A stretch of 64,000 nucleotides of DNA from a virus, in IMG/VR virus record IMGVR_UViG_3300046694_000202, positions 1-64,000 of that record. The stretch is one strand, 5' to 3'. The notes under the pieces were generated by a model that saw only the letters and a list, made by a program, of their open reading frames with translations, made no database searches and was not told where the DNA came from. Below are positions 1 to 64,000 of the stretch, piece after piece (the first letter of the stretch is position 1; every line of letters begins with the position of its first letter). Both the position numbers and the translations under genes were made by a program.

Positions 1-860
1 TCCTCGGTCGGCGTCGTGCAGACCTTCTCCAGCGCCGCGTCGAGCTGCGCGCTGCGCTCGCCCTGCGGACGCAGACAAACCTGCTGATCCCACTCCACGC
101 GGGTGAGCCAGTCGTAGGCATAGAAGCGCAGCGCCGAGCGGTCAGCGCCCTCTTTCTTCGACTTCATCGTGGCCGAGTACGACGGGTGCTTGGCTGACGG
201 ATCCACAATGTGGATCATCGCCTCGCCGTCTAGCACCATCGGCTGATCACCGACCAGCTCTTGGCGCAGGGCCTGCATCTCGCCGTCGAACAGCCCGCCG
301 ATCCAGTACGTCTGGTCGAGGCCGTCGCGCGAGTAACCAACCACTGGTCGGCCGGGTGTGATGAAGACCGTCGTGCGCTGGCCATCCATCTTGAATTCGA
401 TCTGTGCCGGGAACTTCGGGTCGTGGTCGCCGTACTTCTCGGCCAGCATGATGTCGAACACCGGGATCAAGCCGGGAAAGACCTTATTGATTTCGGTCGC
501 GCCGATGCCGATACGCAGATTCTTGCGCAGCACAGCCGCAAGGTTCTCGGCGGTCTCGGTGGTGTACTGGCTCAGCGTCTGGGTGATCGCAGTCAGCGCG
601 CGCTTGCCAGTGAACTGGCGCGTCGACAGTGACAGCAGGAGCTGCACGAAATGCTGGCCTTCGTCGATGTCGGCAGCGGCGGTCACGTGCGGCATGTCGA
701 AGTCCTTCACGCCATACGTCACGAACGGGGTGAGCGCGGCGACCAGCATCTTCTTCGCGAACTCTTCCGGGTCCGCGCCGAGCTTGGTCAAAGCTTCCGT
801 CCTCTCGATCTTGCTGTTGGTGGCCTTGCACTCAGCCATCAGTCGGTTAAAGCGTCTCAT
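1..860 (-). CDS. ATP-dependent DNA ligase (C-terminus runs off the left edge)
   Basis: Seals nicks in phage DNA during replication, using ATP to form a ligase-AMP intermediate. The visible 286 codons contain the nucleotidyltransferase signature: motif I FKMDGQR (adenylated Lys about residue 157) and motif III VLDGEAM (about 209-215), after a helical N-terminal DNA-binding region as in T4/T7-type and archaeal-like ligases. The ATG at 860 overlaps the polymerase stop as ATGA, so it is translationally coupled as the third gene of an exonuclease-polymerase-ligase set. Later motifs and the OB domain lie outside the window. A 13-base dyad (202-214) is embedded in the reading frame. The family call is firm; the full length is unknown. 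Confidence 0.93.
   Translation of the reverse strand, partial: MRRFNRLMAECKATNSKIERTEALTKLGADPEEFAKKMLVAALTPFVTYGVKDFDMPHVTAAADIDEGQHFVQLLLSLSTRQFTGKRALTAITQTLSQYTTETAENLAAVLRKNLRIGIGATEINKVFPGLIPVFDIMLAEKYGDHDPKFPAQIEFKMDGQRTTVFITPGRPVVGYSRDGLDQTYWIGGLFDGEMQALRQELVGDQPMVLDGEAMIHIVDPSAKHPSYSATMKSKKEGADRSALRFYAYDWLTRVEWDQQVCLRPQGERSAQLDAALEKVCTTPTE
202..214. repeat. dispersed dyad TCCACAATGTGGA, copy 1
   Basis: Near-palindromic 13-mer inside the ligase gene. Identical copies lie at 15138 and 25730. Function unknown. Confidence 0.4.
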
Positions 861-3577
861 GCTGTTGCTTCCTCTTCTTGCTCGACGGGCATCCCGTCAA
901 GGATGTAGTCCAAAATCGCCTTGCGTTCTTCCCGCGTGGCACGTTTGCCGTAGCGGTCCTCGGAGATGCAAGGCAACCCCTTCTGCATTTCCATCAGTTC
1001 AACCTGCCCGTTCGTCGAAGACTTCGGGTTCCACGCCTGCAAGGTCTTGCCGATCGCAAGCGACGAGTCGAGCTTCAGGTTCTTCATCAGGCCCGCGTCG
1101 TCGATCATCACTTCATAGAAGTCGTCGCAGAAGTCGATCACCTGTGAGCGCGGTACGCTGTAGATCAACTCGTCATGCACGAGCAGATAGAAGCGAGCGC
1201 GGTAACCCTTGCTGCGAATCATGTCGTCCATGCGGATCATGGCGCGCTTCGCGAGCGACCCACCGAGGCCCTGCACCTTCGCGTTCACACACTGGTTACC
1301 AGCTCGGCGGTTGATCTTCTTGATCACCAGCTCGCCGAACGCTGCGATGCCGGGGTCGCGGTAAGTGTCGAACTTCATCCGCATGACGTTGACCCACTCG
1401 GTCGTCGCTTCGAACCGGTCGCGGCGATGGTGGTCGGGCAGCTCGACGTAGCCCAGCTCGCGCGCTTCGTTGATCGTGGTGACACGCCACTCTTCAGCGA
1501 CCGAGAACGTAGTCCGGTACTTCTCGACCATCTCCCACATGAAGTCGCTCGACCAGCCCAGCGCTTCGCCAGTCGTGCCCAATGCCCCGCTGTACCAGTA
1601 CCCGAAGTTCGCGGGCTTGCCGATGTCGGTTCGCAGTTGCTTCTTGTTCGGGTTGTTCTCGTACTCTTCGTCGGTCAAGCCCATCAGACCGACCACGGCT
1701 TCCTTGTGCAGATCTTCGTGCGGGCGCTGGCCATAGGCCTTGCGGAACTTCGGATCGTTCGAGTAATCCCCGATGATCACCAGCTCCACCGCTGACCAGT
1801 CGGCCGACACGAGCACGTGCTCTTCGCCTTCCGCGTCGTCGTCGTCGGCCTCGAAGAAGCCACGAACGTACGCGGCCTCGCCGAACTTGCTCAGCTGCTG
1901 GCCGTTCGGGTTCGAGCATGAGCTGCGGCGCGTGGCCAGCATCGAGCTGAGCTGCGGATAGACGCGGCCCGTCTCCGGATCCACGAGGCACAGGTACGGC
2001 GTCAGGTAGAGCTTCACGCGCTGCGCGAGGCCTGCCATCTCCTTGTACGTGCGGAACACCGTGGCGCCCGCCTCGTAGCGCTCGATCTGCTGGCGCGTGG
2101 CGAGGTTGCCGAGCGTGTTCCAGTCCTCGGCCATCTTCACCGCAGGATCGACCTCGCCCGTCTTCTCGTCGATGGGCAGGCCCGCGTCGACGAACTTCTT
2201 GGTCCAGCGGCGCTGCAGCTCCTCGCGGCAGTCACCGTCGCTCTGCGTCTTGCCATCGGCCTGCATGTACGAGCCGCGCAGCAAGTCATAGATGATGGTC
2301 CGCATCGGCATGTAATGAACGAGGTTCACGCCGCTCGATTCCTTCACGCCGCGCTCGATCGACCATGCCGCGGAGACCGGGCTGCGCACCTGATGGCACT
2401 GCTCGAAGTCGTCGCCGCTGTCGGCCGACATCGCCCACTTCTCGATCTGCGCGCGGTACTTCTTATAGCCCGTCGAACCCTTGACCGGGTCCACGTACCA
2501 TTTGTCGTACTTGGCCAGCTTCTCGTGAGGCTCATCATCGAACGGCAGCAGCGCGCGGATCGCAGCCTTCATGGTTCGCAGGCAGCGCGCCTCATTGCCG
2601 CGCTCGATGTCGCGGCGTGCGAGGACGGCCGGCCCGTTGAGCTTGATGCCGTGCTGCCACGCTTCCGACGCCTTCCGAACGAAGGGCATCTCCTGCTGCA
2701 TGAACGTGCCGAAGACCGGAGGGTTGGTCTGCATGATGAACTGCATCAGGCGGTGGAAGAGCTGCACACACCAGTACGCGTCGTCCACGCCGTACTCGAA
2801 CACTTCCTCGCCCGTCAGCATCCCCATGTGGACTTCTTCGCCCAGCGTCTCTTCGAAGGTCGCCATCTGGTAGCCGAACCAGCTCAGCACTGCGCGCTTC
2901 AGGTCGTAGCCGATCTTGATCGATGCCACGTATCCGTTGTAGCTGTGCGCCGAGGTCGACTCCTTGGCCGTGACCTTGTAGACGAGATCTTCCTGATCGG
3001 CGTTGAGCGTCATACCCTGCTCGTAGCCAGCGAACGTGCGTGCCACGATAGGCAGCAGCTTCTCGATGCCACCGAGTCCAGGCTCGCGGAACTTGTCTTT
3101 GAAGTACGTGTCGGGGCTGTACGCGGTCACGCACATCTGCAGCGTGCAGATGACCTTCGTGCCGAGATCGTAGCCGAGCGACTTCTGCATCATGGTCCAC
3201 TCGAAGCCCGCGTTGTGGATCAGCCAGTACGAGTCAGGCTGCTTCGCGTCGAGCAAGCGCTTCGCCCGCGCCCAAGACACGCGGTTCTCCACGTCCTTGT
3301 GCGCAAGGTTCACGTAGTAGCCGTGGTAGTTGCCGTCCGGATAGATCGAGAAGCCCGTCACAGTCGTGCGGTTCGTGTCGAAGATCAGGCGGGTGGACGA
3401 CGACTTCTTGCCTTCGTCATCCACCTTCATGAAACGGTTCAGGCCTGCATGGCGGCGGCTGTCTTCCGTCTCGATGTCGAAGCCGACGAAGCCAGCAGCA
3501 GCCACTTCAGCGATGATCTTGTCGGCGTACTGGTCCCAGTTGCGCGCGTCGATCAGAATTTTTTGGTCGCGGTTCAC
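857..3577 (-). CDS. family A DNA polymerase with 3'-5' exonuclease
   Basis: Replicative DNA polymerase of the Pol I/T7 family, 906 residues. The N-terminal 3'-5' proofreading domain shows Exo I FDIETE (about 33-38) and Exo II IHNAGFEW (about 119-126). The polymerase domain shows motif A SADWSAVELVI (about 593-605), motif B RTDIGKPANFGYWYSG (O-helix, about 647-662) and motif C VHDE (about 800-803) carrying the catalytic carboxylates. There is no 5'-3' nuclease domain; that activity is encoded by the preceding gene. The start overlaps the exonuclease stop by 4 bases, and its stop overlaps the ligase start by 4 bases. The roughly 90-residue stretch between the exonuclease and palm domains (about 365-460) was not assigned to a domain. 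Confidence 0.97.
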   Translation of the reverse strand: MNRDQKILIDARNWDQYADKIIAEVAAAGFVGFDIETEDSRRHAGLNRFMKVDDEGKKSSSTRLIFDTNRTTVTGFSIYPDGNYHGYYVNLAHKDVENRVSWARAKRLLDAKQPDSYWLIHNAGFEWTMMQKSLGYDLGTKVICTLQMCVTAYSPDTYFKDKFREPGLGGIEKLLPIVARTFAGYEQGMTLNADQEDLVYKVTAKESTSAHSYNGYVASIKIGYDLKRAVLSWFGYQMATFEETLGEEVHMGMLTGEEVFEYGVDDAYWCVQLFHRLMQFIMQTNPPVFGTFMQQEMPFVRKASEAWQHGIKLNGPAVLARRDIERGNEARCLRTMKAAIRALLPFDDEPHEKLAKYDKWYVDPVKGSTGYKKYRAQIEKWAMSADSGDDFEQCHQVRSPVSAAWSIERGVKESSGVNLVHYMPMRTIIYDLLRGSYMQADGKTQSDGDCREELQRRWTKKFVDAGLPIDEKTGEVDPAVKMAEDWNTLGNLATRQQIERYEAGATVFRTYKEMAGLAQRVKLYLTPYLCLVDPETGRVYPQLSSMLATRRSSCSNPNGQQLSKFGEAAYVRGFFEADDDDAEGEEHVLVSADWSAVELVIIGDYSNDPKFRKAYGQRPHEDLHKEAVVGLMGLTDEEYENNPNKKQLRTDIGKPANFGYWYSGALGTTGEALGWSSDFMWEMVEKYRTTFSVAEEWRVTTINEARELGYVELPDHHRRDRFEATTEWVNVMRMKFDTYRDPGIAAFGELVIKKINRRAGNQCVNAKVQGLGGSLAKRAMIRMDDMIRSKGYRARFYLLVHDELIYSVPRSQVIDFCDDFYEVMIDDAGLMKNLKLDSSLAIGKTLQAWNPKSSTNGQVELMEMQKGLPCISEDRYGKRATREERKAILDYILDGMPVEQEEEATA

Positions 3578-4359
3578 AGCAGGAAGTCCTTCAGCACGTC
3601 GTTAAGCACGCGGTCATCCTTCTGGCCGACCACGAGATTTTCGAAGATGTCTTGCAGGGGCACGTCGTAGAAGCCAGTGATCTCCCACATGGCCTTCAGC
3701 GTCGGCTCGTTGTTCTTGACCCATTCGAGGGTCTTCTTGCCGAGATTGAAGCTCCCCGATTCGCTGTCCCAGCAAGGCACGTAGCCTTCCGTGAAGTACT
3801 GGAGCCAGCGCTCACGGTCACAGTGCTCCCATGCCTTCGGGCCGAAGCCGGGGATGCCGGGGATCTTGTCCGAGGAGTCGCCGACGAGCGTCTTCATCAA
3901 CCGCACTTCGGTGTGGTCGGTGTTCTCGTACGAGTCCTTCTTCGTGCCGGTGATCGTCGTGTGCGCGCCGTCGCACACCGCGAGATAGTCGCCGTCGTTA
4001 GAGTGGATCCTGATGGAGTCCGTGTTCGGGCGGTAGTGCCGAGCGAGCTGGACGATCACATCATCAGCTTCCCACCCCTTGATCTCCAGCGACATGCAGC
4101 GCGTGAAGCGCAGCACTTGCTTGAAGAGATCCATTGTCTTGTAGAACGAGTCGGATGCCGGTTGGCGTCCAACCTTGTAGCCGGGGAATACCTTGCGCCT
4201 ACGGTCTTTGGAACCATAGCCGTCCCATACCCAGATGATCGTGTCGAACATCGGGAGCATGTTCATCTCGAACAGCACATCGCGGATGGTGCCATTCGCC
4301 TCGAATTTGATGCGGAACTGGTTGTTCCCATCGATCAGATGCAGAGTGCGTTGTGACAT
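3574..4359 (-). CDS. 5'-3' exonuclease, FEN/PIN family
   Basis: 261-residue flap-type 5' nuclease for primer removal, a separate version of the Pol I N-terminal domain. Metal-binding acidic motifs are visible: LIDGNNQ near the N-terminus, EIKGWEADDVI and HSNDGDYLAV in the middle. They are followed by the helix-3-turn-helix GDSSDKIPGIPGFGPKAW that binds duplex DNA. The ATG at 4359 was chosen over an in-frame upstream ATG because it has TGAGG about 9 bases upstream and starts at the usual N-terminus. It is followed by the polymerase (4-base overlap). A strong terminator lies only 20 bases upstream, so expression needs readthrough or another control. Confidence 0.93.
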   Translation of the reverse strand: MSQRTLHLIDGNNQFRIKFEANGTIRDVLFEMNMLPMFDTIIWVWDGYGSKDRRRKVFPGYKVGRQPASDSFYKTMDLFKQVLRFTRCMSLEIKGWEADDVIVQLARHYRPNTDSIRIHSNDGDYLAVCDGAHTTITGTKKDSYENTDHTEVRLMKTLVGDSSDKIPGIPGFGPKAWEHCDRERWLQYFTEGYVPCWDSESGSFNLGKKTLEWVKNNEPTLKAMWEITGFYDVPLQDIFENLVVGQKDDRVLNDVLKDFLL

Positions 4360-4378
4360 GTGAACCTCAGATGGCGTA

Positions 4379-4411
4379 GAAAAAGCCGCGAACCTTTTCA
4401 AGTTCGCGGCT
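4379..4411 (-). terminator. Rho-independent terminator after the 4432 gene
   Basis: Read leftward: 10-bp stem AGCCGCGAAC/GTTCGCGGCT, 8-base loop, then five T. It ends 20 bases before the exonuclease start codon. Confidence 0.9.
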
Positions 4412-4431
4412 TCCCAGAAGCGCGTTACTGC

Positions 4432-5142
4432 TTACGCTTCTGCGTCGACTTCGACGTACTCACCGAGGCTTTCGAAGCACATCACGCCCCAGGCGTTACC
4501 CGCCTTGTTCGTCATGCGCTTGGACGTGACCTTCACCAGCACGCGTGCGCCGAGCAGGCCTTCCTGCACGACCTTCTGGTAAAAATCTTGCCACTCGCGC
4601 CAGTTGGTCGTCGACGTGGCATAACCCACGCGCGTACCTTCCTTGGCGAGAAGCACACCCTTCGGCGACTTGAGGTCTTGCGTCAGGACGATCGGGATGT
4701 CGACCGAGCGATACGGCTTTTGCTTGTTGTCGATAGCTGCGGCCTTCGCCACTGCTTCGTTCCAAGGAATGCCCTTGTCGCTCTGCACGCCGTCATACGT
4801 CGACCAGTACTGCGCGGGATTGCCCGCCTTGATCGACATCTTCGGCGCGAAGCCGATGCCTTCGCTCATGTCGATGTAGCCTTGGAACTCGGTGATGAGT
4901 TCTTCGCCGCCGACCAACAGACCGAATTCCTTCACCTTCGCCCAGATGTCGACGTTCATCGCGCCGGTCATCAGCTCGTCCATCGAGAGCTTCTTACCGG
5001 GGAGTGCGACCGGTCCACCCGTGGGGGCGGCGACTGCTACTGCGCCGCCTGCTGCTGCGACCGTTGCTGCCGGGGTGGATTGTGCGAGGTTGCCCGCTGC
5101 TGCTTGGGCTTTTGCGATTGCTTCTGCAATGGGATCCGACAT
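4432..5142 (-). CDS. replication-region protein of unknown function, possible ssDNA-binding protein analogue
   Basis: 236 residues. The first about 45 residues are an Ala/Gly/Thr-rich, low-complexity leader, followed by a compact domain of mixed composition and an acidic C-terminal tail (EYVEVDAEA). No family motif was recognised. It lies between the helicase and the exonuclease-polymerase-ligase set, and has its own upstream control region (5143-5316) and its own strong terminator, the arrangement expected of an abundantly made protein. The acidic tail and location would suit an SSB-like role, but this is only inference. Confidence 0.7.
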   Translation of the reverse strand: MSDPIAEAIAKAQAAAGNLAQSTPAATVAAAGGAVAVAAPTGGPVALPGKKLSMDELMTGAMNVDIWAKVKEFGLLVGGEELITEFQGYIDMSEGIGFAPKMSIKAGNPAQYWSTYDGVQSDKGIPWNEAVAKAAAIDNKQKPYRSVDIPIVLTQDLKSPKGVLLAKEGTRVGYATSTTNWREWQDFYQKVVQEGLLGARVLVKVTSKRMTNKAGNAWGVMCFESLGEYVEVDAEA

Positions 5143-5316
5143 GGTAATGCTCCGTAGAAATGTATAAGCGCCAGTTTCAGTTTCAGTTTCGTACCACCTC
5201 GCTGCCGGTGGTGTCAGCAGCGAGTACGAAGATCATAGCTTCGATCTTCTAACCATTCAATCGCAACTAGACGATAGATGCGACCAAATGATGTCCTTTG
5301 TGCGATTACCAACAGA
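5143..5316 (-). promoter_or_regulatory. leader/control region upstream of the 4432-5142 gene
   Basis: 174 bases with no gene. Contains a dyad-family site at 5264-5280 and an inverted repeat GAAGATC/GATCTTC (5228-5249, 8-base spacer). Reading leftward, the site precedes the hairpin, which precedes the gene. The same order recurs at 10.7 kb. Confidence 0.55.
5264..5280. repeat. CAACTA-N3-GATAG dyad-family site (5.3 kb)
   Basis: CAACTAGACGATAGATG, sharing 14 contiguous bases with the site at 10732. Placed upstream of a leftward gene like the other family members. Confidence 0.6.
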
Positions 5317-6753
5317 TCACATGAAGTCGGCCATTGCGATCTTGCGTGCCGTCGCCTTGCTCTTGTCAAACATTTCCTTCTCTTCCTGCTTGCGCTGCTC
5401 TGACAGAGCGAAGATCTCTTTTGTCGGATCAACAAGGTGTGCTTCCCTCGACTTCTGCTCGATGATCTGCATGATCCGCTGGTCGATCGAGTCGCGGTAT
5501 TCGAGCACGTAGATCAGCAGCGCATTGGTTCGAGCACCACGGATGCCACGCCGGTAGGCCTGCACGAAACTGTCGTCCATATAGTTCAGAGACGTGAAGA
5601 CCATGACTTGCAGATGGTGCCAGTTGAAGCCCACACCGGCCGTGTCGGGTGACGCAACCACGCAGTCGAGCTGGCCAGCACGGAAGGCCTGATCGATCGC
5701 GGCGCGGCGCGACGACGACACGTTGCCGTTGATCAGTGCGACGCGCAGGCCAAGGCCCTTGGCGATCTCGACGATCCGCTCCTGCTCGGGGATGAGCGCG
5801 GCGAAGATGGCGATCGGTTCGCCCGACTGCTTGGCGTCGCCCAGGTGGATCAGCAGGCGCTCGTCCTTGCCCGTCTTCTCGCCCTTCCCGATCCCGAACG
5901 TCTCGGGGTGCGCCATGATCTGGCGGCAGCGCATCGCGTTGACAGCCGGCGTCTGGCCTTCGAGGAACGAGTCGGCCAGCTCGACCAGCGCTTCGTCTTC
6001 CATCTCCTCATAAGCGGCGCGCTGCTTGGGCGACATGTCGCACAGCTCGGTCAGGATCACCTTCGCTTCCGGCCCGTGGACCTCGGTGAAGGTGTGGCGC
6101 ACGGCGACGCGCGCCAGCACCTGAGACAGCTTCTCGTGGTTGGTCCAGCCGACCGTCGTGCCGTACTCGTCCTGAATCCGGTGGTATCCAAGGAAGCCGC
6201 CGAACGAACCGTAGAAGCGCGGCTCGATGACCTCGATCGCCGGGTAGGCACTCCCGAGGTTGCCCTTGATGATGGTCCCGGTCATGCCGAGGAAATACGT
6301 GAACTGGCGCATCCCCGTGATCCAGTTCGTGGTGCGCTTCGCGTTGTAGCCCGCGTAGCCGAGATGCAGCTCGTCGACGACGCACGCGTCCAGATCCGGG
6401 TGGATCTCCTTGAAACGTTCCCAGTCATCCGAGAAGCGCTGGAAGCCCATCAAGAAGACCTTGGCGTTCGGGTTGCTCATCTGCTTCTCGCGCTGGGCCT
6501 TCGTGCCGTCGATGATCTGAACTTCCTCGGCCTTGAAGTGCGTGAAGAGAACGATCTCGTCCTTGTTCTTGCGAAGCAACGACATCGGCATCACGAACGC
6601 GGTCTTGACCTTCAGCACGTCCCAGAGGTACCACATGTACACGACCGCGCTGCCAGTCTTCTGGCAGGCCGGGTCACTGAGGTTGAGGCAGCGCTTCGTC
6701 GCGATATAGAACGCGAGGTCGGCGATCTGGTGATCACGCAGGGTGGGTTTCAT
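5317..6753 (-). CDS. superfamily 2 (SNF2/DEAD-like) helicase
   Basis: 478-residue SF2 ATPase/helicase, probably acting in replication or repair. The N-terminal RecA-like domain has a divergent Walker A region (ACQKTGSA), a DELH Walker B box (VVDELHLGY) and an SxT-like motif (FLGMTGTI). The C-terminal domain has a motif IV/V region (ALINGNVSSSRR, SPDTAGVGFNW) and motif VI QAYRRGIRG with arginine fingers. The ATG at 6753 is preferred because it overlaps the stop of the preceding gene as ATGA; an in-frame ATG lies 21 codons upstream. The Lys-Thr of Walker A is kept, but the usual GxGKT glycine spacing is not, so ATPase competence is likely rather than certain. Confidence 0.88.
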   Translation of the reverse strand: MKPTLRDHQIADLAFYIATKRCLNLSDPACQKTGSAVVYMWYLWDVLKVKTAFVMPMSLLRKNKDEIVLFTHFKAEEVQIIDGTKAQREKQMSNPNAKVFLMGFQRFSDDWERFKEIHPDLDACVVDELHLGYAGYNAKRTTNWITGMRQFTYFLGMTGTIIKGNLGSAYPAIEVIEPRFYGSFGGFLGYHRIQDEYGTTVGWTNHEKLSQVLARVAVRHTFTEVHGPEAKVILTELCDMSPKQRAAYEEMEDEALVELADSFLEGQTPAVNAMRCRQIMAHPETFGIGKGEKTGKDERLLIHLGDAKQSGEPIAIFAALIPEQERIVEIAKGLGLRVALINGNVSSSRRAAIDQAFRAGQLDCVVASPDTAGVGFNWHHLQVMVFTSLNYMDDSFVQAYRRGIRGARTNALLIYVLEYRDSIDQRIMQIIEQKSREAHLVDPTKEIFALSEQRKQEEKEMFDKSKATARKIAMADFM

Positions 6754-6965
6754 CTTTGTTTTCGCAATCGTCCGAGATGCCAGCAACCGCACATCGGACA
6801 TTCGAATGCAATGCACTCGGAAAAGGACTCAGGCAGCGTGGCGTGATGCGCTTCTGCCTTCGCCCTACTGTGGTACTGACGCTTCTTCTGGCAGGCCTCG
6901 GTGCGCAGCTTGCGGCGATCCTCCTCCGAGACCGGCTTGTCCATCAGGTCGGCCATCGTGAGCAT
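6750..6965 (-). CDS. small zinc-knuckle-like protein
   Basis: 71 residues, with a Lys/Arg-rich middle and a C-terminal CPMCGCWHLGR sequence resembling half of a zinc-binding site (an earlier Cys lies in SECIAFECP). Coupled by 4 bases to the helicase, so possibly an accessory factor for it (inference). It follows the 6968 gene with 2 bases between. Two near start codons (6965, 6956) cannot be separated. Confidence 0.7.
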   Translation of the reverse strand: MLTMADLMDKPVSEEDRRKLRTEACQKKRQYHSRAKAEAHHATLPESFSECIAFECPMCGCWHLGRLRKQR

Positions 6966-6967
6966 GG

Positions 6968-7687
6968 TTAGGCCCTGCTTCGTGCCGCTGGTAGGTTGCT
7001 CAACGGATCTTCACGCCGCGCGTGCCGCTTGAGCACCGTCATGCCGAGCGATTCCAGCGGCATCGAAACGATATGCGCCTCCTCACCAGCGAGCAGTGCG
7101 GTGCGCAACCGAACGGCGGGCTTGCTCACGATCAGATCCGCGGTGCCCGTCACGATCACACGGCGGGCGCTGTAGCGAGCCTGCTCGATGATCCCGTCGA
7201 GCAGCCGCTGGTGCTTCGGGTTGGCCTGCGTCAGCACCAGCGGCTGCACGTTCGTGCGGTCCAGCTCGATGTTGAGGTCGGCCTTCGTGTAATGCCAGAT
7301 CGGCCGCACGATCGGAGCCAGCGGGCTGCTCATCCGCGAGAGCATGAGCAGCGTCAGGTTCAGCTCGTTGTTTGTGTCTTCCATCACATACACGCCTGCT
7401 TCGTTGTCGTCCTTCGGCAACGGCAGCATGGCCTGCACGAGCGGGTCGCGCGCCAGCGCCTGGAACTGGCTCCAGTGCAGCGGATCCGGGATCGCGGCGC
7501 CGGTCGGGAACAGGTGGTTGCACGGCACGCGGCGCGACGGGATCACCACGAACGGCGACGGTGCCTTGAGCGACAGGAAGTTCAGGGCCGAGCGGCCCTG
7601 ATGCAGATAGGCGATGCCGTCGGCGGTCCAGTGCAGACCGTACGTACCGATCTCGGTCTTGTGTTCGGGGGTAGCGATTGCGTTCAT
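6968..7687 (-). CDS. conserved-type hypothetical protein
   Basis: 239 residues without a recognised motif. Even composition, no membrane segment and no signal peptide. Starts at an ATGA overlap with the two-HTH regulator upstream. The context (regulator, zinc protein, helicase) suggests a role in early DNA metabolism or control, which cannot be narrowed from sequence. Confidence 0.75.
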   Translation of the reverse strand: MNAIATPEHKTEIGTYGLHWTADGIAYLHQGRSALNFLSLKAPSPFVVIPSRRVPCNHLFPTGAAIPDPLHWSQFQALARDPLVQAMLPLPKDDNEAGVYVMEDTNNELNLTLLMLSRMSSPLAPIVRPIWHYTKADLNIELDRTNVQPLVLTQANPKHQRLLDGIIEQARYSARRVIVTGTADLIVSKPAVRLRTALLAGEEAHIVSMPLESLGMTVLKRHARREDPLSNLPAARSRA

Positions 7688-8085
7688 GCTTTGATCAGCT
7701 CCTGAATGGGTTTGCCGGTGTAGCGCATCAGGTCTAAGAGATCCGTGACGGTGGCGTCGATGTGCCCGTTCTCGATGGCGGCGATCTTGTGCGTCGTCCA
7801 GCCCAAGCGCTCCGCAGCTTCGGTGCGGCCCTGCTTGAGTTCGAGCATACGAACGGAGGCCACCAGCTCGCCGAGGCGTTCTTGGGTCTGGCCGAGGGAA
7901 CGGCGCAACCGCTTCGTCTTTACAGCCGCGTTCTCTTTGTCCTTGGGCATCCGCTTCGCGCCCGTTGCCTTGACGATCGACCGGATGGACGGAATCGAAA
8001 GGGCGAAATTGCGGGCGAGCGACGAAGCGGAATGGCCAGACGTGTAGAGATCCGCGATCTGTTGATCGCGTTCTGCTTTACACAT
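7684..8085 (-). CDS. regulator with two helix-turn-helix segments (XRE-like C-terminal half)
   Basis: 133 residues. The N-terminal half holds a resolvase/Trp-repressor-like HTH (residues about 8-40, QQIADLYTSGHSASSLARNF followed by a recognition-like helix). The C-terminal half (about 75-125) reads as an XRE/Cro-type domain (TEAAERLGWTTHKIAAIENG). It should bind DNA and is the clearest HTH regulator in the leftward operon. That makes it a candidate for either dispersed dyad family, though nothing links it directly. Its stop overlaps the next start by 4 bases. Confidence 0.8.
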   Translation of the reverse strand: MCKAERDQQIADLYTSGHSASSLARNFALSIPSIRSIVKATGAKRMPKDKENAAVKTKRLRRSLGQTQERLGELVASVRMLELKQGRTEAAERLGWTTHKIAAIENGHIDATVTDLLDLMRYTGKPIQELIKA

Positions 8086-8093
8086 GGCGGGCC

Positions 8094-8321
8094 TTAGACC
8101 TTCTGGTACGGGAACGCGGAGGGGTTCTTCTTGATCAGGGAGCTGAACGTGCTACCGAACGAAGCCGCAGTGGCCAGCGTGTCGACGGTCTTCTGGTCGA
8201 CGTTGCTGTACTGGTACTCATCGCCGTTCTTCACGAAGACGATGTTGAGCTTCTTCGACGCTGCGTCGTAGGCGAATGCGGAGATTTGTGACGAGGTCAC
8301 AGGCGTGTAGCCAGGTTTCAT
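8094..8321 (-). CDS. KTSC domain protein
   Basis: 75 residues matching the KTSC fold pattern: SSQISAFAYDAASKKLNIVF, then YQYSNVDQKTVDTL and a C-terminal FSSLIKKNP. KTSC proteins are small, widespread in phages and bacteria, and of unclear function. The start at 8321 places the family N-terminus correctly; an ATG 17 codons upstream is possible. Eight bases separate it from the HTH gene. Confidence 0.82.
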   Translation of the reverse strand: MKPGYTPVTSSQISAFAYDAASKKLNIVFVKNGDEYQYSNVDQKTVDTLATAASFGSTFSSLIKKNPSAFPYQKV

Positions 8322-8411
8322 GATTTCAAATCCAGGTTGAAAGTAAATGTTTCGATCCTTAACACTCAGCATCTCAGGCGGTGGTGGACGCCAGTCGATA
8401 CCGTTTCCTGC

Positions 8412-8690
8412 TTAGAGAACTGCGGTGATGTGCTCCTTGGTCACCGTGTGCTCCATATGGACGGCCACGACTGGGTGCGAGTTGCCATAGATGGTCAGGC
8501 AAATCGGCTCCCCCGCCTTAAGTCTTTCCAGCTCTTCCGAAGAGGGAAGCCAGAAGGACGAATGCGATATGAAGTCGCCGATCTTGCTGCGCACAACCGG
8601 CAGGGTCTCGCACGATCCGTCGCGTTCGTGGTTCCAGTCAGCTGGGGCACCAAGGTGGTTGGTGGTCAGCGTCGTATCAACAATGTTCAT
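8412..8690 (-). CDS. small hypothetical protein
   Basis: 92 residues with a central segment FWLPSSEELERLKAGEPICL followed by a beta-rich end. This layout is common among small phage proteins of unknown function. ATGA overlap with the upstream gene at 8687-8690. A 90-base gap (8322-8411) follows before the KTSC gene and contains no other gene. Confidence 0.7.
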   Translation of the reverse strand: MNIVDTTLTTNHLGAPADWNHERDGSCETLPVVRSKIGDFISHSSFWLPSSEELERLKAGEPICLTIYGNSHPVVAVHMEHTVTKEHITAVL

Positions 8691-8980
8691 GCGTTCCTCT
8701 TAAAAATTCCGACGATTTCGGGGCCGTCTGCGTGTTGTCCAAAAACGAACTCATCATCCAAGCGGTCGTTGATGCGGTTCTCGATGTCCTGCCACATGCT
8801 GAAGCCTTCGTTGCGCCAGAACATATGCGAGTGGTCCCGCATCGCCTTCTTCAAGCCGAACTCCAGGTACTTGTCCTTCAGCTCAACGAACGCGTGGATG
8901 TCGACCATGAACAGAATGGAGAGGCCGGCATCAACGACATCACGTGGATGCGTGCTGTCGGCCTGTACGGTGACCTCCAT
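8687..8980 (-). CDS. small hypothetical protein
   Basis: 97 residues with no recognised domain. The ATG at 8980 overlaps the TAA of the preceding gene (TAATG), the most economical start; an in-frame ATG 34 codons further up would run far into that gene. Rich in charged and aromatic residues in the middle (MFWRNEGFSMWQDIE). Confidence 0.65.
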   Translation of the reverse strand: MEVTVQADSTHPRDVVDAGLSILFMVDIHAFVELKDKYLEFGLKKAMRDHSHMFWRNEGFSMWQDIENRINDRLDDEFVFGQHADGPEIVGIFKRNA

Positions 8981-9162
8981 TACTTCGTGATCACCGTGTT
9001 GGCCGGGAAGGCATTCACGGGGAACACATCGCACTTCTCGATGACGCCCAGCGCCTTGAACGTCTTCATCGTCGCCTGCCACGCTGCACAGACATACGCG
9101 TCATCGAAGTTGCGAACAACGACGCGGTGCGGGCTACCTTCTGGGTACGTCGTGAACATCAT
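8980..9162 (-). CDS. small hypothetical protein
   Basis: About 60 residues from the first of two adjacent ATG codons (9162/9159). Longer in-frame starts exist inside the HNH-like gene. No recognised motif. Confidence 0.5.
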   Translation of the reverse strand: MMFTTYPEGSPHRVVVRNFDDAYVCAAWQATMKTFKALGVIEKCDVFPVNAFPANTVITK

Positions 9163-9166
9163 GAGC

Positions 9167-9712
9167 TTAGCTGCAGAGATAGTCTTTTCCGAGGGCACGT
9201 AATACCTCCTTGATGACAGCGGGGGGGAAATCCACCATGTACGGGTGGTTCTGGATGTCGGCAAAACCACGCGGCTGGGTGACGGCCAGCAGCGCTTCAA
9301 GCAGCTCGGCGCAATCGCTCTTCATTTCCAGATCGGGGTCGGCCGGCGCGCTGGCTGCAGCGCTCTTCACGGCTTCGGCTTCACGATCATGCAAGCGCCA
9401 ATGCTGCGGGTTACAGCATAGCGTGTTACTGCACTTGTTATAAAGCCGGTATGACGGGGTTTTTAAAAGCTGTTGATTCGACCATTCGTAAATGATCTTA
9501 TGAACCGGGATACGCTTGCCCTCGACTTTCACGAGGCCGAATGAGCGTGCAATAACCGGTTGGTAGAACGGGACATTATCGCGGTCGCGCATCTTCTGCA
9601 TACGCGGGCCAGAGGCGGTTCGCGCACCGGTCCAAGGCCAACAAACGTTGGGCTTCAGAAAATCGGTGATGCGCCCCTTGATGCGTTCGACGACGGCATC
9701 GAGGTCTTCCAT
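9167..9712 (-). CDS. HNH-endonuclease-like protein
   Basis: 181 residues. The middle resembles the HNH homing-endonuclease core: PVHKIIYEWSN, then NKCSNTLCCNPQHW, where other family members have HKCDNPxCVNPxHL. The first catalytic His position appears as Asn (YNKCSN), so nuclease activity may be reduced or lost. Freestanding in the replication cluster. Alpha-helical C-terminal tail of unknown role. Starts 23 bases after a terminator. Confidence 0.65.
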   Translation of the reverse strand: MEDLDAVVERIKGRITDFLKPNVCWPWTGARTASGPRMQKMRDRDNVPFYQPVIARSFGLVKVEGKRIPVHKIIYEWSNQQLLKTPSYRLYNKCSNTLCCNPQHWRLHDREAEAVKSAAASAPADPDLEMKSDCAELLEALLAVTQPRGFADIQNHPYMVDFPPAVIKEVLRALGKDYLCS

Positions 9713-9734
9713 GTTGACGATCCTGTCAGGGGTT

Positions 9735-9761
9735 GAAAAAAGCCGCGCTTGATGCGCGGCT
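9735..9761 (-). terminator. Rho-independent terminator after the 9782 gene
   Basis: Read leftward: AGCCGCGC/GCGCGGCT stem with a 5-base loop followed by six T. It lies 23 bases upstream of the next start codon. Confidence 0.88.
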
Positions 9762-9781
9762 TTCTCTACAGCGGAAGCAGC

Positions 9782-10186
9782 TTAGTGTGCCGACTTGACG
9801 AGCGTCGGGATCAGCTTGAAGTGCTTCGACAGATACGTCAGCACGTGGTCGCCGTGCTCGGCGATGTTCGCCAGCAGCTGCGCTTCCGTGACCGATGCGT
9901 CGAGGGTGCGGCCTTCGGCGATGATGTTGCCTTCGGCGTCCTTGATGGCGGCGATCGTGTGAACGTCCGCGCCCTTGAACAGAAGGCTCGCCACTTGCTT
10001 CAGGGAAGCAGTGCGCTCCGCCACGAACGCTTCGCGAGCCTTCTGTTGGTCCTGGAACTTCGCCTCGTCCGCTGCCGTCCAGTTCGTTGCAGCCTTCGGG
10101 GCGCCGCGCAATGCACGCGGCGACTTACCGTCGTTGCCGCCCTTATTTTTCTTCAGGGCGGTCGCGGTCTTCGTGGTGGATTCCAT
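9782..10186 (-). CDS. hypothetical protein with basic disordered N-terminus
   Basis: 134 residues. The first about 35 are Lys/Arg/Ala/Thr-rich and look disordered; the remainder is helical and ends LSKHFKLIPTLVKSAH. Followed by a strong terminator. Could bind nucleic acid through its basic tail; no family recognised. Confidence 0.7.
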   Translation of the reverse strand: MESTTKTATALKKNKGGNDGKSPRALRGAPKAATNWTAADEAKFQDQQKAREAFVAERTASLKQVASLLFKGADVHTIAAIKDAEGNIIAEGRTLDASVTEAQLLANIAEHGDHVLTYLSKHFKLIPTLVKSAH

Positions 10187-10281
10187 CGTTGTGATCTCGT
10201 AGATTGAATAATGGTTAAAACAAGCAGGCCAGTGCTTTAAAACTTCGCTTTAAACCGGGTGGTGACCGGCATTAAAACGAT

Positions 10282-10515
10282 TTACAGCCCAGGGTTCGAC
10301 GCGACTTCGGCGTTGAATGCCTTACCGCGCACGGTGTTACCGCGCAGCTCGTAATCGACTTGAGGGTTTTGAAACTGACGGGCGATGTAAGCTTGAAGCT
10401 CAACGTCCGTCCACGTTTCGGGCATTACTTCAATCGCCTTGACGACCTTATCGGTCGCCGCCTTCAATTGCTCTTTCACGAACTTCTTCTTCTGGGCCAG
10501 TGTCAGGGAAGACAT
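10282..10515 (-). CDS. small hypothetical protein downstream of a control region
   Basis: 77 residues, helical N-terminal half rich in Lys (QKKKFVKEQLKAATDKVVKA). First gene after the 243-base control region 10516-10758, so probably the lead gene of a transcript that includes the 9782 gene. Confidence 0.68.
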   Translation of the reverse strand: MSSLTLAQKKKFVKEQLKAATDKVVKAIEVMPETWTDVELQAYIARQFQNPQVDYELRGNTVRGKAFNAEVASNPGL

Positions 10516-10686
10516 TTACTTACATCCTTCGAGGTCTGAATATTACATTACCGATTACTTCCGTGGTGGGGGATTTAATCGGCAACTTGTGTGTTATTTA
10601 CGACATCGGCAATCTTGACCGGGCGGTTAAGTGCTTGACATCGCGATTCGAACTGAATTTCGGGGTCTGTGCGGGTTGACACATAC

Positions 10687-10721
10687 ATCGAAGGTTTGAA
10701 TTGTATGGTCAAACCTTCGAT
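10687..10721. repeat. perfect 13-bp inverted repeat
   Basis: ATCGAAGGTTTGA and its complement separated by 9 bases. No T-run follows in the leftward direction, so it is more likely a leader hairpin than a terminator. Confidence 0.7.
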
Positions 10722-10731
10722 CTTTGGGTGT

Positions 10732-10748
10732 CAACTAGACGATAGTTC
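10732..10748. repeat. CAACTA-N3-GATAG dyad-family site (10.7 kb)
   Basis: CAACTAGACGATAGTTC, differing from the perfect palindrome at 25611 at four of 17 positions. Confidence 0.62.
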
Positions 10749-10758
10749 CGATTTTGTT

Positions 10759-11490
10759 TCAAATTGTCTCGACATCGCGTTCTTCCCAGTACACGCGTTC
10801 GTTTTCCTCGCGAGCGGCCTGCTCCAGTTTCTCCTTGTATACAGCGAGGATGTTGCTGGCGTTTTCGTATGCCTGCTCCATGTGGTAATCGTCATACGTT
10901 TCTACACCCCACAGCGCATCTTCCAGCTCGGGGTCATCGCTCTCGACGAGATCACCATCTTCATCGGGCAGCATGAGCTTGACGACAACACCAGTGTAGG
11001 ACCACTTGTCTTCGCACCAGCCTTGCAGGTACTCGAAGTCGCGGCGCACGGCCTCGGCCGTGATCTCGCCCTTCGTGAGCGGCTTGCTCGGGTCACGGCC
11101 CGGAACTTCGACCATCTCGTAGGCGGTGATCCGATCCTGCCGGATCCCGTTCTCGACGTGGTACTCGCTCTTCGCCACCCGCTTGAACTTCTTGGGGGCG
11201 AGGCGCTGGATCAGCTCGGCCTTGTGCTCATCGCTCAAGCCCCAGCCGTCGCGCTTGGCCGTCTGCGTGGATTGCTGAACATCGTAGTAACGCTTCAGAT
11301 TACGATCGGATGACAAGACGCGCTCACCGGGGCGCTTATCGCGGCGGGTCCACTCGCTCACCACGCCGTGGCCGTCGCTGCGCTCCCACGGCGCCTCGGC
11401 GTCGTCGTCGTTCTCGAAGCGGACTTTGAAGGTCAGGCCTTCATGTTCGAAGGTGTCGCCGTCATACAGAAACAATTTAGAGCGGTCCAT
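10759..11490 (-). CDS. hypothetical protein
   Basis: 243 residues. The ATG at 11490 follows GGGGAATAAGAAC; the in-frame ATG 33 codons upstream lies inside the preceding gene and is rejected. Acidic (D/E runs in VRFENDDDAEAP and DEDGDLVESDDPELED), with a Lys/Arg-rich middle. No family recognised. Terminal gene before the 10.7 kb control region. Confidence 0.72.
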   Translation of the reverse strand: MDRSKLFLYDGDTFEHEGLTFKVRFENDDDAEAPWERSDGHGVVSEWTRRDKRPGERVLSSDRNLKRYYDVQQSTQTAKRDGWGLSDEHKAELIQRLAPKKFKRVAKSEYHVENGIRQDRITAYEMVEVPGRDPSKPLTKGEITAEAVRRDFEYLQGWCEDKWSYTGVVVKLMLPDEDGDLVESDDPELEDALWGVETYDDYHMEQAYENASNILAVYKEKLEQAAREENERVYWEERDVETI

Positions 11491-11494
11491 GTTC

Positions 11495-11989
11495 TTATTC
11501 CCCAGTGAATTGGTCGGGCACTTCGACTTCAGCTTTGAAGATCGAGGCCACGTAGCAGCGCATCGCGGCGATCTTTGCGGTCGGTCCATACGTCAGGCTA
11601 TCCACGTAGAACTGATACATCGCGTCATGCTGCTGATGCTCGGTCGATTCGGACCAAGACTGCTGTCCGTGCTCGGCGCACCATACGGGGATGCGGACAT
11701 TGTTGGTGTAGCCTTGCGCGTCCTTGCCCCAGTCGTCATCGCTGCGAATGATGCTGATCCCTTCGCGCTCGATGATGTCCATCGCCTGCAAGGCGTCGAC
11801 GGACGGACAGAAGCGGTGGAAGTGCGGCACAGAGCCAGGGTGGTTCTCGCGCTCGATCCAGAACGGCGTGCCCGGTTCGCGCTGCATGACCTTGATGACG
11901 CGGTCTTCCTTCCACTGCTTGTTGAGTGCGGCGGCGACCGTCCAGTCCAGCGCCGCGCCAATCAGCTCACTTGTTTTGATCTTAGCCAC
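11495..11989 (-). CDS. DUF2591 (NinX-like) family protein
   Basis: 164 residues beginning at a GTG with AGAGG 9 bases upstream. The N-terminus KTSELIGAALDWTVAAAL is the hallmark of the phage DUF2591 group found in early regions of lambda-like phages. The C-terminal part (RIPVWCAEHG, YVASIFKAEVEVPDQF) also fits. Function unknown. It overlaps the end of the preceding gene by 8 bases. No ATG start is available at the family N-terminus, which supports GTG. Confidence 0.75.
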   Translation of the reverse strand: MAKIKTSELIGAALDWTVAAALNKQWKEDRVIKVMQREPGTPFWIERENHPGSVPHFHRFCPSVDALQAMDIIEREGISIIRSDDDWGKDAQGYTNNVRIPVWCAEHGQQSWSESTEHQQHDAMYQFYVDSLTYGPTAKIAAMRCYVASIFKAEVEVPDQFTGE

Positions 11990-12317
11990 GGTTCGCCTCT
12001 TCTTGTTTGATGATGCCGGCCGCGACCAGCGCCTTCGGCCACCAGCGCTTGGCGCGGTCGTTGGCCGGGTGGAGGGAGATGTTGCGATAGTCGCCGGTCC
12101 TGAAGTCCATGTCACCATAGGCCGTGACCCAGTCGGGCACGCCACGGCTACAGCTCGGCTCGGCGCCGTAGTACTCGCGTTCGAGCCTGTGGACCAGCTC
12201 GCGGAACGTGAACGGGTCGTCCTGCCAGTCAAAGCCGGTTTCCTCGGCCTCCCCGTGCTCGGCGCTCTCTTCCGTGATGACTTCGAACGTCTGGTGGAAC
12301 TTCATGGGTTCTAGCAT
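11982..12317 (-). CDS. small hypothetical protein
   Basis: 111 residues. The ATG at 12317 has AAGGGG 5 bases upstream, which decides it over the ATG at 12305. Acidic N-terminus and a Trp-rich C-terminal half. Coupled to the DUF2591 gene. Confidence 0.7.
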   Translation of the reverse strand: MLEPMKFHQTFEVITEESAEHGEAEETGFDWQDDPFTFRELVHRLEREYYGAEPSCSRGVPDWVTAYGDMDFRTGDYRNISLHPANDRAKRWWPKALVAAGIIKQEEANRG

Positions 12318-12326
12318 GATCGCCCC

Positions 12327-13109
12327 TTAAACGTTGCGGTCGAAGAAGTGGCCCTGCTCTTCGTAGAAGCTGTGCTGGAGGTCACCCGTCCAGTAATACT
12401 CCCAGTTGATGTAGCAGAACATCGGGTGGTCCTCCGCGATCTGCCCGGTCTCGACAGCCCACTCCTCGGCGAAGGCCTTGGTGCTCTCGTAGTGGCCGCG
12501 ATACGCGTCGCGGAACTTGTCGACCGTCACGTCCTTGATGTCGCCGCCCTGGCAGTCGTTCACGAAGATCATGAAAGCCTCGATCTCTTCGTCGCTGCTC
12601 AGCTCCCCCAGCTTCTCTTCGAGATCCGCGATCTCCGACATCGACGTGTACTCGCCGATCAGGCCGTTCGGGAAACCTTCGTGGTCGTGGATCGCGTACT
12701 CCTCGGATGCCGGCAGCTTACCGGCGCCGTGGCAGCGCTTGCACACGTCCACCTTGATGCCCTCACCCGTCTGGAACGCTTCGAGTGCGTCGATGCGCGT
12801 CGGGCCGACGTAGTTCATCGCGTCGATGCCCTTCTCGACGACCCAGCGATTGTCGCGGGTCATGTGGATGTCGAAGCCAGCGGTTTCGGCCGCGTTGTCC
12901 AGCTGCTCTTCGAGCGTGTGGTCGCCCTCGCAGTCGGGACACGTGATCATCACGTTCGGGAAACGACTGGTGAGATAAACCTTGTCGCGGATCTCCGCGT
13001 AGAGATCGTCCGCGTCCATGCCTTCGGTTTCAATCCAAGTGCCGTGCAGCACACCGTTGTTATATGACGCGAGACATGCGACGTAGATACGACGTGTGGT
13101 GGTGTCCAT
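12327..13109 (-). CDS. ardA: ArdA antirestriction protein with an inserted four-cysteine module
   Basis: ArdA proteins are acidic DNA mimics that occupy type I restriction enzymes and protect incoming DNA. The N-terminus (RIYVACLASYNNGVLHGTWIE) and the C-terminal two thirds (EYAIHDHEGFPNG, GEYTSMSEIADL, then a strongly acidic end) are clear ArdA sequence. At 260 residues it is about 90 longer than ordinary ArdA. The excess lies between residues about 53 and 134, where two CxxC pairs occur (C57/C60 in CPDCEG; C123/C126 in CKRCHGAG), resembling a DnaJ-like zinc ribbon. The position of the insertion is a direct observation; zinc binding and a changed target range are inference. A hairpin lies just upstream. 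Confidence 0.9.
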   Translation of the reverse strand: MDTTTRRIYVACLASYNNGVLHGTWIETEGMDADDLYAEIRDKVYLTSRFPNVMITCPDCEGDHTLEEQLDNAAETAGFDIHMTRDNRWVVEKGIDAMNYVGPTRIDALEAFQTGEGIKVDVCKRCHGAGKLPASEEYAIHDHEGFPNGLIGEYTSMSEIADLEEKLGELSSDEEIEAFMIFVNDCQGGDIKDVTVDKFRDAYRGHYESTKAFAEEWAVETGQIAEDHPMFCYINWEYYWTGDLQHSFYEEQGHFFDRNV

Positions 13110-13137
13110 GATGCCTTCCTTGGCAGTAGAAGTGCAA

Positions 13138-13158
13138 ACAGCGCCTTAAAGGCGCTGT
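13138..13158 (-). terminator. possible weak terminator or attenuator before ardA
   Basis: ACAGCGCC/GGCGCTGT stem with a 5-base loop, only a short T-run in the leftward direction. Lies between the H-NS-like gene and ardA. Confidence 0.5.
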
Positions 13159-13184
13159 CTGTGGTGGTGAGTTAAAGCTGAATT

Positions 13185-13544
13185 CTATGCTGCTTTCTTT
13201 TCTTTCTTGAGAGGGATCAGATAATCATCGCGCGGGCCAGTCATCCAGCGCGGCTGCATACCTCGGCCGCTCCACGTGGTGCCCGACTCCGGATCTTGGT
13301 ACAGGGCCGGGAGTGCCGACTTTGCCTTTTTAGCCGGGAATGTCTTTGTGGCTTTCGGGTCTTTCTTCGACTTGATTTGCTGGACTTTGACAAAGCCCAG
13401 ATCCTGCGCGGTCAAACCATACTCGTTGATGATTTCCATCGCCTTTGCAATACCGATCTTGCGCTCTTCAACTTCAGCAATCTCGGCAAGCCGAGTAAGC
13501 TCGGCGATTTGTTCCATCAACTCTTTGTATGTGGGTTGCGACAT
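13185..13544 (-). CDS. H-NS family nucleoid/xenogeneic-silencer-like protein
   Basis: 119 residues. N-terminal coiled-coil oligomerisation region (about 3-40), a Lys-rich linker (58-76), and a C-terminal H-NS DNA-binding signature YQDPESGTTWSGRGMQPRW (about 81-99), where host proteins have the TWSGRGRxPxW form. The AT-hook-like loop is therefore RGMQP instead of RGRxP, which may change minor-groove binding. Ends in a Lys-rich tail. Expected to bind AT-rich DNA, either to silence phage genes or to compete with the host protein (inference). A dyad-family site (13637) with a promoter-like sequence lies upstream. Confidence 0.9.
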   Translation of the reverse strand: MSQPTYKELMEQIAELTRLAEIAEVEERKIGIAKAMEIINEYGLTAQDLGFVKVQQIKSKKDPKATKTFPAKKAKSALPALYQDPESGTTWSGRGMQPRWMTGPRDDYLIPLKKEKKAA

Positions 13545-13635
13545 TTACTAGCCCTCTCATGATTCCAGTTTCCGCACTGGAAGGCGCTAACGTTTAATAC
13601 GTTGTGCGGCACCTTACAACAAGTATTCCCCTTAA
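13545..13635 (-). promoter_or_regulatory. promoter candidate for the H-NS-like gene
   Basis: Read leftward: TTGATT, 17 bases, TAAGGT, with the -35-like hexamer overlapping the right arm of the dyad site at 13637-13652. This geometry suggests repression of the promoter by whatever binds the dyad. Confidence 0.5.
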
Positions 13636-13851
13636 TCAACTAGGGATAGTTTCTTTCTCTGCGACTGCATAACCGCACTCGCGCATCCAGTCGATCACGA
13701 TATTGGCCCAGTCCTCATCGCCCATCGTCCAACCGAAAAGCTCTTCCAGCTTTTCAATTGGGGACATGGCAAGAATTTCCGCGTCTTTACTCGCGTCGGT
13801 TTCGTCCAGCTCTTTGCGCTGGCGGATGATTTGAAGCAGATCAAGTCTCAT
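13636..13851 (-). CDS. small hypothetical protein
   Basis: 71 residues, helical and acidic, ending GYAVAEKETIPS. Its stop codon lies at the edge of a dyad-family site. Overlaps the upstream gene by 11 bases. Confidence 0.62.
   Translation of the reverse strand: MRLDLLQIIRQRKELDETDASKDAEILAMSPIEKLEELFGWTMGDEDWANIVIDWMRECGYAVAEKETIPS
13637..13652. repeat. CAACTA-N2-GATAG dyad-family site (13.6 kb)
   Basis: CAACTAGGGATAGTTT, one base shorter in the centre than the others. Confidence 0.5.
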
Positions 13852-14089
13852 GGTCTCTCACCAAAAGAAGGTGCCGCTGGTTATAGGTGATTGCTTTCTC
13901 GCATACGTCGACAGGCGGGGAATCACAGGGGTTATCCATCCGAATGCCGCAATACTCGCAGGGTTCCCGGTCGTCCTGCGAGTCCATCTTTGAGAGTTGT
14001 CGCAGCATATCGGCGTGTTGGTCTTTCAGCTGCTCGATGCGGTCTTCAATATCCTCGATGTCCGCTAATAGCTCTTCCCGTTCGTTCAC
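13841..14089 (-). CDS. small coiled-coil protein with cysteine pair
   Basis: 82 residues from a GTG at 14089; an ATG at 14137 would extend it further into the membrane-protein gene upstream. N-terminal half is coiled coil (EELLADIEDIEDRIEQLKDQ), C-terminal half has CEYCG and two further Cys, a possible zinc site. Confidence 0.55.
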   Translation of the reverse strand: MNEREELLADIEDIEDRIEQLKDQHADMLRQLSKMDSQDDREPCEYCGIRMDNPCDSPPVDVCEKAITYNQRHLLLVRDHET

Positions 14090-14279
14090 GGTTTCTCGCC
14101 TTCCATAAGAAATAGAACGCCAGTGTAGCTGCACCACACACAGCGGCCAGTGAGAGCGCGTTCGCGATGAACAACCACCACGGCGAGTTCCAGTGGCTCC
14201 AAAGGTTCCAGACCTGGATGAAGATCGCGACCGTCTCGATGGTCCCCGCGAACCAGCAGAGTTGCCGAAAGTTCATCAT
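14046..14279 (-). CDS. small membrane protein, two transmembrane segments
   Basis: 77 residues with hydrophobic stretches at about 5-25 and 34-60 (SPWWLFIANALSLAAVCGAA) and a basic C-terminal tail. Starts at ATGATGA with the upstream stop. An early inner-membrane protein of unknown role; superinfection exclusion is one possibility, not shown. Confidence 0.6.
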   Translation of the reverse strand: MMNFRQLCWFAGTIETVAIFIQVWNLWSHWNSPWWLFIANALSLAAVCGAATLAFYFLWKARNRERTGRAISGHRGY

Positions 14280-14491
14280 GTCGAGAACTTGTAGTTATGC
14301 GGCGGGTGTTTCACCGCTAGGTTCGCCGACAGGAGGACGACTCTGTAACCCCGAGCCTCGAAGCCTTCCCGGCCCTTGTATGGCATGTGCGCTGCATCCT
14401 CCAGCAGCGCCTCCCACGCTTCATCCTCGGTGTTGCGCGGGAGCCACCGGATAACTGTGCCGGCCGGTGTCATCGGATACCACTTGTTCAT
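14276..14491 (-). CDS. small hypothetical protein
   Basis: 71 residues from the ATG at 14491, which directly follows the upstream gene. Contains a DEAWEALLEDAAHMPYKGRE helix and a beta-rich C-terminus. No family recognised. Confidence 0.6.
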   Translation of the reverse strand: MNKWYPMTPAGTVIRWLPRNTEDEAWEALLEDAAHMPYKGREGFEARGYRVVLLSANLAVKHPPHNYKFST

Positions 14492-14493
14492 AG

Positions 14494-14724
14494 TTAATGT
14501 TTCCAAGCCAGAATGATCGCGGCGAGTCCACCCATGAACGTACCAAGGGTTGCCATGACCCCGAGGATGACCGCAAGCCATTTTTCGCGGTCGAGCTTCG
14601 AGCGTTCAGCCTTGAGCTTTTCACTCTCGGCGCGCATTAGATCAGCGGTGGGCTTCAGGTTTTCGGTGGCTCTCATGGTGTGCTCTATCTGGGCGATTTT
14701 GAGTTGGTCATCCAGTCCGCTCAT
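14494..14724 (-). CDS. small tail-anchored membrane protein
   Basis: 76 residues: N-terminal charged coiled coil (about 1-48), then one transmembrane segment (WLAVILGVMATLGTFMGGLA and following). Neighbours the two-pass membrane protein at 14046, so the two could form a complex (inference). Confidence 0.62.
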   Translation of the reverse strand: MSGLDDQLKIAQIEHTMRATENLKPTADLMRAESEKLKAERSKLDREKWLAVILGVMATLGTFMGGLAAIILAWKH

Positions 14725-14740
14725 TTATTATGCCCCTGTT

Positions 14741-15421
14741 TTAATGGGAATAAACCAGCTTGTCGTCGCCGAGGTACAGGTCGACGCCGCCATCGGCGTG
14801 CGCCGCTTTCGTCAGTTTCTCGCCGAGACCCCCCGCGTACAACTCGAATCGGTCGAAGAACCCCGCGCCATGATGGTTTCTCGTGAGCCAGTAGTCGTGG
14901 CCGGCGCGCTCAGCGGTGTAGCCGTTGCGCTTGAGCGCTTCGAGCAGCAGCGGCTCGTAGAAGTCGACGAACTGCTTGCAGTCCTCGCGGAACTCGGCTT
15001 TCGTCGACTCAGCGGCCTCGTAGTTGTCCAGCTCGACGTTGTGCATCGGGTCGTCCGGATCCACATCGGTGCTCGACCAGAGCGCCGCCTCCTCGTAGGC
15101 CTGCACGAAGTCCTCGAACCACGCGTCTCGAGGAGTGTCCACAATGTGGACAGCCGGATACTCCTCACGGACGACCTCCAGAGCCTCCCAGCGGTCCTTG
15201 GCGCGGATGAAGAACTCCACGGGGCCTTCGATCTCGGTAGCCCGCCAGAGCGGCCCTCCACCGCCTCCCCAGTAGGCTCCACCCGAGTCATAGTCGCCGT
15301 CGACGAACGGAAGGTGGTGGACCATCAGCTCGATCGGGGCGTCCTGGTCGTCCGCATGAGTGTCACGGCGCCCCATCGGGGCGCCGTATTTGCTGCTGAC
15401 TTCAGACAGTTTGAGCGGCAT
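14741..15421 (-). CDS. hypothetical protein of the accessory block
   Basis: 226 residues from an ATG one base after the upstream stop codon. Very acidic in the middle (DVDPDDPMHNVELDN) with a C-terminal HDYWLTRNHHGAGFFDRF stretch that looks like a conserved active or binding surface. Its gene contains copy 2 of the TCCACAATGTGGA dyad. Function not recognised. Confidence 0.72.
   Translation of the reverse strand: MPLKLSEVSSKYGAPMGRRDTHADDQDAPIELMVHHLPFVDGDYDSGGAYWGGGGGPLWRATEIEGPVEFFIRAKDRWEALEVVREEYPAVHIVDTPRDAWFEDFVQAYEEAALWSSTDVDPDDPMHNVELDNYEAAESTKAEFREDCKQFVDFYEPLLLEALKRNGYTAERAGHDYWLTRNHHGAGFFDRFELYAGGLGEKLTKAAHADGGVDLYLGDDKLVYSH
15138..15156. repeat. dispersed dyad TCCACAATGTGGA, copy 2 (19-base match with copy 3)
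   Basis: Identical over 19 bases to 25730-25748. Lies in coding sequence, in the same codon phase as copy 1 (His-Ile-Val-Asp). Confidence 0.45.
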
Positions 15422-15422
15422 G

Positions 15423-15722
15423 TCATTCGTCCTCGTCGTCTTCTTCGTCGTTGACCGGCACCAAGCGCTTGCCGGCGAAGTGGTCTGCGAGCGTCTGCTT
15501 GACCTCACGCGCCCCGTTGCGCCATGCGATCGGGTTGATGAAGCCGTTGCACCCGAGCTGCTGCTCGGCTTCCTCGTCGGTCAGTGCAGCGACGCGATCG
15601 GCCATCTTGCCAAGCGCGTCCATGATGAAGAGCTGCACGATCGGGCCGCTCTTCGCGAAGTTCATCAGGTGGGCGACCGCCTCATCGTTCGTGGTGGTAC
15701 GCATCCGTCTTGTAGTTTTCAT
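15423..15722 (-). CDS. small hypothetical protein
   Basis: 99 residues from the ATG at 15722, 24 bases after an operator-type dyad. Helical, with an acidic C-terminal tail (PVNDEEDDEDE). An in-frame ATG upstream would start inside the dyad and is rejected. Confidence 0.65.
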   Translation of the reverse strand: MKTTRRMRTTTNDEAVAHLMNFAKSGPIVQLFIMDALGKMADRVAALTDEEAEQQLGCNGFINPIAWRNGAREVKQTLADHFAGKRLVPVNDEEDDEDE

Positions 15723-15746
15723 GATCTCGATCCGTGAGAGTGAAAA

Positions 15747-15761
15747 GTGCGACCGTCGCAC
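15747..15761. promoter_or_regulatory. GTGCGAC-N-GTCGCAC dyad, site 1
   Basis: GTGCGACCGTCGCAC directly after the stop codon of the 15762 gene and just upstream of the 15722 start. In the leftward direction it is followed by TTTT. Confidence 0.8.
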
Positions 15762-16082
15762 TTAAGAGTGTGTGGTGTACTTCGTGCCGTTCTCGCGGGA
15801 GACAGCCGCCATCGTGAAGCCCTGCGCGGTGCTCGGCGCGTCCGCGTCACGGTAGTTCAGGCAGATCTCGACATCACCCATGTCCTTGCCGATCTGGATG
15901 CCCCCGCGCACGTCCGAGTCCTTCTCGGAGTTGGACATGCCGTACCAGACCATGTAGCCGAGGGCCTTGATGAACTCGTTGTACTGCTGGTCGGACAACT
16001 TCGACTCTTCCAGCGTGTTCGCCGGGAACAGCATCTTGTCGGAGTTGAAGTGAATCTCGATGGTGCGTTTTACGAAGGGCAT
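15762..16082 (-). CDS. small hypothetical protein
   Basis: 106 residues, mixed alpha/beta, with no recognised motif. Its TAA stop abuts dyad site 1. Confidence 0.65.
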   Translation of the reverse strand: MPFVKRTIEIHFNSDKMLFPANTLEESKLSDQQYNEFIKALGYMVWYGMSNSEKDSDVRGGIQIGKDMGDVEICLNYRDADAPSTAQGFTMAAVSRENGTKYTTHS

Positions 16083-16086
16083 GATC

Positions 16087-16260
16087 TCAGTCCTTGAGAG
16101 TGACTTCTTCCAGTTGGATTCTCACGTGCTTCACCCGATTCGACTGCTTGCTCTTCATGACGCAGCAGTCATGGTGATTCATCGGGTAGCCCGTGAGGTA
16201 GTACTTGCGGCCGGTGCGCTCGTTGAGCGCGATGATGTGATACATGCGCTCGGTTTCCAT
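16087..16260 (-). CDS. short hypothetical protein (57 residues)
   Basis: A short gene starting at ATG 16260, overlapping the upstream TAA as TAATG. It begins METERMYHIIALNERTGRKYY and ends in a basic beta-rich part. Position and coupling support it more than composition does. Confidence 0.6.
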   Translation of the reverse strand: METERMYHIIALNERTGRKYYLTGYPMNHHDCCVMKSKQSNRVKHVRIQLEEVTLKD

Positions 16261-16631
16261 TACATCCTCACCCAGTAGGTTGCGCCGCCGAAATCGACTT
16301 GACCGTAGTCCTGCTTGAGCGCGTCAGCTGCCTTGTCCCAGTCGATGTGGTCGCACGGCCACGTGTTGATGACTTCACCGCCGTGGATGCCCTCGGCGTA
16401 CTCTTCGCAATACGCCTTCCAGAACTCATCGTGGATGAGCAGGAACTGCTCCGGGGAGCCAGCGCGGTTGGCCGCGTCAACGAGCAGCATCTGGAGCGAC
16501 TTCAGCTCGTCGGTCATCCATTGCCAGTCGTCGGAGTCGAGCGGCAGCTCTTGGAGCGCCTGCTTCAGCTCGATGATCGCGGCACGCAGATCGTGCGAGC
16601 TGATGGTCTGGTAGTGGTTGTCGATGGTCAT
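16260..16631 (-). CDS. hypothetical protein, C-terminus resembling small antirestriction-type proteins
   Basis: 123 residues. The last about 45 residues (EYAEGIHGG, WPCDHIDWDKAADALKQDYG, then a short beta end YWVRM) resemble the C-terminal repeat seen in ArdA-like proteins on plasmids and phages. The similarity is weak and by memory only. N-terminal half helical. Given ardA 3 kb away, a second antirestriction factor is possible. Confidence 0.55.
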   Translation of the reverse strand: MTIDNHYQTISSHDLRAAIIELKQALQELPLDSDDWQWMTDELKSLQMLLVDAANRAGSPEQFLLIHDEFWKAYCEEYAEGIHGGEVINTWPCDHIDWDKAADALKQDYGQVDFGGATYWVRM

Positions 16632-16855
16632 TCTTGTGTCTCCTCGCGGTAACGGTCTTGTGCTTGCCTCAGCGCGATATGGAAATCCACCTTTTCGCGA
16701 TCACACCAGTGCATGAGGTCGCACAGCAGATCAGCGAGTACGGTTTCATCCTCCTCGTCGCATGACGTGTCGCGCTGGAACTTGCGCAGCGCTTCTTCAG
16801 CCCACGCAGCACGCTCGTCGTTCATGTTTTCCGGATCAGGTGGCAGCGTCTTCAC
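16628..16855 (-). CDS. small conserved-type protein of mobile elements
   Basis: 75 residues from a GTG with AGGAGG 4-5 bases upstream, inside the end of the previous gene (GTGA overlap). The pattern LADLLCDLMHWCDREKVDFH is common in small proteins of plasmids and phages with unknown function. An internal ATG at 16825 also has a good ribosome site, so two products are possible. Confidence 0.65.
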   Translation of the reverse strand: MKTLPPDPENMNDERAAWAEEALRKFQRDTSCDEEDETVLADLLCDLMHWCDREKVDFHIALRQAQDRYREETQE

Positions 16856-17340
16856 ACGGCCTCCTCGATCAGCTTGTCGAGCCTCTTAGCAGCGAAGTCG
16901 TCGACTACCTCGATGTAGTTCTCGCGGCGGTCATCGTCCTGCGGCAGCTCTTCCCAGAACGCGTCGAACTCGCTGGCCCACTGCACGATCAGATCCATCA
17001 GGCCGCGCGTGCCCTCGATGGGTTCGAGGATCTTCTGGCAGATGTCGATGTGCAGCGTGCGCCAGCGGTGGCCGACGTAGAAGCCGATGTCCGCGATGAT
17101 CTCCTGCATCCGCATCGCCTTAGCGAGCTTGGCGCGCTGCACGATCAGCTCACGGTTCAGATCGTCGTACGAGTTCACCGCGTGCTTGATGAACTCTGCG
17201 TGGAAGATCATATCTTCCGTCTTGTCGAACTCGCAGATGACCTGCTCGCCGGGTTCCTTGAGCAGCAGCCCGACGCCGTAGTGGTCGGATTCGCTGAGGA
17301 TGAGTTTCTTCTTGAACGGGTTTGTGGGTGTGAATGACAT
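16852..17340 (-). CDS. hypothetical protein
   Basis: 162 residues, mostly helical with an acidic C-terminal third (EELPQDDDRRENYIEVVDDF). No family recognised. Coupled on both sides (ends in GTGA, starts at the upstream TAATG). Confidence 0.7.
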   Translation of the reverse strand: MSFTPTNPFKKKLILSESDHYGVGLLLKEPGEQVICEFDKTEDMIFHAEFIKHAVNSYDDLNRELIVQRAKLAKAMRMQEIIADIGFYVGHRWRTLHIDICQKILEPIEGTRGLMDLIVQWASEFDAFWEELPQDDDRRENYIEVVDDFAAKRLDKLIEEAV

Positions 17341-17525
17341 TAAAGTAGCTCCTCAATTGCGCGAATGGCCCGCATAAGCGGGCCAGCCGAGATTTTTGTG
17401 TTGCGGGATAGGCTGTTGAGAATGTCAGCGCGGCGGATGTAGTCCTGCGTGACATAGTGGGCGATGTATTGTCGCTCACCTATCATCAGCTTCTCAACCT
17501 TTCGATTCGTCTTCGCTGTCGTCAT
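17340..17525 (-). CDS. small hypothetical protein
   Basis: 61 residues, basic and helical. Lies between coupled genes and overlaps the upstream gene by 32 bases, an unusually long overlap here. Confidence 0.5.
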   Translation of the reverse strand: MTTAKTNRKVEKLMIGERQYIAHYVTQDYIRRADILNSLSRNTKISAGPLMRAIRAIEELL

Positions 17526-17958
17526 CGGGTTTGTAGTCCAGCATCTTCTGGAAGAACCACGGTTGATAGGGTTCGCCTACTTCGCTGATGCTGTCGAACA
17601 CGAAGGCGAAATCTTCGGTCTCGTAGTGAAACCGCAACGTTGCGGGCCACGCCCACTGGTATGTGAGGATGTACGAGACGCCATCTACCAGCTCGTGCGC
17701 GACGAGCTTATAGCGCTTACCCTTCTTGCTGTAGAAGCGGTTCACGTCGGCGATGTGGTCGTCGTGCATCTCCCAGTCGCGGTTGCGGTTCTCGTCTTCG
17801 AGCCATACCCATGCCTGGACGAAGCAGCCGTCGTCCCCTCGCGAGACCAGCGCGTTGCTGTCGATCTCGATGTTGTCATCGGAACCGAGCGCGTACTTCT
17901 CACGAGCGCGCTGGATCTCCTCTTCGGTGGCTTGTTCTTTTATGCTGTCGTCGTCCAT
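17494..17958 (-). CDS. hypothetical protein
   Basis: 154 residues, strongly acidic at both ends (MDDDSIKEQATEEE; YKPDDDSEDESKG), with an aromatic-rich centre (QAWVWLEDENRNRDWEMHDD). Such acidity would suit a DNA-mimic protein, but no family is recognised. Confidence 0.66.
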   Translation of the reverse strand: MDDDSIKEQATEEEIQRAREKYALGSDDNIEIDSNALVSRGDDGCFVQAWVWLEDENRNRDWEMHDDHIADVNRFYSKKGKRYKLVAHELVDGVSYILTYQWAWPATLRFHYETEDFAFVFDSISEVGEPYQPWFFQKMLDYKPDDDSEDESKG

Positions 17959-18095
17959 GACCAGAGTCTCCGGTAATAAGCGAAGCGGCGTTGTTTGCGG
18001 TTACGGAGGCGTCGGCGGTCTTCCCGCTTGACGAACTCCGTGTAGCCGTTGAAGTGGTTGCGCATCGTGTGGCGCGAGATGCGGCGGACTTTCAT
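17940..18095 (-). CDS. small arginine-rich protein
   Basis: 51 residues, about a third Arg/Lys (KREDRRRLRNRKQRRFAYYR). ATGA overlap with the upstream gene. Likely nucleic-acid binding from composition alone. Confidence 0.52.
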   Translation of the reverse strand: MKVRRISRHTMRNHFNGYTEFVKREDRRRLRNRKQRRFAYYRRLWSWTTTA

Positions 18096-18340
18096 TCCGT
18101 GTCTCCCGAGACCGGCATCTTTGCGGCCAGCTTCCACGTTCCGTCGTGGAAGAGCGTGAGCGCGAGCGGTTCATCGAGACCATCCTGCTGGACCTGAAAG
18201 TTCATCATGAGGTCGTCGGTGTGGTCGCCGTTGTTCACAGCTACGAGATGGAACGCCCACTCGGATTTTGAGTAAGCCAGCATCAGCTTGAGCGCGTCTT
18301 CCGGGACCAGAACGACGGGGATCATTTGTGTGGTGCTCAT
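18092..18340 (-). CDS. small hypothetical protein
   Basis: 82 residues with a beta-rich C-terminal half (LALTLFHDGTWKLAAKM). Coupled by 4-base overlaps on both sides. Confidence 0.58.
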   Translation of the reverse strand: MSTTQMIPVVLVPEDALKLMLAYSKSEWAFHLVAVNNGDHTDDLMMNFQVQQDGLDEPLALTLFHDGTWKLAAKMPVSGDTE

Positions 18341-18606
18341 TCGAGGCTCCCGAAGATACGTTGCATGGCCATGATCTCGGCCGGGTTGTGTTCACGCAGG
18401 TAGTCGAGCGCCTTCTTGTGGTACTCGCTGCCGCCCTTCGCGCACTGCACGACGTACTGCCATGCCTGAACATCCTTCTCGAACACGTCGTCATCGTCAC
18501 AGCACTGGAGCTGGTACGGGCCGTTGTCGGAGCCGTCGCACGTGAAGATAGACCAACCTTCCTTGACGGCTTGCGAGTTGTCGAACTCGGGGATGCGGGG
18601 AATCAT
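18337..18606 (-). CDS. small hypothetical protein with CC-DDDD segment
   Basis: 89 residues. Has a central QLQCCDDDDVFEKDVQAWQY segment with two adjacent Cys, followed by a helical tail. Coupled by 4-base overlaps. No recognised family. Confidence 0.6.
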   Translation of the reverse strand: MIPRIPEFDNSQAVKEGWSIFTCDGSDNGPYQLQCCDDDDVFEKDVQAWQYVVQCAKGGSEYHKKALDYLREHNPAEIMAMQRIFGSLE

Positions 18607-18827
18607 GCTGCCACCGCGGCCTTCACCGAGTCGCTATGCCACACGACTTCGGTACGTGCTGCGCCCATGAAGCCGGGAGCGTAGGTCTGGCGCTCGATGT
18701 AGCCCACGGCGCCCTCATTGACCATCTGCGTGGCCCACTTGATGGCGCTCTTTTCGGAAGCAGACTCGCGAACTCGATAGACGCCCTTCTTGGTGGTCAT
18801 GCGGGCGCGATAGATAGCTTTGCTCAT
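18603..18827 (-). CDS. small hypothetical protein
   Basis: 74 residues, basic N-terminus. The start at 18827 is the first gene after a 24-base gap. No motif recognised. Confidence 0.58.
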   Translation of the reverse strand: MSKAIYRARMTTKKGVYRVRESASEKSAIKWATQMVNEGAVGYIERQTYAPGFMGAARTEVVWHSDSVKAAVAA

Positions 18828-18851
18828 TTGATGTTCTCTGTGTGGTGGTGA

Positions 18852-19082
18852 TTACTGTTCGTTGAAAGATGCAAGCTTCTTGCGCAGCTGCGCCTCATCC
18901 TTTGGCAGCATGAAGTCGATGCCGCTGTCACCGTCGATGATGTCGTGAAACAGGGCACCAGTTCCCTCGATGGCTGCTAGAACCGTTTCAGCAGAATCCG
19001 CCTGCACCCAAAACACGCGGTCATCAGTAGCATCGCTGCTGCCGTCGAAGCCAGCCGCCGTTACCTCGAACGATTTGTTCAT
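18852..19082 (-). CDS. small hypothetical protein
   Basis: 76 residues. The N-terminal strand pattern ending in FWVQADSAETVLAAIEG resembles other small phage proteins carrying a short alpha/beta unit. ATGA overlap with the upstream gene. Confidence 0.58.
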   Translation of the reverse strand: MNKSFEVTAAGFDGSSDATDDRVFWVQADSAETVLAAIEGTGALFHDIIDGDSGIDFMLPKDEAQLRKKLASFNEQ

Positions 19083-19432
19083 GGTAGCGACGCCTCGATC
19101 TCGTCTGCGAGATCATTCGCGCCTTTCATGAGTTCGCGGAAGCGCGGCGTATCGGTGTGGTCGCAGATCACGTCCCAGCCGTCGTTGCCGTAGACGAGGT
19201 ACACGTCGCCGACGCGCTTCACGGTCACGCCGTCATCGACGCTGAAGACCAGCCGCTCGTCGTCGGTAGCAAACATCTCGGCGAGAATCGCGTCCTTGTC
19301 CGTGCTCAGAAGGATCTCGTAGCTGTCGCCGCCGTTGTCGACGGAAACCTTGAGGCCCGAGGCGAGCGCGTCCTCGACCAGCTTCGTGACGATGCGGCGC
19401 TCGATGGCTTGGCGTTCTTGTACGTTCATCAC
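19079..19432 (-). CDS. small hypothetical protein
   Basis: 117 residues (or 116 from the second Met). Two beta-rich halves (KVSVDNGGDSYEILLSTDKD; VDDGVTVKRVGDVYLVYGND). Starts at ATGATGA with the upstream stop. Similar proteins occur on conjugative elements, function unknown. Confidence 0.62.
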   Translation of the reverse strand: MMNVQERQAIERRIVTKLVEDALASGLKVSVDNGGDSYEILLSTDKDAILAEMFATDDERLVFSVDDGVTVKRVGDVYLVYGNDGWDVICDHTDTPRFRELMKGANDLADEIEASLP

Positions 19433-19803
19433 CAGATCTCTCCCATACGGTCTTTGTAGACTTCCAGAATTGCGGCGTGGTTCTTGATGTCTCCCTCGCG
19501 GTACATGAAGCGGACCAGCTCGTCGACCATCCAGAGGTTGTGCAGCAGGTCGCTGTGATAGTGCGCCCCTTCATCACTCCAGCGGGCGCCAGTGCAGAGG
19601 CCCATGCGGCTTCCTTCGAGGCGCAGCACATAGCACTCGACCTCGCGCCCTTGGAAATACGGCTTCAACTCGGTCGGCCCTTTGATCAGGCGATCCGCGA
19701 GGATGAAGCGCTCCATGACCGGAGTCGCGACCTTGATCATGCGATCGGTGTTGTGCGCAGGCTCGAACTTCCACTCACGGCCGAACTTGTCGATGTGTGG
19801 CAT
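19429..19803 (-). CDS. small hypothetical protein
   Basis: 124 residues. The ATG at 19803 has GGGGGAG 5 bases upstream; the GTG two codons earlier would overlap the upstream stop but sits too close to the same ribosome site. Contains a central ECYVLRLEGSRMGLCTGARW segment. Confidence 0.62.
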   Translation of the reverse strand: MPHIDKFGREWKFEPAHNTDRMIKVATPVMERFILADRLIKGPTELKPYFQGREVECYVLRLEGSRMGLCTGARWSDEGAHYHSDLLHNLWMVDELVRFMYREGDIKNHAAILEVYKDRMGEIW

Positions 19804-19805
19804 GG

Positions 19806-20120
19806 TCACTCCCCCAGGAACTTGGTGAGGTCTTCGATTGTGGTCTCGATGTGGCGCAACCCCTCGTTGATTGCGTCGACGGCCTTCTCCAGCTCGTCAC
19901 GTGAGATCTCCAACTCCTCGATTTCGCGCTCCACCTTCTGGCCACCCGTGGCCTCGCGCCAGTCTTCGTCCCGCGCGAGGAAGTCGTCTTCGTACTGCAC
20001 GTGCGCGTCGTGGAGCTGCGAGTGCAGGTCTTCGAGCGGCACGATCTGGATCGTCTCCAGATAGGCCTGGAGTTCGTTGCGAATGCGCTTGATGTCGTCG
20101 AACTGGGTCTTAGTCAGCAT
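19806..20120 (-). CDS. small coiled-coil protein
   Basis: 104 residues, almost entirely predicted coiled coil (EREIEELEISRDELEKAVDA). The ATG at 20120 is chosen for its GGAG 6 bases upstream. Confidence 0.66.
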   Translation of the reverse strand: MLTKTQFDDIKRIRNELQAYLETIQIVPLEDLHSQLHDAHVQYEDDFLARDEDWREATGGQKVEREIEELEISRDELEKAVDAINEGLRHIETTIEDLTKFLGE

Positions 20121-20400
20121 CACTGTCTCCATACGCAGACTGGATCTTCTTGTTGGTATGGGAGCAGTACAGATCGACATCTTCCCAGTTGATGTCGAGC
20201 GCGATCACACGCCATCCGTTGCTCCGGTCGTTCGCGATGATCGCGTTGCGGATCTCGTTGGCGTTCGCCACTGCTGCGTCCCACGACAGCGCTTCGCCGT
20301 CCGAGCAGATGAAGTAGCACGGGTAGCCACCGGGCCATGCATAGGGTCCATCTTCACGATGGATGGCCTTGTTGAAGTCCCACAGGGTTTTGATAAGCAT
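20110..20400 (-). CDS. small hypothetical protein, conserved type
   Basis: 96 residues with a pattern (PYAWPGGYPCYFICSDGEAL, NGWRVIALDINWED, DLYCSHTNKKI) that looks like a compact domain shared by phages and plasmids. Function unknown. Overlaps the coiled-coil gene by 11 bases. Confidence 0.68.
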   Translation of the reverse strand: MLIKTLWDFNKAIHREDGPYAWPGGYPCYFICSDGEALSWDAAVANANEIRNAIIANDRSNGWRVIALDINWEDVDLYCSHTNKKIQSAYGDSDAD

Positions 20401-20452
20401 GATTGTCCTCGTTAGCCCGCCGAAGCGGGCGAATGCAGGTTGATGTGGGATG

Positions 20453-20704
20453 TCAGGAGATGGTGCAGCCGTGGGTCTTCGAGTACGTGAAGACGCGCAC
20501 CTTGCCCTTGTAGTCGACGTTCACGGTGTCAACACGTGAGCCGGTTTCTTCGCGGAAGTCGCGCAGCATCGATTCGATCTGCAGGGCCAGCAGCTTCACT
20601 GCGGTGCTCATCTCGCGCTCGGTGTACGGTGCGGCTTCAGCGGGCGGTGCAGCGAGTTCGGTGGACTCGACGGCTGCGTGTTCGTTGTTCGTGATTGCGT
20701 TCAT
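20453..20704 (-). CDS. small hypothetical protein
   Basis: 83 residues, Ala/Glu-rich N-terminus then a helical domain. The first gene after dyad site 2, with a leader of the CACTGGATCAAGAC type before the ATG. Confidence 0.6.
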   Translation of the reverse strand: MNAITNNEHAAVESTELAAPPAEAAPYTEREMSTAVKLLALQIESMLRDFREETGSRVDTVNVDYKGKVRVFTYSKTHGCTIS

Positions 20705-20724
20705 GGTGTCTTGATCCAGTGAAA

Positions 20725-20739
20725 GTGCGACAGTCGCAC
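20725..20739. promoter_or_regulatory. GTGCGAC-N-GTCGCAC dyad, site 2
   Basis: GTGCGACAGTCGCAC between the 20761 stop and the 20704 start. Confidence 0.8.
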
Positions 20740-20760
20740 GTTGTGGTGGTGTTGAACTGC

Positions 20761-21219
20761 TCAGTACTCGCGGTCTGCTTTCTGGAACAGGTGATCGAAT
20801 GCCTTTTCGATCGCTGCCCGGTTACTGCTGTCAGCGTGTTGCCACGTCCCATACAACCTTGCTGCGAACTCGCCGAGGTTGATGAGCTTCTGGGCTGTGT
20901 GCTCTCGCTGCTCACGTGACATCGATCCCATGTGCGTGCTCTCACGCTCGTAGTGCTGCCATGCGTTTGCAAGTGCTTCATCGATCGACTTGAAGTACAG
21001 ACTCTTGCCGAGTTGGCGCGTCTGCCAGTAGCTACCCTCGGGGTTTTCGAGAATCTGATAGCCCCAAGGTGGCGGCATCTTCATCTCAGTGACCCAGTAG
21101 TCGGTGCCTTCGCACTCGCTGTCGATGAAGCTCGACACGTGGTCCGAATCCTCGAACGGGCCGTGATAGAACAGCCCCTCCACCGGGTTGCCGGTGATGA
21201 CGAGTAGTTGCTTCTTCAT
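20761..21219 (-). CDS. hypothetical protein
   Basis: 152 residues. N-terminal strand (KKQLLVITGNPVEGL), then FYHGPFEDSDHVSSFIDSE and a helical C-terminal half. No family recognised. Confidence 0.66.
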   Translation of the reverse strand: MKKQLLVITGNPVEGLFYHGPFEDSDHVSSFIDSECEGTDYWVTEMKMPPPWGYQILENPEGSYWQTRQLGKSLYFKSIDEALANAWQHYERESTHMGSMSREQREHTAQKLINLGEFAARLYGTWQHADSSNRAAIEKAFDHLFQKADREY

Positions 21220-21500
21220 GCCGCCACCTGTTCGAACTGCTCGCCGAACACTTCAGCTTCTACGAGCTGATACGTGTAGCGCGGCCGGCCGTGGAAGTAC
21301 TTCGTGTCGATGACGAGGCCGCATTGCTTGGCCAAGCGATCGATGATCTCTTCCGGGTGGTGCGAGCCGTGATAGTCCATGTGATGGAAGATCTGCTCTT
21401 CGAGCGCTGCGTGGAACGCGGCCTCGACGTAGGGTGCCCGGTCTTTCGCGTCGTCCATCATCTGCTCGAACGTTGCGAACGGGCCATGTGTGGTGGTCAT
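21216..21500 (-). CDS. small hypothetical protein
   Basis: 94 residues, His-rich middle (FHHMDYHGSHHPEE) that could bind metal. First gene after dyad site 3. Coupled to the 20761 gene. Confidence 0.62.
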   Translation of the reverse strand: MTTTHGPFATFEQMMDDAKDRAPYVEAAFHAALEEQIFHHMDYHGSHHPEEIIDRLAKQCGLVIDTKYFHGRPRYTYQLVEAEVFGEQFEQVAA

Positions 21501-21533
21501 GGTGTGTTGATCCGTGAAGGTTGAAGGTTAAAA

Positions 21534-21548
21534 GTGCGACCGTCGCAC
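21534..21548. promoter_or_regulatory. GTGCGAC-N-GTCGCAC dyad, site 3
   Basis: GTGCGACCGTCGCAC. The stop codon TAA of the 21550 gene forms its edge, and TTTTAA follows in the leftward direction. Confidence 0.82.
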
Positions 21549-21549
21549 T

Positions 21550-21747
21550 TTACATATCCGGCGTGTGCGTCACTTGCTTGCCGTGCCCATCGGGCTGCAC
21601 ATCCGTCTCGGCCAGGGTGACGGACACCAGATGCTGCTTGCTCTTCGGTGCCTTGAACTGGGCGATTGCCTTGGTCTTGGCTTCGAGTAGCGTGTTCGCG
21701 TAGATCTCCGCGCGTTTGCTGTTGAAGAAAGCGATGTATCCGTTCAT
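21550..21747 (-). CDS. small hypothetical protein
   Basis: 65 residues. The ATG at 21747 has a strong AAAGGAG 5 bases upstream. The sequence begins MNGYIAFFNSKRAEIYANTL, a pattern seen in small phage and plasmid proteins that modify or adapt to the host; function unknown. Confidence 0.68.
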   Translation of the reverse strand: MNGYIAFFNSKRAEIYANTLLEAKTKAIAQFKAPKSKQHLVSVTLAETDVQPDGHGKQVTHTPDM

Positions 21748-21757
21748 TGCATCTCCT

Positions 21758-21994
21758 TTAGGTGCTGCTGCTGAATCCCGCCAACAGTTCGACGGTAAGC
21801 GGGCCTTGAAACGTGCCGACGCGATCGCACTGGTGAACGTAGTGGTCGCGGTCTTCCGGGTCATAGCCGTTGTCGTAGTACAGGCTGTGAACGAACAACT
21901 CAGTGGCCTGCTTCTCGGACTCAGCCGGGATCAGGTCAGCGACATCATCGTCCCAGCCATCGAGTCGGCCGCAGAGAAGGAACAGGTGTTTCAT
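21758..21994 (-). CDS. small hypothetical protein
   Basis: 78 residues, acidic (WDDDVADLIPAESEKQ). ATGA overlap with the upstream membrane protein gene. Followed by a strong ribosome site for the next gene. Confidence 0.62.
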   Translation of the reverse strand: MKHLFLLCGRLDGWDDDVADLIPAESEKQATELFVHSLYYDNGYDPEDRDHYVHQCDRVGTFQGPLTVELLAGFSSST

Positions 21995-22236
21995 TTACGT
22001 CTCCTTTTCTTGGTGGTGCGCAGGATGTCCCTTCGAATCGTCTGCACGAAGATCGCCAGCACGAATGCACCGATTGCGAGGAGGACGAACCAGACCAGGA
22101 TCAGCCCGAGCGGGTTACTCGGATCGATGGGCGTGCGCTCTTGGAAGAGACCACGAACCATGCCGCTCGTTTCCGCCAGTGCTGTGCGTGCTGGGTTCGT
22201 GAGCAGGTACACGAGCAGCGCGACGTGCTTATTCAT
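21991..22236 (-). CDS. small membrane protein
   Basis: 81 residues. N-terminal hydrophobic segment (VALLVYLLTNPARTAL) and a long transmembrane segment near the C-terminus (GLILVWFVLLAIGAFVLAIF), then a very basic tail (RRDILRTTKKRRRK), giving a cytoplasmic C-terminus. Confidence 0.64.
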   Translation of the reverse strand: MNKHVALLVYLLTNPARTALAETSGMVRGLFQERTPIDPSNPLGLILVWFVLLAIGAFVLAIFVQTIRRDILRTTKKRRRK

Positions 22237-22456
22237 CAGCGTCCTCCACGCCTTCGATCGAGATCTCGATGTCGTAGCCTTCAACCGCGCCCGTGATGGT
22301 CGGATCCCCGTCGAACACCATCGTGCCTTCGGTGTCGAGATAGTTGTGGACCCACTCCAAGCGGCCCTCGGGCGGCACGTCATCGGGTACCTTGATGAAC
22401 AGCGTCTCGCACTCCCACACCGCTTGCATACGGTGGACAGTCAGGATCTTAGGCAT
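22229..22456 (-). CDS. small hypothetical protein
   Basis: 75 residues, acidic C-terminal half (EISIEGVEDADE). Overlaps both neighbours by 8 bases. Confidence 0.6.
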   Translation of the reverse strand: MPKILTVHRMQAVWECETLFIKVPDDVPPEGRLEWVHNYLDTEGTMVFDGDPTITGAVEGYDIEISIEGVEDADE

Positions 22457-22631
22457 CAGGAACCTCCACTTCGTTGAAGGACTTCACATCAGTCGAGCAG
22501 TCGTCGCAGAAGCCGTCGTCAAAGATGCCCGAGAGTTCCCAATCCTGCTTCTCGATGTTCCAGCGCACCGTCGCATCGCGGCCCACGTCATCGCCGCCGC
22601 AATATGGGCAGACCATCTTGATCTTAGGCAT
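22449..22631 (-). CDS. small zinc-ribbon protein
   Basis: 60 residues with CPYCGG near the N-terminus and CDDC near the C-terminus: two CxxC knuckles of a zinc ribbon enclosing about 30 residues. Could bind nucleic acid or protein; unassigned. Confidence 0.72.
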   Translation of the reverse strand: MPKIKMVCPYCGGDDVGRDATVRWNIEKQDWELSGIFDDGFCDDCSTDVKSFNEVEVPDA

Positions 22632-22638
22632 GGCTCCC

Positions 22639-22980
22639 TCAGACGTTCATGTATTCGGAGATCTCGACGAAGTACTTCCGTCCCTTGACCTTCTTCGCAC
22701 GAGCACGCGCCTGCCAGTGCCCGCAGCAGTCGTGCTCGCAGCGGCAACCGTAGTCCAGCTCGAATTCGAGCGCCTTGACCGCATCGCGCTTCTTCACACC
22801 ACGCGGTGCGACGACCGACAGCAGCCGGGTACGGTGCTCACCATCCGCGGAGTAGATGACGTTGTCGAATGAGTTGCCGAGCAGCTTGAATGCGCCTACA
22901 TACTCCGAGCGTTCGAGATGACTCCAACCCGAGCGGTACTGGCTCGTGAGCGGCTTATGGGCGTACAGGATCTCAGGCAT
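22639..22980 (-). CDS. hypothetical protein with cysteine cluster
   Basis: 113 residues. A YGCRCEHDCCGHWQARARAK segment (four Cys and two His in 11 residues) suggests metal binding. Starts at 22980, overlapping the paralogue gene upstream. Confidence 0.62.
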   Translation of the reverse strand: MPEILYAHKPLTSQYRSGWSHLERSEYVGAFKLLGNSFDNVIYSADGEHRTRLLSVVAPRGVKKRDAVKALEFELDYGCRCEHDCCGHWQARARAKKVKGRKYFVEISEYMNV

Positions 22981-23260
22981 GAGCAGGCTCCAGCGGCAGG
23001 TACATGGATGCCTTCGAGTACTCGTCGAGCACATCGCGAATCAGGCGTGCATTGCGGCGATCGACCGTGAGTGCGTTCACGACGTTGGCGAGCGTGAACT
23101 GCGTGGCTACATCGGGTGCCCCGAACTCGGCGGCGTACAGCTTGAACAGACGCTGTCGCAGCTTGGCGGGGATGGCAGTCTCGCATTCGTGCTTTGCTGC
23201 TTCAGCCATCGTGGCGAATTCGAGGCCGTCGCAACTCTTGTAACGCTTGAGTTCGCGCAT
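22973..23260 (-). CDS. member 1 of a three-gene tandem paralogue family
   Basis: 95 residues. Shares with the next two upstream genes an N-terminal pattern Y-x-S/T-x-DG-x-x-F/N then HE-x3-AIP, here KRYKSCDGLEFATMAEAAKH, ECETAIP, followed by a variable helical C-terminal part. The ATG at 23260 has GAGG 6 bases upstream. Function unknown. Confidence 0.66.
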   Translation of the reverse strand: MRELKRYKSCDGLEFATMAEAAKHECETAIPAKLRQRLFKLYAAEFGAPDVATQFTLANVVNALTVDRRNARLIRDVLDEYSKASMYLPLEPAHA

Positions 23261-23261
23261 G

Positions 23262-23600
23262 TTAGGCCTCGTCTTCAATGATACGGTCGACGATCGAGCG
23301 CTTCGATTCGAGGAACGATTTCATGTTGTCGAGCTGCTGCACATCGTGGCGCAGCTTGGTGTAGTCCGAGAGGAGTTCCCCGAACACTACCGACTGGCTC
23401 ACAAGCACCAGCGCGAGCTTGTCAGCCGCAGAGGGTGAGAGTTCGATGCCCTCTTGCGTGAGTGCGCAGTGCTTGAGCAGCTTGGAGATGGAGCGCGGGA
23501 TAGCAATGCCGTGTTCATGGCGTGTGGCTTCTTCACGGCTGGTGAAGGTGGCGCCGTCGCGCGTTTCGTAGGTCTCGATGACCTTGAGGGGTTTGTGCAT
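23262..23600 (-). CDS. member 2 of the tandem paralogue family
   Basis: 112 residues with the same N-terminal unit (IETYETRDGATFTSREEATR, HEHGIAIP) and a different helical C-terminus. The ATG at 23600 follows the CACGGATCAAGAC leader and dyad site 4. Confidence 0.66.
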   Translation of the reverse strand: MHKPLKVIETYETRDGATFTSREEATRHEHGIAIPRSISKLLKHCALTQEGIELSPSAADKLALVLVSQSVVFGELLSDYTKLRHDVQQLDNMKSFLESKRSIVDRIIEDEA

Positions 23601-23636
23601 GGTCTTGATCCGTGAGATTAGAAGTGATGGTGGAAA

Positions 23637-23651
23637 GTGCGACGGTCGCAC
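23637..23651. promoter_or_regulatory. GTGCGAC-N-GTCGCAC dyad, site 4
   Basis: GTGCGACGGTCGCAC between paralogue 3 and paralogue 2. Confidence 0.8.
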
Positions 23652-23686
23652 TTTCCACTTCGAAGCTCAGTGGTGGATGAGCTGTC

Positions 23687-23983
23687 TTACGCTGCTGCCT
23701 GTTCGTCGTGGTGCTTTTCGAGCGCGTCGATCTGAGCCACGGTGTCGCGGGCTGCGATGTACTGATCGAGGAACGATCGCATCGCGTTCGGGTTCTGCAA
23801 CATGGCGGTCACCAGCGGCTTGAGGCCGTCAGGGTTCAGCACCATGTTGTTGAGCGCTGCGTATGAGCCTTGGATCTGCTCGATGATCGCAGCCGGGATC
23901 GCCTTGGTCATCTCGTGGCGCAGGCCGTCTTTCTGCGTGTTGTGGTTGACGCCGTCACGCGATTGGTAGAGTTGTTTCAACAT
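23687..23983 (-). CDS. member 3 of the tandem paralogue family
   Basis: 98 residues: KQLYQSRDGVNHNTQKDGLR, HEMTKAIP, then a helical segment. The shortest N-terminal unit of the three. Preceded by dyad site 5. Confidence 0.66.
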   Translation of the reverse strand: MLKQLYQSRDGVNHNTQKDGLRHEMTKAIPAAIIEQIQGSYAALNNMVLNPDGLKPLVTAMLQNPNAMRSFLDQYIAARDTVAQIDALEKHHDEQAAA

Positions 23984-24037
23984 GATGTTTGTTATCCGTT
24001 AGAGATTAGAGTTAGGTACAGCTCGAAGCTCACTGCA

Positions 24038-24214
24038 TCAGTGCGACTGTCGCACTTTTCGTTCGTCTTCCACTACGTTGACCGTCTGGCGCGGCCTATC
24101 TGTTGCCCACACGCGCAGGTCATTCGCGCGTATGAAATCGATGGCTTCATCGATTGTCTTGAACTCGCCGAATTCGTGGCCAGTTCGCTTGTGCTTCACG
24201 GTCCACGTGTTCAT
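24038..24214 (-). CDS. short hypothetical protein (58 residues)
   Basis: A short gene starting at ATG 24214 with an ATGA overlap to the upstream stop. Contains GEFKTIDEAIDFIRANDLRV, typical of a small alpha/beta unit. Its final codons encode dyad site 5 (ending VRQSH). Confidence 0.6.
   Translation of the reverse strand: MNTWTVKHKRTGHEFGEFKTIDEAIDFIRANDLRVWATDRPRQTVNVVEDERKVRQSH
24041..24055. promoter_or_regulatory. GTGCGAC-N-GTCGCAC dyad, site 5
   Basis: GTGCGACTGTCGCAC, overlapping the last codons of the 24038 gene and upstream of the 23983 start. Confidence 0.78.
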
Positions 24215-24399
24215 GCTGGGAACACCGCAAGCACGCTCTCCGGGAACAACAGCCGGCCACCCGAGAAGAAGATGATCCCGCTTCGTTCACCGATGCGGAC
24301 GATCACATCCTGCTTCTCGACGCCGTAGTTGATGTAGCGCACGGTGTCGCCGACTTTGTACAGGTTGAGCGGGGGATTCGACTCGATCAGCTCGCTCAT
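24211..24399 (-). CDS. small hypothetical protein
   Basis: 62 residues, beta-rich (YKVGDTVRYINYGVEKQDVI), like a small SH3-type barrel. Coupled to both neighbours by ATGA overlaps. Confidence 0.62.
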   Translation of the reverse strand: MSELIESNPPLNLYKVGDTVRYINYGVEKQDVIVRIGERSGIIFFSGGRLLFPESVLAVFPA

Positions 24400-24821
24400 G
24401 ATGCGGCCTCGATCTTGACCTTCTGGAAGTCGTAGGGGTTGACCTGCACGAACATCACTTGATGGAACAGATCGGCGAGGTAGTCCTTGATCCCGTTGCG
24501 GTCAATGCCAGAGATCTTGAGAACCGCGCCATATTCGAGCGAGGGTGTGACCACGACTTGATGGTCTGTCCATCCGGCATACACGCCGTGCTCGTTCATG
24601 TGGTGAAACGACGTGTTGAACACGAGCTTGTTGCTCTTGCACTCGTCTTTCGCGAGCTTGACGCCCGCATCGAGGCCTGAACCAGAGGGCAAGTGCTCCT
24701 TGAGCATGGCGTCGAGGGTGTTGCGGTGGTGGTCGCGCCACTCGGTGTTGCCATCCGCGTCGCAGCGTTCGATGGTTGCCAGCAGCGATGCGATGGCTGA
24801 GTACAGCGGTACGGTGGTCAT
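24396..24821 (-). CDS. hypothetical protein, conserved type
   Basis: 141 residues. Contains EWRDHHRNTLDAMLKEHLPS, GSGLDAGVKL and TSFHHMNEHGVYAGW segments that look like a conserved domain common in phage and plasmid accessory regions. Function unknown. GGAG lies about 9 bases before the ATG. Confidence 0.7.
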   Translation of the reverse strand: MTTVPLYSAIASLLATIERCDADGNTEWRDHHRNTLDAMLKEHLPSGSGLDAGVKLAKDECKSNKLVFNTSFHHMNEHGVYAGWTDHQVVVTPSLEYGAVLKISGIDRNGIKDYLADLFHQVMFVQVNPYDFQKVKIEAAS

Positions 24822-24946
24822 GCGTCATGTCTCCGTGGTGGAAGGGTTTACCAGAGGCTCTACAACGGCCTCGTGCGGGCCTCTGGCTACGTGGGCCTAT
24901 CCGAAGGCTCACGAGCGGCGTGGCGGTACCGCAAATCAAGCGAGAA

Positions 24947-24961
24947 GTGCGACGGTCGCAC
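24947..24961. promoter_or_regulatory. GTGCGAC-N-GTCGCAC dyad, site 6
   Basis: GTGCGACGGTCGCAC, abutting the TAA of the 24963 gene. About 125 bases separate it from the 24821 start. Confidence 0.8.
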
Positions 24962-24962
24962 T

Positions 24963-25337
24963 TTATGAGAGTGCGATTGCTGCGAGGCTGAGGAGAATGA
25001 GCACGCAGACGGCTCCGATTGCTCGATCCCAGCGATGCGCGGATTGCTGCTGTGCGGGCGTCAGGTGCAGGGTCACTCGCAGGTCGAGCGATGCGGAGCG
25101 TTGAGCGCGAGCACGAGCGCGGAGCGGGAGCTGGAGCGGCCACCTGATGGCGTCGAGCGCGGCCTCTACGTCGCGTAGCGATCGGAGGGCGTGACTAGGG
25201 CAGGAGCTGGAGCTAGAGCCGAGAGCAGGAGCTGAGAGCATGGTCGTGTTGTGTGGCGGTGTAGCTGTAGCGGCTTGCGTGGTGGTGGCCGCATTACGAA
25301 GGTGCAAGGATACCGGTTTCTTACGATCGGGATTCAT
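24963..25337 (-). CDS. probable small tail-anchored protein
   Basis: 124 residues from ATG 25337: Ser/Thr/Ala-rich N-terminus, a basic Arg/Leu middle, and one C-terminal transmembrane segment (IGAVCVLILLSLAAIALS). No family recognised and no clear ribosome site. It is kept because it follows the AT-rich control region and its stop abuts a dyad, like other genes here. Confidence 0.5.
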   Translation of the reverse strand: MNPDRKKPVSLHLRNAATTTQAATATPPHNTTMLSAPALGSSSSSCPSHALRSLRDVEAALDAIRWPLQLPLRARARAQRSASLDLRVTLHLTPAQQQSAHRWDRAIGAVCVLILLSLAAIALS

Positions 25338-25350
25338 GGTCGTGGTGGAT

Positions 25351-25363
25351 TTATCTGATAGAG
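25351..25363. repeat. TATCTGATAG site (dyad family 2)
   Basis: TTATCTGATAGAG, about 14 bases upstream of the 25337 start. Confidence 0.45.
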
Positions 25364-25450
25364 AGGCCAAAACGCAACACGGGCCAGCGTGCAGCGTCCG
25401 CAGAGGGACAAGTAAAGGTTTCGTTTTTCCTTTTTTCTATTAAAAATTAA

Positions 25451-25463
25451 ATATCTGATACTT
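25451..25463. repeat. TATCTGATA site (dyad family 2)
   Basis: ATATCTGATACTT in the AT-rich tract. Confidence 0.42.
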
Positions 25464-25610
25464 GTTGCTCATGCATGAAAGAGAAATTCCTAATGCTTTC
25501 CTTGTCCCCTCTCTCTTTGATACTTCTTCTTCTTTTATTCTTTGAAAAGGAAGGAAGAAAGAAAGAATATAATATATAGCTAAGTACTTGATTTTAAAGG
25601 ACTTTTGCCT

Positions 25611-25627
25611 CAACTATCTGATAGTTG
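25611..25627. promoter_or_regulatory. perfect 17-base palindrome CAACTATC-T-GATAGTTG
   Basis: The only perfectly symmetrical member of dyad family 2, at the edge of the AT-rich tract. Confidence 0.65.
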
Positions 25628-25726
25628 AAACGAGGAAAAATCCGCGCACGGCGCCCATTTTGGTTCCACTGTGGTCTCTTGGTGCCCCGCGAACCACCAC
25701 TGTGGTACCGCGACGGTGCGGTCGGT

Positions 25727-25735
25727 TTATCCACA
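25727..25735 (+). promoter_or_regulatory. DnaA box TTATCCACA
   Basis: Exact match to the strong bacterial DnaA box, adjacent to the AT-rich tract and overlapping dyad copy 3. Confidence 0.55.
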
Positions 25736-25748
25736 ATGTGGACAGCCG
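25730..25748. repeat. dispersed dyad TCCACAATGTGGA, copy 3
   Basis: 19-base identity with 15138-15156. Overlaps the DnaA box. Confidence 0.5.
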
Positions 25749-25877
25749 ATGGTTACGCCCCCCACAAAATTCCACAATGCGTAACGCATTTCACACTGTT
25801 GAACGCGCGCCGGCTACAGCTCCACCGCCGATTTCAACACGCACACAGTGCGGTTACCCACTAACCCGCACTAACTC

Positions 25878-26306
25878 TCACCGCGCCGGCTTCACACGCA
25901 CGGAGCAGCCCCATGCCTCAGCCAACATCTCCACGCGCAGTACCCGCACCCGCTCCTGCGCCTTCTCCTGCTGCACGGCACGCTCCCGCGACCGGCTCAG
26001 ACGCCGCTCCACATGCGTGCTAAAGCGCACTGGTTCAGGCGCTGGAGCTGTAGCGGGTTCCGCGTCAGGACGCGCCCATTCCGGCATCTGTTCCAGAGTC
26101 GTGTCACCGCGCGCCAATGCACGGCGCAGCATGGCGATCTGGGCCTCGCGCGGCGTGAAGTTCTGCACGAGCTTCGGCTTGTCCAGCTGGTCCGTCTTGG
26201 GCGCATAAGCACGTGTCACAGACAGCGGCTTACGCCAGCGACCGGGGCCACGCTCCGGATCATCTTGCCCATACTCTTTCACGTACATCCACGAGAGCGC
26301 GCCCAT
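25878..26306 (-). CDS. hypothetical basic protein
   Basis: 142 residues. The ATG at 26306 is preferred over a TTG four codons upstream because GGAG then sits 6-7 bases before it. Basic, with a Pro/Ala-rich hinge (ARPDAEPATAPAPEPVRF) between two helical parts, the second Arg-rich (HVERRLSRSRERAVQQ). Probably nucleic-acid binding (inference). Dyad site 7 lies 17 bases upstream, at the position of a translational or transcriptional operator. Confidence 0.65.
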   Translation of the reverse strand: MGALSWMYVKEYGQDDPERGPGRWRKPLSVTRAYAPKTDQLDKPKLVQNFTPREAQIAMLRRALARGDTTLEQMPEWARPDAEPATAPAPEPVRFSTHVERRLSRSRERAVQQEKAQERVRVLRVEMLAEAWGCSVRVKPAR

Positions 26307-26322
26307 CTTGGTCTCCAATAAA

Positions 26323-26337
26323 GTGCGACCGTCGCAC
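26323..26337. promoter_or_regulatory. GTGCGAC-N-GTCGCAC dyad, site 7
   Basis: GTGCGACCGTCGCAC with AAA/TTT flanks making a 21-base dyad. Located in the leader of the 25878-26306 gene. Confidence 0.82.
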
Positions 26338-26467
26338 TTTTCAAATAACGTCGCAAAAACGGATTATTAGACGCGCTACCACTCCAGCCGCTGCGTGAGA
26401 ATTACGCGGCTGATAATGGCGCACGAGCAGACGCTGCCCCTGAAGCGGGAGCAGTTTTCATAATCGA

Positions 26468-26511
26468 CCTCTTTAAATTTTGGTCCGATGAAGGGCCAAA
26501 ATTTAAAGGGG
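26468..26511 (+). ncRNA. 19-bp hairpin, possible small RNA element
   Basis: Arms of 19 bases around a GATGAA loop. On the + strand all 19 positions pair, with two U-G wobbles; on the - strand those become A-C mismatches. This favours a rightward RNA, and a terminator follows 22 bases downstream in that direction. No rightward promoter is evident. Confidence 0.35.
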
Positions 26512-26532
26512 CGCCTCTATAGGGGAAGCGCG

Positions 26533-26569
26533 AAAAGAACCAACCGGCGCGAGCCGGTCGGCTTTTTTA
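26533..26569. terminator. bidirectional Rho-independent terminator
   Basis: Stem CCAACCGGC/GCCGGTCGG around GCGA, followed by six T rightward and TTCTTTT leftward. In the leftward direction the mismatch becomes a G-U pair, giving a 9-bp stem downstream of the 26601 gene. Confidence 0.85.
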
Positions 26570-26572
26570 AAA

Positions 26573-26590
26573 CGCGCCACTAGTGGCGCG
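26573..26590. repeat. 18-base perfect palindrome CGCGCCACTAGTGGCGCG
   Basis: Immediately downstream of the 26601 gene stop. Possible binding site or extra hairpin before the terminator. Confidence 0.55.
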
Positions 26591-26600
26591 CGCTAGGCGC

Positions 26601-27464
26601 TTACACTGCTACGGTTTCGGCCTTTGCCTTGCGCTTACCCTTCGGCGCGGATTGTGCGACCGTCGCACGTTCTGCTGCTGCTGCTGCCGCGCGTTCTGCG
26701 TCAGCCTTTTCCGCCTCTTCGCGCCGTGCGTTGCGTTCGATGCGTTCCTTGTTACCCTCAAGGAGTGCATACACCGTATCAAGCGGCAGCGTGTTCAGAA
26801 CCGCGCTAGGCGCATACGGGAATAACTCCAGAATAAACGCTTCCGAGAATCGAACGCGTTCCTCATGCGGCAAAGCATCGAACGCGGCGCGCACATGTGC
26901 GACCAAGTCTGAACCCGTGCTAGGCGTACCGTTCACGCCGACAGGGGTTTGGCGTTCCTCATCATCGGCGGGCGCTGCGGGCGCTGCGGGTTTCTTGGAG
27001 GGTTCCTTACCCTTGCTTTGCGCGAAATTGAAGTGCGCGAAAAGCGCTTCCTGAGTGTACAAATCGTTATCGGAAAAGAAACCTTTCACGAGTTCAATTG
27101 CCACCTCTTCAGATTCTGCCGCTTGCACGTCCGACAGATTCAAACCCTTTGCCGTCGCTTGCTTGCAGATACCCGTTCCTTTCTCCGCATAGCGCTTTGC
27201 CGTCGCTTGCGCCGCTTGCACTTTGGTCGCTTGCTCTTCGACCGTCAGGTTTTCCCAAGCGGCGCCAACGCGCGCCGCAGCAATGGAAACCTGCAAGCGG
27301 GGGATATTGTCCGATGCAAACCCGCGTTCCTCATATCCGCCAACGCGGGCGAATGCAGCGACCGTCGCGGCATATCCGCGCATAACAACAGACGATTCGC
27401 CCGCGACGATATGCGCGCCAACGAGTGCGGCAACTTCTTTCGAAACGATTTTCTTATCGGACAT
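26601..27464 (-). CDS. first gene of the leftward operon, function unknown
   Basis: 287 residues. Helical, Ala-rich N-terminal domain (about 1-130, including ATKVQAAQATAKRYAEKG), a Pro/Ala/Lys linker (about 155-180), then an acidic helical part and a charged coiled coil ending in a basic tail (KGKRKAKAE). The N-terminal part could be a DNA-binding domain, but no family is recognised. Its promoter region carries three tandem dyads and its coding region a fourth, followed by a strong terminator. This is the setting expected of an early regulator or replication initiator. Possible self-control through the dyads is inference. Confidence 0.72.
   Translation of the reverse strand: MSDKKIVSKEVAALVGAHIVAGESSVVMRGYAATVAAFARVGGYEERGFASDNIPRLQVSIAAARVGAAWENLTVEEQATKVQAAQATAKRYAEKGTGICKQATAKGLNLSDVQAAESEEVAIELVKGFFSDNDLYTQEALFAHFNFAQSKGKEPSKKPAAPAAPADDEERQTPVGVNGTPSTGSDLVAHVRAAFDALPHEERVRFSEAFILELFPYAPSAVLNTLPLDTVYALLEGNKERIERNARREEAEKADAERAAAAAAERATVAQSAPKGKRKAKAETVAV
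26654..26668. promoter_or_regulatory. GTGCGAC-N-GTCGCAC dyad, site 8 (inside a gene)
   Basis: GTGCGACCGTCGCAC in the 3' part of the 26601 gene. The only copy well inside coding sequence. Confidence 0.7.
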
Positions 27465-27510
27465 TTTGAACCCCTATCGATTGGTACGCTTTGGTACCGA
27501 TTAGTTAAAA

Positions 27511-27525
27511 GTGCGACCGTCGCAC
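27511..27525. promoter_or_regulatory. GTGCGAC-N-GTCGCAC dyad, site 9
   Basis: GTGCGACCGTCGCAC, 46 bases upstream of the 27464 start. Confidence 0.82.
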
Positions 27526-27540
27526 TTTCCGTCGCGCTTA

Positions 27541-27555
27541 GTGCGACCGTCGCAC
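27541..27555. promoter_or_regulatory. GTGCGAC-N-GTCGCAC dyad, site 10
   Basis: Second tandem copy, 30 bases centre to centre from site 9, about three helical turns. Confidence 0.82.
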
Positions 27556-27571
27556 TTTGCGCACACGCTAT

Positions 27572-27585
27572 GTGCGACGTCGCAC
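27572..27585. promoter_or_regulatory. GTGCGAC/GTCGCAC dyad, site 11 (14-base variant)
   Basis: GTGCGACGTCGCAC lacking the central base. Third tandem copy, again about 30 bases from its neighbour. Confidence 0.75.
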
Positions 27586-27735
27586 ATGGCGCGCGAACCC
27601 AACGAGCGCACGCGCCCCTTGGCCCCGCCTCCAGCCCTACACCTGCATCCATCTCCCACGTACACAGGATACCACACTTTAATAGGCTGTGCGGGGCACG
27701 CCGTGGGATGGCTGTCAAGACCTTCTTTTGAATTT

Positions 27736-27766
27736 TTGAGATTTTCCAGGTGTGGTATGCTATAGT
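27736..27766 (+). promoter_or_regulatory. rightward promoter candidate, extended -10
   Basis: TGCTATAGT extended -10 at 27758-27766 with a TTGAGA 19 bases upstream. Precedes the 27800 gene by about 34 bases. Confidence 0.6.
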
Positions 27767-27799
27767 CTACGCAACGCCCCAACTTATGCGCTGAAAACC

Positions 27800-28168
27800 A
27801 TGATCCACACCGACTCCAGCCTGCAGATCCTGCGGGCCATCACCACCGGCCGCGACCGCTTCACAGTCAGCACCGAAGACCTAACCGCCTACTTCCGCAC
27901 CAACCCCCGCGAGTGGTTCGGGCGCAGCTACACCGCCCTCACCCTCGCCGACATCGTGGTGCCGATCGGCAAGCGGGGCCACGGCCTGTTCTCGAACCTG
28001 ATCCTCGAAACCGAATTCGTCGCCCAGGCCTGCCGCTTCGAGGCGGTCCTCATCGAGAACGCCCGCGACAGCCTCGTGAAGCCGCTCACGAAGCGCGGCT
28101 ACATGCTCCGCACCCGCGGCTATCTCCTCGCCGGAGGCGGAATCGATTTGCTCAAGGAGATCAAGTAA
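27800..28168 (+). CDS. hypothetical protein, rightward early gene
   Basis: 122 residues from ATG 27800. Alpha/beta composition; the segment CRFEAVLIENARDSLVKPL before KRGYMLRTRGYLLAGGG recalls small acetyltransferase-like folds seen in phages, but key motifs cannot be confirmed. It is one of only two rightward genes in the early half, transcribed from the divergent control region, and ends in TAATG with the HNH gene. Confidence 0.68.
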   Translation: MIHTDSSLQILRAITTGRDRFTVSTEDLTAYFRTNPREWFGRSYTALTLADIVVPIGKRGHGLFSNLILETEFVAQACRFEAVLIENARDSLVKPLTKRGYMLRTRGYLLAGGGIDLLKEIK

Positions 28169-28731
28169 TGCCCATGAAACCCCTGCCCCGAGATGAGTTC
28201 ACTGTCGCAATGGCGCGCGAGTGGTTCGCCTATGACTCCAGCGCCGGCTGCGTCATCCGAATCAAGAATCCAAAGAGGGGAAAGAAGACTGCGGGAGAGA
28301 GAGCTGGGTGTCTGCACAAAGCCTCGGGATTCTTCCGAGTGGCCTTCCAAGGCCTCAACGTCTATGAGCACCACCTAGTCTGGGCACTCTGCAAGGGGTA
28401 CTGGTCTCCTTTCCCTCTGAGACACAGAGATGACAACCCGACAAATAACCGTATCGAGAATCTGGTTGAAGATACAAATGCCGGAATTGGTTACAACGAG
28501 TTACAAACTCCTTCCGATTCTTACCCAGAATCAATGTCTGGAGTGGTCGCTGTAAAGAGCGGGAGATTCAGGGCACAAATTTTCAGAGAAAAATTAAGGT
28601 ACCTTGGTACCTACGACACCCCTGCGGAGGCCCACGCAGCTTACGTTCGGGCCAAACAAGTACTCCACAGTCCTCTTAATGTTGGGAAACCAACTGAAGA
28701 ACTGCTCTCTCAGCTGTTGAATGTTTCATAA
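28168..28731 (+). CDS. HNH homing endonuclease with AP2-type DNA-binding domain
   Basis: 187 residues, start at TAATG with AAGGAG about 8 bases upstream. N-terminal recognition part (residues about 15-55, SSAGCVIRIKNPKRGKKTAG), HNH core VYEHHLVWALCKGYWSPFPL then RHRDDNPTNNRIENLVEDT (the His, Asn and Asn of an H-N-N type HNH), and a C-terminal AP2 part (SGVVAVKSGRFRAQIF, LGTYDTPAEAHAAYVRAK). Codon and base use are more AT-rich than in neighbouring genes, suggesting recent arrival. Likely a freestanding mobile endonuclease gene; no intron or split target gene is evident. Confidence 0.9.
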   Translation: MPMKPLPRDEFTVAMAREWFAYDSSAGCVIRIKNPKRGKKTAGERAGCLHKASGFFRVAFQGLNVYEHHLVWALCKGYWSPFPLRHRDDNPTNNRIENLVEDTNAGIGYNELQTPSDSYPESMSGVVAVKSGRFRAQIFREKLRYLGTYDTPAEAHAAYVRAKQVLHSPLNVGKPTEELLSQLLNVS

Positions 28732-29057
28732 GCTTCATATGAGACTGACATTTCAGTGTTGAGTGTTGTCAAATTGCTAACAAGAGAGAGATTTGGCAGT
28801 TGAGAGTTGCTAACACAAAGTTGAGTGTGTATATTTCGCATCAATGCTTCGTGATCTGTGGTGGTGAGCGAAGCGCCTTGCAGCGGCCTCTAGGTCCACA
28901 AGGTCAAGATAGAAAGGTGGCCAGCCTGACTATCGGTCCCGATCCAGGGATATGTTTTGATCCGTAGAAGTGATAAAAGCCCCGATGACTAGCTATCATC
29001 GGGGCTTTTCCCATTCCAACTGTCAATAGTCTCGCTCTTTGTTGAATATTTGTAGAG
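28732..29057. other. 326-base convergent intergenic region
   Basis: No gene. 28740-28850 is AT-rich with short repeats (TTGAGTGT three times, TTGCTAACA twice). 28850-28970 is GC-rich with several small complementary segments but no recognised RNA. It ends in the terminator at 28975. Confidence 0.55.
28975..29009. terminator. bidirectional Rho-independent terminator
   Basis: Perfect 14-bp stem AAAAGCCCCGATGA/TCATCGGGGCTTTT with a 7-base loop, T-runs in both directions. Separates the rightward HNH gene from the leftward primase. Confidence 0.95.
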
Positions 29058-31577
29058 CTAGACGGTGCTCAGCTGCTCTCCAGAAGGGGCTGCTTTCGTA
29101 TTCGACGACCCCGTCACGCCCGCAAGAATGAGATTTTCGTAGGTTATCTCCTGTCCCCCCATCTCCGTGCCTCTGATTGAAAGCTTGAATCCGAACTCTG
29201 TAGCCAGCTCCCGCATCTTGGCTCTGAACTGAGTCGATCCAACAGGCCTGGCACTGCCCGGTCCTACGCAGAAGGACCAATATGCCTGATAGAGCTTCAC
29301 CTCCTGAACTGAGGTGAGGGTTGAAGTCTTCGCGCCAGCGGACGACGGATTTTGGAGAGGGGCTATCCGCACCTTGCCGCTCTCCATCAGAAAAAAACGT
29401 ACAGAATTGTTCAGATTCGCCACTTCACGCATTGTTTGCGCGTGCGACGCGGGAATCGTGTACTCGTTGCGCGCCCGCAGCCGGGGCATCGACTGCACCG
29501 CCCAAGCAACGATCGCTTCGCGCTCCTCAACCACGATCACATCACCGAGATCGAGCCTGCGCTCACTGGCCTTCACCGGACGGTTAAATTGGAGCACCAA
29601 CCATCGACGGTTAAATCCCTCGGATGTGTCCTCAGTCCTCGGATAATGGTTCGATGCGAACCAATGCGTGCAGACGGGGGAGAAACGGAAGATCTGTCCA
29701 CCCTTCAGCTGCCCTGACATCTCAGCTCCGTCGATGATGTCCTTGAATCTTTGGCCATCCACAGCCTTCTTTTCAGAAAGCTCACCCGCGACGTTGATGA
29801 TTTTCTCGAACATTTGGGTCGGCAGGAACTTGTCTGCCCACTCATTAGGCGGCACCGCTGCCCGAGCTGAGTCCGGAACCAGCGCTTGAGCGATCTTCAG
29901 CAGCTGTGATTTCCCAGATTTTGGGGCACCTTGCAGCAAAATCGCACGTTGATAGCGAGGTCCGAGGCCGAAAAGCGTGACCGCGAGGGCTTCCTGCAGA
30001 GCTGCGATCTTCTCCTCGCAGTCGTCATCATCACCCCAACTTTTCCGCAGAAACTCGAAAAACATGTCACTTTTACCCGCAGTTTCGGGCAAATACCGGA
30101 ACGGCAGCGTGTAAGTCATGCCATAACCGGAGTCGTGCGGCAGCAATTTCAGGTCTTCCGTGAGGAAACCATTGGCGAAATTCACGCCTTTCACGTCGAT
30201 CGTCTTGATGCCTTGGGTCAACAGCATCCGCATGACCGCGTAGACACCCTTCATGTCGTTGAACTTCTTGCACGCAGCCAGATGGCCGTAGTCGGAGCTG
30301 ATCTTCGACAGGATGAACTGGTCGTCGACCTTGTCCCAGTGTGACCCCGCCCACTTCCAGATGAAGCCATTGTGGGCACGGATGGCATACAGCGCCTCCA
30401 GATCCTTGATCGCCGCGCGTGCGATCTCCGACTGGTCCTGGCCCTTGATGTCGCCCATGCGCAGCTCTTTCACGCGCGAGCGCAACGTCCCCACCTTCAC
30501 GCCCATACCACCCGAGAGCGCGATGAACTCAAGCAACCGGTCCTCTTCGAGCTTATTGAGGTTCGACGTGGTCGCCACCTTGAAGAGCGCCTTGTCGATC
30601 GCAGCCGCGCGCTGCGGGCTGTCCTTCGGGAAGCGCTCGAACTCGTCGATCAGGAACGACTTCAAGTCCTCGAACGTGGCCTCTTCCTGCTCTTTCGAAA
30701 ACTCAAGACCATAGGCCTTCTTGTCTTCATCGGTCAGGCCCTCGTCCCAGCCAGTCGGCAACACCTTCGCCTTCTCAAACACGTCACGCTGCAGGAACTT
30801 GAGCATGTTGCGCACGTGCTTGTCGATATCGATCGGGTCTCCCGCGACGTTCTCGACGAAGTCCGCGGCGTAGGCCTGCAGCATCCCGATCGCTTCCTTC
30901 ACGCTCCGATCGCCGCGCATCACCGCGTACGCGAAGAGGCCCGCGCGCTCGGTCAGCGACGTGTCGCGCGAACCAGCGGATGCGTAATCGACCACGCGCG
31001 TCCAACCCGAGTGCGACAGCTCGACGCCGGCCTCGGTGAGCGCCGCGCGCAACATCGCCTCGATGTTGTCATCGAGCGGCACCAGATTCTTGTGAACGTC
31101 CACCAGATCGCAGTTCGCCAGATACGGCTGCATCGTGTCGGGGTGGATCGAGGGCGGCAGCACGGACTGCGTGCGCGCGGAGAGCATTTCGCAGATCGTC
31201 TGGCCGCTCGTGTTCTTGATCCGGAACGTCTTCAGGCCCGAGTAGCGGTAAGCGAGCATGAAGCCCTTCTTGCCGACGCGGCGCCACGGCGAGCGCGGCA
31301 GCAGCTGCTCGATGACGTTCATCAGCTTCACGTCTTCCGTGTCGATGTCCATCATCACGATGCCGGACTGCGGCCCGAGCACGATGCCGATGTTCCCGTC
31401 GCGGCACGACTCAATCCACTGTGCCTGCTGCTCGGGTTCGACCGGATGATCGAAATAGCGCGACCAGTCGTTCGGGACTGGCTTCTTTTCCATCGGATAA
31501 AGCGGGATCACTGGCAGGCCCGCCGCGTAATAGCGCGGCGCTGTCAGTGCAAAGATAGGTTGGCGTTCGGCTTTCAT
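29058..31577 (-). CDS. bifunctional primase-polymerase / SF3 helicase
   Basis: 839 residues. The N-terminal about 200 residues form a prim-pol domain (VIPLYPMEKKPV, then NIGIVLGPQSGIVMMDIDTED with catalytic acids). The middle is a helical linker. The C-terminal half is a D5/P4-like superfamily 3 helicase: Walker A LLQGAPKSGKS (about 545-555), Walker B region INVAGELSEKK, and motif C HWFASNHYP. It synthesises primers and unwinds DNA at the phage fork, pairing with the family A polymerase encoded at the other end of the leftward region. Its start overlaps the upstream stop by 4 bases; the gene ends convergent to the HNH gene. Confidence 0.94.
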   Translation of the reverse strand: MKAERQPIFALTAPRYYAAGLPVIPLYPMEKKPVPNDWSRYFDHPVEPEQQAQWIESCRDGNIGIVLGPQSGIVMMDIDTEDVKLMNVIEQLLPRSPWRRVGKKGFMLAYRYSGLKTFRIKNTSGQTICEMLSARTQSVLPPSIHPDTMQPYLANCDLVDVHKNLVPLDDNIEAMLRAALTEAGVELSHSGWTRVVDYASAGSRDTSLTERAGLFAYAVMRGDRSVKEAIGMLQAYAADFVENVAGDPIDIDKHVRNMLKFLQRDVFEKAKVLPTGWDEGLTDEDKKAYGLEFSKEQEEATFEDLKSFLIDEFERFPKDSPQRAAAIDKALFKVATTSNLNKLEEDRLLEFIALSGGMGVKVGTLRSRVKELRMGDIKGQDQSEIARAAIKDLEALYAIRAHNGFIWKWAGSHWDKVDDQFILSKISSDYGHLAACKKFNDMKGVYAVMRMLLTQGIKTIDVKGVNFANGFLTEDLKLLPHDSGYGMTYTLPFRYLPETAGKSDMFFEFLRKSWGDDDDCEEKIAALQEALAVTLFGLGPRYQRAILLQGAPKSGKSQLLKIAQALVPDSARAAVPPNEWADKFLPTQMFEKIINVAGELSEKKAVDGQRFKDIIDGAEMSGQLKGGQIFRFSPVCTHWFASNHYPRTEDTSEGFNRRWLVLQFNRPVKASERRLDLGDVIVVEEREAIVAWAVQSMPRLRARNEYTIPASHAQTMREVANLNNSVRFFLMESGKVRIAPLQNPSSAGAKTSTLTSVQEVKLYQAYWSFCVGPGSARPVGSTQFRAKMRELATEFGFKLSIRGTEMGGQEITYENLILAGVTGSSNTKAAPSGEQLSTV

Positions 31578-32119
31578 GCGTTTTCGTCGGTGGTGGTAGC
31601 AGTCGCGCCATCGTCGGACATGTCCTGACGGGCCAGGGCGCTTCTAAGTCGATCCATTACCTCGGTGCGCTGGTCAGGCGTCATCGAGTCCTCCATGATC
31701 GCGAGCACGGTGTCCTGGAAGCCCTTGATCTGCTTGACTCCCAGTGCTCGCTCTCGCGCCGTCACAAGCCGTTCGAGAAGACTGGTCGCCGTGCGGAAAT
31801 ACGCCATGCGCTCAGTTTGATCCGACTTCCCGATCGTCTTGCCATAATCTTTCAGCTCTTGAAACACGCCGTATAGATCCTCAGCCAGCGTGTTGTCGAT
31901 CTCATCCTCTGAAATCGGGGATGACTCTGTATTTTCCTGCTTGTTCTCGCTCGTATCGAGCCTCATCCAGATCGAGTCCTGGATCAACTTCTTGAGTTGA
32001 TCGTCATAAGGACAATCCGGACTCTTAAGGTAATTGCTGTCCTCACGAGCCAACGTGACGACTGTCTTGAAGGCCCACTGCGCGTGGTCCGTGATATCCG
32101 GATAGTGGTACTCGCTCAT
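31574..32119 (-). CDS. hypothetical protein next to terminase, possible small-terminase-like protein
   Basis: 181 residues, almost wholly helical and acidic. The ATG at 32119 has AGAGG 6 bases upstream. C-terminal half (RTATSLLERLVTARERALGV, VLAIMEDSMTPDQRTEVMDR) recalls small DNA-packaging proteins. It lies directly next to the large terminase gene but is transcribed the other way, together with the primase, which is unusual for a terminase small subunit. No DNA-binding HTH can be seen. The assignment is weak. Confidence 0.6.
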   Translation of the reverse strand: MSEYHYPDITDHAQWAFKTVVTLAREDSNYLKSPDCPYDDQLKKLIQDSIWMRLDTSENKQENTESSPISEDEIDNTLAEDLYGVFQELKDYGKTIGKSDQTERMAYFRTATSLLERLVTARERALGVKQIKGFQDTVLAIMEDSMTPDQRTEVMDRLRSALARQDMSDDGATATTTDENA

Positions 32120-32184
32120 GCTGTGCCTCTTTGAAAGAGGGCAAGAATAGCGTCTGTTGTCCCACATAAAAAAGGAAATCAACA

Positions 32185-32197
32185 CAACTATCAGATA
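32185..32197. repeat. CAACTATCAGATA site (dyad family 2)
   Basis: Left arm and centre of the 17-base palindrome found at 25611. Confidence 0.52.
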
Positions 32198-32209
32198 AAG
32201 GACCGTAAA

Positions 32210-32221
32210 TATCGTCTAGTC
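32210..32221. repeat. TATCGTCTAGTC site (dyad family 2)
   Basis: Complement of the ACTAGACGATA core at 5264 and 10732. Confidence 0.52.
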
Positions 32222-32284
32222 AGTTTTCCTTTGTGTTGCGCGCACGCGTCATCGAGAATAGCGCCTGTCCAACGGCCTGCCCTC

Positions 32285-34081
32285 ATGAGCAACCAGTACC
32301 TCCAATCTCTCCTCGATCGCGCCGCAAGTCGCTGGTCTACCGACCGGGCGTCGATGACCTATGGGGATTGGATGTGCGAGAACACCCATCTCGCCGACCG
32401 GCCGTTCAGCTTCAAACGGTACCCGTTCCAGAAGCAGATCGCCGACGACATGCATCCGAACATGGACGTGGTCAAGCCATCGCAGGTCGGCCTGACCGAG
32501 CTGCAGATCCGCAAGGTGCTCGCGTTCATCTCGCGCAATCGCGGCGTGTCGGTCATCTACACGCTGCCCGACGAGAAGATGATGGAGCGGATCGCGGCGG
32601 GCCGGATCCGCCCGATCGTCGACGAAGAGAAGGTCTTCAACCTCGAATCCATCGGCAGTGGCAAGCCCACGCGCACGAAGGAAATGATCCAGGTCGGCAA
32701 GAGCTTCCTCTACGTGACCGCTGCCGGCGAAGGCGCCGCGACCTCGATCTCGGCCGACATGGTGGTCAACGACGAAGTCGACTTGACCGATCAGGCGATC
32801 CTCGCGCTCTTCAGCTCGCGCTTGCAGGGTTCCGACTACCGGATCGCGCACCGCTTCTCGACCCCGACGTTCGAGGACTTCGGCATCGACCAGACGTTCA
32901 AGGTGAGCGACCAGCACCAGTACATGCTGAAGTGCTCGCACTGCAACCACTGGCAGACGCCGGACTTCAACAAGACGTTCGTGCAGCTCCCCGGCCTCGG
33001 CGACCTGGAGTTCGAGGAGATCGAGCAAGGGATGATCGACGAAGGCCGCATCGACCTCGATCTCGCGACGGTCAACTGCGAGCACTGCGGTGGGCTGCTG
33101 GATCTCGGCGACCACGAGCGCCGCGAGTGGGTGGCCAAGTTCCCGAACCGCAAGCACGCGCGCGGCTATCAGGTGCTCCCCTTCTCCACCGAGCGCCTGA
33201 ACCCGAAGTACATCATCACCCAGCTCTTCATGTACAAGCGCAAGGACTTCTTGCGGGGCTGGTACAACACCGTGCTCGGGCGCTCACACACAGGTGGCGA
33301 CCAGCGGCTGTCGGACGCCGACATCGCCGCGGCTTTCACCGAGCACGCGCTCAAGCAGCCGCCGATCAATGGCCTGCCCGCGTGGATCGGCGTCGACATG
33401 GGCCAGACCTGCCACATCGTGGTCGGCCAAGGCTACGACGTGAGTTCGATCCACGTGCGCGAGTTCATCGCCGTACCGGTCGGGCGCCTCCTCGAAGAGC
33501 TGGGCCGCATCTGCGCGGAATACCGCGTGGTCGGCGGCGCCTGCGACCGCCACCCGTACACGCCGACCTCCGAGGCCGCGCGCGACGTGACCTATCGCCG
33601 CGTGCTGCCGAACGAATATCGCGGCGCGAAAGAGATCAACCTCGTCAAAGACCCGACTGGCCAGATCCTGTACATGCAATCGAACCGCACGATGCTGCTC
33701 GACGAGGTCGCGCGCGCCATCCGCTTGCGCAAGATCAAGTTCTCGGGCTACGGCACGCAGCGCGCGGTGATCGTCGAGCACCTGAAGGACATGGTTCGGA
33801 ACGAGGAGCCGGAAAAGGAAGCCGAGTGGAAGAAGCTCAACGGCAACGACCACTACTTCCACGCCATCGGCTTCCTGTTGAGCGCCGTGAAGCTGCACAC
33901 GACGAACGCCTCGGCGCTCTTCGGCGGCGAAGTGCGCAGCGTCATCGCCATTGCTGGCGCTGACATCGGATTCAACTCGACTCCGGGACTGGTTCAGACG
34001 GCGAAGCCGAAGCAAAACCCCGGTGACACTCAACTACGACAGCTCTATGGCCACTCCCAAAACAGCATCTTCCACTTCTAA
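32285..34081 (+). CDS. terL: terminase large subunit (GpA-like)
   Basis: 598 residues. ATP-driven DNA packaging motor and nuclease. N-terminal ATPase region with QKQIADDMHP (Q-motif area), the Walker-A-type region VVKPSQVGLTELQ, and Walker B ISADMVVNDEVD. The C-terminal nuclease shows GVDMGQTCHIV, VVGGACDRHPYTP and NGNDHYFHAIGF acids. A central CSHC...CEHC four-cysteine element (residues about 219-266) is a zinc site typical of the GpA group. The ATG at 32285 is preferred over a non-ATG start 18 codons upstream. Overlaps the portal gene by 35 bases. Confidence 0.95.
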   Translation: MSNQYLQSLLDRAASRWSTDRASMTYGDWMCENTHLADRPFSFKRYPFQKQIADDMHPNMDVVKPSQVGLTELQIRKVLAFISRNRGVSVIYTLPDEKMMERIAAGRIRPIVDEEKVFNLESIGSGKPTRTKEMIQVGKSFLYVTAAGEGAATSISADMVVNDEVDLTDQAILALFSSRLQGSDYRIAHRFSTPTFEDFGIDQTFKVSDQHQYMLKCSHCNHWQTPDFNKTFVQLPGLGDLEFEEIEQGMIDEGRIDLDLATVNCEHCGGLLDLGDHERREWVAKFPNRKHARGYQVLPFSTERLNPKYIITQLFMYKRKDFLRGWYNTVLGRSHTGGDQRLSDADIAAAFTEHALKQPPINGLPAWIGVDMGQTCHIVVGQGYDVSSIHVREFIAVPVGRLLEELGRICAEYRVVGGACDRHPYTPTSEAARDVTYRRVLPNEYRGAKEINLVKDPTGQILYMQSNRTMLLDEVARAIRLRKIKFSGYGTQRAVIVEHLKDMVRNEEPEKEAEWKKLNGNDHYFHAIGFLLSAVKLHTTNASALFGGEVRSVIAIAGADIGFNSTPGLVQTAKPKQNPGDTQLRQLYGHSQNSIFHF

Positions 34082-35645
34082 GGGCATCGGCGGCGCCATC
34101 AGTTCGGCGCTCGCGATCATCCTTCCGCGCACGAAGGGAGCTGGGAAAGGCTCGTCGATGCCGGGGACGTACAACCCGAGCGCGCCCGAGCAGATCCTCT
34201 CGCTGCCAACCTACCGCGAGCACCTGACCGACATCTTCACGACGCGCTCGGCGAACGACTCGCGCACGTTGATCAAGAGCCTGTTCACGCAGGATCCGGA
34301 CATGTCGGCGGCGGTGAACGCGTACCTGACGGTGGCCAACACCGATATGGTCGCGGTCGTCCGTGACGTGAACGGGATGATCGACCGCGAGGGGCAGAAG
34401 CTCCTGAACGCGGCGATGGAAGCCTACGACACCCGCTTCGACTATTCGAAGGGGTTCGACCTGCGCCCGTCGTGGAAGGAGCTGGCCGAGAACTTCCGCT
34501 ACCTGCTGCTCGCGGGCGGCACGCTGCCGGTCGAAATGGTGCTCTCGAAGACCTTCGCGCCGCAGGAGTTCCGGATGATCGATCCGGTCACGCTCAACTG
34601 GAAGCAGACGCAACCGGGCGTGTTCGCGCCGATCCAGAAGACGACGAGCGGCGAAATCATTGACTTGAACATCCCTACGTTCTTCGTCAAGTTCTTTCGT
34701 CGTGACCCAACCAATCTGTACACCTACTCACCTTTCGTTTCGACGATCAACACCATCGCCGCGCGACAACAAGTCATCAACGACCTGTATCGCATCATGC
34801 AGCTGACGGGTTATCCCCGTATGGAGATCGTTGTAGTCGAAGAAGTCGTGACTCGTAATGCTCCGCTTGAGATCAAGGCGGATCAGGAGAAGCTTCAAGC
34901 GTACGTGCAGCAGGTTCTCGCCTCGATCAGCTCGTCTGTCGCCAACATCCGGCCGGATCAAGCGTTCGTCCACACCGATGCTGCTGAAGTGAAGATGACG
35001 AACGAGAAGAACCCAGGCATGGCCCTGGACATCTCGAAGATCATCGACACGCTCAACTCGCAGAACCAGGCGGGCCTGCGGATCATGGGCACGATCATCG
35101 GTCGGGGCAACGCGGGTGTGAATACGGCCTCCGTCGAGGCGCGCATTTTCTCGATGATCGCCGAAGAGCTGAACCAGCCGATCGCCGACCTCTTCTCCGA
35201 CATGCTGACACTGGCCATCCGCCTGCAAGGCTCGCAGTCGTCCGTGTCCGTGAAGTTCAAGCCCGTCGAGCTGCGGCCGGCGACCGAACTCGAACCGCAG
35301 TTCACGATGCGTCAAGCGCGCCTGAAGGCTGACCTGTCGCTCGGCATCATCGACGACGACGAATACCACCTTGAGATGTACGGCCGCTTGCGTCCGGACA
35401 GCGCACCAATCCTCACCGGCACGAACTTCATGCCAGGGACCAACGCGCAGGCTCAAGCCCAGCTTGATCAGCAAACCGCCGCGGCGAGCGCGGCTGTGGG
35501 CGATCAGAACAACTCGAACAGCACGACGAGCAAGAACAATCCGTCGTCGAACGCGAAGAAGGTCTCGCCCAATTCTGACCCGATGGGACGCTCGCTTTCA
35601 CCGAGTGGTTCGAAGTCCGCATCAAGCAACGGTGTGAAGCCTTAA
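34047..35645 (+). CDS. portal protein
   Basis: 532 residues. Forms the ring at the capsid vertex through which DNA enters and on which the neck assembles. Portal-like features: an N-terminal low-complexity part, SLFTQDPDMSAAVNAYLTVANTDMVAV, a long central stem region with FVSTINTIAARQQVINDLYR, a crown-like helical part (QNQAGLRIMGTIIGRGNAGV) and a Gln/Asn/Ser-rich disordered tail from about residue 475. The start lies within the terminase end; ribosome site weak. Confidence 0.87.
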   Translation: MATPKTASSTSKGIGGAISSALAIILPRTKGAGKGSSMPGTYNPSAPEQILSLPTYREHLTDIFTTRSANDSRTLIKSLFTQDPDMSAAVNAYLTVANTDMVAVVRDVNGMIDREGQKLLNAAMEAYDTRFDYSKGFDLRPSWKELAENFRYLLLAGGTLPVEMVLSKTFAPQEFRMIDPVTLNWKQTQPGVFAPIQKTTSGEIIDLNIPTFFVKFFRRDPTNLYTYSPFVSTINTIAARQQVINDLYRIMQLTGYPRMEIVVVEEVVTRNAPLEIKADQEKLQAYVQQVLASISSSVANIRPDQAFVHTDAAEVKMTNEKNPGMALDISKIIDTLNSQNQAGLRIMGTIIGRGNAGVNTASVEARIFSMIAEELNQPIADLFSDMLTLAIRLQGSQSSVSVKFKPVELRPATELEPQFTMRQARLKADLSLGIIDDDEYHLEMYGRLRPDSAPILTGTNFMPGTNAQAQAQLDQQTAAASAAVGDQNNSNSTTSKNNPSSNAKKVSPNSDPMGRSLSPSGSKSASSNGVKP

Positions 35646-35652
35646 AAACTCT

Positions 35653-35681
35653 TTGACTCTCGTGTAGCCCGTCGAAATAAT
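35653..35681 (+). promoter_or_regulatory. late promoter candidate 1
   Basis: TTGACT, 17 bases, AATAAT, preceded by AACTC. AACTC starts 29 bases before the -10, exactly as at 58421 and 62518. A 9-bp hairpin overlaps it (35664-35690). Confidence 0.6.
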
Positions 35682-35722
35682 ACGGGCTACTTAAACCAGC
35701 CCGTCTCAACAGCACCACCACC

Positions 35723-36856
35723 ATGCCGAAGAGCGTAGTCATCACACCGAGGATTCAAGCCCTCATCGCCCAGAACAACGGCGGGGAGTCGGTCGATCTG
35801 AATTCGATCGGGGTGTTCGAGGCGTCGGTGCTGAACACGCGCGCGCTGTCGAAGCCGGGATCGATTTTCGACAAGGGTCAAGTGAGCGTTGCGACGCTCA
35901 ACGAGATGGCGACGTACCTGAATAGCGGTGGATTCGTCCCGCTCCAGACGTTGCACCCGATGGGTGACGAGCTGCCGATCGGCCGCTTCTTCCACGGCCA
36001 AGTCATGCCGTCCACGCTCGGCGACGGTTCGAGCGAGCTGGTTTGCCTCTTCTACCTGCCGAAGTCCGATGCGAACTTCGAGAAGCTGGATCAGGGAATC
36101 ATCGACGAAGTCAGCGTCGGTGTTGTGGCTCAGCACCTGAACTGCTCCCAGTGCAACTGGGATTTCATGGGCGCGGACGCGACCACTGAGAACTTCTGGG
36201 ACCGCACGTGCGCCAACGGCCACGTGCTCGGCGTCGACGGCGTCCACCTTGCCCTCAACGGCCTCGACCGCTGGACGGAAACGTCGCTGGTCTCGAAGGG
36301 CGCCGCGAACAACGCAAAGATTCTGGGGCGCGCGAAGCAGCGCCTTGGACAAGAGCAGTACGACCGCTTGGCAGCTTCGGGCGTTGCACCCGAGCAGAAA
36401 ATGTTGATTGCCACCACCACAGATACCCCTCGGAGCCTGAAGATGGACAAGGAATTGAAAGAACTGATCGAGCAAGCCGCCGAACTCAAGGCCGATGCAA
36501 AGCATCACGGCCTCGTGCTGACGGCCAAGGACACGGAAATCACCGCGCTCAAGGCATCGGTCGAAGCGAAGGACGCAGAGATCGCCACGCTCAAGGCTGG
36601 CACGGAGCTGGCAGCAGCGACCGCCCAGCTGGCTGCAGTTCAAGGTCAAGTCACCACGCTGACCGAAGCAAAAGACACCGCCGAAACCGCGCTGACAGCT
36701 GCACAAGCTGAACTCGCGACGGCTCAAGCGCAGATCGCAACGCTGCAAGCAGGCGCCGGCAACGGTGGCAAGGCTCAAGGCGCGGCGAATGCAGACGTGA
36801 AGCTCGGACAAGCCTCGCCGTCGTCGGCGTTCAAGGCTGCACCGCGCGCACGCTAA
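35723..36856 (+). CDS. fused capsid maturation protease / scaffold
   Basis: 377 residues. The N-terminal about 220 residues (DEVSVGVVAQH, then LVSKGAANNAKILG) fit a prohead protease domain of the type that recognises and cuts head proteins. A four-residue metal-like set CSQCNWDF...CANGHV lies at about 135-170. From about 240 the protein is a long coiled coil (KELIEQAAELKADAKHHG onward) of scaffolding type with a basic C-terminus. Fused protease-scaffolds are known in siphophages. The catalytic residues are not identifiable with certainty. Located between portal and decoration protein, as expected. Confidence 0.72.
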   Translation: MPKSVVITPRIQALIAQNNGGESVDLNSIGVFEASVLNTRALSKPGSIFDKGQVSVATLNEMATYLNSGGFVPLQTLHPMGDELPIGRFFHGQVMPSTLGDGSSELVCLFYLPKSDANFEKLDQGIIDEVSVGVVAQHLNCSQCNWDFMGADATTENFWDRTCANGHVLGVDGVHLALNGLDRWTETSLVSKGAANNAKILGRAKQRLGQEQYDRLAASGVAPEQKMLIATTTDTPRSLKMDKELKELIEQAAELKADAKHHGLVLTAKDTEITALKASVEAKDAEIATLKAGTELAAATAQLAAVQGQVTTLTEAKDTAETALTAAQAELATAQAQIATLQAGAGNGGKAQGAANADVKLGQASPSSAFKAAPRAR

Positions 36857-36877
36857 TCCGCAACCCGAGAGGAAAGA

Positions 36878-37282
36878 ATGGCAAACGTAATTGGTAATGG
36901 CGTAAGTCTCCGTGGTCTCTACCATGACGACTTCCAATACCCGTTCCTGCTCGCCGCTGGTATCACCAAGGCCGATCAAGGCAAAGCCGTTGCTCTCGAT
37001 GCGACGGCTGCGAACACGGTGAAGCTGGCTGGCGACGGAGACCGGATCATTGGTCGGCTGGAAGTGGTTGAAAACCGCGTTCAGGAAGGCATCAACATCG
37101 GCACGGTCTCGATTCAAGGTGGTCTCGACTACCCGGTCAAGGTCGGCGAAGCGCTCGTCAACGGCGATAGCCTCGTCGGTTCGGCGGGTGGTCTCGTCAA
37201 GAAGGCCGGCGCAGGCGTGCTCACGAACTGGGTGGTCGTTCAGGTTCTCACGAACGGCAACGCAGTCGCGATCAAAGGCTAA
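36878..37282 (+). CDS. head decoration protein
   Basis: 134 residues. Beta-rich, with GKAVALDATAANTVKLAGDG and a conserved RIIGRLEVVENRVQEG, followed by VGEALVNGDSLVGSAGGLVK, the pattern of trimeric or monomeric decoration proteins that stabilise the expanded shell. AGAGGAAAG ribosome site. Lies directly before the capsid gene. Confidence 0.82.
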   Translation: MANVIGNGVSLRGLYHDDFQYPFLLAAGITKADQGKAVALDATAANTVKLAGDGDRIIGRLEVVENRVQEGINIGTVSIQGGLDYPVKVGEALVNGDSLVGSAGGLVKKAGAGVLTNWVVVQVLTNGNAVAIKG

Positions 37283-37292
37283 AGAAGCTCCG

Positions 37293-37316
37293 CAGCCCTG
37301 TCCACCACCAGGGCTG
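37293..37316 (+). terminator. hairpin between decoration and capsid genes
   Basis: CAGCCCTG/CAGGGCTG with an 8-base loop and no T-run. More likely an RNA-stability or attenuation element than a full terminator. Confidence 0.5.
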
Positions 37317-37353
37317 TTGAGCGGTTTCACAACACCACCACACGGATCAGAAC

Positions 37354-38541
37354 ATGCCCGATTTGATTGATATCAAGCGCGAAGCGCCTGAAGCAGTCCT
37401 CAGCAACCTGCGTCCCGCAGATGCTTCGGACCAAGGCAAGTCGGTGGATGCAGGCAAGCGCCTCATCCGCCTCGCTGCCGACGCAGGCCTCGGTCTGCGC
37501 GACTACCTCACGCTGGCGATCGACCCGCGTAAGGCCGCGGAACCCGCTCGCTACGATGGCCTCAACGGCTACGAAGCAGCTCTCTCGTACCTGAACCTCC
37601 CGGTTCGTACGGACCTCGAAAACGGCGTGCTGCTGCAAGCTGCATCGGAAACGTTCCAAACGTATCCGGGCACGCGTGCGATGTTCCCGGAAGTGATGGA
37701 CGACGTGCTGCGCTGGCGCAACCGTCAGGACCAGCTCGAACAAGTCGCTCCGCTGCTCGCGCAATCGCGCACGATCAACGGCACCGAGATGATCTCGACG
37801 TTCGTCGACGACGACTCGGCAGAGCGCACGACGCACTCCGTCGCTGAATTCGGCCGCGTGCCGGTTCGCACGATCCGCACGTCGCAACAAACCGTGGGCA
37901 TCTTCAAGCACGGCTCGGGCTACCGTACCTCGTACGAGTTCAACCGCCGCGCTTCGCTCGACATCATGACGCCGTTCGCGTCGCGTGTCGGTCGCGAGCT
38001 GGAAATCTCGAAGGTCCGCGCAGCAACCAGCATCCTGATCAACGGTGACGGCGTCAACGCTGCAGCTCCGGTGGTCGGCGTGTCGGCATTCGGCGGCAAT
38101 CAAGCCAACGCGTTCTCGACGAACTACAAGGCTTTGGCCAAGTGGCTCATGAAGCGCGCGAAGGACGGCTACCCGATCGACACGATCGCAGGCAACTACG
38201 ACATGTTCGTGGAACTGCTGTTCATGTTCCAGCCGGTCACGAACCTCGGCTCGAACACGGACATCGAAGCGATGGTTGCGCACGGCACGCCGAAGATCAA
38301 CACGTCGCTGCCGATCCTCAACAAGTCGGTGAACTTCGTGCTGTCGAGCGGCGTCCCGGCTGGTCAGCTGATCGGCTTCACGAAGGGCGAAACGCTGGAA
38401 GAGCTGGTCGAAGCTGGTTCGAACATCGCTGAAAACGAGCGCTCGATCATCAACCAGTCCATCACCTACGTGCGTACCGAGAACACGGGCTACAAGCTCG
38501 CGTTTGGCGACACGCGTCAGATCCTGGACACCACGGCCTAA
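37354..38541 (+). CDS. major capsid protein (HK97-like)
   Basis: 395 residues. Forms the icosahedral shell. Acidic, helical N-terminal arm (1-75), then an HK97-type core: PGTRAMFPEVMDDVLRW, GIFKHGSGYRTSYEFNRRAS (spine helix region), a long P-domain segment, and the C-terminal ITYVRTENTGYKLAFGDTRQ strand. Position after protease and decoration genes and the strong downstream terminator fit a highly expressed gene. Confidence 0.92.
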   Translation: MPDLIDIKREAPEAVLSNLRPADASDQGKSVDAGKRLIRLAADAGLGLRDYLTLAIDPRKAAEPARYDGLNGYEAALSYLNLPVRTDLENGVLLQAASETFQTYPGTRAMFPEVMDDVLRWRNRQDQLEQVAPLLAQSRTINGTEMISTFVDDDSAERTTHSVAEFGRVPVRTIRTSQQTVGIFKHGSGYRTSYEFNRRASLDIMTPFASRVGRELEISKVRAATSILINGDGVNAAAPVVGVSAFGGNQANAFSTNYKALAKWLMKRAKDGYPIDTIAGNYDMFVELLFMFQPVTNLGSNTDIEAMVAHGTPKINTSLPILNKSVNFVLSSGVPAGQLIGFTKGETLEELVEAGSNIAENERSIINQSITYVRTENTGYKLAFGDTRQILDTTA

Positions 38542-38562
38542 CAGCCACTGGGTTGAGGTAAA

Positions 38563-38590
38563 GGCCCGCCCCGATCGGGCGGGCCTTTTT
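38563..38590 (+). terminator. Rho-independent terminator after the capsid gene
   Basis: GGCCCGCC/GGCGGGCC stem followed by TTTTT. Confidence 0.95.
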
Positions 38591-38614
38591 CGCACCTGCT
38601 CTGGACTCCTACAC

Positions 38615-38935
38615 ATGAAAGTCATCGCCATCACCACCGGCGCGTTCCAGCTGCTCGACTCGCTCACGGGCGACTTGATCTCTGCGTTCCGCCCGTCCGT
38701 CGTCGAGAAGACCTCGTTCCTGACCGCGCGCCACGCGATCGATCAGGTGAAGGTGCTCGCCGAAGTCGCGGACAGCGCAACCGACGACGAATTTGCCAAG
38801 CACTGGCACGAGGCCGGCAAAGACATCGACCTCGCCGTTCAGTCGTTCACCGCAATCCACAGCCTCGTTGCCGCGGCTGCACCGGAAGCCGACCCGGCCC
38901 CGGCGAAGAAGTCGGCGAAGAAAGCCACTGAATAA
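38615..38935 (+). CDS. small head-region protein
   Basis: 106 residues, helical, ending in a Lys/Ala-rich tail (KKSAKKATE). Function unknown. By position a head completion or host-interaction factor. Starts 25 bases after the capsid terminator. Confidence 0.65.
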   Translation: MKVIAITTGAFQLLDSLTGDLISAFRPSVVEKTSFLTARHAIDQVKVLAEVADSATDDEFAKHWHEAGKDIDLAVQSFTAIHSLVAAAAPEADPAPAKKSAKKATE

Positions 38936-38946
38936 CCGGAGCCATC

Positions 38947-39360
38947 ATGGCAAACGATCTCAAGTACAGCCCCACGCTGAAGAACGCGCAGCAGGACGCA
39001 ATTACCGCCACGCTCGGCGCGAACGCTGTCCTCGAAATCTACAGCGGTTCAAAACCCGCTGGCCCGACGACCGCGATCGGCGCGCAAGTGCTGCTCGCCT
39101 CGCTGGCCTGCAACGCCACGTTCGCACCGGGTTCATCGAACGGCGTGCTGACGTTGAACAGCATCGCGAACGGCACGGGTACGGCCGGCGCTGCGGGCGG
39201 CACGGTCGCCACGTGGTTCCGTTTGAAGACCTCGGGCGGCACCGCGCACGTCGACGGTACGGTCGGCATCAGCGGCTGCGACCTGAATATCAACAACACG
39301 AACATCGCGACGGGTCAGACCGTTAGCGTCACGGGCTTCACGCTGGCTAACGCTAACTAA
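38947..39360 (+). CDS. putative virion surface protein, beta-sandwich type
   Basis: 137 residues, Gly/Thr/Ala-rich and beta-type (VGISGCDLNINNTNIATGQT, VSVTGFTLANAN). No membrane or catalytic motif. Next to the repeat protein, so perhaps a capsid surface or neck decoration protein (inference). Confidence 0.62.
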   Translation: MANDLKYSPTLKNAQQDAITATLGANAVLEIYSGSKPAGPTTAIGAQVLLASLACNATFAPGSSNGVLTLNSIANGTGTAGAAGGTVATWFRLKTSGGTAHVDGTVGISGCDLNINNTNIATGQTVSVTGFTLANAN

Positions 39361-39372
39361 GCGGGGTAGCAA

Positions 39373-42081
39373 ATGGGTGCGCTGTCCGGCTCCAATTCCG
39401 TAACGAGCAGCGCTACCACTTTCAACCTGTCCTCGCCGGCACAGACGGATTACATCGTCTATCCGGCGACGACAACGCCGACCAGAAAGAGCGGTGCTGG
39501 CTCGACGATCATCGCGGCGGCGGTGCTCGGCGCCGTCTCGTTCGCGACGTTCAACTACGGCAACAACCTGTTCACCTGGACAGGGGGTGCGCCGACCGCG
39601 AGCGGAACGGCGGTCGCGGGCGGGATCTACACGAACCCCACCACCGCTTCGGCGGTGGGTCAGGGTATTCGGCTCGTCCTTCCGGCCGATACGAATTCAC
39701 GCACGGCCGTCATCTACTGGGGCGCGAATAGCTGCGCGCCGCAGCTCGTCGCGACGCTCTCGGACGGCAGCGCCACACCCCTGACGCTCACGCCGACCGC
39801 GACCGGCTCGAACATCGACATCTACTACGCCGCGACCATCACGTTTGCGGCGAACAGCGCGGGCCAGACGCTGACGATCGACATGACGGTGAAGACGCTC
39901 CAGTCGGGCGGCAACATCTTCATCGGCGCGGCGAAGTATCTGACGGCGGTCTCGTCAATCACCGGCTCGGGCGCGGGTGTCCAGAACGCGAACACCAGCT
40001 CGGCGTCGGGCACGGTGGGCATCACCGGCTCGGGCGCCGGCACGCAGGCGAAGGACACCGCAGCGGCCACCGGTACGGTCAGCGTTTCTGGGGCCGCTGC
40101 ATCGACGCAAGCGCCGGATAGCGCGGCGGCAACCGGCGCCGTGGGCATCAGTGGTACGGGCGCAGTCACCGAGGGCAAGGACGTAAGCACCGGCACCGGC
40201 GCGGTCGCCGTCTCGGGGTCTGCAGCGCTCACCGAAGGCAAGGACGTAAGCACGGCCACGGGCGCCGTAGGCGTGTCTGGGGCAGGCTCCGCGACCCAGG
40301 CGAAGGACAACGCAGCGGCAACCGGCGCCGTAGGCGTGGCGGGCCTCGGAAGCGCTTCCCAGGCCAAGAACACGGGCAGCGCGACCGCCACGGTTGGCAT
40401 CAGCGGCTCGGGCGCGGCGACGCAGGCGAAGAACACCAGCTCGGCGACGGCGCAGCTCGGCGTGTCGGGCGCGGCCACGGGCACGCAGCAGAAGGATGTG
40501 AGCGCGGCGAGCGGCGCGACCGGTATCAGCGGCGCGGGCGCGGCCACGCAACAGAAGGACTCGGCGAGCGCGGCCGGCGCGGTTGAGGTTAGCGGCGCGG
40601 GCGCGGCGACCCAGCAGAAGAACACGGCGTCGGGAACCGGCGTCGTGCTCGATGGGATCGTCGGCAGCGGCGCGGGCACACAGGCACCGAACGCGGCAGC
40701 AGCCACTGGCACGGTGAGCGTGTCTGGCTCCGCTGCGGCGACGCAAGCGAAGGACACCAGCTCGGGAACGGGCACGGTCGGTATCACCGGCGCGGGCGCG
40801 GCGACGCAAGCGAAGGACACCAGCTCGGGAACGGGCACGGTCGGTATCACCGGCAGCGCGGCGATCACGCAGCAGCCGAACGTCAGCACCGCGACCGGCG
40901 CGATCGGCAACGTCTCGCAGGGCAGTGCGGCGATCACGCAGCAGCCGAACGCCGCCAGCGGAACAGGCACGGTCGGCATCACCGGCACGGGCGCGGCGAC
41001 GCAGAAACCGGACGCGAGCGCGGCGAGCGCGGCGGTCTCAGTCGACGGCAGCGCAGCGGCGAGCGCCGCGCGCGACGGCGCGAACGGATCTGGCGCGGTC
41101 GAGATCACCGGCACGGGCGCCGCGACTCAGGCGCGCAACGTCATGAATGGCGTCGGCTCGGTCTCGAACAACGAGATCACCGGCACGGGCGCGGGTGTGC
41201 AAGCCCCGAACGTGTCGGCGGCGACGGGCGCCGTGGAAATCACCGGCACCGCTGCGCCCGTGCAGCGCGCCAACGTATCGCACGCAACAGCCTTCGTCGA
41301 TAGCGGCGAAGCACCCCCGGCCCCGAGCCATAACCCTGTTTTGAACAAAGGACGAACCATGAAATGGTTCCAAGCTGGTGAAGACCTCACCTTCGATATC
41401 GAGATCCTGGTCGGCGGGGTGCCCTCGCAGCCGGACCCTGGCACCGTCACGTTCACCGTGCGCGATCAGAACGGGGTGGCTATCCCCGGCCTGAACAACC
41501 AGCCGGTCAACGTGCCGGGAACGACCGCGTCGATCTCTGTGCCCGCCGCCTCGAACATGCTCGCCGATGGCGCGGAGAGCGAGTCGCGCTTCGTGACGCT
41601 CGCCTACATCGCATCGGGTCAAAGCCGGCAGCTGCGCACGTCGTACAGCCTGCACGCGTTCCTGCCGATCGAGGCCTCGTGCGACGCGGTGCGCAGCCTC
41701 GTCGGTGTGTCCTCGGACGAACTGCCGGACGATGACATCGCGCTGGTGCTCAGCTACTTCGACCTCGTGGCCGAAGAGGGCGACACGTTCAAGGACGCCT
41801 TCCTCGCGAAGAACCAGACTCGAGCCGCGGCGAACCGCGCGCTCGCGCTGCGCGCCGCGCTCGAAGCGGTCCCGTCCTTGCAGCTGCGGATCTTCCAGTC
41901 GCGCCAGAGCGAGAACTCCTCGTTCAGCCGCTTCGGCGCCGTCGACTGGGAACGCCTGAAGCTCGACTTGCGCGACCAGCTCGCTGCAGCGCTGAAGTTC
42001 ATTTCCTCGCCCACCACGACCGCCGCGATCCCGACGTACTTCATGGTGTCCGCTCCGACCGATAACGTGACGAACTCATAA
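39373..42081 (+). CDS. repeat-rich head protein fused to a head-tail connector-like domain
   Basis: 902 residues in three parts. (1) About 1-195: beta-rich virion domain (NLFTWTGGAPTASGT, AVIYWGANSCAPQLV). (2) About 195-645: some 21 tandem units of about 21 residues with the form [VI]-T/S-G-x-G/A-A-x-x-Q-x-K/P-D/N-x5-G/A-x-V. Two neighbouring units are 63-base perfect repeats (40741, 40804). (3) About 663-902: a 240-residue domain with FDIEILVGGV and a helical C-terminus resembling a neck/connector protein. An internal ATG at 41359 can produce part 3 alone. The repeats may form an elongated surface appendage (inference). Confidence 0.78.
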   Translation: MGALSGSNSVTSSATTFNLSSPAQTDYIVYPATTTPTRKSGAGSTIIAAAVLGAVSFATFNYGNNLFTWTGGAPTASGTAVAGGIYTNPTTASAVGQGIRLVLPADTNSRTAVIYWGANSCAPQLVATLSDGSATPLTLTPTATGSNIDIYYAATITFAANSAGQTLTIDMTVKTLQSGGNIFIGAAKYLTAVSSITGSGAGVQNANTSSASGTVGITGSGAGTQAKDTAAATGTVSVSGAAASTQAPDSAAATGAVGISGTGAVTEGKDVSTGTGAVAVSGSAALTEGKDVSTATGAVGVSGAGSATQAKDNAAATGAVGVAGLGSASQAKNTGSATATVGISGSGAATQAKNTSSATAQLGVSGAATGTQQKDVSAASGATGISGAGAATQQKDSASAAGAVEVSGAGAATQQKNTASGTGVVLDGIVGSGAGTQAPNAAAATGTVSVSGSAAATQAKDTSSGTGTVGITGAGAATQAKDTSSGTGTVGITGSAAITQQPNVSTATGAIGNVSQGSAAITQQPNAASGTGTVGITGTGAATQKPDASAASAAVSVDGSAAASAARDGANGSGAVEITGTGAATQARNVMNGVGSVSNNEITGTGAGVQAPNVSAATGAVEITGTAAPVQRANVSHATAFVDSGEAPPAPSHNPVLNKGRTMKWFQAGEDLTFDIEILVGGVPSQPDPGTVTFTVRDQNGVAIPGLNNQPVNVPGTTASISVPAASNMLADGAESESRFVTLAYIASGQSRQLRTSYSLHAFLPIEASCDAVRSLVGVSSDELPDDDIALVLSYFDLVAEEGDTFKDAFLAKNQTRAAANRALALRAALEAVPSLQLRIFQSRQSENSSFSRFGAVDWERLKLDLRDQLAAALKFISSPTTTAAIPTYFMVSAPTDNVTNS
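40741..40866 (+). repeat. 63-base perfect direct repeat
   Basis: Two adjacent identical units encoding a 21-residue motif of the array, evidence of recent unit duplication. Confidence 0.9.
41359..42081 (+). CDS. internal in-frame start: connector-like protein alone (240 residues)
   Basis: ATG 41359 lies in frame with AAAGGA 6 bases upstream, an optimal spacing, exactly at the border between repeat array and C-terminal domain (MKWFQAGEDLTFDIEI). The product would be a typical stand-alone neck protein. Its end overlaps the next gene by one base (TAATG). Confidence 0.6.
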   Translation: MKWFQAGEDLTFDIEILVGGVPSQPDPGTVTFTVRDQNGVAIPGLNNQPVNVPGTTASISVPAASNMLADGAESESRFVTLAYIASGQSRQLRTSYSLHAFLPIEASCDAVRSLVGVSSDELPDDDIALVLSYFDLVAEEGDTFKDAFLAKNQTRAAANRALALRAALEAVPSLQLRIFQSRQSENSSFSRFGAVDWERLKLDLRDQLAAALKFISSPTTTAAIPTYFMVSAPTDNVTNS

Positions 42082-42596
42082 TGTCCGCACTCCCTAACCT
42101 CACTCGCGTCCTGATCAACCTGACGCGCGGCAACGCGAAGATCTGGGGCAACGTCAATCTGCCTAGCGCCGGTTCGGGCGGCAGGATTGCGTTCGGCCCC
42201 GTGGCCAAGACCCTGCTCGCAAAGCGCGGCTCGGTCGCGCAACCGGGCGACACGGTGCTCGATCTCGGCGACCGCTACGTGCTCGGCTACTTCAGCGAGT
42301 CGGCAAACGACCAGCTGTATCGCATGTTCCGCACGCCCTACTCCGCCGATGTCATGCGCGCGAGCGCGGGGCACGACCCGGTGACCGGCTTCGACAAGGG
42401 CAGCAAGGCGGTCAAGGTCGGCTTCGCCTGGTTCGACGTGCAGACGAGCGGCATGGCCGCAGACGTTGATTCCCTCAAGCGCACGAAATATCGGATCCTC
42501 ACCGGCTATCCGCTGCAGGTCAACGACGTGATCAACGGGATGAAGATCACAAGCGTCTCGGATGAGCTGGGCATCAAAATCGCCGAGGCCGAGTAA
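42081..42596 (+). CDS. probable head-tail joining protein
   Basis: 171 residues, beta-rich (NAKIWGNVNLPSAGSGGRIA). Sits between connector-like gene and tail genes with single-base overlaps, so a head-closure or tail-joining protein by position. Confidence 0.62.
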   Translation: MSALPNLTRVLINLTRGNAKIWGNVNLPSAGSGGRIAFGPVAKTLLAKRGSVAQPGDTVLDLGDRYVLGYFSESANDQLYRMFRTPYSADVMRASAGHDPVTGFDKGSKAVKVGFAWFDVQTSGMAADVDSLKRTKYRILTGYPLQVNDVINGMKITSVSDELGIKIAEAE

Positions 42597-43432
42597 TGGA
42601 ACTCGACCGCCCCTTTGAAAAAGACTGGGACGACCTGAACGCCTACGTCGAGAACGTCTTCTTCACGAACGTGAACAAGGTGGTCAATGGGGCGGCGTAC
42701 GACCTTGCGGATGACATCGAGAGGAAGCTCACGAAGCAGCTCGACACCTTCTTCTCGAACCTCTCGGACATGGTCGGCCGGTGGAAGAACGCCGCGCCGA
42801 AGTGGGTCCAGGACATCAACGGGCCGTGGACCGACTACAGCGACGACTACGCCGACTTCAAGCAGGTCAGGGAGCGCGGCGCGCGCGACTACTTCGTGCT
42901 GCGCGAGATGGCGCCGGTCGCGCGCAGCAGAACCCGCCTCGCGCGCCGGCTACGCCGTGAGCGCTTCACGCGCGGGAAGAAGAAGGGAAAGCTGCGCGGG
43001 CCGAGTCTGAAGCAAGAACTCAAGACGCTCGGCAACCCCTCGGCGTACTGGGGTAGGGTCGTCGTTACGATCGAGTCGATGACGAACACGGACACGGGCA
43101 GGCGGCGCTACAACAAGGGCACGCAGCGTCGAGGCAAGCGCCCTGGTGGGCAGATCCTGAGTCCGGCCGCTGACTATCTCACCCTGCACATCGAATGGCT
43201 CCCCTCTCTGGAGGGGCTTGACGTGCTCGACCGCGGTGTGACCGAAGAGCCGCGGGAAGGAATGCTGGGTCTGCCGGGCGAGATCGCCGTGAAGCTTGAG
43301 ACGATCCAGTGGCGCAAAGACGGCAAGCAGGCATATCGTCCGCTGCTCGGCCCGTACATGCTCTGGTATCAGGACACAACGGTGCGACAGACAATCCAGA
43401 AAATCACGGCTCAACACGGAGCACAACTATGA
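42596..43432 (+). CDS. probable neck/tail-joining protein
   Basis: 278 residues. Helical N-terminus, a very basic centre (RRLRRERFTRGKKKGKLRG), then beta-rich part. By position a tail-completion (HK97 gp10-like) protein. ATGA overlap with the next gene. Confidence 0.6.
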   Translation: MELDRPFEKDWDDLNAYVENVFFTNVNKVVNGAAYDLADDIERKLTKQLDTFFSNLSDMVGRWKNAAPKWVQDINGPWTDYSDDYADFKQVRERGARDYFVLREMAPVARSRTRLARRLRRERFTRGKKKGKLRGPSLKQELKTLGNPSAYWGRVVVTIESMTNTDTGRRRYNKGTQRRGKRPGGQILSPAADYLTLHIEWLPSLEGLDVLDRGVTEEPREGMLGLPGEIAVKLETIQWRKDGKQAYRPLLGPYMLWYQDTTVRQTIQKITAQHGAQL

Positions 43433-43890
43433 TCAGCACCAATGTGTATGGCGACCATCTCGCCAGCTTGATGAAGTTCTGCAAGGACTTCGCCACTCAA
43501 CTCAATGTCGTCGACGAAGATCCGTTCGAGCCGGTGCTTCTCGATGCGTACGACGACTATGAGCAGCTGCCGAAGGGGTCGTTGATTGGAGTCGCGGGCT
43601 ACGCGATCGACATCGACGAGCACATCGTGTCGGTGAAGGTGATGATCGGGATCGGCACGGAGAATGACACCAACACGTTCCGCTTGACTGCGGCGATGAA
43701 CAAGCTCGTTCAGCGGCTCTTGCCGACGAAACGTCTTGATGTGGTGGATTGCGAGACGGGGGCGCTGCTGGGGGTGATGACTATCGAGAACGGCGTTCGA
43801 GTGATGCCGGCGAGTAATGCTGGAGGAAGGACCATGAAGTATGTCGCTTTCATGGCCCAATCCGGTGTCACTGTGGATCTTGGTTCTTAA
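43429..43890 (+). CDS. probable tail terminator/completion protein
   Basis: 153 residues starting at an ATGA overlap. Pattern helix, then GSLIGVAGYAIDIDEHIVSV and MNKLVQRLLPTK, of the size and position of proteins that cap the tail tube just before the major tail gene. Its 3' end overlaps the antisense Arc-like gene. Confidence 0.66.
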   Translation: MISTNVYGDHLASLMKFCKDFATQLNVVDEDPFEPVLLDAYDDYEQLPKGSLIGVAGYAIDIDEHIVSVKVMIGIGTENDTNTFRLTAAMNKLVQRLLPTKRLDVVDCETGALLGVMTIENGVRVMPASNAGGRTMKYVAFMAQSGVTVDLGS

Positions 43891-44062
43891 GGCTCTCGAT
43901 CAACCGCAGATCGCTCGCCGTTCCGGCGTCGATGCCTGCTTCAATCAGCAAGATCAGCTCGGCGTTCTTTGTGCGCCGGTTGATCTTCGCCCGATTCACT
44001 ACTTGCTCGTGGACCTCGCGCGGCAAGCGGAGGGTGGATGCGATGAGATCTTCTAATTCCAT
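43868..44062 (-). CDS. Arc-like ribbon-helix-helix repressor, leftward inside the late region
   Basis: 64 residues. The N-terminal strand TLRLPREVHEQVVNRAKI followed by two helices (NRRTKNAELILLIEAGIDAG) is the Arc/MetJ ribbon-helix-helix fold that binds DNA as dimers. AGGAG lies 9 bases upstream of ATG 44062. It is the only leftward gene among the late genes and overlaps the 3' end of the tail-completion gene by 23 bases. Inverted repeats in its leader (44066-44085, 44091-44109) are likely operators. Expected to repress its own and the adjacent rightward promoter (inference). Confidence 0.85.
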   Translation of the reverse strand: MELEDLIASTLRLPREVHEQVVNRAKINRRTKNAELILLIEAGIDAGTASDLRLIESLKNQDPQ

Positions 44063-44065
44063 TTG

Positions 44066-44085
44066 TTGGTTCTCCTATCAACCAA
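44066..44085. promoter_or_regulatory. inverted repeat enclosing the ribosome site of the Arc-like gene
   Basis: TTGGTT/AACCAA with the CTCCTATC (AGGAG complement) in the loop. Could sequester the ribosome site in RNA or serve as an operator. Confidence 0.55.
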
Positions 44086-44090
44086 TAAAA

Positions 44091-44123
44091 ACCTTTGATT
44101 CTCAAAGGTAGCACAGCTACGAT
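44091..44123 (+). promoter_or_regulatory. promoter of the tail tube gene with overlapping operator
   Basis: ACCTTTGA-TTC-TCAAAGGT dyad (44091-44109) covers a TTTGAT -35-like box (44094-44099). 18 bases later TACGAT (44118-44123) is a -10-like box. It precedes the tail tube start at 44159. Confidence 0.55.
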
Positions 44124-44158
44124 CCCGACTACCAGATTTTTCAACCGGAGAACCCACG

Positions 44159-44950
44159 ATGGCTGGCGAAGCAAAGTCAAATAAGTTCATGCTGGGCACA
44201 GCCACCGTGATGGTGGGCGCCCAGTCTGACCTGTTCAACCTGAACCCCACCGACCACTCGATCGGTCTCGTGAAGAACTTCACGATCAGCGGCCAACCGT
44301 CGTACACCGAACTCACGCAAGGCGTGAAGAACTCGGTCGTGTACTCAGTCATGACGGGCAACCCCGTGACCGCGACGATGGAAGTCTACGAGCACACGGC
44401 GAAGAACTTGGCCTACGGCCTCGGTCTCGACGGCTCGGCGATGGCTCCGACCACGGTCGCCACCACGACCAACGCTGACGTGGCCGCGAACGTCGCCGGC
44501 ACGAAGCTCATCCCGTGCGCGGCCGTCACCGGCTTCCTGGTCGGCGACTGGATTCAGGCTCTGCCGGTCGGCCCGACCGACAAGGTGCTGGTCGCGAAGA
44601 TCAAGTCGATCGACGCAACCGCCAAGACGATCACGGTCCAAGACGACCACGGCTTCTCGTATGCCCTCGCCAGCGGCTCGCTGGTCAAGAAGGTGAACGT
44701 GGTTGGTATCGGTTCGAAGTCGGATCAGCCGTTCCTCTCGGCCAAGATCGTCGGCAACCTCGCGGACGGTACGCCGGTCGCGCTGTTGATCCCGAAGATC
44801 CGCGTCACGGGCGGCTTCACGCTGGCGTTCAAGTCGGACTCGTTCGGCAACCTGCCCTACAAGTTCCAGCCGTACGACCTGACCCAAGCGGATCCGTTCT
44901 ACGACACCTTCCTGCCGTACGGTCAGGCGATGTTGGCATCGGCCAACTAA
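44159..44950 (+). CDS. major tail tube protein
   Basis: 263 residues. Forms the stacked rings of the tail tube. The pattern NFTISGQPSYTELTQG, SVVYSVMTGNPVTATMEVYE and the C-terminal FSDxFG-like segment (FKSDSFGNLPYKFQPYDLTQ) is typical of siphophage tube proteins with a beta-barrel core. A DNA-binding-size insert with VGDWIQALPVG lies in the middle (about 115-150). Followed by a strong terminator. Confidence 0.9.
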   Translation: MAGEAKSNKFMLGTATVMVGAQSDLFNLNPTDHSIGLVKNFTISGQPSYTELTQGVKNSVVYSVMTGNPVTATMEVYEHTAKNLAYGLGLDGSAMAPTTVATTTNADVAANVAGTKLIPCAAVTGFLVGDWIQALPVGPTDKVLVAKIKSIDATAKTITVQDDHGFSYALASGSLVKKVNVVGIGSKSDQPFLSAKIVGNLADGTPVALLIPKIRVTGGFTLAFKSDSFGNLPYKFQPYDLTQADPFYDTFLPYGQAMLASAN

Positions 44951-44988
44951 GGTTCTTAGCGGTACGAAAAAGATCCTTGATGCACCAA

Positions 44989-45018
44989 GCCTCCAGACTC
45001 ATAATCTGGAGGCTTTTT
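44989..45018 (+). terminator. Rho-independent terminator after the tail tube gene
   Basis: Perfect GCCTCCAGA/TCTGGAGGC stem with a 7-base loop followed by TTTTT. Confidence 0.95.
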
Positions 45019-45034
45019 CATTCCTGGATCCACC

Positions 45035-45457
45035 ATGACCACCACCCAAAAATCCGCGCCGGCGCCCCGCCTCAAAGTCACCGTCAATGACGTGCAGCGC
45101 GAGCTGTTCATGTCGTTCGGCTTGCTCAACGAGCTTTGCCGCGGCGTCGGCAGCGTCCAGTCGGCGATTCAAATCCCGACCGATTCCGAGCTGCGCGACT
45201 ACACGCTGCTGGCTACCCTGTCCGAGCGCAACGAGAACGGTGAAGTCGACACGCCGATCAACCTGCGTCTGATCGACATGTCGCTCGAAGATGCCGAGAA
45301 CCTGCTGTCGTGGGCCTCCGATCACTGCGTCGATTTTTTTCTGCGGACGATGGAGAGAGTCGTCAAGACGCAGGAGAAGAACCTGGATCGGTTCGCAAGC
45401 CTGAAAGCAAAAAGCCCGGAAAGCTCACAGCCTTCGTCGACTGGTTCCGCGACCTGA
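45035..45457 (+). CDS. tail assembly chaperone, short form (gpG-like)
   Basis: 140 residues. Lambda gpG-like chaperone that coats the tape measure protein before tube assembly. N-terminus disordered, then a helical domain (FMSFGLLNELCRGVGSVQ; DMSLEDAENLLSWASDHC). The zero-frame stop comes at 45457, while a -1 frame continues to 45744; see the fusion entry. Confidence 0.85.
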   Translation: MTTTQKSAPAPRLKVTVNDVQRELFMSFGLLNELCRGVGSVQSAIQIPTDSELRDYTLLATLSERNENGEVDTPINLRLIDMSLEDAENLLSWASDHCVDFFLRTMERVVKTQEKNLDRFASLKAKSPESSQPSSTGSAT

Positions 45458-45744
45458 GCTTCACAGACGGGGTGTGCTGGGCATTCGACGTGGTGCCCTC
45501 CGAGCTGCCCCGAATTCTCTGGAAGTACACCCGAGAGGACATTAAAATTCGCACACGCTTGAAGCTTGGCGAGGGTCAAGCTCATCATGTGCAGCAATTC
45601 CAGACGATCGCCACCCTTCTCTCCGGATTCTTAGGTGGGGAAACTTCAGAATCAAGTGGCTCAGATAGTGAGTCGTCCTCTGAAAAGCCTAAGAACTTCG
45701 AGGATGCGCAACGTCAACTAGCAGCAGTCTTCGGGAAATCGTAG
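45035..45744 (+). CDS. tail assembly chaperone, -1 frameshift fusion (gpGT-like)
   Basis: Near codon 126 the sequence GCAAAAAGC (45407-45415) allows a -1 slip on five A, after which reading continues in the second frame (KPGKLTAFVDWFRDLSFTDG) to 45744, giving about 236 residues. The overlap arrangement, size and location just before the tape measure gene match the lambda G/GT pair. The slip is not a canonical XXXYYYZ heptamer, so the exact position is an inference. Confidence 0.82.
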
Positions 45745-45746
45745 GA

Positions 45747-48700
45747 ATGGCAGATAACCAGCAGATCAAAGATGTCGAAGTAGGCATCGGCCCCGCCGAA
45801 TCTTCCTTCAGGAAGTTCGAACAGTTCTCCGACATGCTGAAGGGCGTGCATCGCGCACTCCTCGAAGTGAAGGAGGTCGCCGCGGGCATTCAGGTCGGGG
45901 AGAAGAAGGACCAGCAGTCCTTCATCCAAGAGCTGAAGGGTCTGCAAAGTGAGATGCGGGTTCTGCTCAACTCCGTTCGCTCGGGGGCCCCGAACATCCA
46001 GGCGAACGCTGCCGTCCTCTCGGGCGCGGAACAGACGCGCAAGTTCGCCGACAAGAACATGGAGCTGCTGTCGAACCAGCAGCTCATCGCGTATTTGGAG
46101 CGCCGTGTCCTGCTCGAAAAGCAGCTGGGTGTCGCGAGCGAGGCGAACCGCCAGTACGCAGCCGGCCAGATCAGCATCAACAACGAGATCGAGGCGACGA
46201 CCAAGCGCGTCGTGCTGCAGGCCGAGCGCTACAAGCAAGCGCTGATCGAAGGCGACCGCACCGCGGAAGACTCAGCCAAGCGCGAACTGCGCAATGGCCG
46301 CGACCGGATCGAACTGCTTCAGAAGGAACTTGAGCTGCGCGAGCGCGGCGCGAAGGTGCGCCTCGGCCGCGCGCTCGACCAGCAGAACAATCAGGACGCC
46401 ACGCTCGCGCGCGCTCAGCTCGATGAGTTGAACGACGACAAGAGCAGCGTGGCTGCGGCCCGCCGCACGATCGGCTCCGCTCAACGCCAAGCCGAAGCGC
46501 TGGCCAAGGCAGAACTCGACCGCACCGGTAAGCAGATGCGCAGCGCGCAGGTTGAGGATAACCGCCGTGCCATCGCCGAAGGCCTGCAGCTTGAGCGCCA
46601 GATGCGTGAGGCTGAAGTCTGGAAGCGCATGGACGATGCGAAGAAGGAAGCCGCGCTCGAAAAGATGATGCGCGCGGCGCTCATCGAAGACACGGCGCGC
46701 ACGAACGCGCAAGCCGCCCAGCTCGAAAGTCGCACCCGTCAGGCCGAACTCTGGAAGCGGATGGACGACTCGCAGAAGGAAGCCGCGCTCGAAAAGATGA
46801 TGCGCGCGGCACAGGCCGAGGACGCGCGGCGCGACCGCAACGAATCAGCCAGGATCGATGCACAGATCCGTGCAGCTGAAGTCTGGAAGCGTCAGGATGA
46901 CGCGAAGAAGGAGGCTGCGGCCGAGAGGATGCTGCGCGCGGCACAGGCCGAGGACAAGCGCCGCGAAGAAACCGAGGCGGATCAGCTCGAACGGCGCACC
47001 CGTCAGGCCGAACTCTGGAAGCGCATGGACGATGCGCAGAAGGAAGCCGCGCTCGAAAAGATGATGCGGCAGGCGAGCGCTGAGGACAAGCGCCGCACGC
47101 TGGCCGAAGCCGACAAGCTCGAAACGCAGACCCGTGCAGCCGAAGTCTGGAAGCGGATGGATGACGCGAAGAAAGAGATCGCGCTCGAAAAGATGATGCG
47201 CGCAGCAGCGGCCGAGGACGCGCGGCGGGACCGAAAGGAAGCTGCGCAGCTCGATGCGCAGATCCGCCAAGCCGAAGTGTGGAAGCTCCTCGACGACCGG
47301 AAGAAAGAGCAGGCGCTCGAAAAGGCGATGCGTCAGGCCTACGCCGAAGACCTCCGCCGTGATCAAGCCAAGCAGAGCCAGACGCCCGCCTCGCAAGAAG
47401 CTCGGGACGCGGCGACGCGCGAGCGCCGCTACAACCAGACCTTCGGAGACGGCGGCGCTGCCATCGCTCTGACGCAGACCGCCCTGTTGGCCAACTACAC
47501 GGTCACGCAAGGCTTCATGCAGGCGTTCAGGTCCGCGATCCAGTTCACGGTCGAGTACGAAGAAGCGCTGGCCCACCTGAAGACGATCACGCAAGCGACG
47601 AACTCCCAGATGATGGAGCTGTCGGGCACGATCGAGGGCGTCTCGAACGCGTCGCGCTACAGCGCAGTGGATCTGGCCAAGGCCGCTGCGGCCCTGTCCG
47701 AGACCGGCGTCACGGTCAGCCAGATGGGCGTCGCGCTCAAGGGCGTCGCGGATCTCGCGACCGCCACGGGCGAGAGCTTCGACCAGACGGTTCAGACGGT
47801 CACCGGCGCGTTCGGCGCGTGGAACCTGTCGGCCACCGACACGCTGCAGATCACGAACCAGATCGCGCAGGCGGTCAACTCGTCCCGCCTGACGATGGAC
47901 AAGCTGCGCATGTCGATCGAAACGGCCGGCGAGACCGCGAGCGAAGCAGGCGTCTCGTTCAAGGACATGCTGGCCGCGACCGTGGCAATCACCGACAGCG
48001 GCACCGCCTCGGGCGCGACGCTCGGCGGCGGTCTGCGCCAGCTCCTCATCGATCTGGAAAAGCCCAGCAAGTCGATGAAGGCGATCCTCGACCAGCTCGG
48101 TCTCACGCAGGAAGACATCAGCGTCAAGACGCACGGCTTGGCCGGCGCTCTGCAGAACCTGAAGGACGCGGGCTTCACGTCGGCCGACGCGATGCAGGCG
48201 TTCGAAGCACGTAGCGCCTCCGCGTTCACGTCGCTCTCGACCAACCTGCCACGCATGGCCGAGTTCCAGCTGTCGCTGAACAACACCGACGCGGCCGCGC
48301 GCGCCAACGCCGACCAGATGAACACGCTCGGCGCGCAGTTCGATCGCTTCAAGAACCAGACGAGCATCCTGGTGGGCGAAGCGTTCAAGCCGCTGCTCGA
48401 CGGTTTCAAGAACCTGTTGATGGTGGTCTCGGACTTCGAGTCCGCGATGCGCGAAAGCACGCTGCTGGTTGAAGGTCTGGGCCTCGCCTTCGGTACGGGC
48501 GCGCTGGCGGTAGCACTGCGCTACATCGGCGGGCTGCTGGGGGGTCTGGCAGGCCTCGCGGTCGGTGGCTTCGAAGCAGCAGCTGGGGTCGCGGCGATCG
48601 GCGCGGCGATCGGCCCGGTCGTTGCCCTCGTCGCGGGTCTCGGCGCGGGCCTCTACTTCCTCATGCAGAAGGCGAACGAATCGACGGACACGTTCGAGAC

Positions 48701-51700
48701 GCAGCGCACCGCCGTCAACGGTGCGAAGGACGCGATGAAGGAATCGAAGCAGGCCTACGATAGTGTCGGCCAGCAGATCGAAACGCTGCGCAACAAGACG
48801 CAAGCGCTGAACAACGATCACGGCCTGCTGAAGCAAGCGACCGACGACGCTGGCCAGCAGTTCGAGAAGTACGGCGTCCAGCTCGACAAGAACGGGATCG
48901 AGAAGACCGAAGACCTGATCCAGAAGCTCGAAGATCTGCGCGGCCAGCTCGCCAAGCGCTACGAGATGAACACCGATGTGCTCGGCGCGCAGCTCGGCTA
49001 CATGGTCCAGAAGGCGCAGGAGGCCGCAGGCGAGCGCGCGCGCGAGCTGCAGGGCCGCATCGCTGGCCCGAACGGTCTGATCCGGAAGGCACTCGATAAC
49101 GACCTCCCGACTGTCGATGGCGGTGAGGGCTTCCTCTCGCGCACTGAGCGCGACCAGTCCAGCTTCGGTCTGCTCACCGGCCGCAAGCAGTCGCAGGGTG
49201 GCATCCCGCTCAGCACCGGCCTGAACGCTCAAACCATCCCCGGCGTCGTCCAGTACCTGAAGGATCTGGGCGTGAACGTCACGGAGAAGGTTGTGGCGGG
49301 CTTCGTCGACGCGGCTGGTGTCAACGGACAGCCTCACGACCTCGTGGCCCAAGGCGCGGCAGCTACGGCCCTCAACGAAGCACTGGGGAACGTGACGCGC
49401 GCGCGGCGCGCGCCGGGGATGAGCGAAGACGACAAGCTCATCACGAAGGCGCAGGAGCAAGCGCTCTCGAACCTGCTCGCGGAAATGACGAAGGTCACGC
49501 AGGGCGTCCAGACCGCAGAGAGCTACCAGCGGGATCTGAAGCGCGAGCAGGAATCGTCGGCGAACCAGAAGTTCGCGAACAGCGACCCGCGCGCGAAGGC
49601 GATCAGCGACGCCGTCACGGCGGCACGTCAAGACACGCTGAACACGCTCGGCCTTGCCACCGGCCCGGTCGAGCGCGTCTGGTCGGCGCTCAAGATGCAG
49701 GAGAGCGGCAACCGCCAGCTGGACGCGAACGGTAACCCGATCCGCTCGATGCCGGGGAACCCTGACAGCCCGGTCGGCATCGCACAGATCAAGCCGAGCA
49801 CGGCGCGCGATGTCGCGCAGCGCAACGGTATCCCGTTCGACCAGCACGCGCTCGAATACGATTCGGCCTACAACGAGCGTCTGGGCAAGCTTTACCTGAA
49901 GCAGAACATCGACGCCTACGGCGGCGACGTGAACATGGGCCTCGCCTCATACAACTGGGGACCGGGAGCCTTTGCGAACTTCGTCTCGCAGAAGACGAAG
50001 GACGGCCGCTCGTACGACTATCGAGACCCGACTGGTGTCACCAAAGACGAGTTCATCCAGCTCCTGACGCAAGCGCACCCCGAGACCGGTAAGTATGTCT
50101 CGCAAGTGGGGCGCGGCCTTGGCGCGCTCGGCCGGCTCAACACGCTCGAAGGCAACTCGGCTCTCACGCAGCAGAGCGCGTCGAACGCCACCCTGCTCCG
50201 TCAGCTCGAAGGCGAGCTGGCCGAGACGACCGAAGGGCCGAAGAAGGAATTCCTGAAGGGGCAAATCGACGATCTGCAGAAGTCGCAGAACGAGGTTCGC
50301 TCGAAGCTGGAATCCGCTCGTGCAGAAGCTGCCTCGGATCTGAAGAAGACCGACGAGGCCTCGGCAAAGGCTCTCAAGGCGCGGCTCGGCGAAGTCAACC
50401 GGCAGATCGAAGGCACGCTGGACCCGAAGAAGGCAGGCGCACTCGGCGACGACGCGGTTGGCCTCATCCGCGAAACGTATCAAGGTCACATCGACACGAT
50501 CGAGCGATCGAGCGCGAAGATGGGCAAGACCGGGGAATTCTCGGACGCGGTGAAGCAGCAGCTCGAATCGCTTCACGAGGAGATGGACGCCGCGATCCGG
50601 ACACAGATCGACAAGAACAAGCAGAAGGTCGACCAGCTCAAGGAGCGGATCGAGCAACTGAAGTTCAAGTCGGATCTGCGTGCGAGCGACCGCGCGTTCA
50701 GCTCCTTCATGCAGAGCATGAAGGACTTCGAGGATGCTCGTGCCAACCGCATGGGCATCGAGCTGAAGGAGAACGCCCGCCCGGTGTCGATGGACAACGC
50801 GCGCGCGGCGCTCATGGGCGACCCGCGCTACGCCGCGCGCTTCAGCGGTGTCCAACGCCAGAGCCTCAGCATGAGGACGGCGGTGGATCAGGACAACACT
50901 GACGCGAAGGACATGGTCACCTACGCGGCGAACCTGCGTCAGCTCCAAGAAGAGAAGGCCCGGTATGCCGCCGCGCTCGCCCAGACAGCGGCGCTCGGCG
51001 TCGAGGGGGATGGCACGAAGGGGTCCGCAACCGGCCTGTACGCGAAGCGCGACGAGCTGGAGCTGGACCCCGAGAAGCAGAACGAACTCAAGCGCGTCGA
51101 GCAGACGATCGCCGACCTCGCGAAGAAGCGCGAAGCGTCGCAGGCCGCGCTCAACGACCTGAAGCTCAAGGAGAACACGCTCACCGAGAAGCAATCCGCG
51201 CTGCAAGCGAAGCTGGCCGCGAAGGACGGGACGAAGGCCTATACGCTGATGGAAGGCATCAACGAGGCGAACCAGAACTTCCTGCTGACGCACGATGAGA
51301 TGGCCCTGGCGATCGACGGCTACAACAGCCTGCTCGGCACGGCCACGACTGGCTTCGCCACGTTCTTCGACAACATCGTCACCGGCTCGATGTCAGCGGG
51401 TGAGGCGATCAAGTCCTTCGCCAGCTCGTTCATCAAGGCGATGCTCCAGATCCTCGAACAGCAGGCCGCGCTGGCTATCGTGAAGACGATCATCGGGGCC
51501 TTCGGCGGGGCGATGGCTGGAGGCGCCTCGGGCACGACGACCGGGAACAACACCTTCAACTTCGACTCCGGGATCGCCCCTGCCGTGGGCACCGAAGGCG
51601 TCGGCAACAACACCTTCTCGTTCTCGATTCCCGACGTGTCGAAGATCCAAGGCGGTAAGGTTGGTGGCGCTATGGTGCGCTTCGCACGCGGTGGCACCGT

Positions 51701-52025
51701 GCAGGGTTCGATGGTCACGCGGGACTCGGTCCACGCACTGCTGCAACCGGGCGAAGTGGTCATGAACACGGGCGCGGTCGGCGCGGTCGGCGAAGACTTC
51801 CTCAACGGGCTGAACGCACAAGGCAACCGCGTGATCTCGAAGAGCACGCCGGCCCCGCAGGCGAAGCGTGAAAAGCAACCTGACCACGTGAACGTGTGGG
51901 TCGTCGCGCCTGACCAGAAGCCGCAGCTCGGCCCGCGCGACATCCTGGCCACAATCTCGGACGACGTGATGCGCGGCGGCACGACGAAACAACTCATCAA
52001 GCAAGTTGCAATGGGGCAAATGTAA
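45747..52025 (+). CDS. tail tape measure protein with lytic transglycosylase domain
   Basis: 2092 residues, setting tail length (roughly 300 nm at 0.15 nm per residue, an estimate from the general rule). Coiled coil from about 1-560, including six tandem 44-residue repeats (46611-47402; A-E-V/L-W-K-R-M-D-D unit). Next comes a helical domain, then a hydrophobic segment (about 912-975) that may insert in the membrane. A soluble lytic transglycosylase domain follows (about 1310-1405, catalytic Glu in KMQESGNRQ, later GLASYNWGPGAF) to cut peptidoglycan during DNA entry. The rest is coiled coil, with a C-terminal Gly-rich tail (FARGGTVQGSMVTRDSVHAL). Confidence 0.95.
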   Translation: MADNQQIKDVEVGIGPAESSFRKFEQFSDMLKGVHRALLEVKEVAAGIQVGEKKDQQSFIQELKGLQSEMRVLLNSVRSGAPNIQANAAVLSGAEQTRKFADKNMELLSNQQLIAYLERRVLLEKQLGVASEANRQYAAGQISINNEIEATTKRVVLQAERYKQALIEGDRTAEDSAKRELRNGRDRIELLQKELELRERGAKVRLGRALDQQNNQDATLARAQLDELNDDKSSVAAARRTIGSAQRQAEALAKAELDRTGKQMRSAQVEDNRRAIAEGLQLERQMREAEVWKRMDDAKKEAALEKMMRAALIEDTARTNAQAAQLESRTRQAELWKRMDDSQKEAALEKMMRAAQAEDARRDRNESARIDAQIRAAEVWKRQDDAKKEAAAERMLRAAQAEDKRREETEADQLERRTRQAELWKRMDDAQKEAALEKMMRQASAEDKRRTLAEADKLETQTRAAEVWKRMDDAKKEIALEKMMRAAAAEDARRDRKEAAQLDAQIRQAEVWKLLDDRKKEQALEKAMRQAYAEDLRRDQAKQSQTPASQEARDAATRERRYNQTFGDGGAAIALTQTALLANYTVTQGFMQAFRSAIQFTVEYEEALAHLKTITQATNSQMMELSGTIEGVSNASRYSAVDLAKAAAALSETGVTVSQMGVALKGVADLATATGESFDQTVQTVTGAFGAWNLSATDTLQITNQIAQAVNSSRLTMDKLRMSIETAGETASEAGVSFKDMLAATVAITDSGTASGATLGGGLRQLLIDLEKPSKSMKAILDQLGLTQEDISVKTHGLAGALQNLKDAGFTSADAMQAFEARSASAFTSLSTNLPRMAEFQLSLNNTDAAARANADQMNTLGAQFDRFKNQTSILVGEAFKPLLDGFKNLLMVVSDFESAMRESTLLVEGLGLAFGTGALAVALRYIGGLLGGLAGLAVGGFEAAAGVAAIGAAIGPVVALVAGLGAGLYFLMQKANESTDTFETQRTAVNGAKDAMKESKQAYDSVGQQIETLRNKTQALNNDHGLLKQATDDAGQQFEKYGVQLDKNGIEKTEDLIQKLEDLRGQLAKRYEMNTDVLGAQLGYMVQKAQEAAGERARELQGRIAGPNGLIRKALDNDLPTVDGGEGFLSRTERDQSSFGLLTGRKQSQGGIPLSTGLNAQTIPGVVQYLKDLGVNVTEKVVAGFVDAAGVNGQPHDLVAQGAAATALNEALGNVTRARRAPGMSEDDKLITKAQEQALSNLLAEMTKVTQGVQTAESYQRDLKREQESSANQKFANSDPRAKAISDAVTAARQDTLNTLGLATGPVERVWSALKMQESGNRQLDANGNPIRSMPGNPDSPVGIAQIKPSTARDVAQRNGIPFDQHALEYDSAYNERLGKLYLKQNIDAYGGDVNMGLASYNWGPGAFANFVSQKTKDGRSYDYRDPTGVTKDEFIQLLTQAHPETGKYVSQVGRGLGALGRLNTLEGNSALTQQSASNATLLRQLEGELAETTEGPKKEFLKGQIDDLQKSQNEVRSKLESARAEAASDLKKTDEASAKALKARLGEVNRQIEGTLDPKKAGALGDDAVGLIRETYQGHIDTIERSSAKMGKTGEFSDAVKQQLESLHEEMDAAIRTQIDKNKQKVDQLKERIEQLKFKSDLRASDRAFSSFMQSMKDFEDARANRMGIELKENARPVSMDNARAALMGDPRYAARFSGVQRQSLSMRTAVDQDNTDAKDMVTYAANLRQLQEEKARYAAALAQTAALGVEGDGTKGSATGLYAKRDELELDPEKQNELKRVEQTIADLAKKREASQAALNDLKLKENTLTEKQSALQAKLAAKDGTKAYTLMEGINEANQNFLLTHDEMALAIDGYNSLLGTATTGFATFFDNIVTGSMSAGEAIKSFASSFIKAMLQILEQQAALAIVKTIIGAFGGAMAGGASGTTTGNNTFNFDSGIAPAVGTEGVGNNTFSFSIPDVSKIQGGKVGGAMVRFARGGTVQGSMVTRDSVHALLQPGEVVMNTGAVGAVGEDFLNGLNAQGNRVISKSTPAPQAKREKQPDHVNVWVVAPDQKPQLGPRDILATISDDVMRGGTTKQLIKQVAMGQM
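46611..47402 (+). repeat. six tandem 132-base repeats (44 residues each)
   Basis: Units begin at 46611, 46743, 46875, 47007, 47139 and 47271, exactly 132 bases apart, encoding A-E-V/L-W-K-R followed by helical charged sequence. 44 residues equal four 11-residue hendecads, the pattern of a right-handed coiled coil. Confidence 0.92.
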
Positions 52026-52420
52026 TGGCCGTCTCACCGACATTCGATTTCTCAAACCACATGGTCGAGGAGAAGTACCCGGATCCGGGTACGACTCTCC
52101 AGCTCGGCAACTCGTACCGGTTCGCGACGCCGCCGACCGCGCCGGACCAGCGCATCTTCGTGCTGTCGTTCGAGTCGATGTGGCGTGGCATCACGTCAAC
52201 CGGCGCGCTCGACGCGACCACGAACTACATCAACAACGCGGGCGCCCTGCTGCTCTTCTACGAGAACTACAAGCTTCATAAGACCTTCCAGTACAAGCAC
52301 CCCTGGCTCGGGGTGATCTTGAACGTGCGCTTCAGCAAGCCACTCGAACTGCCGAAGGGCATCAAGGGCGGCGACGGATGGACCGAGGGCTTCAGCGTTG
52401 AATTCGTGGAGATGCCATGA
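52025..52420 (+). CDS. minor tail protein (gpM-like)
   Basis: 131 residues. Beta-rich tail-tip ring component: PGTTLQLGNSYRFATPPTAP, then FKYKHP-like QYKHPWLGVILNVRFSKPLE. Size and order (M, L, K, I, J) follow lambda. Single-base TAATG overlap with the tape measure gene. Confidence 0.82.
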   Translation: MAVSPTFDFSNHMVEEKYPDPGTTLQLGNSYRFATPPTAPDQRIFVLSFESMWRGITSTGALDATTNYINNAGALLLFYENYKLHKTFQYKHPWLGVILNVRFSKPLELPKGIKGGDGWTEGFSVEFVEMP

Positions 52421-52914
52421 CGATCGATACGATTCCGCAGTCCCACAAGGACGACGCGTACCTACTCGACGCCGATGCCAAGGTCGATCTGTTCCGGATC
52501 GTCCTCAATCAACAGGGCGGGAACGTCGTCATCTGCCTCACGGCGAAGAAAGCTGTGGCGTGGCAGGGGATGATGTTCGAGTCGATCCCGGTGAGCTTGG
52601 CGCAGGAAGGCACGAATGCAACCGGCGAGTGGAAGCGGCCGAAGTTCACGCTGGCCAACCCCGATGGTGTCTGGTCGGCGTTCATTGCGCAGGGCAAGCT
52701 CGACGGCGCGCAGATCACGCGCTACCGCGTGCTGCTCTCGCACCTGAATGCGAACGCGGGCATCTATCAGATGAACACGTGGCGCATCTCGAAGCCGCTC
52801 CAATTGAACAAGACGCTCGCCGTGTTCGAGCTGCGCTCCCCGCTCGACGGTCAACAGTTCCTGCTGCCCGGTCGTGCGTTCTATCCGCCAGAGTTTCCTC
52901 ATGTCTCTCTATGA
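52417..52914 (+). CDS. minor tail protein (gpL-like)
   Basis: 165 residues of the lambda gpL type, which links the M and J rings. C-terminal GRAFYPPEFPHVSL fits the family end. Lambda gpL binds an iron-sulfur cluster through cysteines that are absent here (only one Cys is present), so this protein would lack the cluster. ATGA overlap with the M-like gene; overlaps the next gene by 14 bases. Confidence 0.82.
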   Translation: MTIDTIPQSHKDDAYLLDADAKVDLFRIVLNQQGGNVVICLTAKKAVAWQGMMFESIPVSLAQEGTNATGEWKRPKFTLANPDGVWSAFIAQGKLDGAQITRYRVLLSHLNANAGIYQMNTWRISKPLQLNKTLAVFELRSPLDGQQFLLPGRAFYPPEFPHVSL

Positions 52915-53416
52915 AAAGTACACGGTAGGCTACGAAGGCGTGCCGTACAAGGTTGGCCGCGACGACTGTTATGGTCTCGCGCGCCGTTGGCTGAAGGACA
53001 AGTACGGCGTGACGCTGACCAACTACGCGCGCCCGTTCGGCTTCGAAGAGGAAGGCCTCAACCTGCTCACGGACTTCTTCCAGAAGGAAGGGTTCGTCAT
53101 CGTCAGCGTGCCGTTCAACCGGCTCGAAATCGGCGATGGTTTGATCATGCGTCTCGCGAACCGCAGCGGGAACCCGAACCACGTCGGCGTCTACGTCGGC
53201 AATGGTTACATGCTGCACCACCTGTACAACCAGAAGTCAGTGGCCGACCCTCTCACCACGCGATGGACTAGCCGCGTGGTGGACATCTACCGCCACCCTG
53301 ATGTCACAGCTAAAAATCAGGAGTTGAATGCGAAAGTCGACATCTTGAACTTCCTGCCACCGCACTTGAAAGCGAAATATGAACGAGCTTCTGCCGCTAT
53401 GGAATCCGCAAGTTGA
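52901..53416 (+). CDS. tail-tip NlpC/P60 peptidase (C-terminal half of gpK)
   Basis: 171 residues. The cysteine peptidase signature is visible: catalytic Cys in GRDDCYGLARR, then RLEIGDGL and catalytic His in NPNHVGVYVGNG. It corresponds to the peptidoglycan-cutting half of lambda gpK. Here it is a separate gene placed before the JAMM half, the reverse of the order within lambda gpK. Start at ATG 52901, inside the L-like gene. Confidence 0.9.
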   Translation: MSLYEKYTVGYEGVPYKVGRDDCYGLARRWLKDKYGVTLTNYARPFGFEEEGLNLLTDFFQKEGFVIVSVPFNRLEIGDGLIMRLANRSGNPNHVGVYVGNGYMLHHLYNQKSVADPLTTRWTSRVVDIYRHPDVTAKNQELNAKVDILNFLPPHLKAKYERASAAMESAS

Positions 53417-53744
53417 GCGCTGCGGTTTCATCCTCACCGATGGGTCGATCATCGAGTGTCCTAACGTTGATCTTAACCCTGAGAAATCCTTTGAAATCAG
53501 TGTGGATTGCATCGGACAATACGAGGGCCGCGTGTCAGCCACCTGGCACACGCACCCGAGGACCGGGCCGAACCTATCGGCCGAGGACTATCGGGCCTTC
53601 GTGAACTACCCCGACTGGTTTCATTACATCGTCGCCGAGAACGAGGTGTGGTGTTACTTCGTGCGGAACAAAGCGGTGATCCTGCTCGATGAAGACGATC
53701 TATCTACATGGCTCCCTGAAGGAGCTGCATCCGGAGCCGATTAA
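53379..53744 (+). CDS. JAMM/MPN metallopeptidase (N-terminal half of gpK)
   Basis: 121 residues with a complete JAMM motif: Glu upstream (CGFILTDGSIIEC) and ATWHTHPRTGPNLSAEDYRAF, the H-x-H-P...S-x2-D zinc site. In lambda gpK this domain is fused to NlpC; here it is split off and overlaps the previous gene by 38 bases. Probably cleaves an isopeptide or peptide bond in tail assembly or cell-wall entry. Confidence 0.9.
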   Translation: MNELLPLWNPQVERCGFILTDGSIIECPNVDLNPEKSFEISVDCIGQYEGRVSATWHTHPRTGPNLSAEDYRAFVNYPDWFHYIVAENEVWCYFVRNKAVILLDEDDLSTWLPEGAASGAD

Positions 53745-54324
53745 GGTCCACGCTCAGACGGTGGCCGAAGCGCTCACCATCCTGAAGCAGTACCCCGGCT
53801 TCGATGTCGAGAACCCTATCCCGGTGCGCGTGAAAGGCGTCGAGTGTCGCGACGGGGTCTACGCGCAGACCGAAGAGACCGAGCTGCACGTGTACCCCGC
53901 GCTCGCTGGCTCGGGTGGCAACGGCGGCGTTCTGCAGATCATCATCGGCGCGGTGATGGTCGTGGTCGGCGCCATCATGATGATCTTCCCGGCGACGGCC
54001 CCCTACGGCTTTGCCATTGCGATGTCGGGCGCGATGATGATCTTGGGCGGCATCCTCCAGCTGCTCGCGCCATCCCCGAAGTCGAGCAGCAACTCCAGCC
54101 AGTCGCTGTACGTCCCCTCGAATCAGAACACGGTGAAGATCGGCACGCGCATCCCGCTGATCTACGGCCGCGTGCGGCACTTCGGCCACTACCTCTCGTT
54201 CAACGTCGACGCGAAGCGTCTCGACGACAGCACGATGAACCTTGCTGGCTATTGCTCCGGTCGCACCGACGCCAATGGCAACCGCTATTCGTACGGTCAA
54301 GATGGCCACTGCCTGCTTGCCTAA
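53689..54324 (+). CDS. tail assembly protein (gpI-like)
   Basis: 211 residues. N-terminal ubiquitin-like beta-grasp region (KTIYLHGSLKELHPEPIKVH), a long hydrophobic central segment (VLQIIIGAVMVVVGAIMMIF and on), and a C-terminal NQNTVKIGTRIPLIYGRVRH segment shared with J-region proteins. Lambda gpI is needed to build the tail tip but is absent from virions. Start overlaps the JAMM gene by 56 bases. Confidence 0.85.
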   Translation: MKTIYLHGSLKELHPEPIKVHAQTVAEALTILKQYPGFDVENPIPVRVKGVECRDGVYAQTEETELHVYPALAGSGGNGGVLQIIIGAVMVVVGAIMMIFPATAPYGFAIAMSGAMMILGGILQLLAPSPKSSSNSSQSLYVPSNQNTVKIGTRIPLIYGRVRHFGHYLSFNVDAKRLDDSTMNLAGYCSGRTDANGNRYSYGQDGHCLLA

Positions 54325-54336
54325 CCAGAAGACAAT

Positions 54337-57300
54337 ATGACCGACGCAGTAATTCCCTTCCGTGGGGCGGGCGGTGGCCAGAAGCAGCCGACCCGCACCG
54401 ACGACAACCTCTTCTCTCGCGACGTAGTCGAGATCGTCTTTGCCCTCGGCGAAGGCCCGATCCGCGGCCCGGTCGACGGTATGAAGTCGATCTACGTGGG
54501 CGGCACGCCCGCGATGTCGCAGGACGGCTCCACGAATTTCGACAGCTTCAACGTCGGTATCATGCGCGGCCACGCGGGCGATCCGCCGGTCAACTATCGG
54601 CTCGGTGGCGAAACCTCGAACACGTCGGTCGGCGTTCGACTCTTCCAGAACACGTGGGTCTCGCGCACGACCGATGACTCGCTGCGCAACAAGGTTGACC
54701 AGCTCCAGGCGCGGATTCTCTTCAACACGCTGTACAAGTCCAACGACGATGGCACGTTCAACAACACCGCGTCGTTCGAACTCCAGTATCGCCAGTCGAC
54801 CAACCCGAACTGGTCAGCGGTCAACGGTGGCACGATCAACGTCACAGGCAAGACCACGGCTGGCTATGTGGTCGACTATGTGTGGGACGTGCCGCGCGTG
54901 AATGACACGTGGGTCATCCGCGTGAAAAAGAACAACCCGGATTCGAGCAACACCGACTTCTGTGACTTTAGCTGGGAGAGCTTTCAGGAAGTCACGAAGG
55001 GCAACCGCACGTACGACCGCGTGGCCCTCATGCACATCGTCGCGCTCGCGACGAGCCAGTTCTCGTCGGTGCCCGACATCGGCATCGATCTGGACGGTCT
55101 CGAGATTTTGGTCCCGACGAACTACAACCCCGACGCGCACGCAACCGCTGGCACGTGGGATGGCTCCTTCAAGCAGGCGTGGACGAACAATCCGGCGTGG
55201 ATCCTGTACGACCTCATCATGAACACGAGCTACGGGCTGCGGAAATATTACCCGTGGCTCACGTGCAACCGCTTCGACTTCTACGACGCGGCAGCATGGT
55301 GCGACGCGCCTGTCCCGAACGGTGTGGGTGGCTCGCAGCCGCGCTACACGTTCAGCATGGTCGTCAAGGACCAGCAGTCGGGCCTCGACATGCTCCAATA
55401 CGTGGCGGGTTCCTTCGGCGCGTGCATCTTCGATGACGCGACGGGAACGGTGCATCTGCGCGTGGACAAGTGGGAAGAGCCGTCTATGCTCTTCACCCCA
55501 GAGAACGTGACCCCGGAAGGCTTCGCCTACACGTTCTCGGACATGAGCACTCGATACAACGACATCGAGGTCAAGTTCGTGAACCCGGACCTGGACTGGC
55601 AGCAGGACATCCGGCCCGCGCGCAATCAGGATCACATCAATCTCAACGGCAGCATCCCACTCTCCTTTGACGCCATCGGCTGCACGAACGAGCACGAAGC
55701 ACTGCGCCGCGCCTACTATCGCCTCGTCACGGCCACGACGGAAGTCGCGACGGTGCAGTTCACGACCACGCGCCTCGGCGTGCTGCTCGACCCCTTCAAG
55801 CCGATCTACGTCGCCGACCCGGTGACGGGCTGGGCCGAGAGCGGCCGGATCAAGTCGATCATCAACGGCAAGATCAACCTGCGCGACCCGATCTACTTCA
55901 CGAGCAACCAGAACTACACGCTGAAGCTGCAGACCACCACGGGCATCTCGACGTTCACTGTGAACCCCGGCATGATCGGCTCGGTGTATGCGCTCAACAT
56001 CGTGTCTGGCATCGTGCCGGCGAACGTGCCTGATCGCTCGGTGTTCTCGCTGGAGGACACAGGTGGCTTCGGTCTGTCGAAGCCGTTCCGTGTGATCTCG
56101 GTGGAGCCGGCCGACAACAGCCCGAACGCATACTCGGTCACCGCTGTTGAGATGAACATCAACAAGCAGTGGGCCGCAGACAACTGCATCCCGATCGGCT
56201 CGGTCCCGTACTCGTTCAAGAACCCGCTGATTCCGCCGCCGCCGAGCAACCTCGTCTGCGAGTCGGGCACGGACATGCTGCTGCTCGGGCAAGACGGCTC
56301 GATCATGGCGCGGATCTTCGCCCACTGGGATCCGCCCGGTAGCGCGCTGGTCGACCGCTACATCATCCGCTGGAAGGAAAGCCTCCAGAACACGTGGTTC
56401 GAGACGAACTCCACGGGCGAGAGCGTCATCCTCGCACCGTGCAAGACCGGCACGACCTACGACATCGTGATCGAGGCGGTGAGCGCGTTCGGCTATCGCA
56501 GCTCGCAGCTGCAGCTCTGGAACTATAAGTGCGTCGGCAAGGACCAGCCGCCGAGCAACGTGAAGAACTTCCGCTTCACGCGCCGCGCGCTCGACATCCT
56601 GCTGACGTGGGATGCGATCCCTGACTTGGACCGCTTCGGCTACGAGCTGCGCCTTGGCTCCACGTGGGACACCGCGAAGGTGCTCGTGACCGACTACGCG
56701 GCCACGCAGTTCGCCTGGACGACGGACACGGGCGGCAGCTACAACTTCCTGATCCGCGCGAAGGACACGTCGGGCAACCTGTCGCTGCAAGCGACGATCT
56801 GCTCGGCGCTGCTCACCGGCCCGTCGCCGGTTGGCGGCGTCATCGCGATCCAGTCGGGCAACCGCGTGGACTTGCGCTGGGATCCGAACCCCGAGGACAA
56901 CATCCTCGACTACGAGATCCGCGAAGGCTCGACGTGGGCCACCGGCATCTTCTTGGCGAAGGTCAAGTCGACGAGCTACAGCGTGACCGCTGGTTCGTCT
57001 GGCACGCGCCTCTTCTGGCTCAAGGCCATCGCCTCACCGGGGATCTACTCCGACAAGGCGACGTTCGTCACGACCGACATCGCGAAGTCCGACAACACGA
57101 ACATCATCTACACCACAGACGAAGTGGTGAACCAGTTCGCCGGCACGAAGTACAACATGGTCACCTACGGCCCCGCGCAGCTGCGGATGGACGACGGCAA
57201 GGCCAAGTCGGAATACATGTTCTCGGTCGCGCTCGCGGACGTGTTCAAGGCACAGAACTCGCTGTTCATCGGCCTGGACGCGATCGTCGACGACAAGACG

Positions 57301-57921
57301 ACCTGGGCGCAATCGACCTATCCTTGGAAAGACCCGCAAGCGAACAAGGGCTGGACGACCCCTGGCGACGTGGCGTCGATCAAGTACTCGATCCAGATCT
57401 CGATGTCGACGGGCAACCCGACCGGCGTGCTGTACCAGTGGCGCATGGACAACACGCTGACTTACGCGGGCGTTGGCGAAGATGGCTCGGTCACCGAAAG
57501 CCAGACGGTCACGTACAAACCGAGCAAGTACGGCGCCGGACTCTACTGTCAAGTCGCCCCGCTGCAACCGCTGCCGACGAAGGTCACGTTCAGCACCAAC
57601 GTGCCGAACATCTTCAGCACCACGTTCTGGATCCTGCCGGATGACCTGACCGACAAGGTGTTCATGACGGTGGTCGGCCGTGACGGGAAGTTCATCAAGC
57701 TCGGCTACACCGCCGCCACCCTGTCGCTGTATGCGATCGACAACGATGGCACGAAAGTCTCGATGCCGATCGGTCTCGCAGTGGGCGAGCGCTTCCTCGT
57801 CGGTCTGTCGCAAGACACGAACGATCGCCGGATCTACTTCGCGAAGGAAAGCGGCGCGTGGTATCGCGCGTCGATCGCCAAGGGTGGAATCGGCGCTGGC
57901 GTCCAAGTCAAACTCTACTGA
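54337..57921 (+). CDS. central tail tip protein, host specificity (gpJ-like)
   Basis: 1194 residues. N-terminal hub (about 1-480) with GEGPIRGPVDGMKSIYVGGT and tip-attachment core features, followed by three fibronectin type III-like domains (about 630-905: FAHWDPPGSALVDRYIIRWK; TWDAIPDLDRFGYELRLGST; RWDPNPEDNILDYEIREGST). The C-terminal third is a beta-rich receptor-facing region. It ends the conical tail tip and contacts the cell. 3-base spacing to the next gene. Confidence 0.93.
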   Translation: MTDAVIPFRGAGGGQKQPTRTDDNLFSRDVVEIVFALGEGPIRGPVDGMKSIYVGGTPAMSQDGSTNFDSFNVGIMRGHAGDPPVNYRLGGETSNTSVGVRLFQNTWVSRTTDDSLRNKVDQLQARILFNTLYKSNDDGTFNNTASFELQYRQSTNPNWSAVNGGTINVTGKTTAGYVVDYVWDVPRVNDTWVIRVKKNNPDSSNTDFCDFSWESFQEVTKGNRTYDRVALMHIVALATSQFSSVPDIGIDLDGLEILVPTNYNPDAHATAGTWDGSFKQAWTNNPAWILYDLIMNTSYGLRKYYPWLTCNRFDFYDAAAWCDAPVPNGVGGSQPRYTFSMVVKDQQSGLDMLQYVAGSFGACIFDDATGTVHLRVDKWEEPSMLFTPENVTPEGFAYTFSDMSTRYNDIEVKFVNPDLDWQQDIRPARNQDHINLNGSIPLSFDAIGCTNEHEALRRAYYRLVTATTEVATVQFTTTRLGVLLDPFKPIYVADPVTGWAESGRIKSIINGKINLRDPIYFTSNQNYTLKLQTTTGISTFTVNPGMIGSVYALNIVSGIVPANVPDRSVFSLEDTGGFGLSKPFRVISVEPADNSPNAYSVTAVEMNINKQWAADNCIPIGSVPYSFKNPLIPPPPSNLVCESGTDMLLLGQDGSIMARIFAHWDPPGSALVDRYIIRWKESLQNTWFETNSTGESVILAPCKTGTTYDIVIEAVSAFGYRSSQLQLWNYKCVGKDQPPSNVKNFRFTRRALDILLTWDAIPDLDRFGYELRLGSTWDTAKVLVTDYAATQFAWTTDTGGSYNFLIRAKDTSGNLSLQATICSALLTGPSPVGGVIAIQSGNRVDLRWDPNPEDNILDYEIREGSTWATGIFLAKVKSTSYSVTAGSSGTRLFWLKAIASPGIYSDKATFVTTDIAKSDNTNIIYTTDEVVNQFAGTKYNMVTYGPAQLRMDDGKAKSEYMFSVALADVFKAQNSLFIGLDAIVDDKTTWAQSTYPWKDPQANKGWTTPGDVASIKYSIQISMSTGNPTGVLYQWRMDNTLTYAGVGEDGSVTESQTVTYKPSKYGAGLYCQVAPLQPLPTKVTFSTNVPNIFSTTFWILPDDLTDKVFMTVVGRDGKFIKLGYTAATLSLYAIDNDGTKVSMPIGLAVGERFLVGLSQDTNDRRIYFAKESGAWYRASIAKGGIGAGVQVKLY

Positions 57922-57923
57922 TC

Positions 57924-58391
57924 ATGCCGCATACCATCTCCGACATCACCTTCAAGTCGACCGTGCTCGACGACGACAGCTTCGTGAAGAAGGTCAACTA
58001 CGACGCCCCGGAGGGGTTCTCCCCCTTCCAGAACTTCTTCGCGGGCGACTACACGTACAAGAACGCGATCTTCCGGCTCGGGATGGAGTCGGAAGCAGGC
58101 GACCGCGGCATCATCAACAAGCTGCAGCTGGTGGTCGACGTGCCCGACATCTTCGACCGTGGCCTCACGATCGTGAACACGGCCGGCATCATCCGCGTGT
58201 TCTTCAACCGCCCTTTTCACATCCCGCCCACGATGGTCGTGGCGGTGGAAAGCGCGAGCGACGCCTGCGTGGCGCGCGTGGTTTCCGGAGCGCTCGGGGT
58301 CACAAAGACCTACTTCGACTGCTATCTCGAACGCACGAGCGACAAAGCGAAGATCACCGGAGCGTTGACGTGGGCCGCGCACGCCTACTAA
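57924..58391 (+). CDS. tail-tip associated protein
   Basis: 155 residues from ATG 57924, directly after J. Beta-rich with two similar halves. No family recognised. By position a small tail-tip or fibre attachment protein. Confidence 0.66.
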   Translation: MPHTISDITFKSTVLDDDSFVKKVNYDAPEGFSPFQNFFAGDYTYKNAIFRLGMESEAGDRGIINKLQLVVDVPDIFDRGLTIVNTAGIIRVFFNRPFHIPPTMVVAVESASDACVARVVSGALGVTKTYFDCYLERTSDKAKITGALTWAAHAY

Positions 58392-58426
58392 AACTCCTGG
58401 GCTGCGCTGGCCCGCGCCCGTAAAAT
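58392..58426 (+). promoter_or_regulatory. late promoter candidate 2
   Basis: AACTC starts 29 bases before TAAAAT, with a CCCG tract before the -10. Same spacing and ends as candidates 1 and 3, but no TTG-type -35. Precedes the tail fibre gene. Confidence 0.45.
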
Positions 58427-58451
58427 CCGGATAGCTTAAGGACACCACACC

Positions 58452-59936
58452 ATGCAGAATTACACCCAGATTCCGGACAGCCAGCGGATCTCCGATTCGC
58501 TGCTGCCGCTCCTGAATAACGACCAGACCGGGATCTCGCGCAACGCCGGGGACAACTACCCGACCATCGGTCTCGTCGTGGGGATGCCCTACTACAGCAC
58601 GAGCCAGAACAAGCTGTTCCGCCTGTCGAGCCTGTCACCGCTCACGTGGGTGGTCGAGATCGACTACAACCGGCCGTACGCGTATCAGGATAGCGTCGAT
58701 GCTGCAAACGCAAACGCCAACGGGCGCGTGTCGCGGGCCGGCGACATCATGTCGGGCTTCCTCACGCTGAGCGGCGACCCGACCGCCGCGCTGCACGCCG
58801 CGTCGAAACGGTACGTCGATGCGCAGACCACCGTCGCGATCAACAGCGCGAACTCGCGCGTCTCGCGCGGCGGCGACAGCATGTCTGGTTTCCTGACGCT
58901 GTACACCGACCCGCAGCAGCCCTACCACGCCGCGACGAAGAACTACGTCGACGTGTACATCAACAGCTTGGCGGGCAGCAAGCTCGCGAAGAACGGCGAC
59001 ACGCTCGGCGAAGTGTTCAACAACGGCTGGTATCGCTCAAACGGCGCGGTGGGCTGGTACAACCAGACGTATGGTGGCGGCATCTTCCAGAACCAGGGGG
59101 GCTACGTCAGCACCTTTGGCGGCACAGGCTTCCTGACTCCGTGGCACACGCTCGAAGTGAACACGGGCGGCATCTGGACGGCGCGCTACGGCTGGCTCGA
59201 AAACCGGTTCGCGGACAAGAGCGCCGAGGGCAGCTTCAACTCGTGCGGCACGCTGAACAACTCGACGAACCCGACCGTGGTCCCCGGCTCGTTCTATCTC
59301 CAGGCGAGCGGCCGTCAGGTGCAGCTCGTGCGTACCTTCGGCAACTGCAACTGCAACTGCGCCTGCACGTGCTTCCCCGCAGGCACGCGGATCCTGATGG
59401 GCGACAAGAAGACGTGGCGCGCGGTCGAGACGCTGCAGGTCGGCGAGATCGTCATGACCCCGACCGGCCCCGAGCCGATCCTTGAGATCGAGACGCCGTA
59501 CCTTGGCTCGCGCAAGATGTGCATGTTCGCCGACGGCTCGCTGAAGTGGACCGATGACCACGCGTTCTGGACGCGCCGCGACGGCGTGCAGGGATTCTCG
59601 GTGGTCGACAAGGACTCGTTCATGAACGGCGTCGAGGCGGGTCTCGTGAAGGGCCTGAAGAACCACGACGACCTGCTGGTGATGAACGACCGCCTGGACG
59701 AGTTCGCGCACCTTGAGGGCTGGAAGAAGAAGCGCGTGTTCCGCTACACGCAGCCGGCCGAAACGAAGGTCTATCTGCCGATCGTCGGTGGCTCGCACAT
59801 GATCATCGCTGAAGGCTTCGTCGTCAGCGCGGGCATGGACGAAGAGACGTTCGACTACAAATCGCTGGACTGGAAGGGCATGGACATCGCTCACCAGCCA
59901 ATCAACCGTGAGGCGTTCTTCGATGCTCGTTCATAA
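58452..59936 (+). CDS. tail fibre with C-terminal CxCxCxCxC tract and Hint (intein-like) domain
   Basis: 494 residues. Residues about 1-75 probably attach the fibre. Two fibre repeats follow (AGDIMSGFLTLSGDPTAALH and GGDSMSGFLTLYTDPQQPYH, each ending YVD; about 95-170), then a beta-rich shaft/tip (about 175-290). The tract at 299-307 has Cys at every second position, and C307 begins a Hint domain (CFPAGTRILM; block B motif KWTDDHAFWT with His370). The usual C-terminal His-Asn of splicing inteins is absent (ends VVSAGM), so N-terminal cleavage or ester transfer at C307 is expected instead of splicing. The stop overlaps the next start by 14 bases. Confidence 0.88.
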   Translation: MQNYTQIPDSQRISDSLLPLLNNDQTGISRNAGDNYPTIGLVVGMPYYSTSQNKLFRLSSLSPLTWVVEIDYNRPYAYQDSVDAANANANGRVSRAGDIMSGFLTLSGDPTAALHAASKRYVDAQTTVAINSANSRVSRGGDSMSGFLTLYTDPQQPYHAATKNYVDVYINSLAGSKLAKNGDTLGEVFNNGWYRSNGAVGWYNQTYGGGIFQNQGGYVSTFGGTGFLTPWHTLEVNTGGIWTARYGWLENRFADKSAEGSFNSCGTLNNSTNPTVVPGSFYLQASGRQVQLVRTFGNCNCNCACTCFPAGTRILMGDKKTWRAVETLQVGEIVMTPTGPEPILEIETPYLGSRKMCMFADGSLKWTDDHAFWTRRDGVQGFSVVDKDSFMNGVEAGLVKGLKNHDDLLVMNDRLDEFAHLEGWKKKRVFRYTQPAETKVYLPIVGGSHMIIAEGFVVSAGMDEETFDYKSLDWKGMDIAHQPINREAFFDARS

Positions 59937-60630
59937 AAGCCTGATCCCCACGGATCTCACCGAAGAGGAAGCGCAGCAGACCGTTGACATCGTCAACGTT
60001 CTGCCGGTCGGCAACGGCTTCACGATGCAGTGCGCGTCGCTGAGCCTCTACTGGCAGTTCAATCTCGACCTCGTCAAGTACGGCAACGACGTGATGTACC
60101 TGTGTCGTACCCGTACCAACCAGTGGGTCGTGATGTGGGCCACGGATCTGCACGAGTCGAAGGACAGCTTTTCCTCGGCTATGCTGCGCAAGAACGTGGA
60201 TGAGTTCAAACCAGTGGTGATGATCGGCATCAACGCGGACAAGACCGACTACACCGCCCTCTTCTTCTGCAACTCGCGCGAACCTAACAACCCGAATCCC
60301 CAGGTTGATGACGCCGCCGAGAGTGGTGACATGACGATGAAGCGGTTGATGCCATCGATCGAGCCGTTGTTGCAACGTCATTGGGCCAAGCACAAGCTGC
60401 TCAAGGACACGAAAACGAACGACTCATTGGCCGCTCTGGAGGCCCAAGTGGACCTGCTCACGAGCTGGCTGCTGATGCTCCTGCCCCTGCAGGCCGACAA
60501 GCTCCAAAGACTCCTTGACGTTGGCGTGCTGACGTTGAAAGATAGTGACGTAGCCCTGGATGACGTGGTCGCATTTAAAAGCGCACTCCGTGAAAGGCAG
60601 GCGCTTTACCTCGCGACTATCGGCAAATGA
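59923..60630 (+). CDS. unknown protein coupled to fibre and radical SAM genes
   Basis: 235 residues. An N-terminal region (PTDLTEEEAQQTVDIVNVLP, then LSLYWQFNLDLVKYGNDVMY) recalls small binding proteins, followed by a helical C-terminal half (AQVDLLTSWLLMLLPLQADK). No family recognised. It overlaps the fibre gene by 14 bases and the radical SAM gene by 4 bases, so it is probably a chaperone, recognition protein or partner in fibre processing (inference). Confidence 0.7.
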   Translation: MLVHKSLIPTDLTEEEAQQTVDIVNVLPVGNGFTMQCASLSLYWQFNLDLVKYGNDVMYLCRTRTNQWVVMWATDLHESKDSFSSAMLRKNVDEFKPVVMIGINADKTDYTALFFCNSREPNNPNPQVDDAAESGDMTMKRLMPSIEPLLQRHWAKHKLLKDTKTNDSLAALEAQVDLLTSWLLMLLPLQADKLQRLLDVGVLTLKDSDVALDDVVAFKSALRERQALYLATIGK

Positions 60631-61988
60631 CAACCTTCGTTCTCAAGACGCTCGACGCTAACAACGTCGAGCGTCGGTTTTTCTACAACAACATGCGCAG
60701 CACGCTGGTCGAGGCACAGACCGGCCGCTCGGTGATTCCGACTCGAGCCGCAGACACCCCGCAAAGCCCCGCCCAGCAAGACTTCCGCAAATCGAAAACG
60801 ATCCGGACGCTGAAGATCCAGCTCGGTCTCTCGTGTAATTACAGCTGCGATTACTGCTCGCAGCGCTTCGTGCCGCACGACGAGCCGACTGGCCCCTACT
60901 CCGTCGACCACTTCATCTCGCGCTTGAGCTGGAACGCCTCGCTCGCCGACGATGCCACGATCGAGTTCTGGGGTGGCGAGCCGCTGGTCTACTGGAAGAC
61001 GCTGGTCCCGCTGGTCGAGCAGCTGCGCATCCGCTACCCCGCGCTCACGTTCCGCATGATCACGAACGGCTCGCTGCTGGACCCGATGAAGGCGAGCTGG
61101 CTGATCACGAACGGCTTCCACATCGGCATCAGCCACGACGGTCCTGGCCAGCACGTGCGCGGCCCCGATCCGCTCGATGATCCGGAGAAGCGCGAGGCGA
61201 TCCTCATGCTGTACCGGCGCCTGCGTCCGCTCGGCCGTATCAGTTTCAACGCGATGCTGCACTCGCAAAATACGTCGCGCGCGGCGATCCAGCAGTTCTT
61301 CGTGAAGCTCACGGGCGACGAGGAAGTGCCGGTCGGTGAAGGCATGTTCGTCGATGCCTACGATGAAGGTGGCCGGGGCATGTCTTTCCTTGACGCCGCG
61401 GATCACGTCGAATATCGTCGCAAGGCGTTCACCGAGCTGAAGTCTGGGCTGGCCCTCAACTTCGGATCGGTGACCGAAAAGATTCACGACTTTGCAGAGT
61501 CAGTCGCCACGGGTCGGCCGGCGTCTACCGTAGGGCAGAAGTGCGGTTCCGATCGCGCGGACACCCTCACGGTGACACTGACAGGCGACGTTCTCACTTG
61601 CCAAAACGTCTCGGCTGTTTCCGTTGCCCCGAACGGGAAGAGCCACCGCGCTGGCAATTGGGACGAAATGGATCAGGTGCGGGTCGCCTCCTCGCGCCAC
61701 TGGTCGACTCGTGAGCACTGTTCGAGCTGCCCGGTCGTGCAATTGTGCAAGGGCAGCTGCATGTTCCTCGAAGGCGATCTCTGGAATGTCACGTGCGATA
61801 CGGCCTACAGCGATAACGTCGTGTTCCTCGCGACCGCCCTTCTGGAGCTGACCGGCTGCACCCTGCAACGCATCGAGCCGATGACTGGCTCGTTGCCTGA
61901 GCACCGCCAGGACGTTTTCACGCCACTGGCGAAAAAGAGCGGGACCACCACCCCGCGCAAAATCATACGGATCAACACGGAAAAGTAA
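60627..61988 (+). CDS. radical SAM enzyme with complete SPASM domain
   Basis: 453 residues. The radical SAM core has the CNYSCDYC (CxxxCxxC: C70, C74, C77) cluster site and the GGEP glycine motif EFWGGEPLVYW (about 113-123). The C-terminus carries the full SPASM pattern: C306-x13-G-x4-C325, then C365-x2-C-x5-C-x3-C378 and a final C390, which would hold two auxiliary [4Fe-4S] clusters. Enzymes of this type modify peptides or proteins (thioether links, oxidised Ser/Cys, epimerised residues). A phage-encoded, fibre-linked copy with all these cysteines is unusual; the fibre is the obvious candidate substrate (inference). Confidence 0.95.
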   Translation: MTTFVLKTLDANNVERRFFYNNMRSTLVEAQTGRSVIPTRAADTPQSPAQQDFRKSKTIRTLKIQLGLSCNYSCDYCSQRFVPHDEPTGPYSVDHFISRLSWNASLADDATIEFWGGEPLVYWKTLVPLVEQLRIRYPALTFRMITNGSLLDPMKASWLITNGFHIGISHDGPGQHVRGPDPLDDPEKREAILMLYRRLRPLGRISFNAMLHSQNTSRAAIQQFFVKLTGDEEVPVGEGMFVDAYDEGGRGMSFLDAADHVEYRRKAFTELKSGLALNFGSVTEKIHDFAESVATGRPASTVGQKCGSDRADTLTVTLTGDVLTCQNVSAVSVAPNGKSHRAGNWDEMDQVRVASSRHWSTREHCSSCPVVQLCKGSCMFLEGDLWNVTCDTAYSDNVVFLATALLELTGCTLQRIEPMTGSLPEHRQDVFTPLAKKSGTTTPRKIIRINTEK

Positions 61989-61990
61989 TC

Positions 61991-62266
61991 ATGGATCAGC
62001 AACCGCAACAGCAAGACCCGACGCCCCTCATCCGCGCTCTGCAAGGCCAGCGCAACGAAGCGCTCGACCACATGGCCGACGCACGTGCCGCACTCGAATT
62101 CACGCAAGCACAGCTGCGCGGCGCGACCGAAGCGCTCGCCGTGCAAGAGTCGCTGGTCGACGACCTGCGTATGCAGCTCGACACGACGAAGGCAGCGATG
62201 GCCGTTCTGCAAGAACAGCTCGAAGCCGCGCGCGCACCGCAGGCTGAACTCACACTGGTGGAGTAA
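61991..62266 (+). CDS. small coiled-coil protein
   Basis: 91 residues, Gln-rich N-terminus then a continuous coiled coil (LRGATEALAVQESLVDDLRM). No Cys, so not a peptide precursor for the radical SAM enzyme. Follows it by 2 bases. Confidence 0.68.
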   Translation: MDQQPQQQDPTPLIRALQGQRNEALDHMADARAALEFTQAQLRGATEALAVQESLVDDLRMQLDTTKAAMAVLQEQLEAARAPQAELTLVE

Positions 62267-62269
62267 GCC

Positions 62270-62353
62270 ATGCCGCTCGGCCTGATCATGTGGCTGTTCT
62301 GGGGCGTCCTCCTCTCGCCGACGCGCCCCGGCGACAAACTACCGAAAGCCTGA
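62270..62353 (+). CDS. 27-residue hydrophobic peptide
   Basis: Begins at ATG 62270 with GGAG 6 bases upstream: MPLGLIMWLFWGVLLSPTRP followed by a short charged tail. Size and hydrophobicity would fit a small membrane peptide or a leader. Too short for a family call. Confidence 0.45.
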   Translation: MPLGLIMWLFWGVLLSPTRPGDKLPKA

Positions 62354-62450
62354 CCTGAACACTGGCACTTAAACAGCGCTACAAGGGGTGCTCTGTTCCC
62401 CGACATTACTGCCGCTTGTAGCGTGCGCGAATGGTTCAGCGTGGTTCACA

Positions 62451-62475
62451 AGGACACCTACGGGTGTCCTTTTTC
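62451..62475 (+). terminator. Rho-independent terminator
   Basis: Perfect AGGACACC/GGTGTCCT stem around TACG followed by TTTT. Ends the tail fibre/radical SAM transcript. Confidence 0.92.
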
Positions 62476-62494
62476 ATTTGCCGTCCGAAACTCT

Positions 62495-62523
62495 TTGTAT
62501 CGAGTAAACCCCGTCGATAAAAT
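62495..62523 (+). promoter_or_regulatory. late promoter candidate 3
   Basis: TTGTAT, 17 bases, TAAAAT, preceded by AACTC and with CCCGTCGA before the -10, matching candidate 1 closely. Precedes the lysis genes. Confidence 0.6.
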
Positions 62524-62556
62524 TTGGGCCACTCACCACCACAACGAGTGCCCACG

Positions 62557-63090
62557 ATGTCAATCACATCCGACCAACTTCGGCAGATCTGGAGAAACGC
62601 TTCGGCCACGCGCTGCGAGAAGTTTGCTCCCCTCCTGTCCGATGCGATGGCGCGCTTCGGTATCGATACGAACGAAGAGATCGTCTACTTCCTCGCGCAA
62701 GTCTCACACGAGTCTGGCGAAGCCCAATGGCTGGAAGAGCTGGCATCAGGCAAGGCGTACGAGGGCCGCAAGGATCTCGGCAATACGCAGCCCGGTGACG
62801 GTGTTCGTTACAAGGGCCGAGGCCTCATCCAATGTACGGGCCGGACGAACTATCAGCTGATGGGGATGATGCTCGACCTCGATCTGATCTCGAACCCCGA
62901 GCAGCTGTGTGAGCCGAAGAACGCTGTCGATAGCGCTGCCGCCTTCTGGTGGAACCACAAGCTCGACAACATCGCGCTCAAGAAAGACTTCGTCGCTGTG
63001 ACGAAGGTCATCAACGGTGGCACCAACGGTCTGGCCGACCGGCAGTTGTATCTGTCGCGCGCTCGGGCAGCGATCCCGGAGGCGGCATAA
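62557..63090 (+). CDS. endolysin, GH19 chitinase/lysozyme type
   Basis: 177 residues. GH19 signature: catalytic Glu region FLAQVSHESGEAQWLEELAS, then AYEGRKDLGNTQPGDGVRYKG and RGLIQCTGRTNYQLMG, and a C-terminal FWWNHKLDN segment. Degrades peptidoglycan. No signal peptide, so it would depend on a holin for access. Start at ATG 62557; the in-frame start 11 codons upstream is rejected. Confidence 0.94.
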   Translation: MSITSDQLRQIWRNASATRCEKFAPLLSDAMARFGIDTNEEIVYFLAQVSHESGEAQWLEELASGKAYEGRKDLGNTQPGDGVRYKGRGLIQCTGRTNYQLMGMMLDLDLISNPEQLCEPKNAVDSAAAFWWNHKLDNIALKKDFVAVTKVINGGTNGLADRQLYLSRARAAIPEAA

Positions 63091-63477
63091 ATGACCCGGA
63101 AAGACTTCTTCGTTCGTGCGGCATTCACATCGTGGGCGTTGGTCGTTGCGGGGATCGCGGTAGGCAATACGTGCGCCGTTGGCGGCTGGGGCTTCACCGC
63201 CCTGATGGTGGTTGTGAGTGCTCTGCTCGTGGCTGACTTAGTCGTCAACGACTTCATGCCAGAGCGATTCACTTTCACGTGGGCTTTGGATGCACGCAAG
63301 TGGACTTACACGCTTGCTTCCTTTTCCTACGCAAGTCATCTGTTCGTAGCTGAACAGTCATCCCGAAGCGTGCGTTTCGACATGCTCTTCATTTTTAGCT
63401 CAATGGCGATATTCGCCCTGACCTTGAGTTTTCGAAATCTTTTACACATGCGGGGCCGAGAGTGCAACAGACCTTAA
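63091..63477 (+). CDS. membrane protein of the lysis cassette
   Basis: 128 residues with about four transmembrane segments (about 10-30, 34-54, 68-88, 96-115). Directly follows the endolysin. Possibly a holin partner or antiholin. Overlaps the next gene by 16 bases. Confidence 0.68.
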   Translation: MTRKDFFVRAAFTSWALVVAGIAVGNTCAVGGWGFTALMVVVSALLVADLVVNDFMPERFTFTWALDARKWTYTLASFSYASHLFVAEQSSRSVRFDMLFIFSSMAIFALTLSFRNLLHMRGRECNRP

Positions 63478-63863
63478 AGCAGTGGACCGTCTTCCTGGCC
63501 CTTATGTGGTCAGCCACCGCTTATGCGGCCACTCATGCTGAGATCGCGTTCGGCGCGGACTTGGCAAGCATCCCGGTGATCGCGTACCTGATCACCTTGA
63601 TCCTCAGTGGCATCGGTGGATCGGCGTCTACGCTTCAGCGCCTCTCGGTCGCACCTGATCTCTCTCGATGGAAGCTCGAAGTCGCGAAGGATCTCGTGTG
63701 CGGCATGGCGTCAGGTCTCGTCACTTTCTTCTTCTGCGAAGCACTCGGGTGGTCCTCGGTCAGCGAGGCCGGCGCAATCACGATCGCTGGCTACGGCAGC
63801 TCGAAGGTGCTTGATCTTTTCCTCTCCCGCTTCACGCAGCAAGTCAGCGACGCCAAGTCTTAA
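63462..63863 (+). CDS. holin-like membrane protein (LydA-type)
   Basis: 133 residues from a GTG at 63462. N-terminal signal/anchor (about 5-24), then two or three more transmembrane segments (PVIAYLITLILSGIGGSAST; GMASGLVTFFFCEALGW; the third about 110-127). Size and position after the endolysin fit a class I/III holin that forms the membrane lesion. Family assignment moderate. Confidence 0.7.
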   Translation: MQQTLKQWTVFLALMWSATAYAATHAEIAFGADLASIPVIAYLITLILSGIGGSASTLQRLSVAPDLSRWKLEVAKDLVCGMASGLVTFFFCEALGWSSVSEAGAITIAGYGSSKVLDLFLSRFTQQVSDAKS

Positions 63864-63873
63864 AGGATTCTAA

Positions 63874-64000
63874 ATGGCCAATACCGGTCTTCCGACAAAC
63901 CCGGATGGGCAGTCCGTAACCACGGTCATCGCCCCGGTTCTGTCGACCTCCCCTCACGCAGCGATCAAGATCCTGTATGGCTCGGGTGTACCCGCGACCA
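63874..64000 (+). CDS. partial gene at the right edge
   Basis: 42 codons visible, beginning MANTGLPTNPDGQSVTTVIA. AAGGAT ribosome site before ATG 63874. Low-complexity start as in some structural proteins; product not identifiable. Confidence 0.6.
   Translation, partial: MANTGLPTNPDGQSVTTVIAPVLSTSPHAAIKILYGSGVPAT

What the first reader, a model, noticed from the sequence alone, without database searches (positions are those of the whole stretch)
43868..44123. Arc-like repressor transcribed against the late operon, with an operator over the tail tube promoter
A ribbon-helix-helix gene lies leftward in the short gap before the major tail gene. In its leader are two inverted repeats: one encloses its ribosome site, the other (ACCTTTGA-TTC-TCAAAGGT) covers a -35-like box of a rightward promoter. 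A local late-gene switch at the tail tube gene is rare; lysogeny immunity elsewhere is the usual role of Arc-type proteins.
Basis: partly seen in the sequence, partly recalled or inferred. Interest (0 to 1): 0.75.

Follow-up and report, generated by a model that had tools for sequence, protein, structure and literature searches.

The report
Conserved local repressor of phage tail-tube gene
A tiny DNA-binding protein gene, read against the grain of a phage's late genes, sits right in front of the gene for the tail tube and very probably switches that one gene (and perhaps the next tail operon) off; the same arrangement recurs across a whole family of about 80-kb tailed phages, most of them probably temperate, so it looks like an overlooked, dedicated control point.

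Summary
The features are real. Window 43868-44062(-) encodes a 64-aa Arc-type ribbon-helix-helix (RHH) protein. It lies antisense before the tail-tube gene (44159-44950), whose model matches the solved Mystique tail tube. Relatives change the interpretation. An antisense RHH gene sits at this exact spot in 53 of 71 distinct relatives; 10 more carry a probable two-domain replacement. It is under purifying selection (dN/dS 0.05-0.37). The perfect palindrome 44091-44109 is not the conserved operator: only one close relative keeps it. What is conserved is a tandem ACC-N7-ACC half-site (44081-44093) abutting the -35 of a rightward promoter (TTGATT-N17-TACGAT). It is present in 21 of 22 loci whose RHH contact triad is Ala-Thr/Ser-Arg and in 1 of 32 others. 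Within whole genomes the longer motif is essentially unique. The tube gene ends in its own terminator (84 of 90 loci). A second, related half-site cluster lies just after the tube stop, around a promoter whose -10 sits in that terminator's loop. Best reading: a dedicated, self-limiting local repressor of the tube unit and probably of the next tail operon. Binding, polarity and timing are unproven; activation is the main rival. Closest precedent: P22 immI.

The parts
43868..44062 (-). RHH (Arc-type) regulator gene, 64 aa; beta-strand ASTLRLP, contact residues A8, T10, R12
   Evidence: PF03869 E=2.8e-6; model pLDDT 90.5, strand + two helices; AmrZ, Mnt, Arc hits; dN/dS 0.20 against L008
43429..43890 (+). 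upstream late gene (tail-completion position); its 3' end overlaps the RHH gene's 3' end by 23 nt, so late transcription runs antisense through the RHH gene
   Evidence: overlap in 64 of 66 loci, median 32 nt
44080..44083 (+). half-site AACC (first of tandem pair, operator O1)
44090..44093 (+). half-site AACC (second of tandem pair, 10-bp step, abuts the -35)
44095..44100 (+). -35 (TTGATT) of the putative rightward tube promoter
44118..44123 (+). -10 (TACGAT; TANNAT in all near relatives) of the putative tube promoter, N17 spacing
44105..44113 (-). candidate extended -10 (TGCTACCTT) for the leftward RHH promoter; GGTAnCA kept in the near clade. No good -35: tentative
   Evidence: clear leftward promoters are seen in other clades (L003, L050, L067, L070, L029)
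44159..44950 (+). tail tube (major tail) protein gene
   Evidence: phrog_28493; best fold match 9n71, Mystique tail tube, E=1.3e-22, TM 0.80
44951..44963 (+). GGT-N7-GGT, part of the second operator-like cluster (O2) directly after the tube stop
44974..44986 (+). TCC-N7-ACC (first half-site degenerate) flanking the -35 TTGATG, part of O2
44977..44982 (+). -35 (TTGATG) of a putative promoter P2 for the tape-measure chaperone operon
45000..45005 (+). -10 (CATAAT) of P2, in the loop of the tube terminator hairpin
44987..45015 (+). intrinsic terminator of the tube gene (11-bp stem, -18.3 kcal/mol, z -5.8)
45035..45457 (+). tail tape-measure chaperone gene, first gene of the next tail operon
   Evidence: phrog_37198

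Best explanation
The gene encodes a dedicated RHH repressor of the adjacent tail-tube transcription unit. Dimers bind ACC/GGT half-sites (O1) stepped by about one helical turn, next to and over the -35 of the tube promoter, and block RNA polymerase. The same sites lie at the start of the RHH gene's own leftward transcript, so the protein also limits itself. A second half-site cluster (O2) after the tube gene flanks the -35 of a promoter for the tape-measure chaperone operon, so the regulon is probably two tail promoters bracketing the tube gene. When the late operon upstream is switched on, transcription runs antisense through the RHH gene and across its promoter. RHH synthesis then stops and the tube promoter is released, giving a late, high dose of tube protein from a stand-alone promoter-gene-terminator unit. 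Shown by sequence: the protein family, its conserved position and orientation, purifying selection, conserved half-sites and promoter elements, uniqueness in the genome, the terminator. Inferred: binding, the sign of regulation, autoregulation, and release by antisense transcription.
For: RHH at the same antisense position in 53 of 71 distinct relatives. dN/dS 0.05-0.37. Arc/Mnt/AmrZ relatedness. ACC-N7-ACC in 21 of 22 loci with an A-T/S-R triad against 1.0 expected from shuffles, and in 1 of 32 with other triads. ACC-N7-ACCTTTG once per genome at the tube promoter in 13 of 14 such genomes, and one Arc-family gene per genome. Conserved TTG-N17-TANNAT promoter. Tube terminator in 84 of 90 loci against 3 of 450 shuffles. 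O2 in 16 of 21 loci against 0.8 expected, and in 2 of 48 other loci. Half-sites abut the -35 at O1 and flank it at O2, a blocking geometry. Convergent overlap with the upstream late gene in 64 of 66 loci. AmrZ reads short GGC half-sites across an A/T-rich linker with the equivalent beta-strand residues (PMC3325190).
Against: No binding, transcript or mutant data. Related loci are not independent: with only 3 usable independent pairs the triad-motif association cannot be tested on the tree. The tube promoter is far from consensus (8/12), which also fits an activated promoter, and the O1 pair is centred near -43, where class II activators sit. The RHH gene's own promoter is not clear in the window. 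RHH has been lost several times, also in integrase- or ParA-bearing relatives, so it is not essential.
Confidence: 0.64

Rival explanations
1. The RHH protein is mainly an activator of the weak tube promoter, bound around -43 like a class II activator, while repressing its own leftward promoter. It would be a local late-gene activator.
For: The O1 tandem pair is centred near -43 relative to the presumed start. The promoter hexamers are weak (8/12; 7/12 in JWF). Known RHH proteins can do both (AmrZ, NikR: PMC3325190).
Against: Most RHH regulators repress (PMC3325190). The second half-site abuts the -35 at O1, and the O2 half-sites flank the -35 hexamer. Phages without the RHH gene still carry a tube gene with possible promoters of its own.
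Confidence: 0.16
2. The RHH is a moron or leftover of a P22-like immunity module that only controls itself; the conserved sites are its own autoregulatory operator and overlap the tube promoter by location alone.
For: P22 immI sits inside the late operon, and phage L keeps only an mnt-like gene there (PMC8022706). RHH-Ant modules lie among tail genes in Midgardsormr38 and PS-1.
Against: No ant or other partner gene. One position before one homologous gene across a deep clade. Purifying selection. A second half-site cluster downstream of the tube gene where no RHH promoter is needed.
Confidence: 0.12
3. The RHH acts mainly elsewhere (lysogeny immunity, plasmid partition or an antitoxin role), and its position is incidental.
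For: RHH folds serve as antitoxins and partition proteins; the window genome carries a ParA.
Against: No toxin ORF beside it. RHH occurs with or without ParA and with or without integrase. The motif is unique to the tube promoter in nearly all genomes tested. The position is fixed for very divergent RHH sequences.
Confidence: 0.06
4. The inverted repeat is an intrinsic terminator or attenuator on the minus strand, not an operator.
For: The scanner lists it and the window sequence folds at -8 kcal/mol.
Against: The hairpin is lost in relatives while ACC/GGT half-sites and the -35 stay.
Confidence: 0.02

Closest known systems
P22 immI (mnt-arc-ant)
   Different: P22 Mnt/Arc control the antirepressor gene ant. 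Here there is no ant, and the neighbouring controlled gene is a structural tail gene.
Arc / Mnt repressors (Pfam PF03869)
   Same: Same fold family and beta-strand reading head.
   Different: Half-sites are ACC at a 10-bp tandem step; the target is a tail-tube promoter.
AmrZ (Pseudomonas), RHH bound to two 3-bp half-sites over an A/T-rich linker
   Same: Best sequence match among solved structures; short GGC half-sites and an A/T linker (PMC3325190).
   Different: AmrZ is a host regulator of many genes and its repressor site has two GGC half-sites over a 5-bp linker; here half-sites are ACC in tandem with an A/T-rich 7-bp linker.
Achromobacter phage JWF gp17 'Arc-like DNA binding domain protein'
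   Same: The orthologue in the same position, already annotated as Arc-like.
   Different: I found no regulatory role, operator or family-wide conservation reported for it in the papers that could be searched; the original JWF genome paper was not available.

Membership tests
Arc-type ribbon-helix-helix regulators (PF03869) | profile match above the curated cut-off | tested here: met
   27.5 vs 20.4 bits, E=2.8e-6
Arc-type ribbon-helix-helix regulators (PF03869) | beta-alpha-alpha fold with dimer-forming strand | tested here: met
   AlphaFold model pLDDT 90.5 with strands 6-8/12-14, helices 15-27 and 32-60. Foldseek ranks Arc and AmrZ first, but with weak E-values. Dimer not modelled.
Arc-type ribbon-helix-helix regulators (PF03869) | binds specific repeated half-sites in its target promoter | tested here: inconclusive
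   Half-sites conserved and tied to the contact triad, but no binding data and no tree-corrected test.
P22 immI secondary immunity module | RHH repressor gene(s) embedded in the late operon with independent expression | tested here: inconclusive
   Position met; own promoter clear in other clades only.
P22 immI secondary immunity module | linked antirepressor gene ant | tested here: not met
   No such gene between the upstream tail gene and the tube gene; the gap holds only the RHH ORF.
Type II toxin-antitoxin antitoxin (RHH type) | adjacent co-oriented toxin gene | tested here: not met
   No minus-strand partner ORF in the gap; it is flanked by plus-strand tail genes.
Plasmid partition RHH centromere-binding protein | linked to and co-occurring with a ParA gene | tested here: not met
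   ParA lies 24 kb away and is absent from most relatives with the RHH gene.

The most novel reading that the evidence does not exclude
One small RHH protein controls two tail promoters that bracket the tube gene, the second built into the loop of the tube gene's own terminator hairpin, so that one 30-bp element ends the tube message and starts the tape-measure operon. This tail-specific circuit, released by antisense late transcription, is an old and widespread control layer in ~80-kb siphophages, independent of the lysogeny repressor.
Probability: 0.33. Interest if true: 0.8.

Novelty: new variant of a known kind. Interest (0 to 1): 0.63.

Why it matters
Late structural genes of temperate phages are usually thought to be governed by one late promoter and an activator or antiterminator. 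A conserved, dedicated repressor for the tail-tube unit would be a separate control layer for the tail protein needed in high copy, and it explains an 'Arc-like' annotation left without a function. It offers a compact natural system (64-aa protein, clade-specific half-sites with matching contact residues) for studying how RHH specificity evolves. A possible reason to keep the tube gene tightly off, from general knowledge and untested here: tube proteins can polymerise on their own, and the bacterial defence protein DSR2 recognises a phage tail tube protein.

Tried and rejected
The perfect palindrome as operator: kept only in the window and L008. Leftward terminator or attenuator: hairpin not conserved. 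Known RNA element: only one sub-threshold hit outside the region. Regulon by exact motif in the rest of the genome: no second exact copy; looser patterns have too little information. Tree-corrected test of the contact triad-operator link: too few independent pairs. A shared operator upstream and downstream of the tube gene by simple best-match scoring: not significant in general, including the other RHH classes; only the half-site spacing test supports O2. Literature searches for a repressor or separate promoter of a tail tube gene found no described case.

Full report
OBSERVATION. The window is 64 kb of an 83,429-base virus record. The minus-strand ORF 43868-44062 encodes 64 aa that match Pfam Arc (PF03869) above the curated cut-off. 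A profile of the family finds AmrZ, Mnt and Arc among solved structures. The AlphaFold model is a confident strand-helix-helix (pLDDT 90.5), with Arc and AmrZ as best, though weak, Foldseek hits.

THE NEIGHBOUR IS THE TAIL TUBE. 44159-44950 belongs to phrog_28493. Its model matches the cryo-EM tail tube of Acinetobacter phage Mystique best (9n71, E=1.3e-22, TM 0.80); Mystique carries a homologue. It is followed by the tape-measure chaperone (phrog_37198) and a 2092-aa tape-measure-like protein.

THE ARRANGEMENT IS A FAMILY TRAIT. Relatives of the tube gene were fetched from phages, plasmids, IMG/VR and bacterial genomes. An RHH ORF, antisense and directly upstream of the tube gene, was found in most of them, including Achromobacter phages JWF and 2-1, Xylophilus phage Lumi and Caulobacter phage Seuss (unannotated in the last two), Burkholderia paludis, and the 85.7-kb Methylobacterium plasmid pMaq22A_3p. 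On a tree of 71 distinct tube proteins, 53 loci carry it. Ten carry a longer protein in the same place and orientation that I read from its sequence as two RHH domains in tandem; Pfam finds nothing in the two tested. Eight have a 72-110 nt gap with no such gene. The label changes few times on the tree, which suggests an old trait with several losses, though an unrooted tree cannot tell gain from loss. Close pairs give dN/dS 0.05-0.37, so the protein is under purifying selection. The RHH stop overlaps the stop of the upstream late gene in 64 of 66 loci, leaving no room for a terminator between them.

WHAT IS CONSERVED IN THE LEADER. The perfect palindrome 44091-44109 survives only in L008. What survives is ACC-N7-ACC (44081-44093), followed at once by TTG[AC]TT-N17-TA[CG][CG]AT, a rightward sigma70-like promoter ending 32-35 nt before the tube start. 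ACC-N7-ACC lies within 130 nt of the tube start in 21 of 22 loci whose RHH strand carries the contact triad Ala-Thr/Ser-Arg (1.0 expected from shuffles) and in 1 of 32 loci with other triads (Fisher p 9e-13). That p-value ignores shared ancestry, and the tree offers too few independent contrasts for a corrected test. The longer motif ACC-N7-ACCTTTG occurs exactly once, at the tube promoter, in 13 of 14 whole genomes of this class; Lumi has the tandem AACC without the CTTTG tail. Among 8 other genomes, two single matches lie elsewhere. Each of the 14 also has a single Arc-family gene. Phages lacking RHH lack the motif.

PROMOTERS. Best sigma70-like sites beat shuffles at p<=0.05 in 12 of 53 (rightward) and 13 of 53 (leftward) RHH loci, against about 2.7 expected. 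The clearest are Lumi (TTGAGA-17-TAGAAT rightward, TTGCCT-17-TATCAT leftward, interleaved), L038 and L050. In the window itself the rightward promoter is weak by consensus, and the leftward one is only a candidate extended -10 (TGCTACCTT, 44113-44105).

THE TUBE GENE IS ITS OWN UNIT, WITH A SECOND SITE BEHIND IT. A strong terminator follows the tube gene in 84 of 90 loci (3 of 450 shuffles); the window hairpin folds at -18.3 kcal/mol. Between stop and hairpin lies a second half-site cluster (GGT-N7-GGT 44951-44963; TCC-N7-ACC 44974-44986). Tandem ACC or GGT at this step occurs there in 16 of 21 loci of the A-T/S-R class (0.8 expected) and in 2 of 48 others (1.0 expected). The sites flank TTGATG, which is followed at N17 by CATAAT in the hairpin loop. 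In 54 loci outside the two-domain group, TTG starts 24 nt before the loop centre in 26 and 23 nt before it in 6, with 0-3 at any other offset. That points to a promoter for the tape-measure operon embedded in the tube terminator. It was not tested experimentally, and a plain best-match comparison of the two sites was not significant.

LIFESTYLE. The window genome has a ParA (VirC1/CbiA type) and a RepL-like winged-helix protein and no tyrosine integrase. Relatives have either ParA or an integrase, or neither; one with an integrase also shows a weak, below-cut-off ParA hit. Most are therefore probably temperate, as phage-plasmids or integrated prophages. JWF has been called temperate (PMC9959647), while the Acinetobacter relatives lacking RHH are described as strictly lytic (PMC12893723). 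RHH presence does not follow lifestyle strictly: W05, G014 and G026 (integrase) and G012 (ParA) lack it.

MECHANISM. The blocking geometry at both promoters, the usual behaviour of RHH proteins, and the antisense placement favour a self-limiting local repressor that is released when late transcription runs through its gene. Activation from around -43 remains possible. The nearest precedent is P22 immI, a set of RHH genes inside the late operon (PMC8022706); it differs in its target and in having ant. I found no described case of a dedicated RHH repressor of a tail-tube gene in the open papers available.

Noticed in passing
window 44951-45015: Probable promoter (TTGATG-N17-CATAAT) whose -10 lies in the loop of the tube gene's terminator hairpin; the -35 keeps the same distance to the loop in 32 of 54 relatives. 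A combined terminator-promoter would be worth its own study.
   Followed up: partly
L060, L063, L068, L069, L079, L088, L019, about 2600-2950 (-): A longer protein, by eye two RHH domains in tandem, replaces the small RHH gene at the same antisense position; its leader keeps an AGGTAT...AACCT pair.
   Followed up: partly
L003 (Xylophilus phage Lumi) 2647-2910 (-); L004 (Caulobacter phage Seuss) 2499-2882 (-): RHH genes missing from the deposited annotations.
   Followed up: yes
positions 68366-70463 of the 83,429-base record (in L023): ParA and RepL-like genes and no tyrosine integrase: probable phage-plasmid. In the family ParA and integrase look mutually exclusive, apart from one weak ParA hit.
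   Followed up: partly
window 39373-42081 (+): 902-aa protein between the head genes and the neck genes, made largely of degenerate repeats of about 19 aa (TGxVGITGxGAxTQxKD); function unknown.
   Followed up: no
window 45035-45744 (+): Two overlapping frames after the tube gene look like the usual frameshifted tape-measure chaperone pair; slippage is annotated in Seuss.
   Followed up: no
L021 and L022: In Erwinia phage Midgardsormr38 and Pseudomonas phage PS-1, Arc-type genes with antirepressor genes sit among tail genes before the tape measure.
   Followed up: no

What the first reader, a model, noticed from the sequence alone, without database searches (positions are those of the whole stretch)
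58452..61988. Tail fibre with CxCxCxCxC-Hint C-terminus coupled to a radical SAM/SPASM enzyme: possible phage fibre-modification system
The fibre ends in a tract with Cys at every second residue (299, 301, 303, 305, 307). The last Cys is also residue 1 of a Hint domain with a TxxH block but no His-Asn ending. Directly downstream, with 14- and 4-base overlaps, lie an unknown protein and a radical SAM enzyme with every SPASM cysteine (CX13GX4C, CX2CX5CX3C, C). Enzymes with this pattern install thioethers and related modifications in RiPPs and protein targets. The simplest model is that the enzyme modifies the Cys/Asn tract, and the Hint domain then cleaves or transfers it, leaving a modified fibre terminus. 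I know no described phage receptor-binding protein matured this way.
Basis: partly seen in the sequence, partly recalled or inferred. Interest (0 to 1): 0.95.

Follow-up and report, generated by a model that had tools for sequence, protein, structure and literature searches.

The report
Radical-enzyme maturation of phage fibre tips
Many uncultured phages, and two cultured Achromobacter phages, build tail fibres that end in a string of alternating cysteines and encode beside them a radical SAM enzyme of the type that chemically cross-links peptides, so phages probably install an unknown chemical modification on the tips of the fibres they use to attach to bacteria.

Summary
In detail: a tail fibre with Cys at 299/301/303/305/307, a Hint domain starting at C307, a 235-aa protein overlapping by 14 bases, and a radical SAM/SPASM enzyme overlapping by 4.

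It is not a one-off. A tract-selected scan of viral contigs gave 95 loci with a protein ending in such a tract (or tract plus Hint). Of 75 with enough downstream sequence, 73 have the radical SAM gene and the other two a decayed remnant. An equally specific Asn-Gly control pattern gave 2 of 120. Conversely, of 59 testable enzyme-selected loci, 56 have an alternating-Cys or Asn-Cys-rich protein nearby.

In most relatives there is no Hint: the fibre simply stops after the tract. The tract is therefore probably the mature tip, and Hint an optional, repeatedly acquired self-cleaving follower. Cysteines outside the tract also follow Asn (217/287; Asn is 8.5% of residues).

Best model: the enzyme modifies Cys, probably within Asn-Cys units, and Hint then cuts at T306/C307. 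The chemistry (thioether most likely) and the benefit are not shown. Enzyme-tract coupling is well supported; the rest is inference. I found no published account in the open-access library searched.

The parts
58452..59936 (+). Tail fibre precursor (494 aa), next but one after the lambda-J-type tail tip gene; predicted substrate
   Evidence: ORF; weak PHROG tail-fibre hits; 47% identical to the JWF fibre (AJD82922.1) over 97%; alignment A2
59343..59372 (+). Alternating Cys tract NCNCNCACTC (residues 298-307)
   Evidence: conserved with synonymous changes
59370..59831 (+). Hint domain, B-type-BIL-like, residues 307 to about 460; predicted cleavage between T306 and C307
   Evidence: AlphaFold model and Foldseek matches to BIL2, gp41-1 intein and hedgehog
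59550..59561 (+). Hint block B motif T367-D-D-H370
   Evidence: H invariant in 11 Hint-bearing fibres
59796..59819 (+). Hint C-terminal block HMIIAEGF without His-Asn
59923..60630 (+). Partner protein F5 (235 aa from ATG 59923), unknown function; beta-rich N-terminal domain plus long C-terminal helices
   Evidence: alignment; AlphaFold pLDDT 84; no PDB fold match; family present in 16 of 67 de-duplicated cassettes
60627..61988 (+). Radical SAM/SPASM enzyme (453 aa), proposed tract-modifying enzyme
   Evidence: PF04055 and TIGR04085 over cut-off; phrog_1802 E 8e-62
60834..60857 (+). CX3CX2C motif of the SAM-binding 4Fe-4S cluster (CNYSCDYC)
61542..61796 (+). SPASM cysteines: C306-X13-G-X4-C325, C365-X2-C-X5-C-X3-C378, C390

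Best explanation
This is a phage fibre-tip maturation cassette. The fibre is made as a precursor whose C-terminal alternating-Cys tract is the substrate of the neighbouring radical SAM/SPASM enzyme; the fibre body plays the part of a leader. The enzyme most likely forms S-C thioether (or related radical) bonds from the tract cysteines, by preference in Asn-Cys units. The partner protein probably presents, chaperones or caps the tip. In this phage and several others a B-type-BIL-like Hint domain follows the tract and self-cleaves at its own Cys1 (T306/C307), leaving the tract as the mature C-terminus; in most relatives the gene simply ends there. The modified tip then acts at the distal end of the fibre, for stability or receptor contact. 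Shown here: component identities, gene order, two-way co-occurrence, Asn-Cys bias, tract at the C-terminus, Hint fold and catalytic residues. Inferred: catalysis on the tract, bond type, order of steps, Hint cleavage, benefit.
For: Tract-selected loci: 71 of 95 carry the enzyme in the piece fetched, against 2 of 120 loci of the control pattern (Fisher p 4e-33). Restricted to loci with enough downstream sequence, 73 of 75 carry it (two of these found by whole-record search) and the last two keep a 52-residue remnant at 92% identity in the expected place. Same strand and downstream in 92 of 93 loci. Enzyme-selected loci: 51 of 61 by strict rule, plus 5 variants, 2 cut by the locus edge, 3 unresolved. 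Diversity: 57 enzymes form 33 clusters at 70% identity, and fibre bodies form 18 clusters at 40%, so this is not one phage lineage. Asn precedes 217 of 287 cysteines outside the tract, where Asn is 8.5% of residues, and 151 of 209 in the enzyme-selected set. The tract ends 0-7 residues before the stop in Hint-less fibres; Hint starts at or within about 3 residues of the last tract Cys. Hint occurs at three separate places in the enzyme tree. The nearest curated models to the enzyme are PapB and QhpD, which make Cys thioethers (own knowledge). The JWF-related phage Lumi, whose tail-tip protein extends over 10.9 kb, has no enzyme match and no comparable tract in the regions read.
Against: No biochemical or mass data. 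The enzyme is far below every equivalog cut-off, so its reaction cannot be read from annotation. No RiPP-recognition element was identified. Three enzyme-selected loci show no recognisable tract. One locus (L460) has alternating Cys without Asn, so Asn-Cys is a preference, not a rule. The window's own fibre has only one Cys between its N-terminus and the tract, and it follows Ser. Many contigs are fragments and partly redundant. The Rhodospirillales fibre L152 has tract plus Hint but no enzyme in the 1.3 kb downstream that is held.
Confidence: 0.74

Rival explanations
1. The tract is an inward-facing Cys needle of a fibre trimer that binds metal or forms disulfides, as the HxH needle of T4 gp37 binds iron, and is not covalently modified; the linked radical SAM enzyme serves another step.
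For: Alternating residues in an extended intertwined trimer face the axis (inference); T4 gp37 holds iron through HxH motifs (PMC11705849). Tracts of 4-9 Cys at the tip fit such a needle.
Against: It gives no reason for the near-obligate radical SAM partner in both directions, or for Asn before isolated cysteines outside any alternating stretch.
Confidence: 0.1
2. The enzyme acts on the tract but does not make thioethers: it epimerises or oxidises alternate residues (for example D-Asn) or converts Cys to another residue, and the cysteines serve a separate role.
For: SPASM enzymes catalyse many reactions (own knowledge); alternating spacing would suit an every-second-residue reaction; Asn is the dominant neighbour. 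All NCBIfam equivalog matches are below cut-off.
Against: Nearest models are thioether makers (PapB, QhpD); Cys is the invariant residue while Asn can be Ala, Asp or Thr.
Confidence: 0.2
3. The enzyme modifies something other than the fibre (the partner protein, a host factor or a small molecule) and is linked to the fibre only because tail-tip cassettes move together.
For: Tail fibre regions are known to exchange as modules (own knowledge); accessory enzymes (oxygenase-like, halogenase-like) also lie there.
Against: Partner families F2 and F5 replace each other and the fibre bodies differ, yet tract and enzyme stay together.
Confidence: 0.06
4. The Hint domain transfers the tract thioester to a nucleophile (partner protein, lipid or sugar amine) instead of hydrolysing it, so the tip becomes covalently attached to something. 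This can be true together with the best explanation.
For: It lacks His-Asn, like hedgehog and B-type BIL domains, whose thioester can be attacked by outside nucleophiles; best fold match is a BIL domain.
Against: Most homologous systems end the fibre at the tract without Hint, so a free tract end is sufficient.
Confidence: 0.12

Closest known systems
Ranthipeptide and QHNDH maturases (PapB, QhpD), SPASM radical SAM enzymes
   Same: Radical SAM core plus full SPASM Cys pattern; a Cys-containing substrate encoded next door; QhpD acts on a protein rather than a short peptide (own knowledge); these are among the nearest curated models
   Different: Far below equivalog cut-offs (55.6 of 340; 45.9 of 453); the substrate is a phage tail fibre ending in an alternating Asn-Cys tract, not a short precursor or an amine dehydrogenase subunit
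B-type bacterial intein-like (BIL) domains and hedgehog Hog-Hint domains
   Same: Hint fold, Cys1, TxxH, no His-Asn end (definition in PMC7765530)
   Different: Sits at a phage fibre C-terminus directly on a proposed radical SAM substrate tract; cleavage not shown
T4 gp37 HxH iron needle
   Same: Alternating metal- or thiol-capable residues in a phage fibre tip (PMC11705849)
   Different: Cys instead of His, nearly always with a radical SAM enzyme, at the extreme C-terminus
Achromobacter phages JWF and 2-1
   Same: The same three genes in the same order, cultured phages
   Different: Deposited only as 'Hom_end-associated Hint', 'hypothetical' and 'anaerobic sulfatase-maturating enzyme' or 'radical SAM domain-containing protein'; no functional link drawn in the records or the papers looked at

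Membership tests
Radical SAM superfamily | CX3CX2C motif and profile above cut-off | tested here: met
   CNYSCDYC at 70-77; PF04055 30.9 vs 29.5 bits
SPASM subgroup | CX9-15GX4C, CX2CX5CX3C and a further C | tested here: met
   All present and invariant in 16 relatives; TIGR04085 32.5 vs 27 bits
PapB ranthipeptide maturase (NF047865) | Equivalog score cut-off | tested here: not met
   55.6 of 340 bits
QhpD (TIGR03906) | Equivalog score cut-off | tested here: not met
   45.9 of 453 bits
Anaerobic sulfatase maturase (TIGR03942) | Equivalog score cut-off | tested here: not met
   43.7 of 349 bits, despite the name given in JWF
SPASM thioether-forming maturases (function) | Forms S-C bonds in the substrate | not testable with these tools
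   Needs enzyme assay or mass spectrometry
RiPP biosynthetic system | Short precursor with leader and core, released as a peptide | tested here: not met
   Substrate is a 494-aa fibre
RiPP biosynthetic system | RiPP recognition element | tested here: inconclusive
   The partner has no Pfam hit and no PDB fold match; no recognition element was seen, but it was not searched for exhaustively
Hint superfamily | Hint fold with Cys1 and block B TxxH | tested here: met
   Foldseek probability 1.00 to BIL, intein and hedgehog; C307, TDDH
Hint superfamily | Pfam Hint profile above cut-off | tested here: not met
   Hint_2 13.8 vs 28.4 bits
Intein / A-type BIL | C-terminal His-Asn | tested here: not met
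   Ends EGFVVSAG
B-type BIL | Intein motifs present except the C-terminal one | tested here: met
   Pattern fits
B-type BIL | N-terminal autocleavage | not testable with these tools
   Needs expression
Phage tail fibre | Position after the tail-tip gene and fibre homology | tested here: met
   Next but one to the J-type gene; weak PHROG tail-fibre hits and phage fibre matches
T4 gp37-type HxH needle | Repeated HxH motifs | tested here: not met
   Tract is NCNCNCACTC with no His

The most novel reading that the evidence does not exclude
A widespread, previously undescribed class of virion modification: phage fibre tips carry a radical-SAM-made cross-linked Asn-Cys structure, further decorated in some phages by oxygenases or a tryptophan-halogenase-like enzyme, which forms a non-proteinogenic receptor-contacting or armoured tip; Hint domains are a repeatedly recruited self-removing follower.
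Probability: 0.5. Interest if true: 0.95.

Novelty: new variant of a known kind. Interest (0 to 1): 0.88.

Why it matters
If true, phages use RiPP-like radical chemistry on the very part of the virion that meets the host, so sequence-based prediction of receptor-binding tips would miss a chemical layer. It gives a testable substrate motif (Asn-Cys), a likely enzyme, a possible natural context for a phage tryptophan-halogenase-like protein, and two cultured phages (JWF and 2-1) on which to test it. It would also add a virion-protein substrate to SPASM radical SAM chemistry and a plausible new biological role for BIL-type Hint domains.

Tried and rejected
Anaerobic sulfatase maturase (the JWF record's name): equivalog cut-off not met and no sulfatase seen. 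Hint as a core component: rejected, since most systems lack it. Chance tract: rejected by the Asn-Gly control pattern and by pattern matches that do not lie in a plausible tract gene (25 loci; only 4 have the enzyme; of those, L044 and L051 also bear the tract but fail the rule, one being followed by another domain and one cut; L110 and L130 were not inspected). Pattern scan of bacterial genomes gave mostly low-complexity noise with a few proviruses. Partner F5 by Pfam, NCBIfam, PHROGs and PDB fold search: no assignment. F5 versus F2 by profile comparison: no homology. Literature searches found no paper joining phage fibres with radical SAM or Hint maturation; the library holds open-access papers only. 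First collection pattern was too short.
Full report
The window lies in an 83,429-base IMG/VR virus record. Its tail module ends with a lambda-J-type tip protein (54337-57921; phrog_31 E 7e-162), a 157-aa protein (57918-58391), then the trio of the finding. All three genes are on the + strand and overlap: fibre 58452-59936, partner 59923-60630, radical SAM enzyme 60627-61988.

Observation. The fibre has Cys at 299, 301, 303, 305 and 307, and C307 starts CFPAGT. TDDH is at 367-370 and there is no His-Asn end. Pfam sees Hint only below its cut-offs, but an AlphaFold model of the C-terminal 220 residues (Hint core mostly pLDDT 75-92, one stretch lower) matches BIL2, gp41-1 intein and hedgehog structures with Foldseek probability 1.00. 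The enzyme carries CX3CX2C, CX13GX4C, CX2CX5CX3C and C390; all are invariant in 16 relatives, and both the radical SAM and SPASM profiles pass their cut-offs.

Nearest relatives. Cultured Achromobacter phages JWF and 2-1 carry the same three genes in the same order (enzyme 56 and 55% identical, fibre 47%, partner 36-37%), as do IMG/VR records L004-L009. The tract is kept in all nine while synonymous sites differ. Xylophilus phage Lumi, a JWF relative, has a J homologue inside a 10.9-kb tail gene; it gave no enzyme match and no comparable tract in the two regions read.

The tract predicts the enzyme. A DNA pattern for Asn-Cys-Asn-Cys-Asn-Cys-[Asn/Asp/Ala/Thr]-Cys was scanned over IMG/VR (it stopped at 120 stretches). 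Ninety-five loci contain a protein of at least 60 aa that ends in an alternating-Cys tract (or tract plus Hint). Seventy-one of these carry a radical SAM gene in the fetched piece, against 2 of 120 loci for an Asn-Gly pattern of the same form (Fisher p 4e-33). Of 75 loci with the enzyme or at least 2.5 kb downstream, two more were shown to have it elsewhere in the record (L127, L139). The last two (L073, L129) hold a 52-residue remnant, 92% identical, exactly where relatives have the gene. Over all tract loci held, the enzyme is on the same strand and downstream in 92 of 93.

The enzyme predicts the tract. An enzyme-based search kept the best 80 loci. Of 61 with at least 3 kb upstream, 51 have a strict tract. 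Inspecting the ten others gave five variants: L406 with tract plus Hint; L448 with a short NCRNCNC end; L450 with a downstream Asn-Cys-rich protein; L460 ending ACACDCVCDCACVCGNGG; and L463. Two loci are cut before the fibre (L396, L404) and three are unresolved (L405, L409, L417). That is 56 of 59 testable loci by a generous reading, 51 of 61 by the strict one. The two sets overlap in contigs and contain near-duplicates; after de-duplication 57 enzymes form 33 clusters at 70% identity and 65 fibre bodies form 18 clusters at 40%, so the association spans many phages.

Substrate motif. Outside the tract, where my pattern could not bias the result, Asn precedes 217 of 287 cysteines while Asn makes up 8.5% of residues. 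In the enzyme-selected set it is 151 of 209. Inside the tract Asn dominates, then Ala and Asp. L460 shows that Asn is not essential. The invariant feature is alternating Cys; Asn-Cys is a strong preference. The window's own fibre has a single Cys before the tract, preceded by Ser.

Position and Hint. In Hint-less fibres the tract ends 0-7 residues before the stop. In Hint-bearing fibres Hint begins at or within about 3 residues of the last tract Cys. In the enzyme tree Hint occurs at three separate places (the window clade, L095 and L010), and it is also in L119, L152, L247 and L406. The simplest reading is that the tract is the mature C-terminus and Hint is an optional self-removing follower. 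It has the features of a B-type BIL domain: intein motifs but no C-terminal motif (definition from PMC7765530). Cleavage itself is untested.

Partner and other cassette genes. The window's partner (family F5) is in 16 of 67 de-duplicated cassettes; another family, F2, with what looks like an Ig-like C-terminal domain, is in 43. The two were not seen together in any cassette and are not detectably homologous. F5 folds confidently (pLDDT 84) into a beta-rich domain plus long helices, with no PDB match. Its role is inferred only from place: presenting, chaperoning or capping the tip. Other recurrent neighbours are proteins resembling 2OG-Fe(II) oxygenases (28 loci; one member hits PF13759 below cut-off), a tryptophan-halogenase-family protein (PF04820, E 1e-31) in four loci, and a second radical SAM enzyme in four. 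Such a collection suggests multi-enzyme tip modification, but this is inference.

Mechanism. The best-supported explanation is that the SPASM enzyme modifies the tract cysteines. Its nearest curated models are PapB and QhpD, which form Cys thioethers (own knowledge), but every equivalog cut-off is missed by a wide margin, so the reaction is unknown. I give 0.74 to enzyme-on-tract coupling with a tract-terminated mature fibre, and about half that to thioethers specifically. Rivals are a metal or disulfide needle like T4 gp37 HxH (PMC11705849), epimerisation or another non-crosslinking reaction, a different substrate, and Hint-mediated transfer.

Novelty. The gene family exists in databases (phrog_1802; JWF as 'anaerobic sulfatase-maturating enzyme'), but no paper found in the open-access library joins radical SAM enzymes or Hint domains to phage fibre maturation. 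Subscription papers and preprints were not covered. The enzyme class is known; the substrate, motif, partners and context appear new, hence 'new variant of a known kind'.

Noticed in passing
L118:5871-7070 and the same gene family in L072, L092, L123: Tryptophan-halogenase-family gene (PF04820, E 1e-31) in the cassette after fibre, radical SAM and F2; may point to a protein substrate for a phage halogenase.
   Followed up: partly
L039, L045, L097, L139: A different phage type: short proteins ending 'HTHIFYDDYSTACNCNCNC' beside several diverse radical SAM genes not in the main enzyme cluster.
   Followed up: partly
L044 and L450 (8868 onward): Asn-Cys-rich tract followed not by Hint but by another domain of about 150 aa starting 'CSKIIC', perhaps an alternative follower.
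   Followed up: no
L087, L102, L114, L126: Three successive tract-bearing ORFs before one radical SAM gene, as if several tip variants share one enzyme.
   Followed up: no
L012, L013, L396, L404: Cassettes with fatty-acid-desaturase-like (His-box) and oxygenase-like genes between fibre and radical SAM enzyme.
   Followed up: partly
L152:1340-2905 (-): Rhodospirillales MAG provirus fibre with a long tract plus Hint and no radical SAM gene in the 1.3 kb held downstream.
   Followed up: partly
window 57918-58391: 157-aa protein between J and the fibre with a weak H-type lectin match (E 0.014, below cut-off); a similar protein stands in the same place in JWF and L009.
   Followed up: no
L073 and L129: Tract, F2 and oxygenase-like genes intact but radical SAM gene reduced to a 52-residue remnant; probably degraded proviruses.
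   Followed up: yes
PMC5332604: A marine T4-like viral genome reported with 12 radical SAM genes; worth checking for Cys-tract fibres.
   Followed up: no
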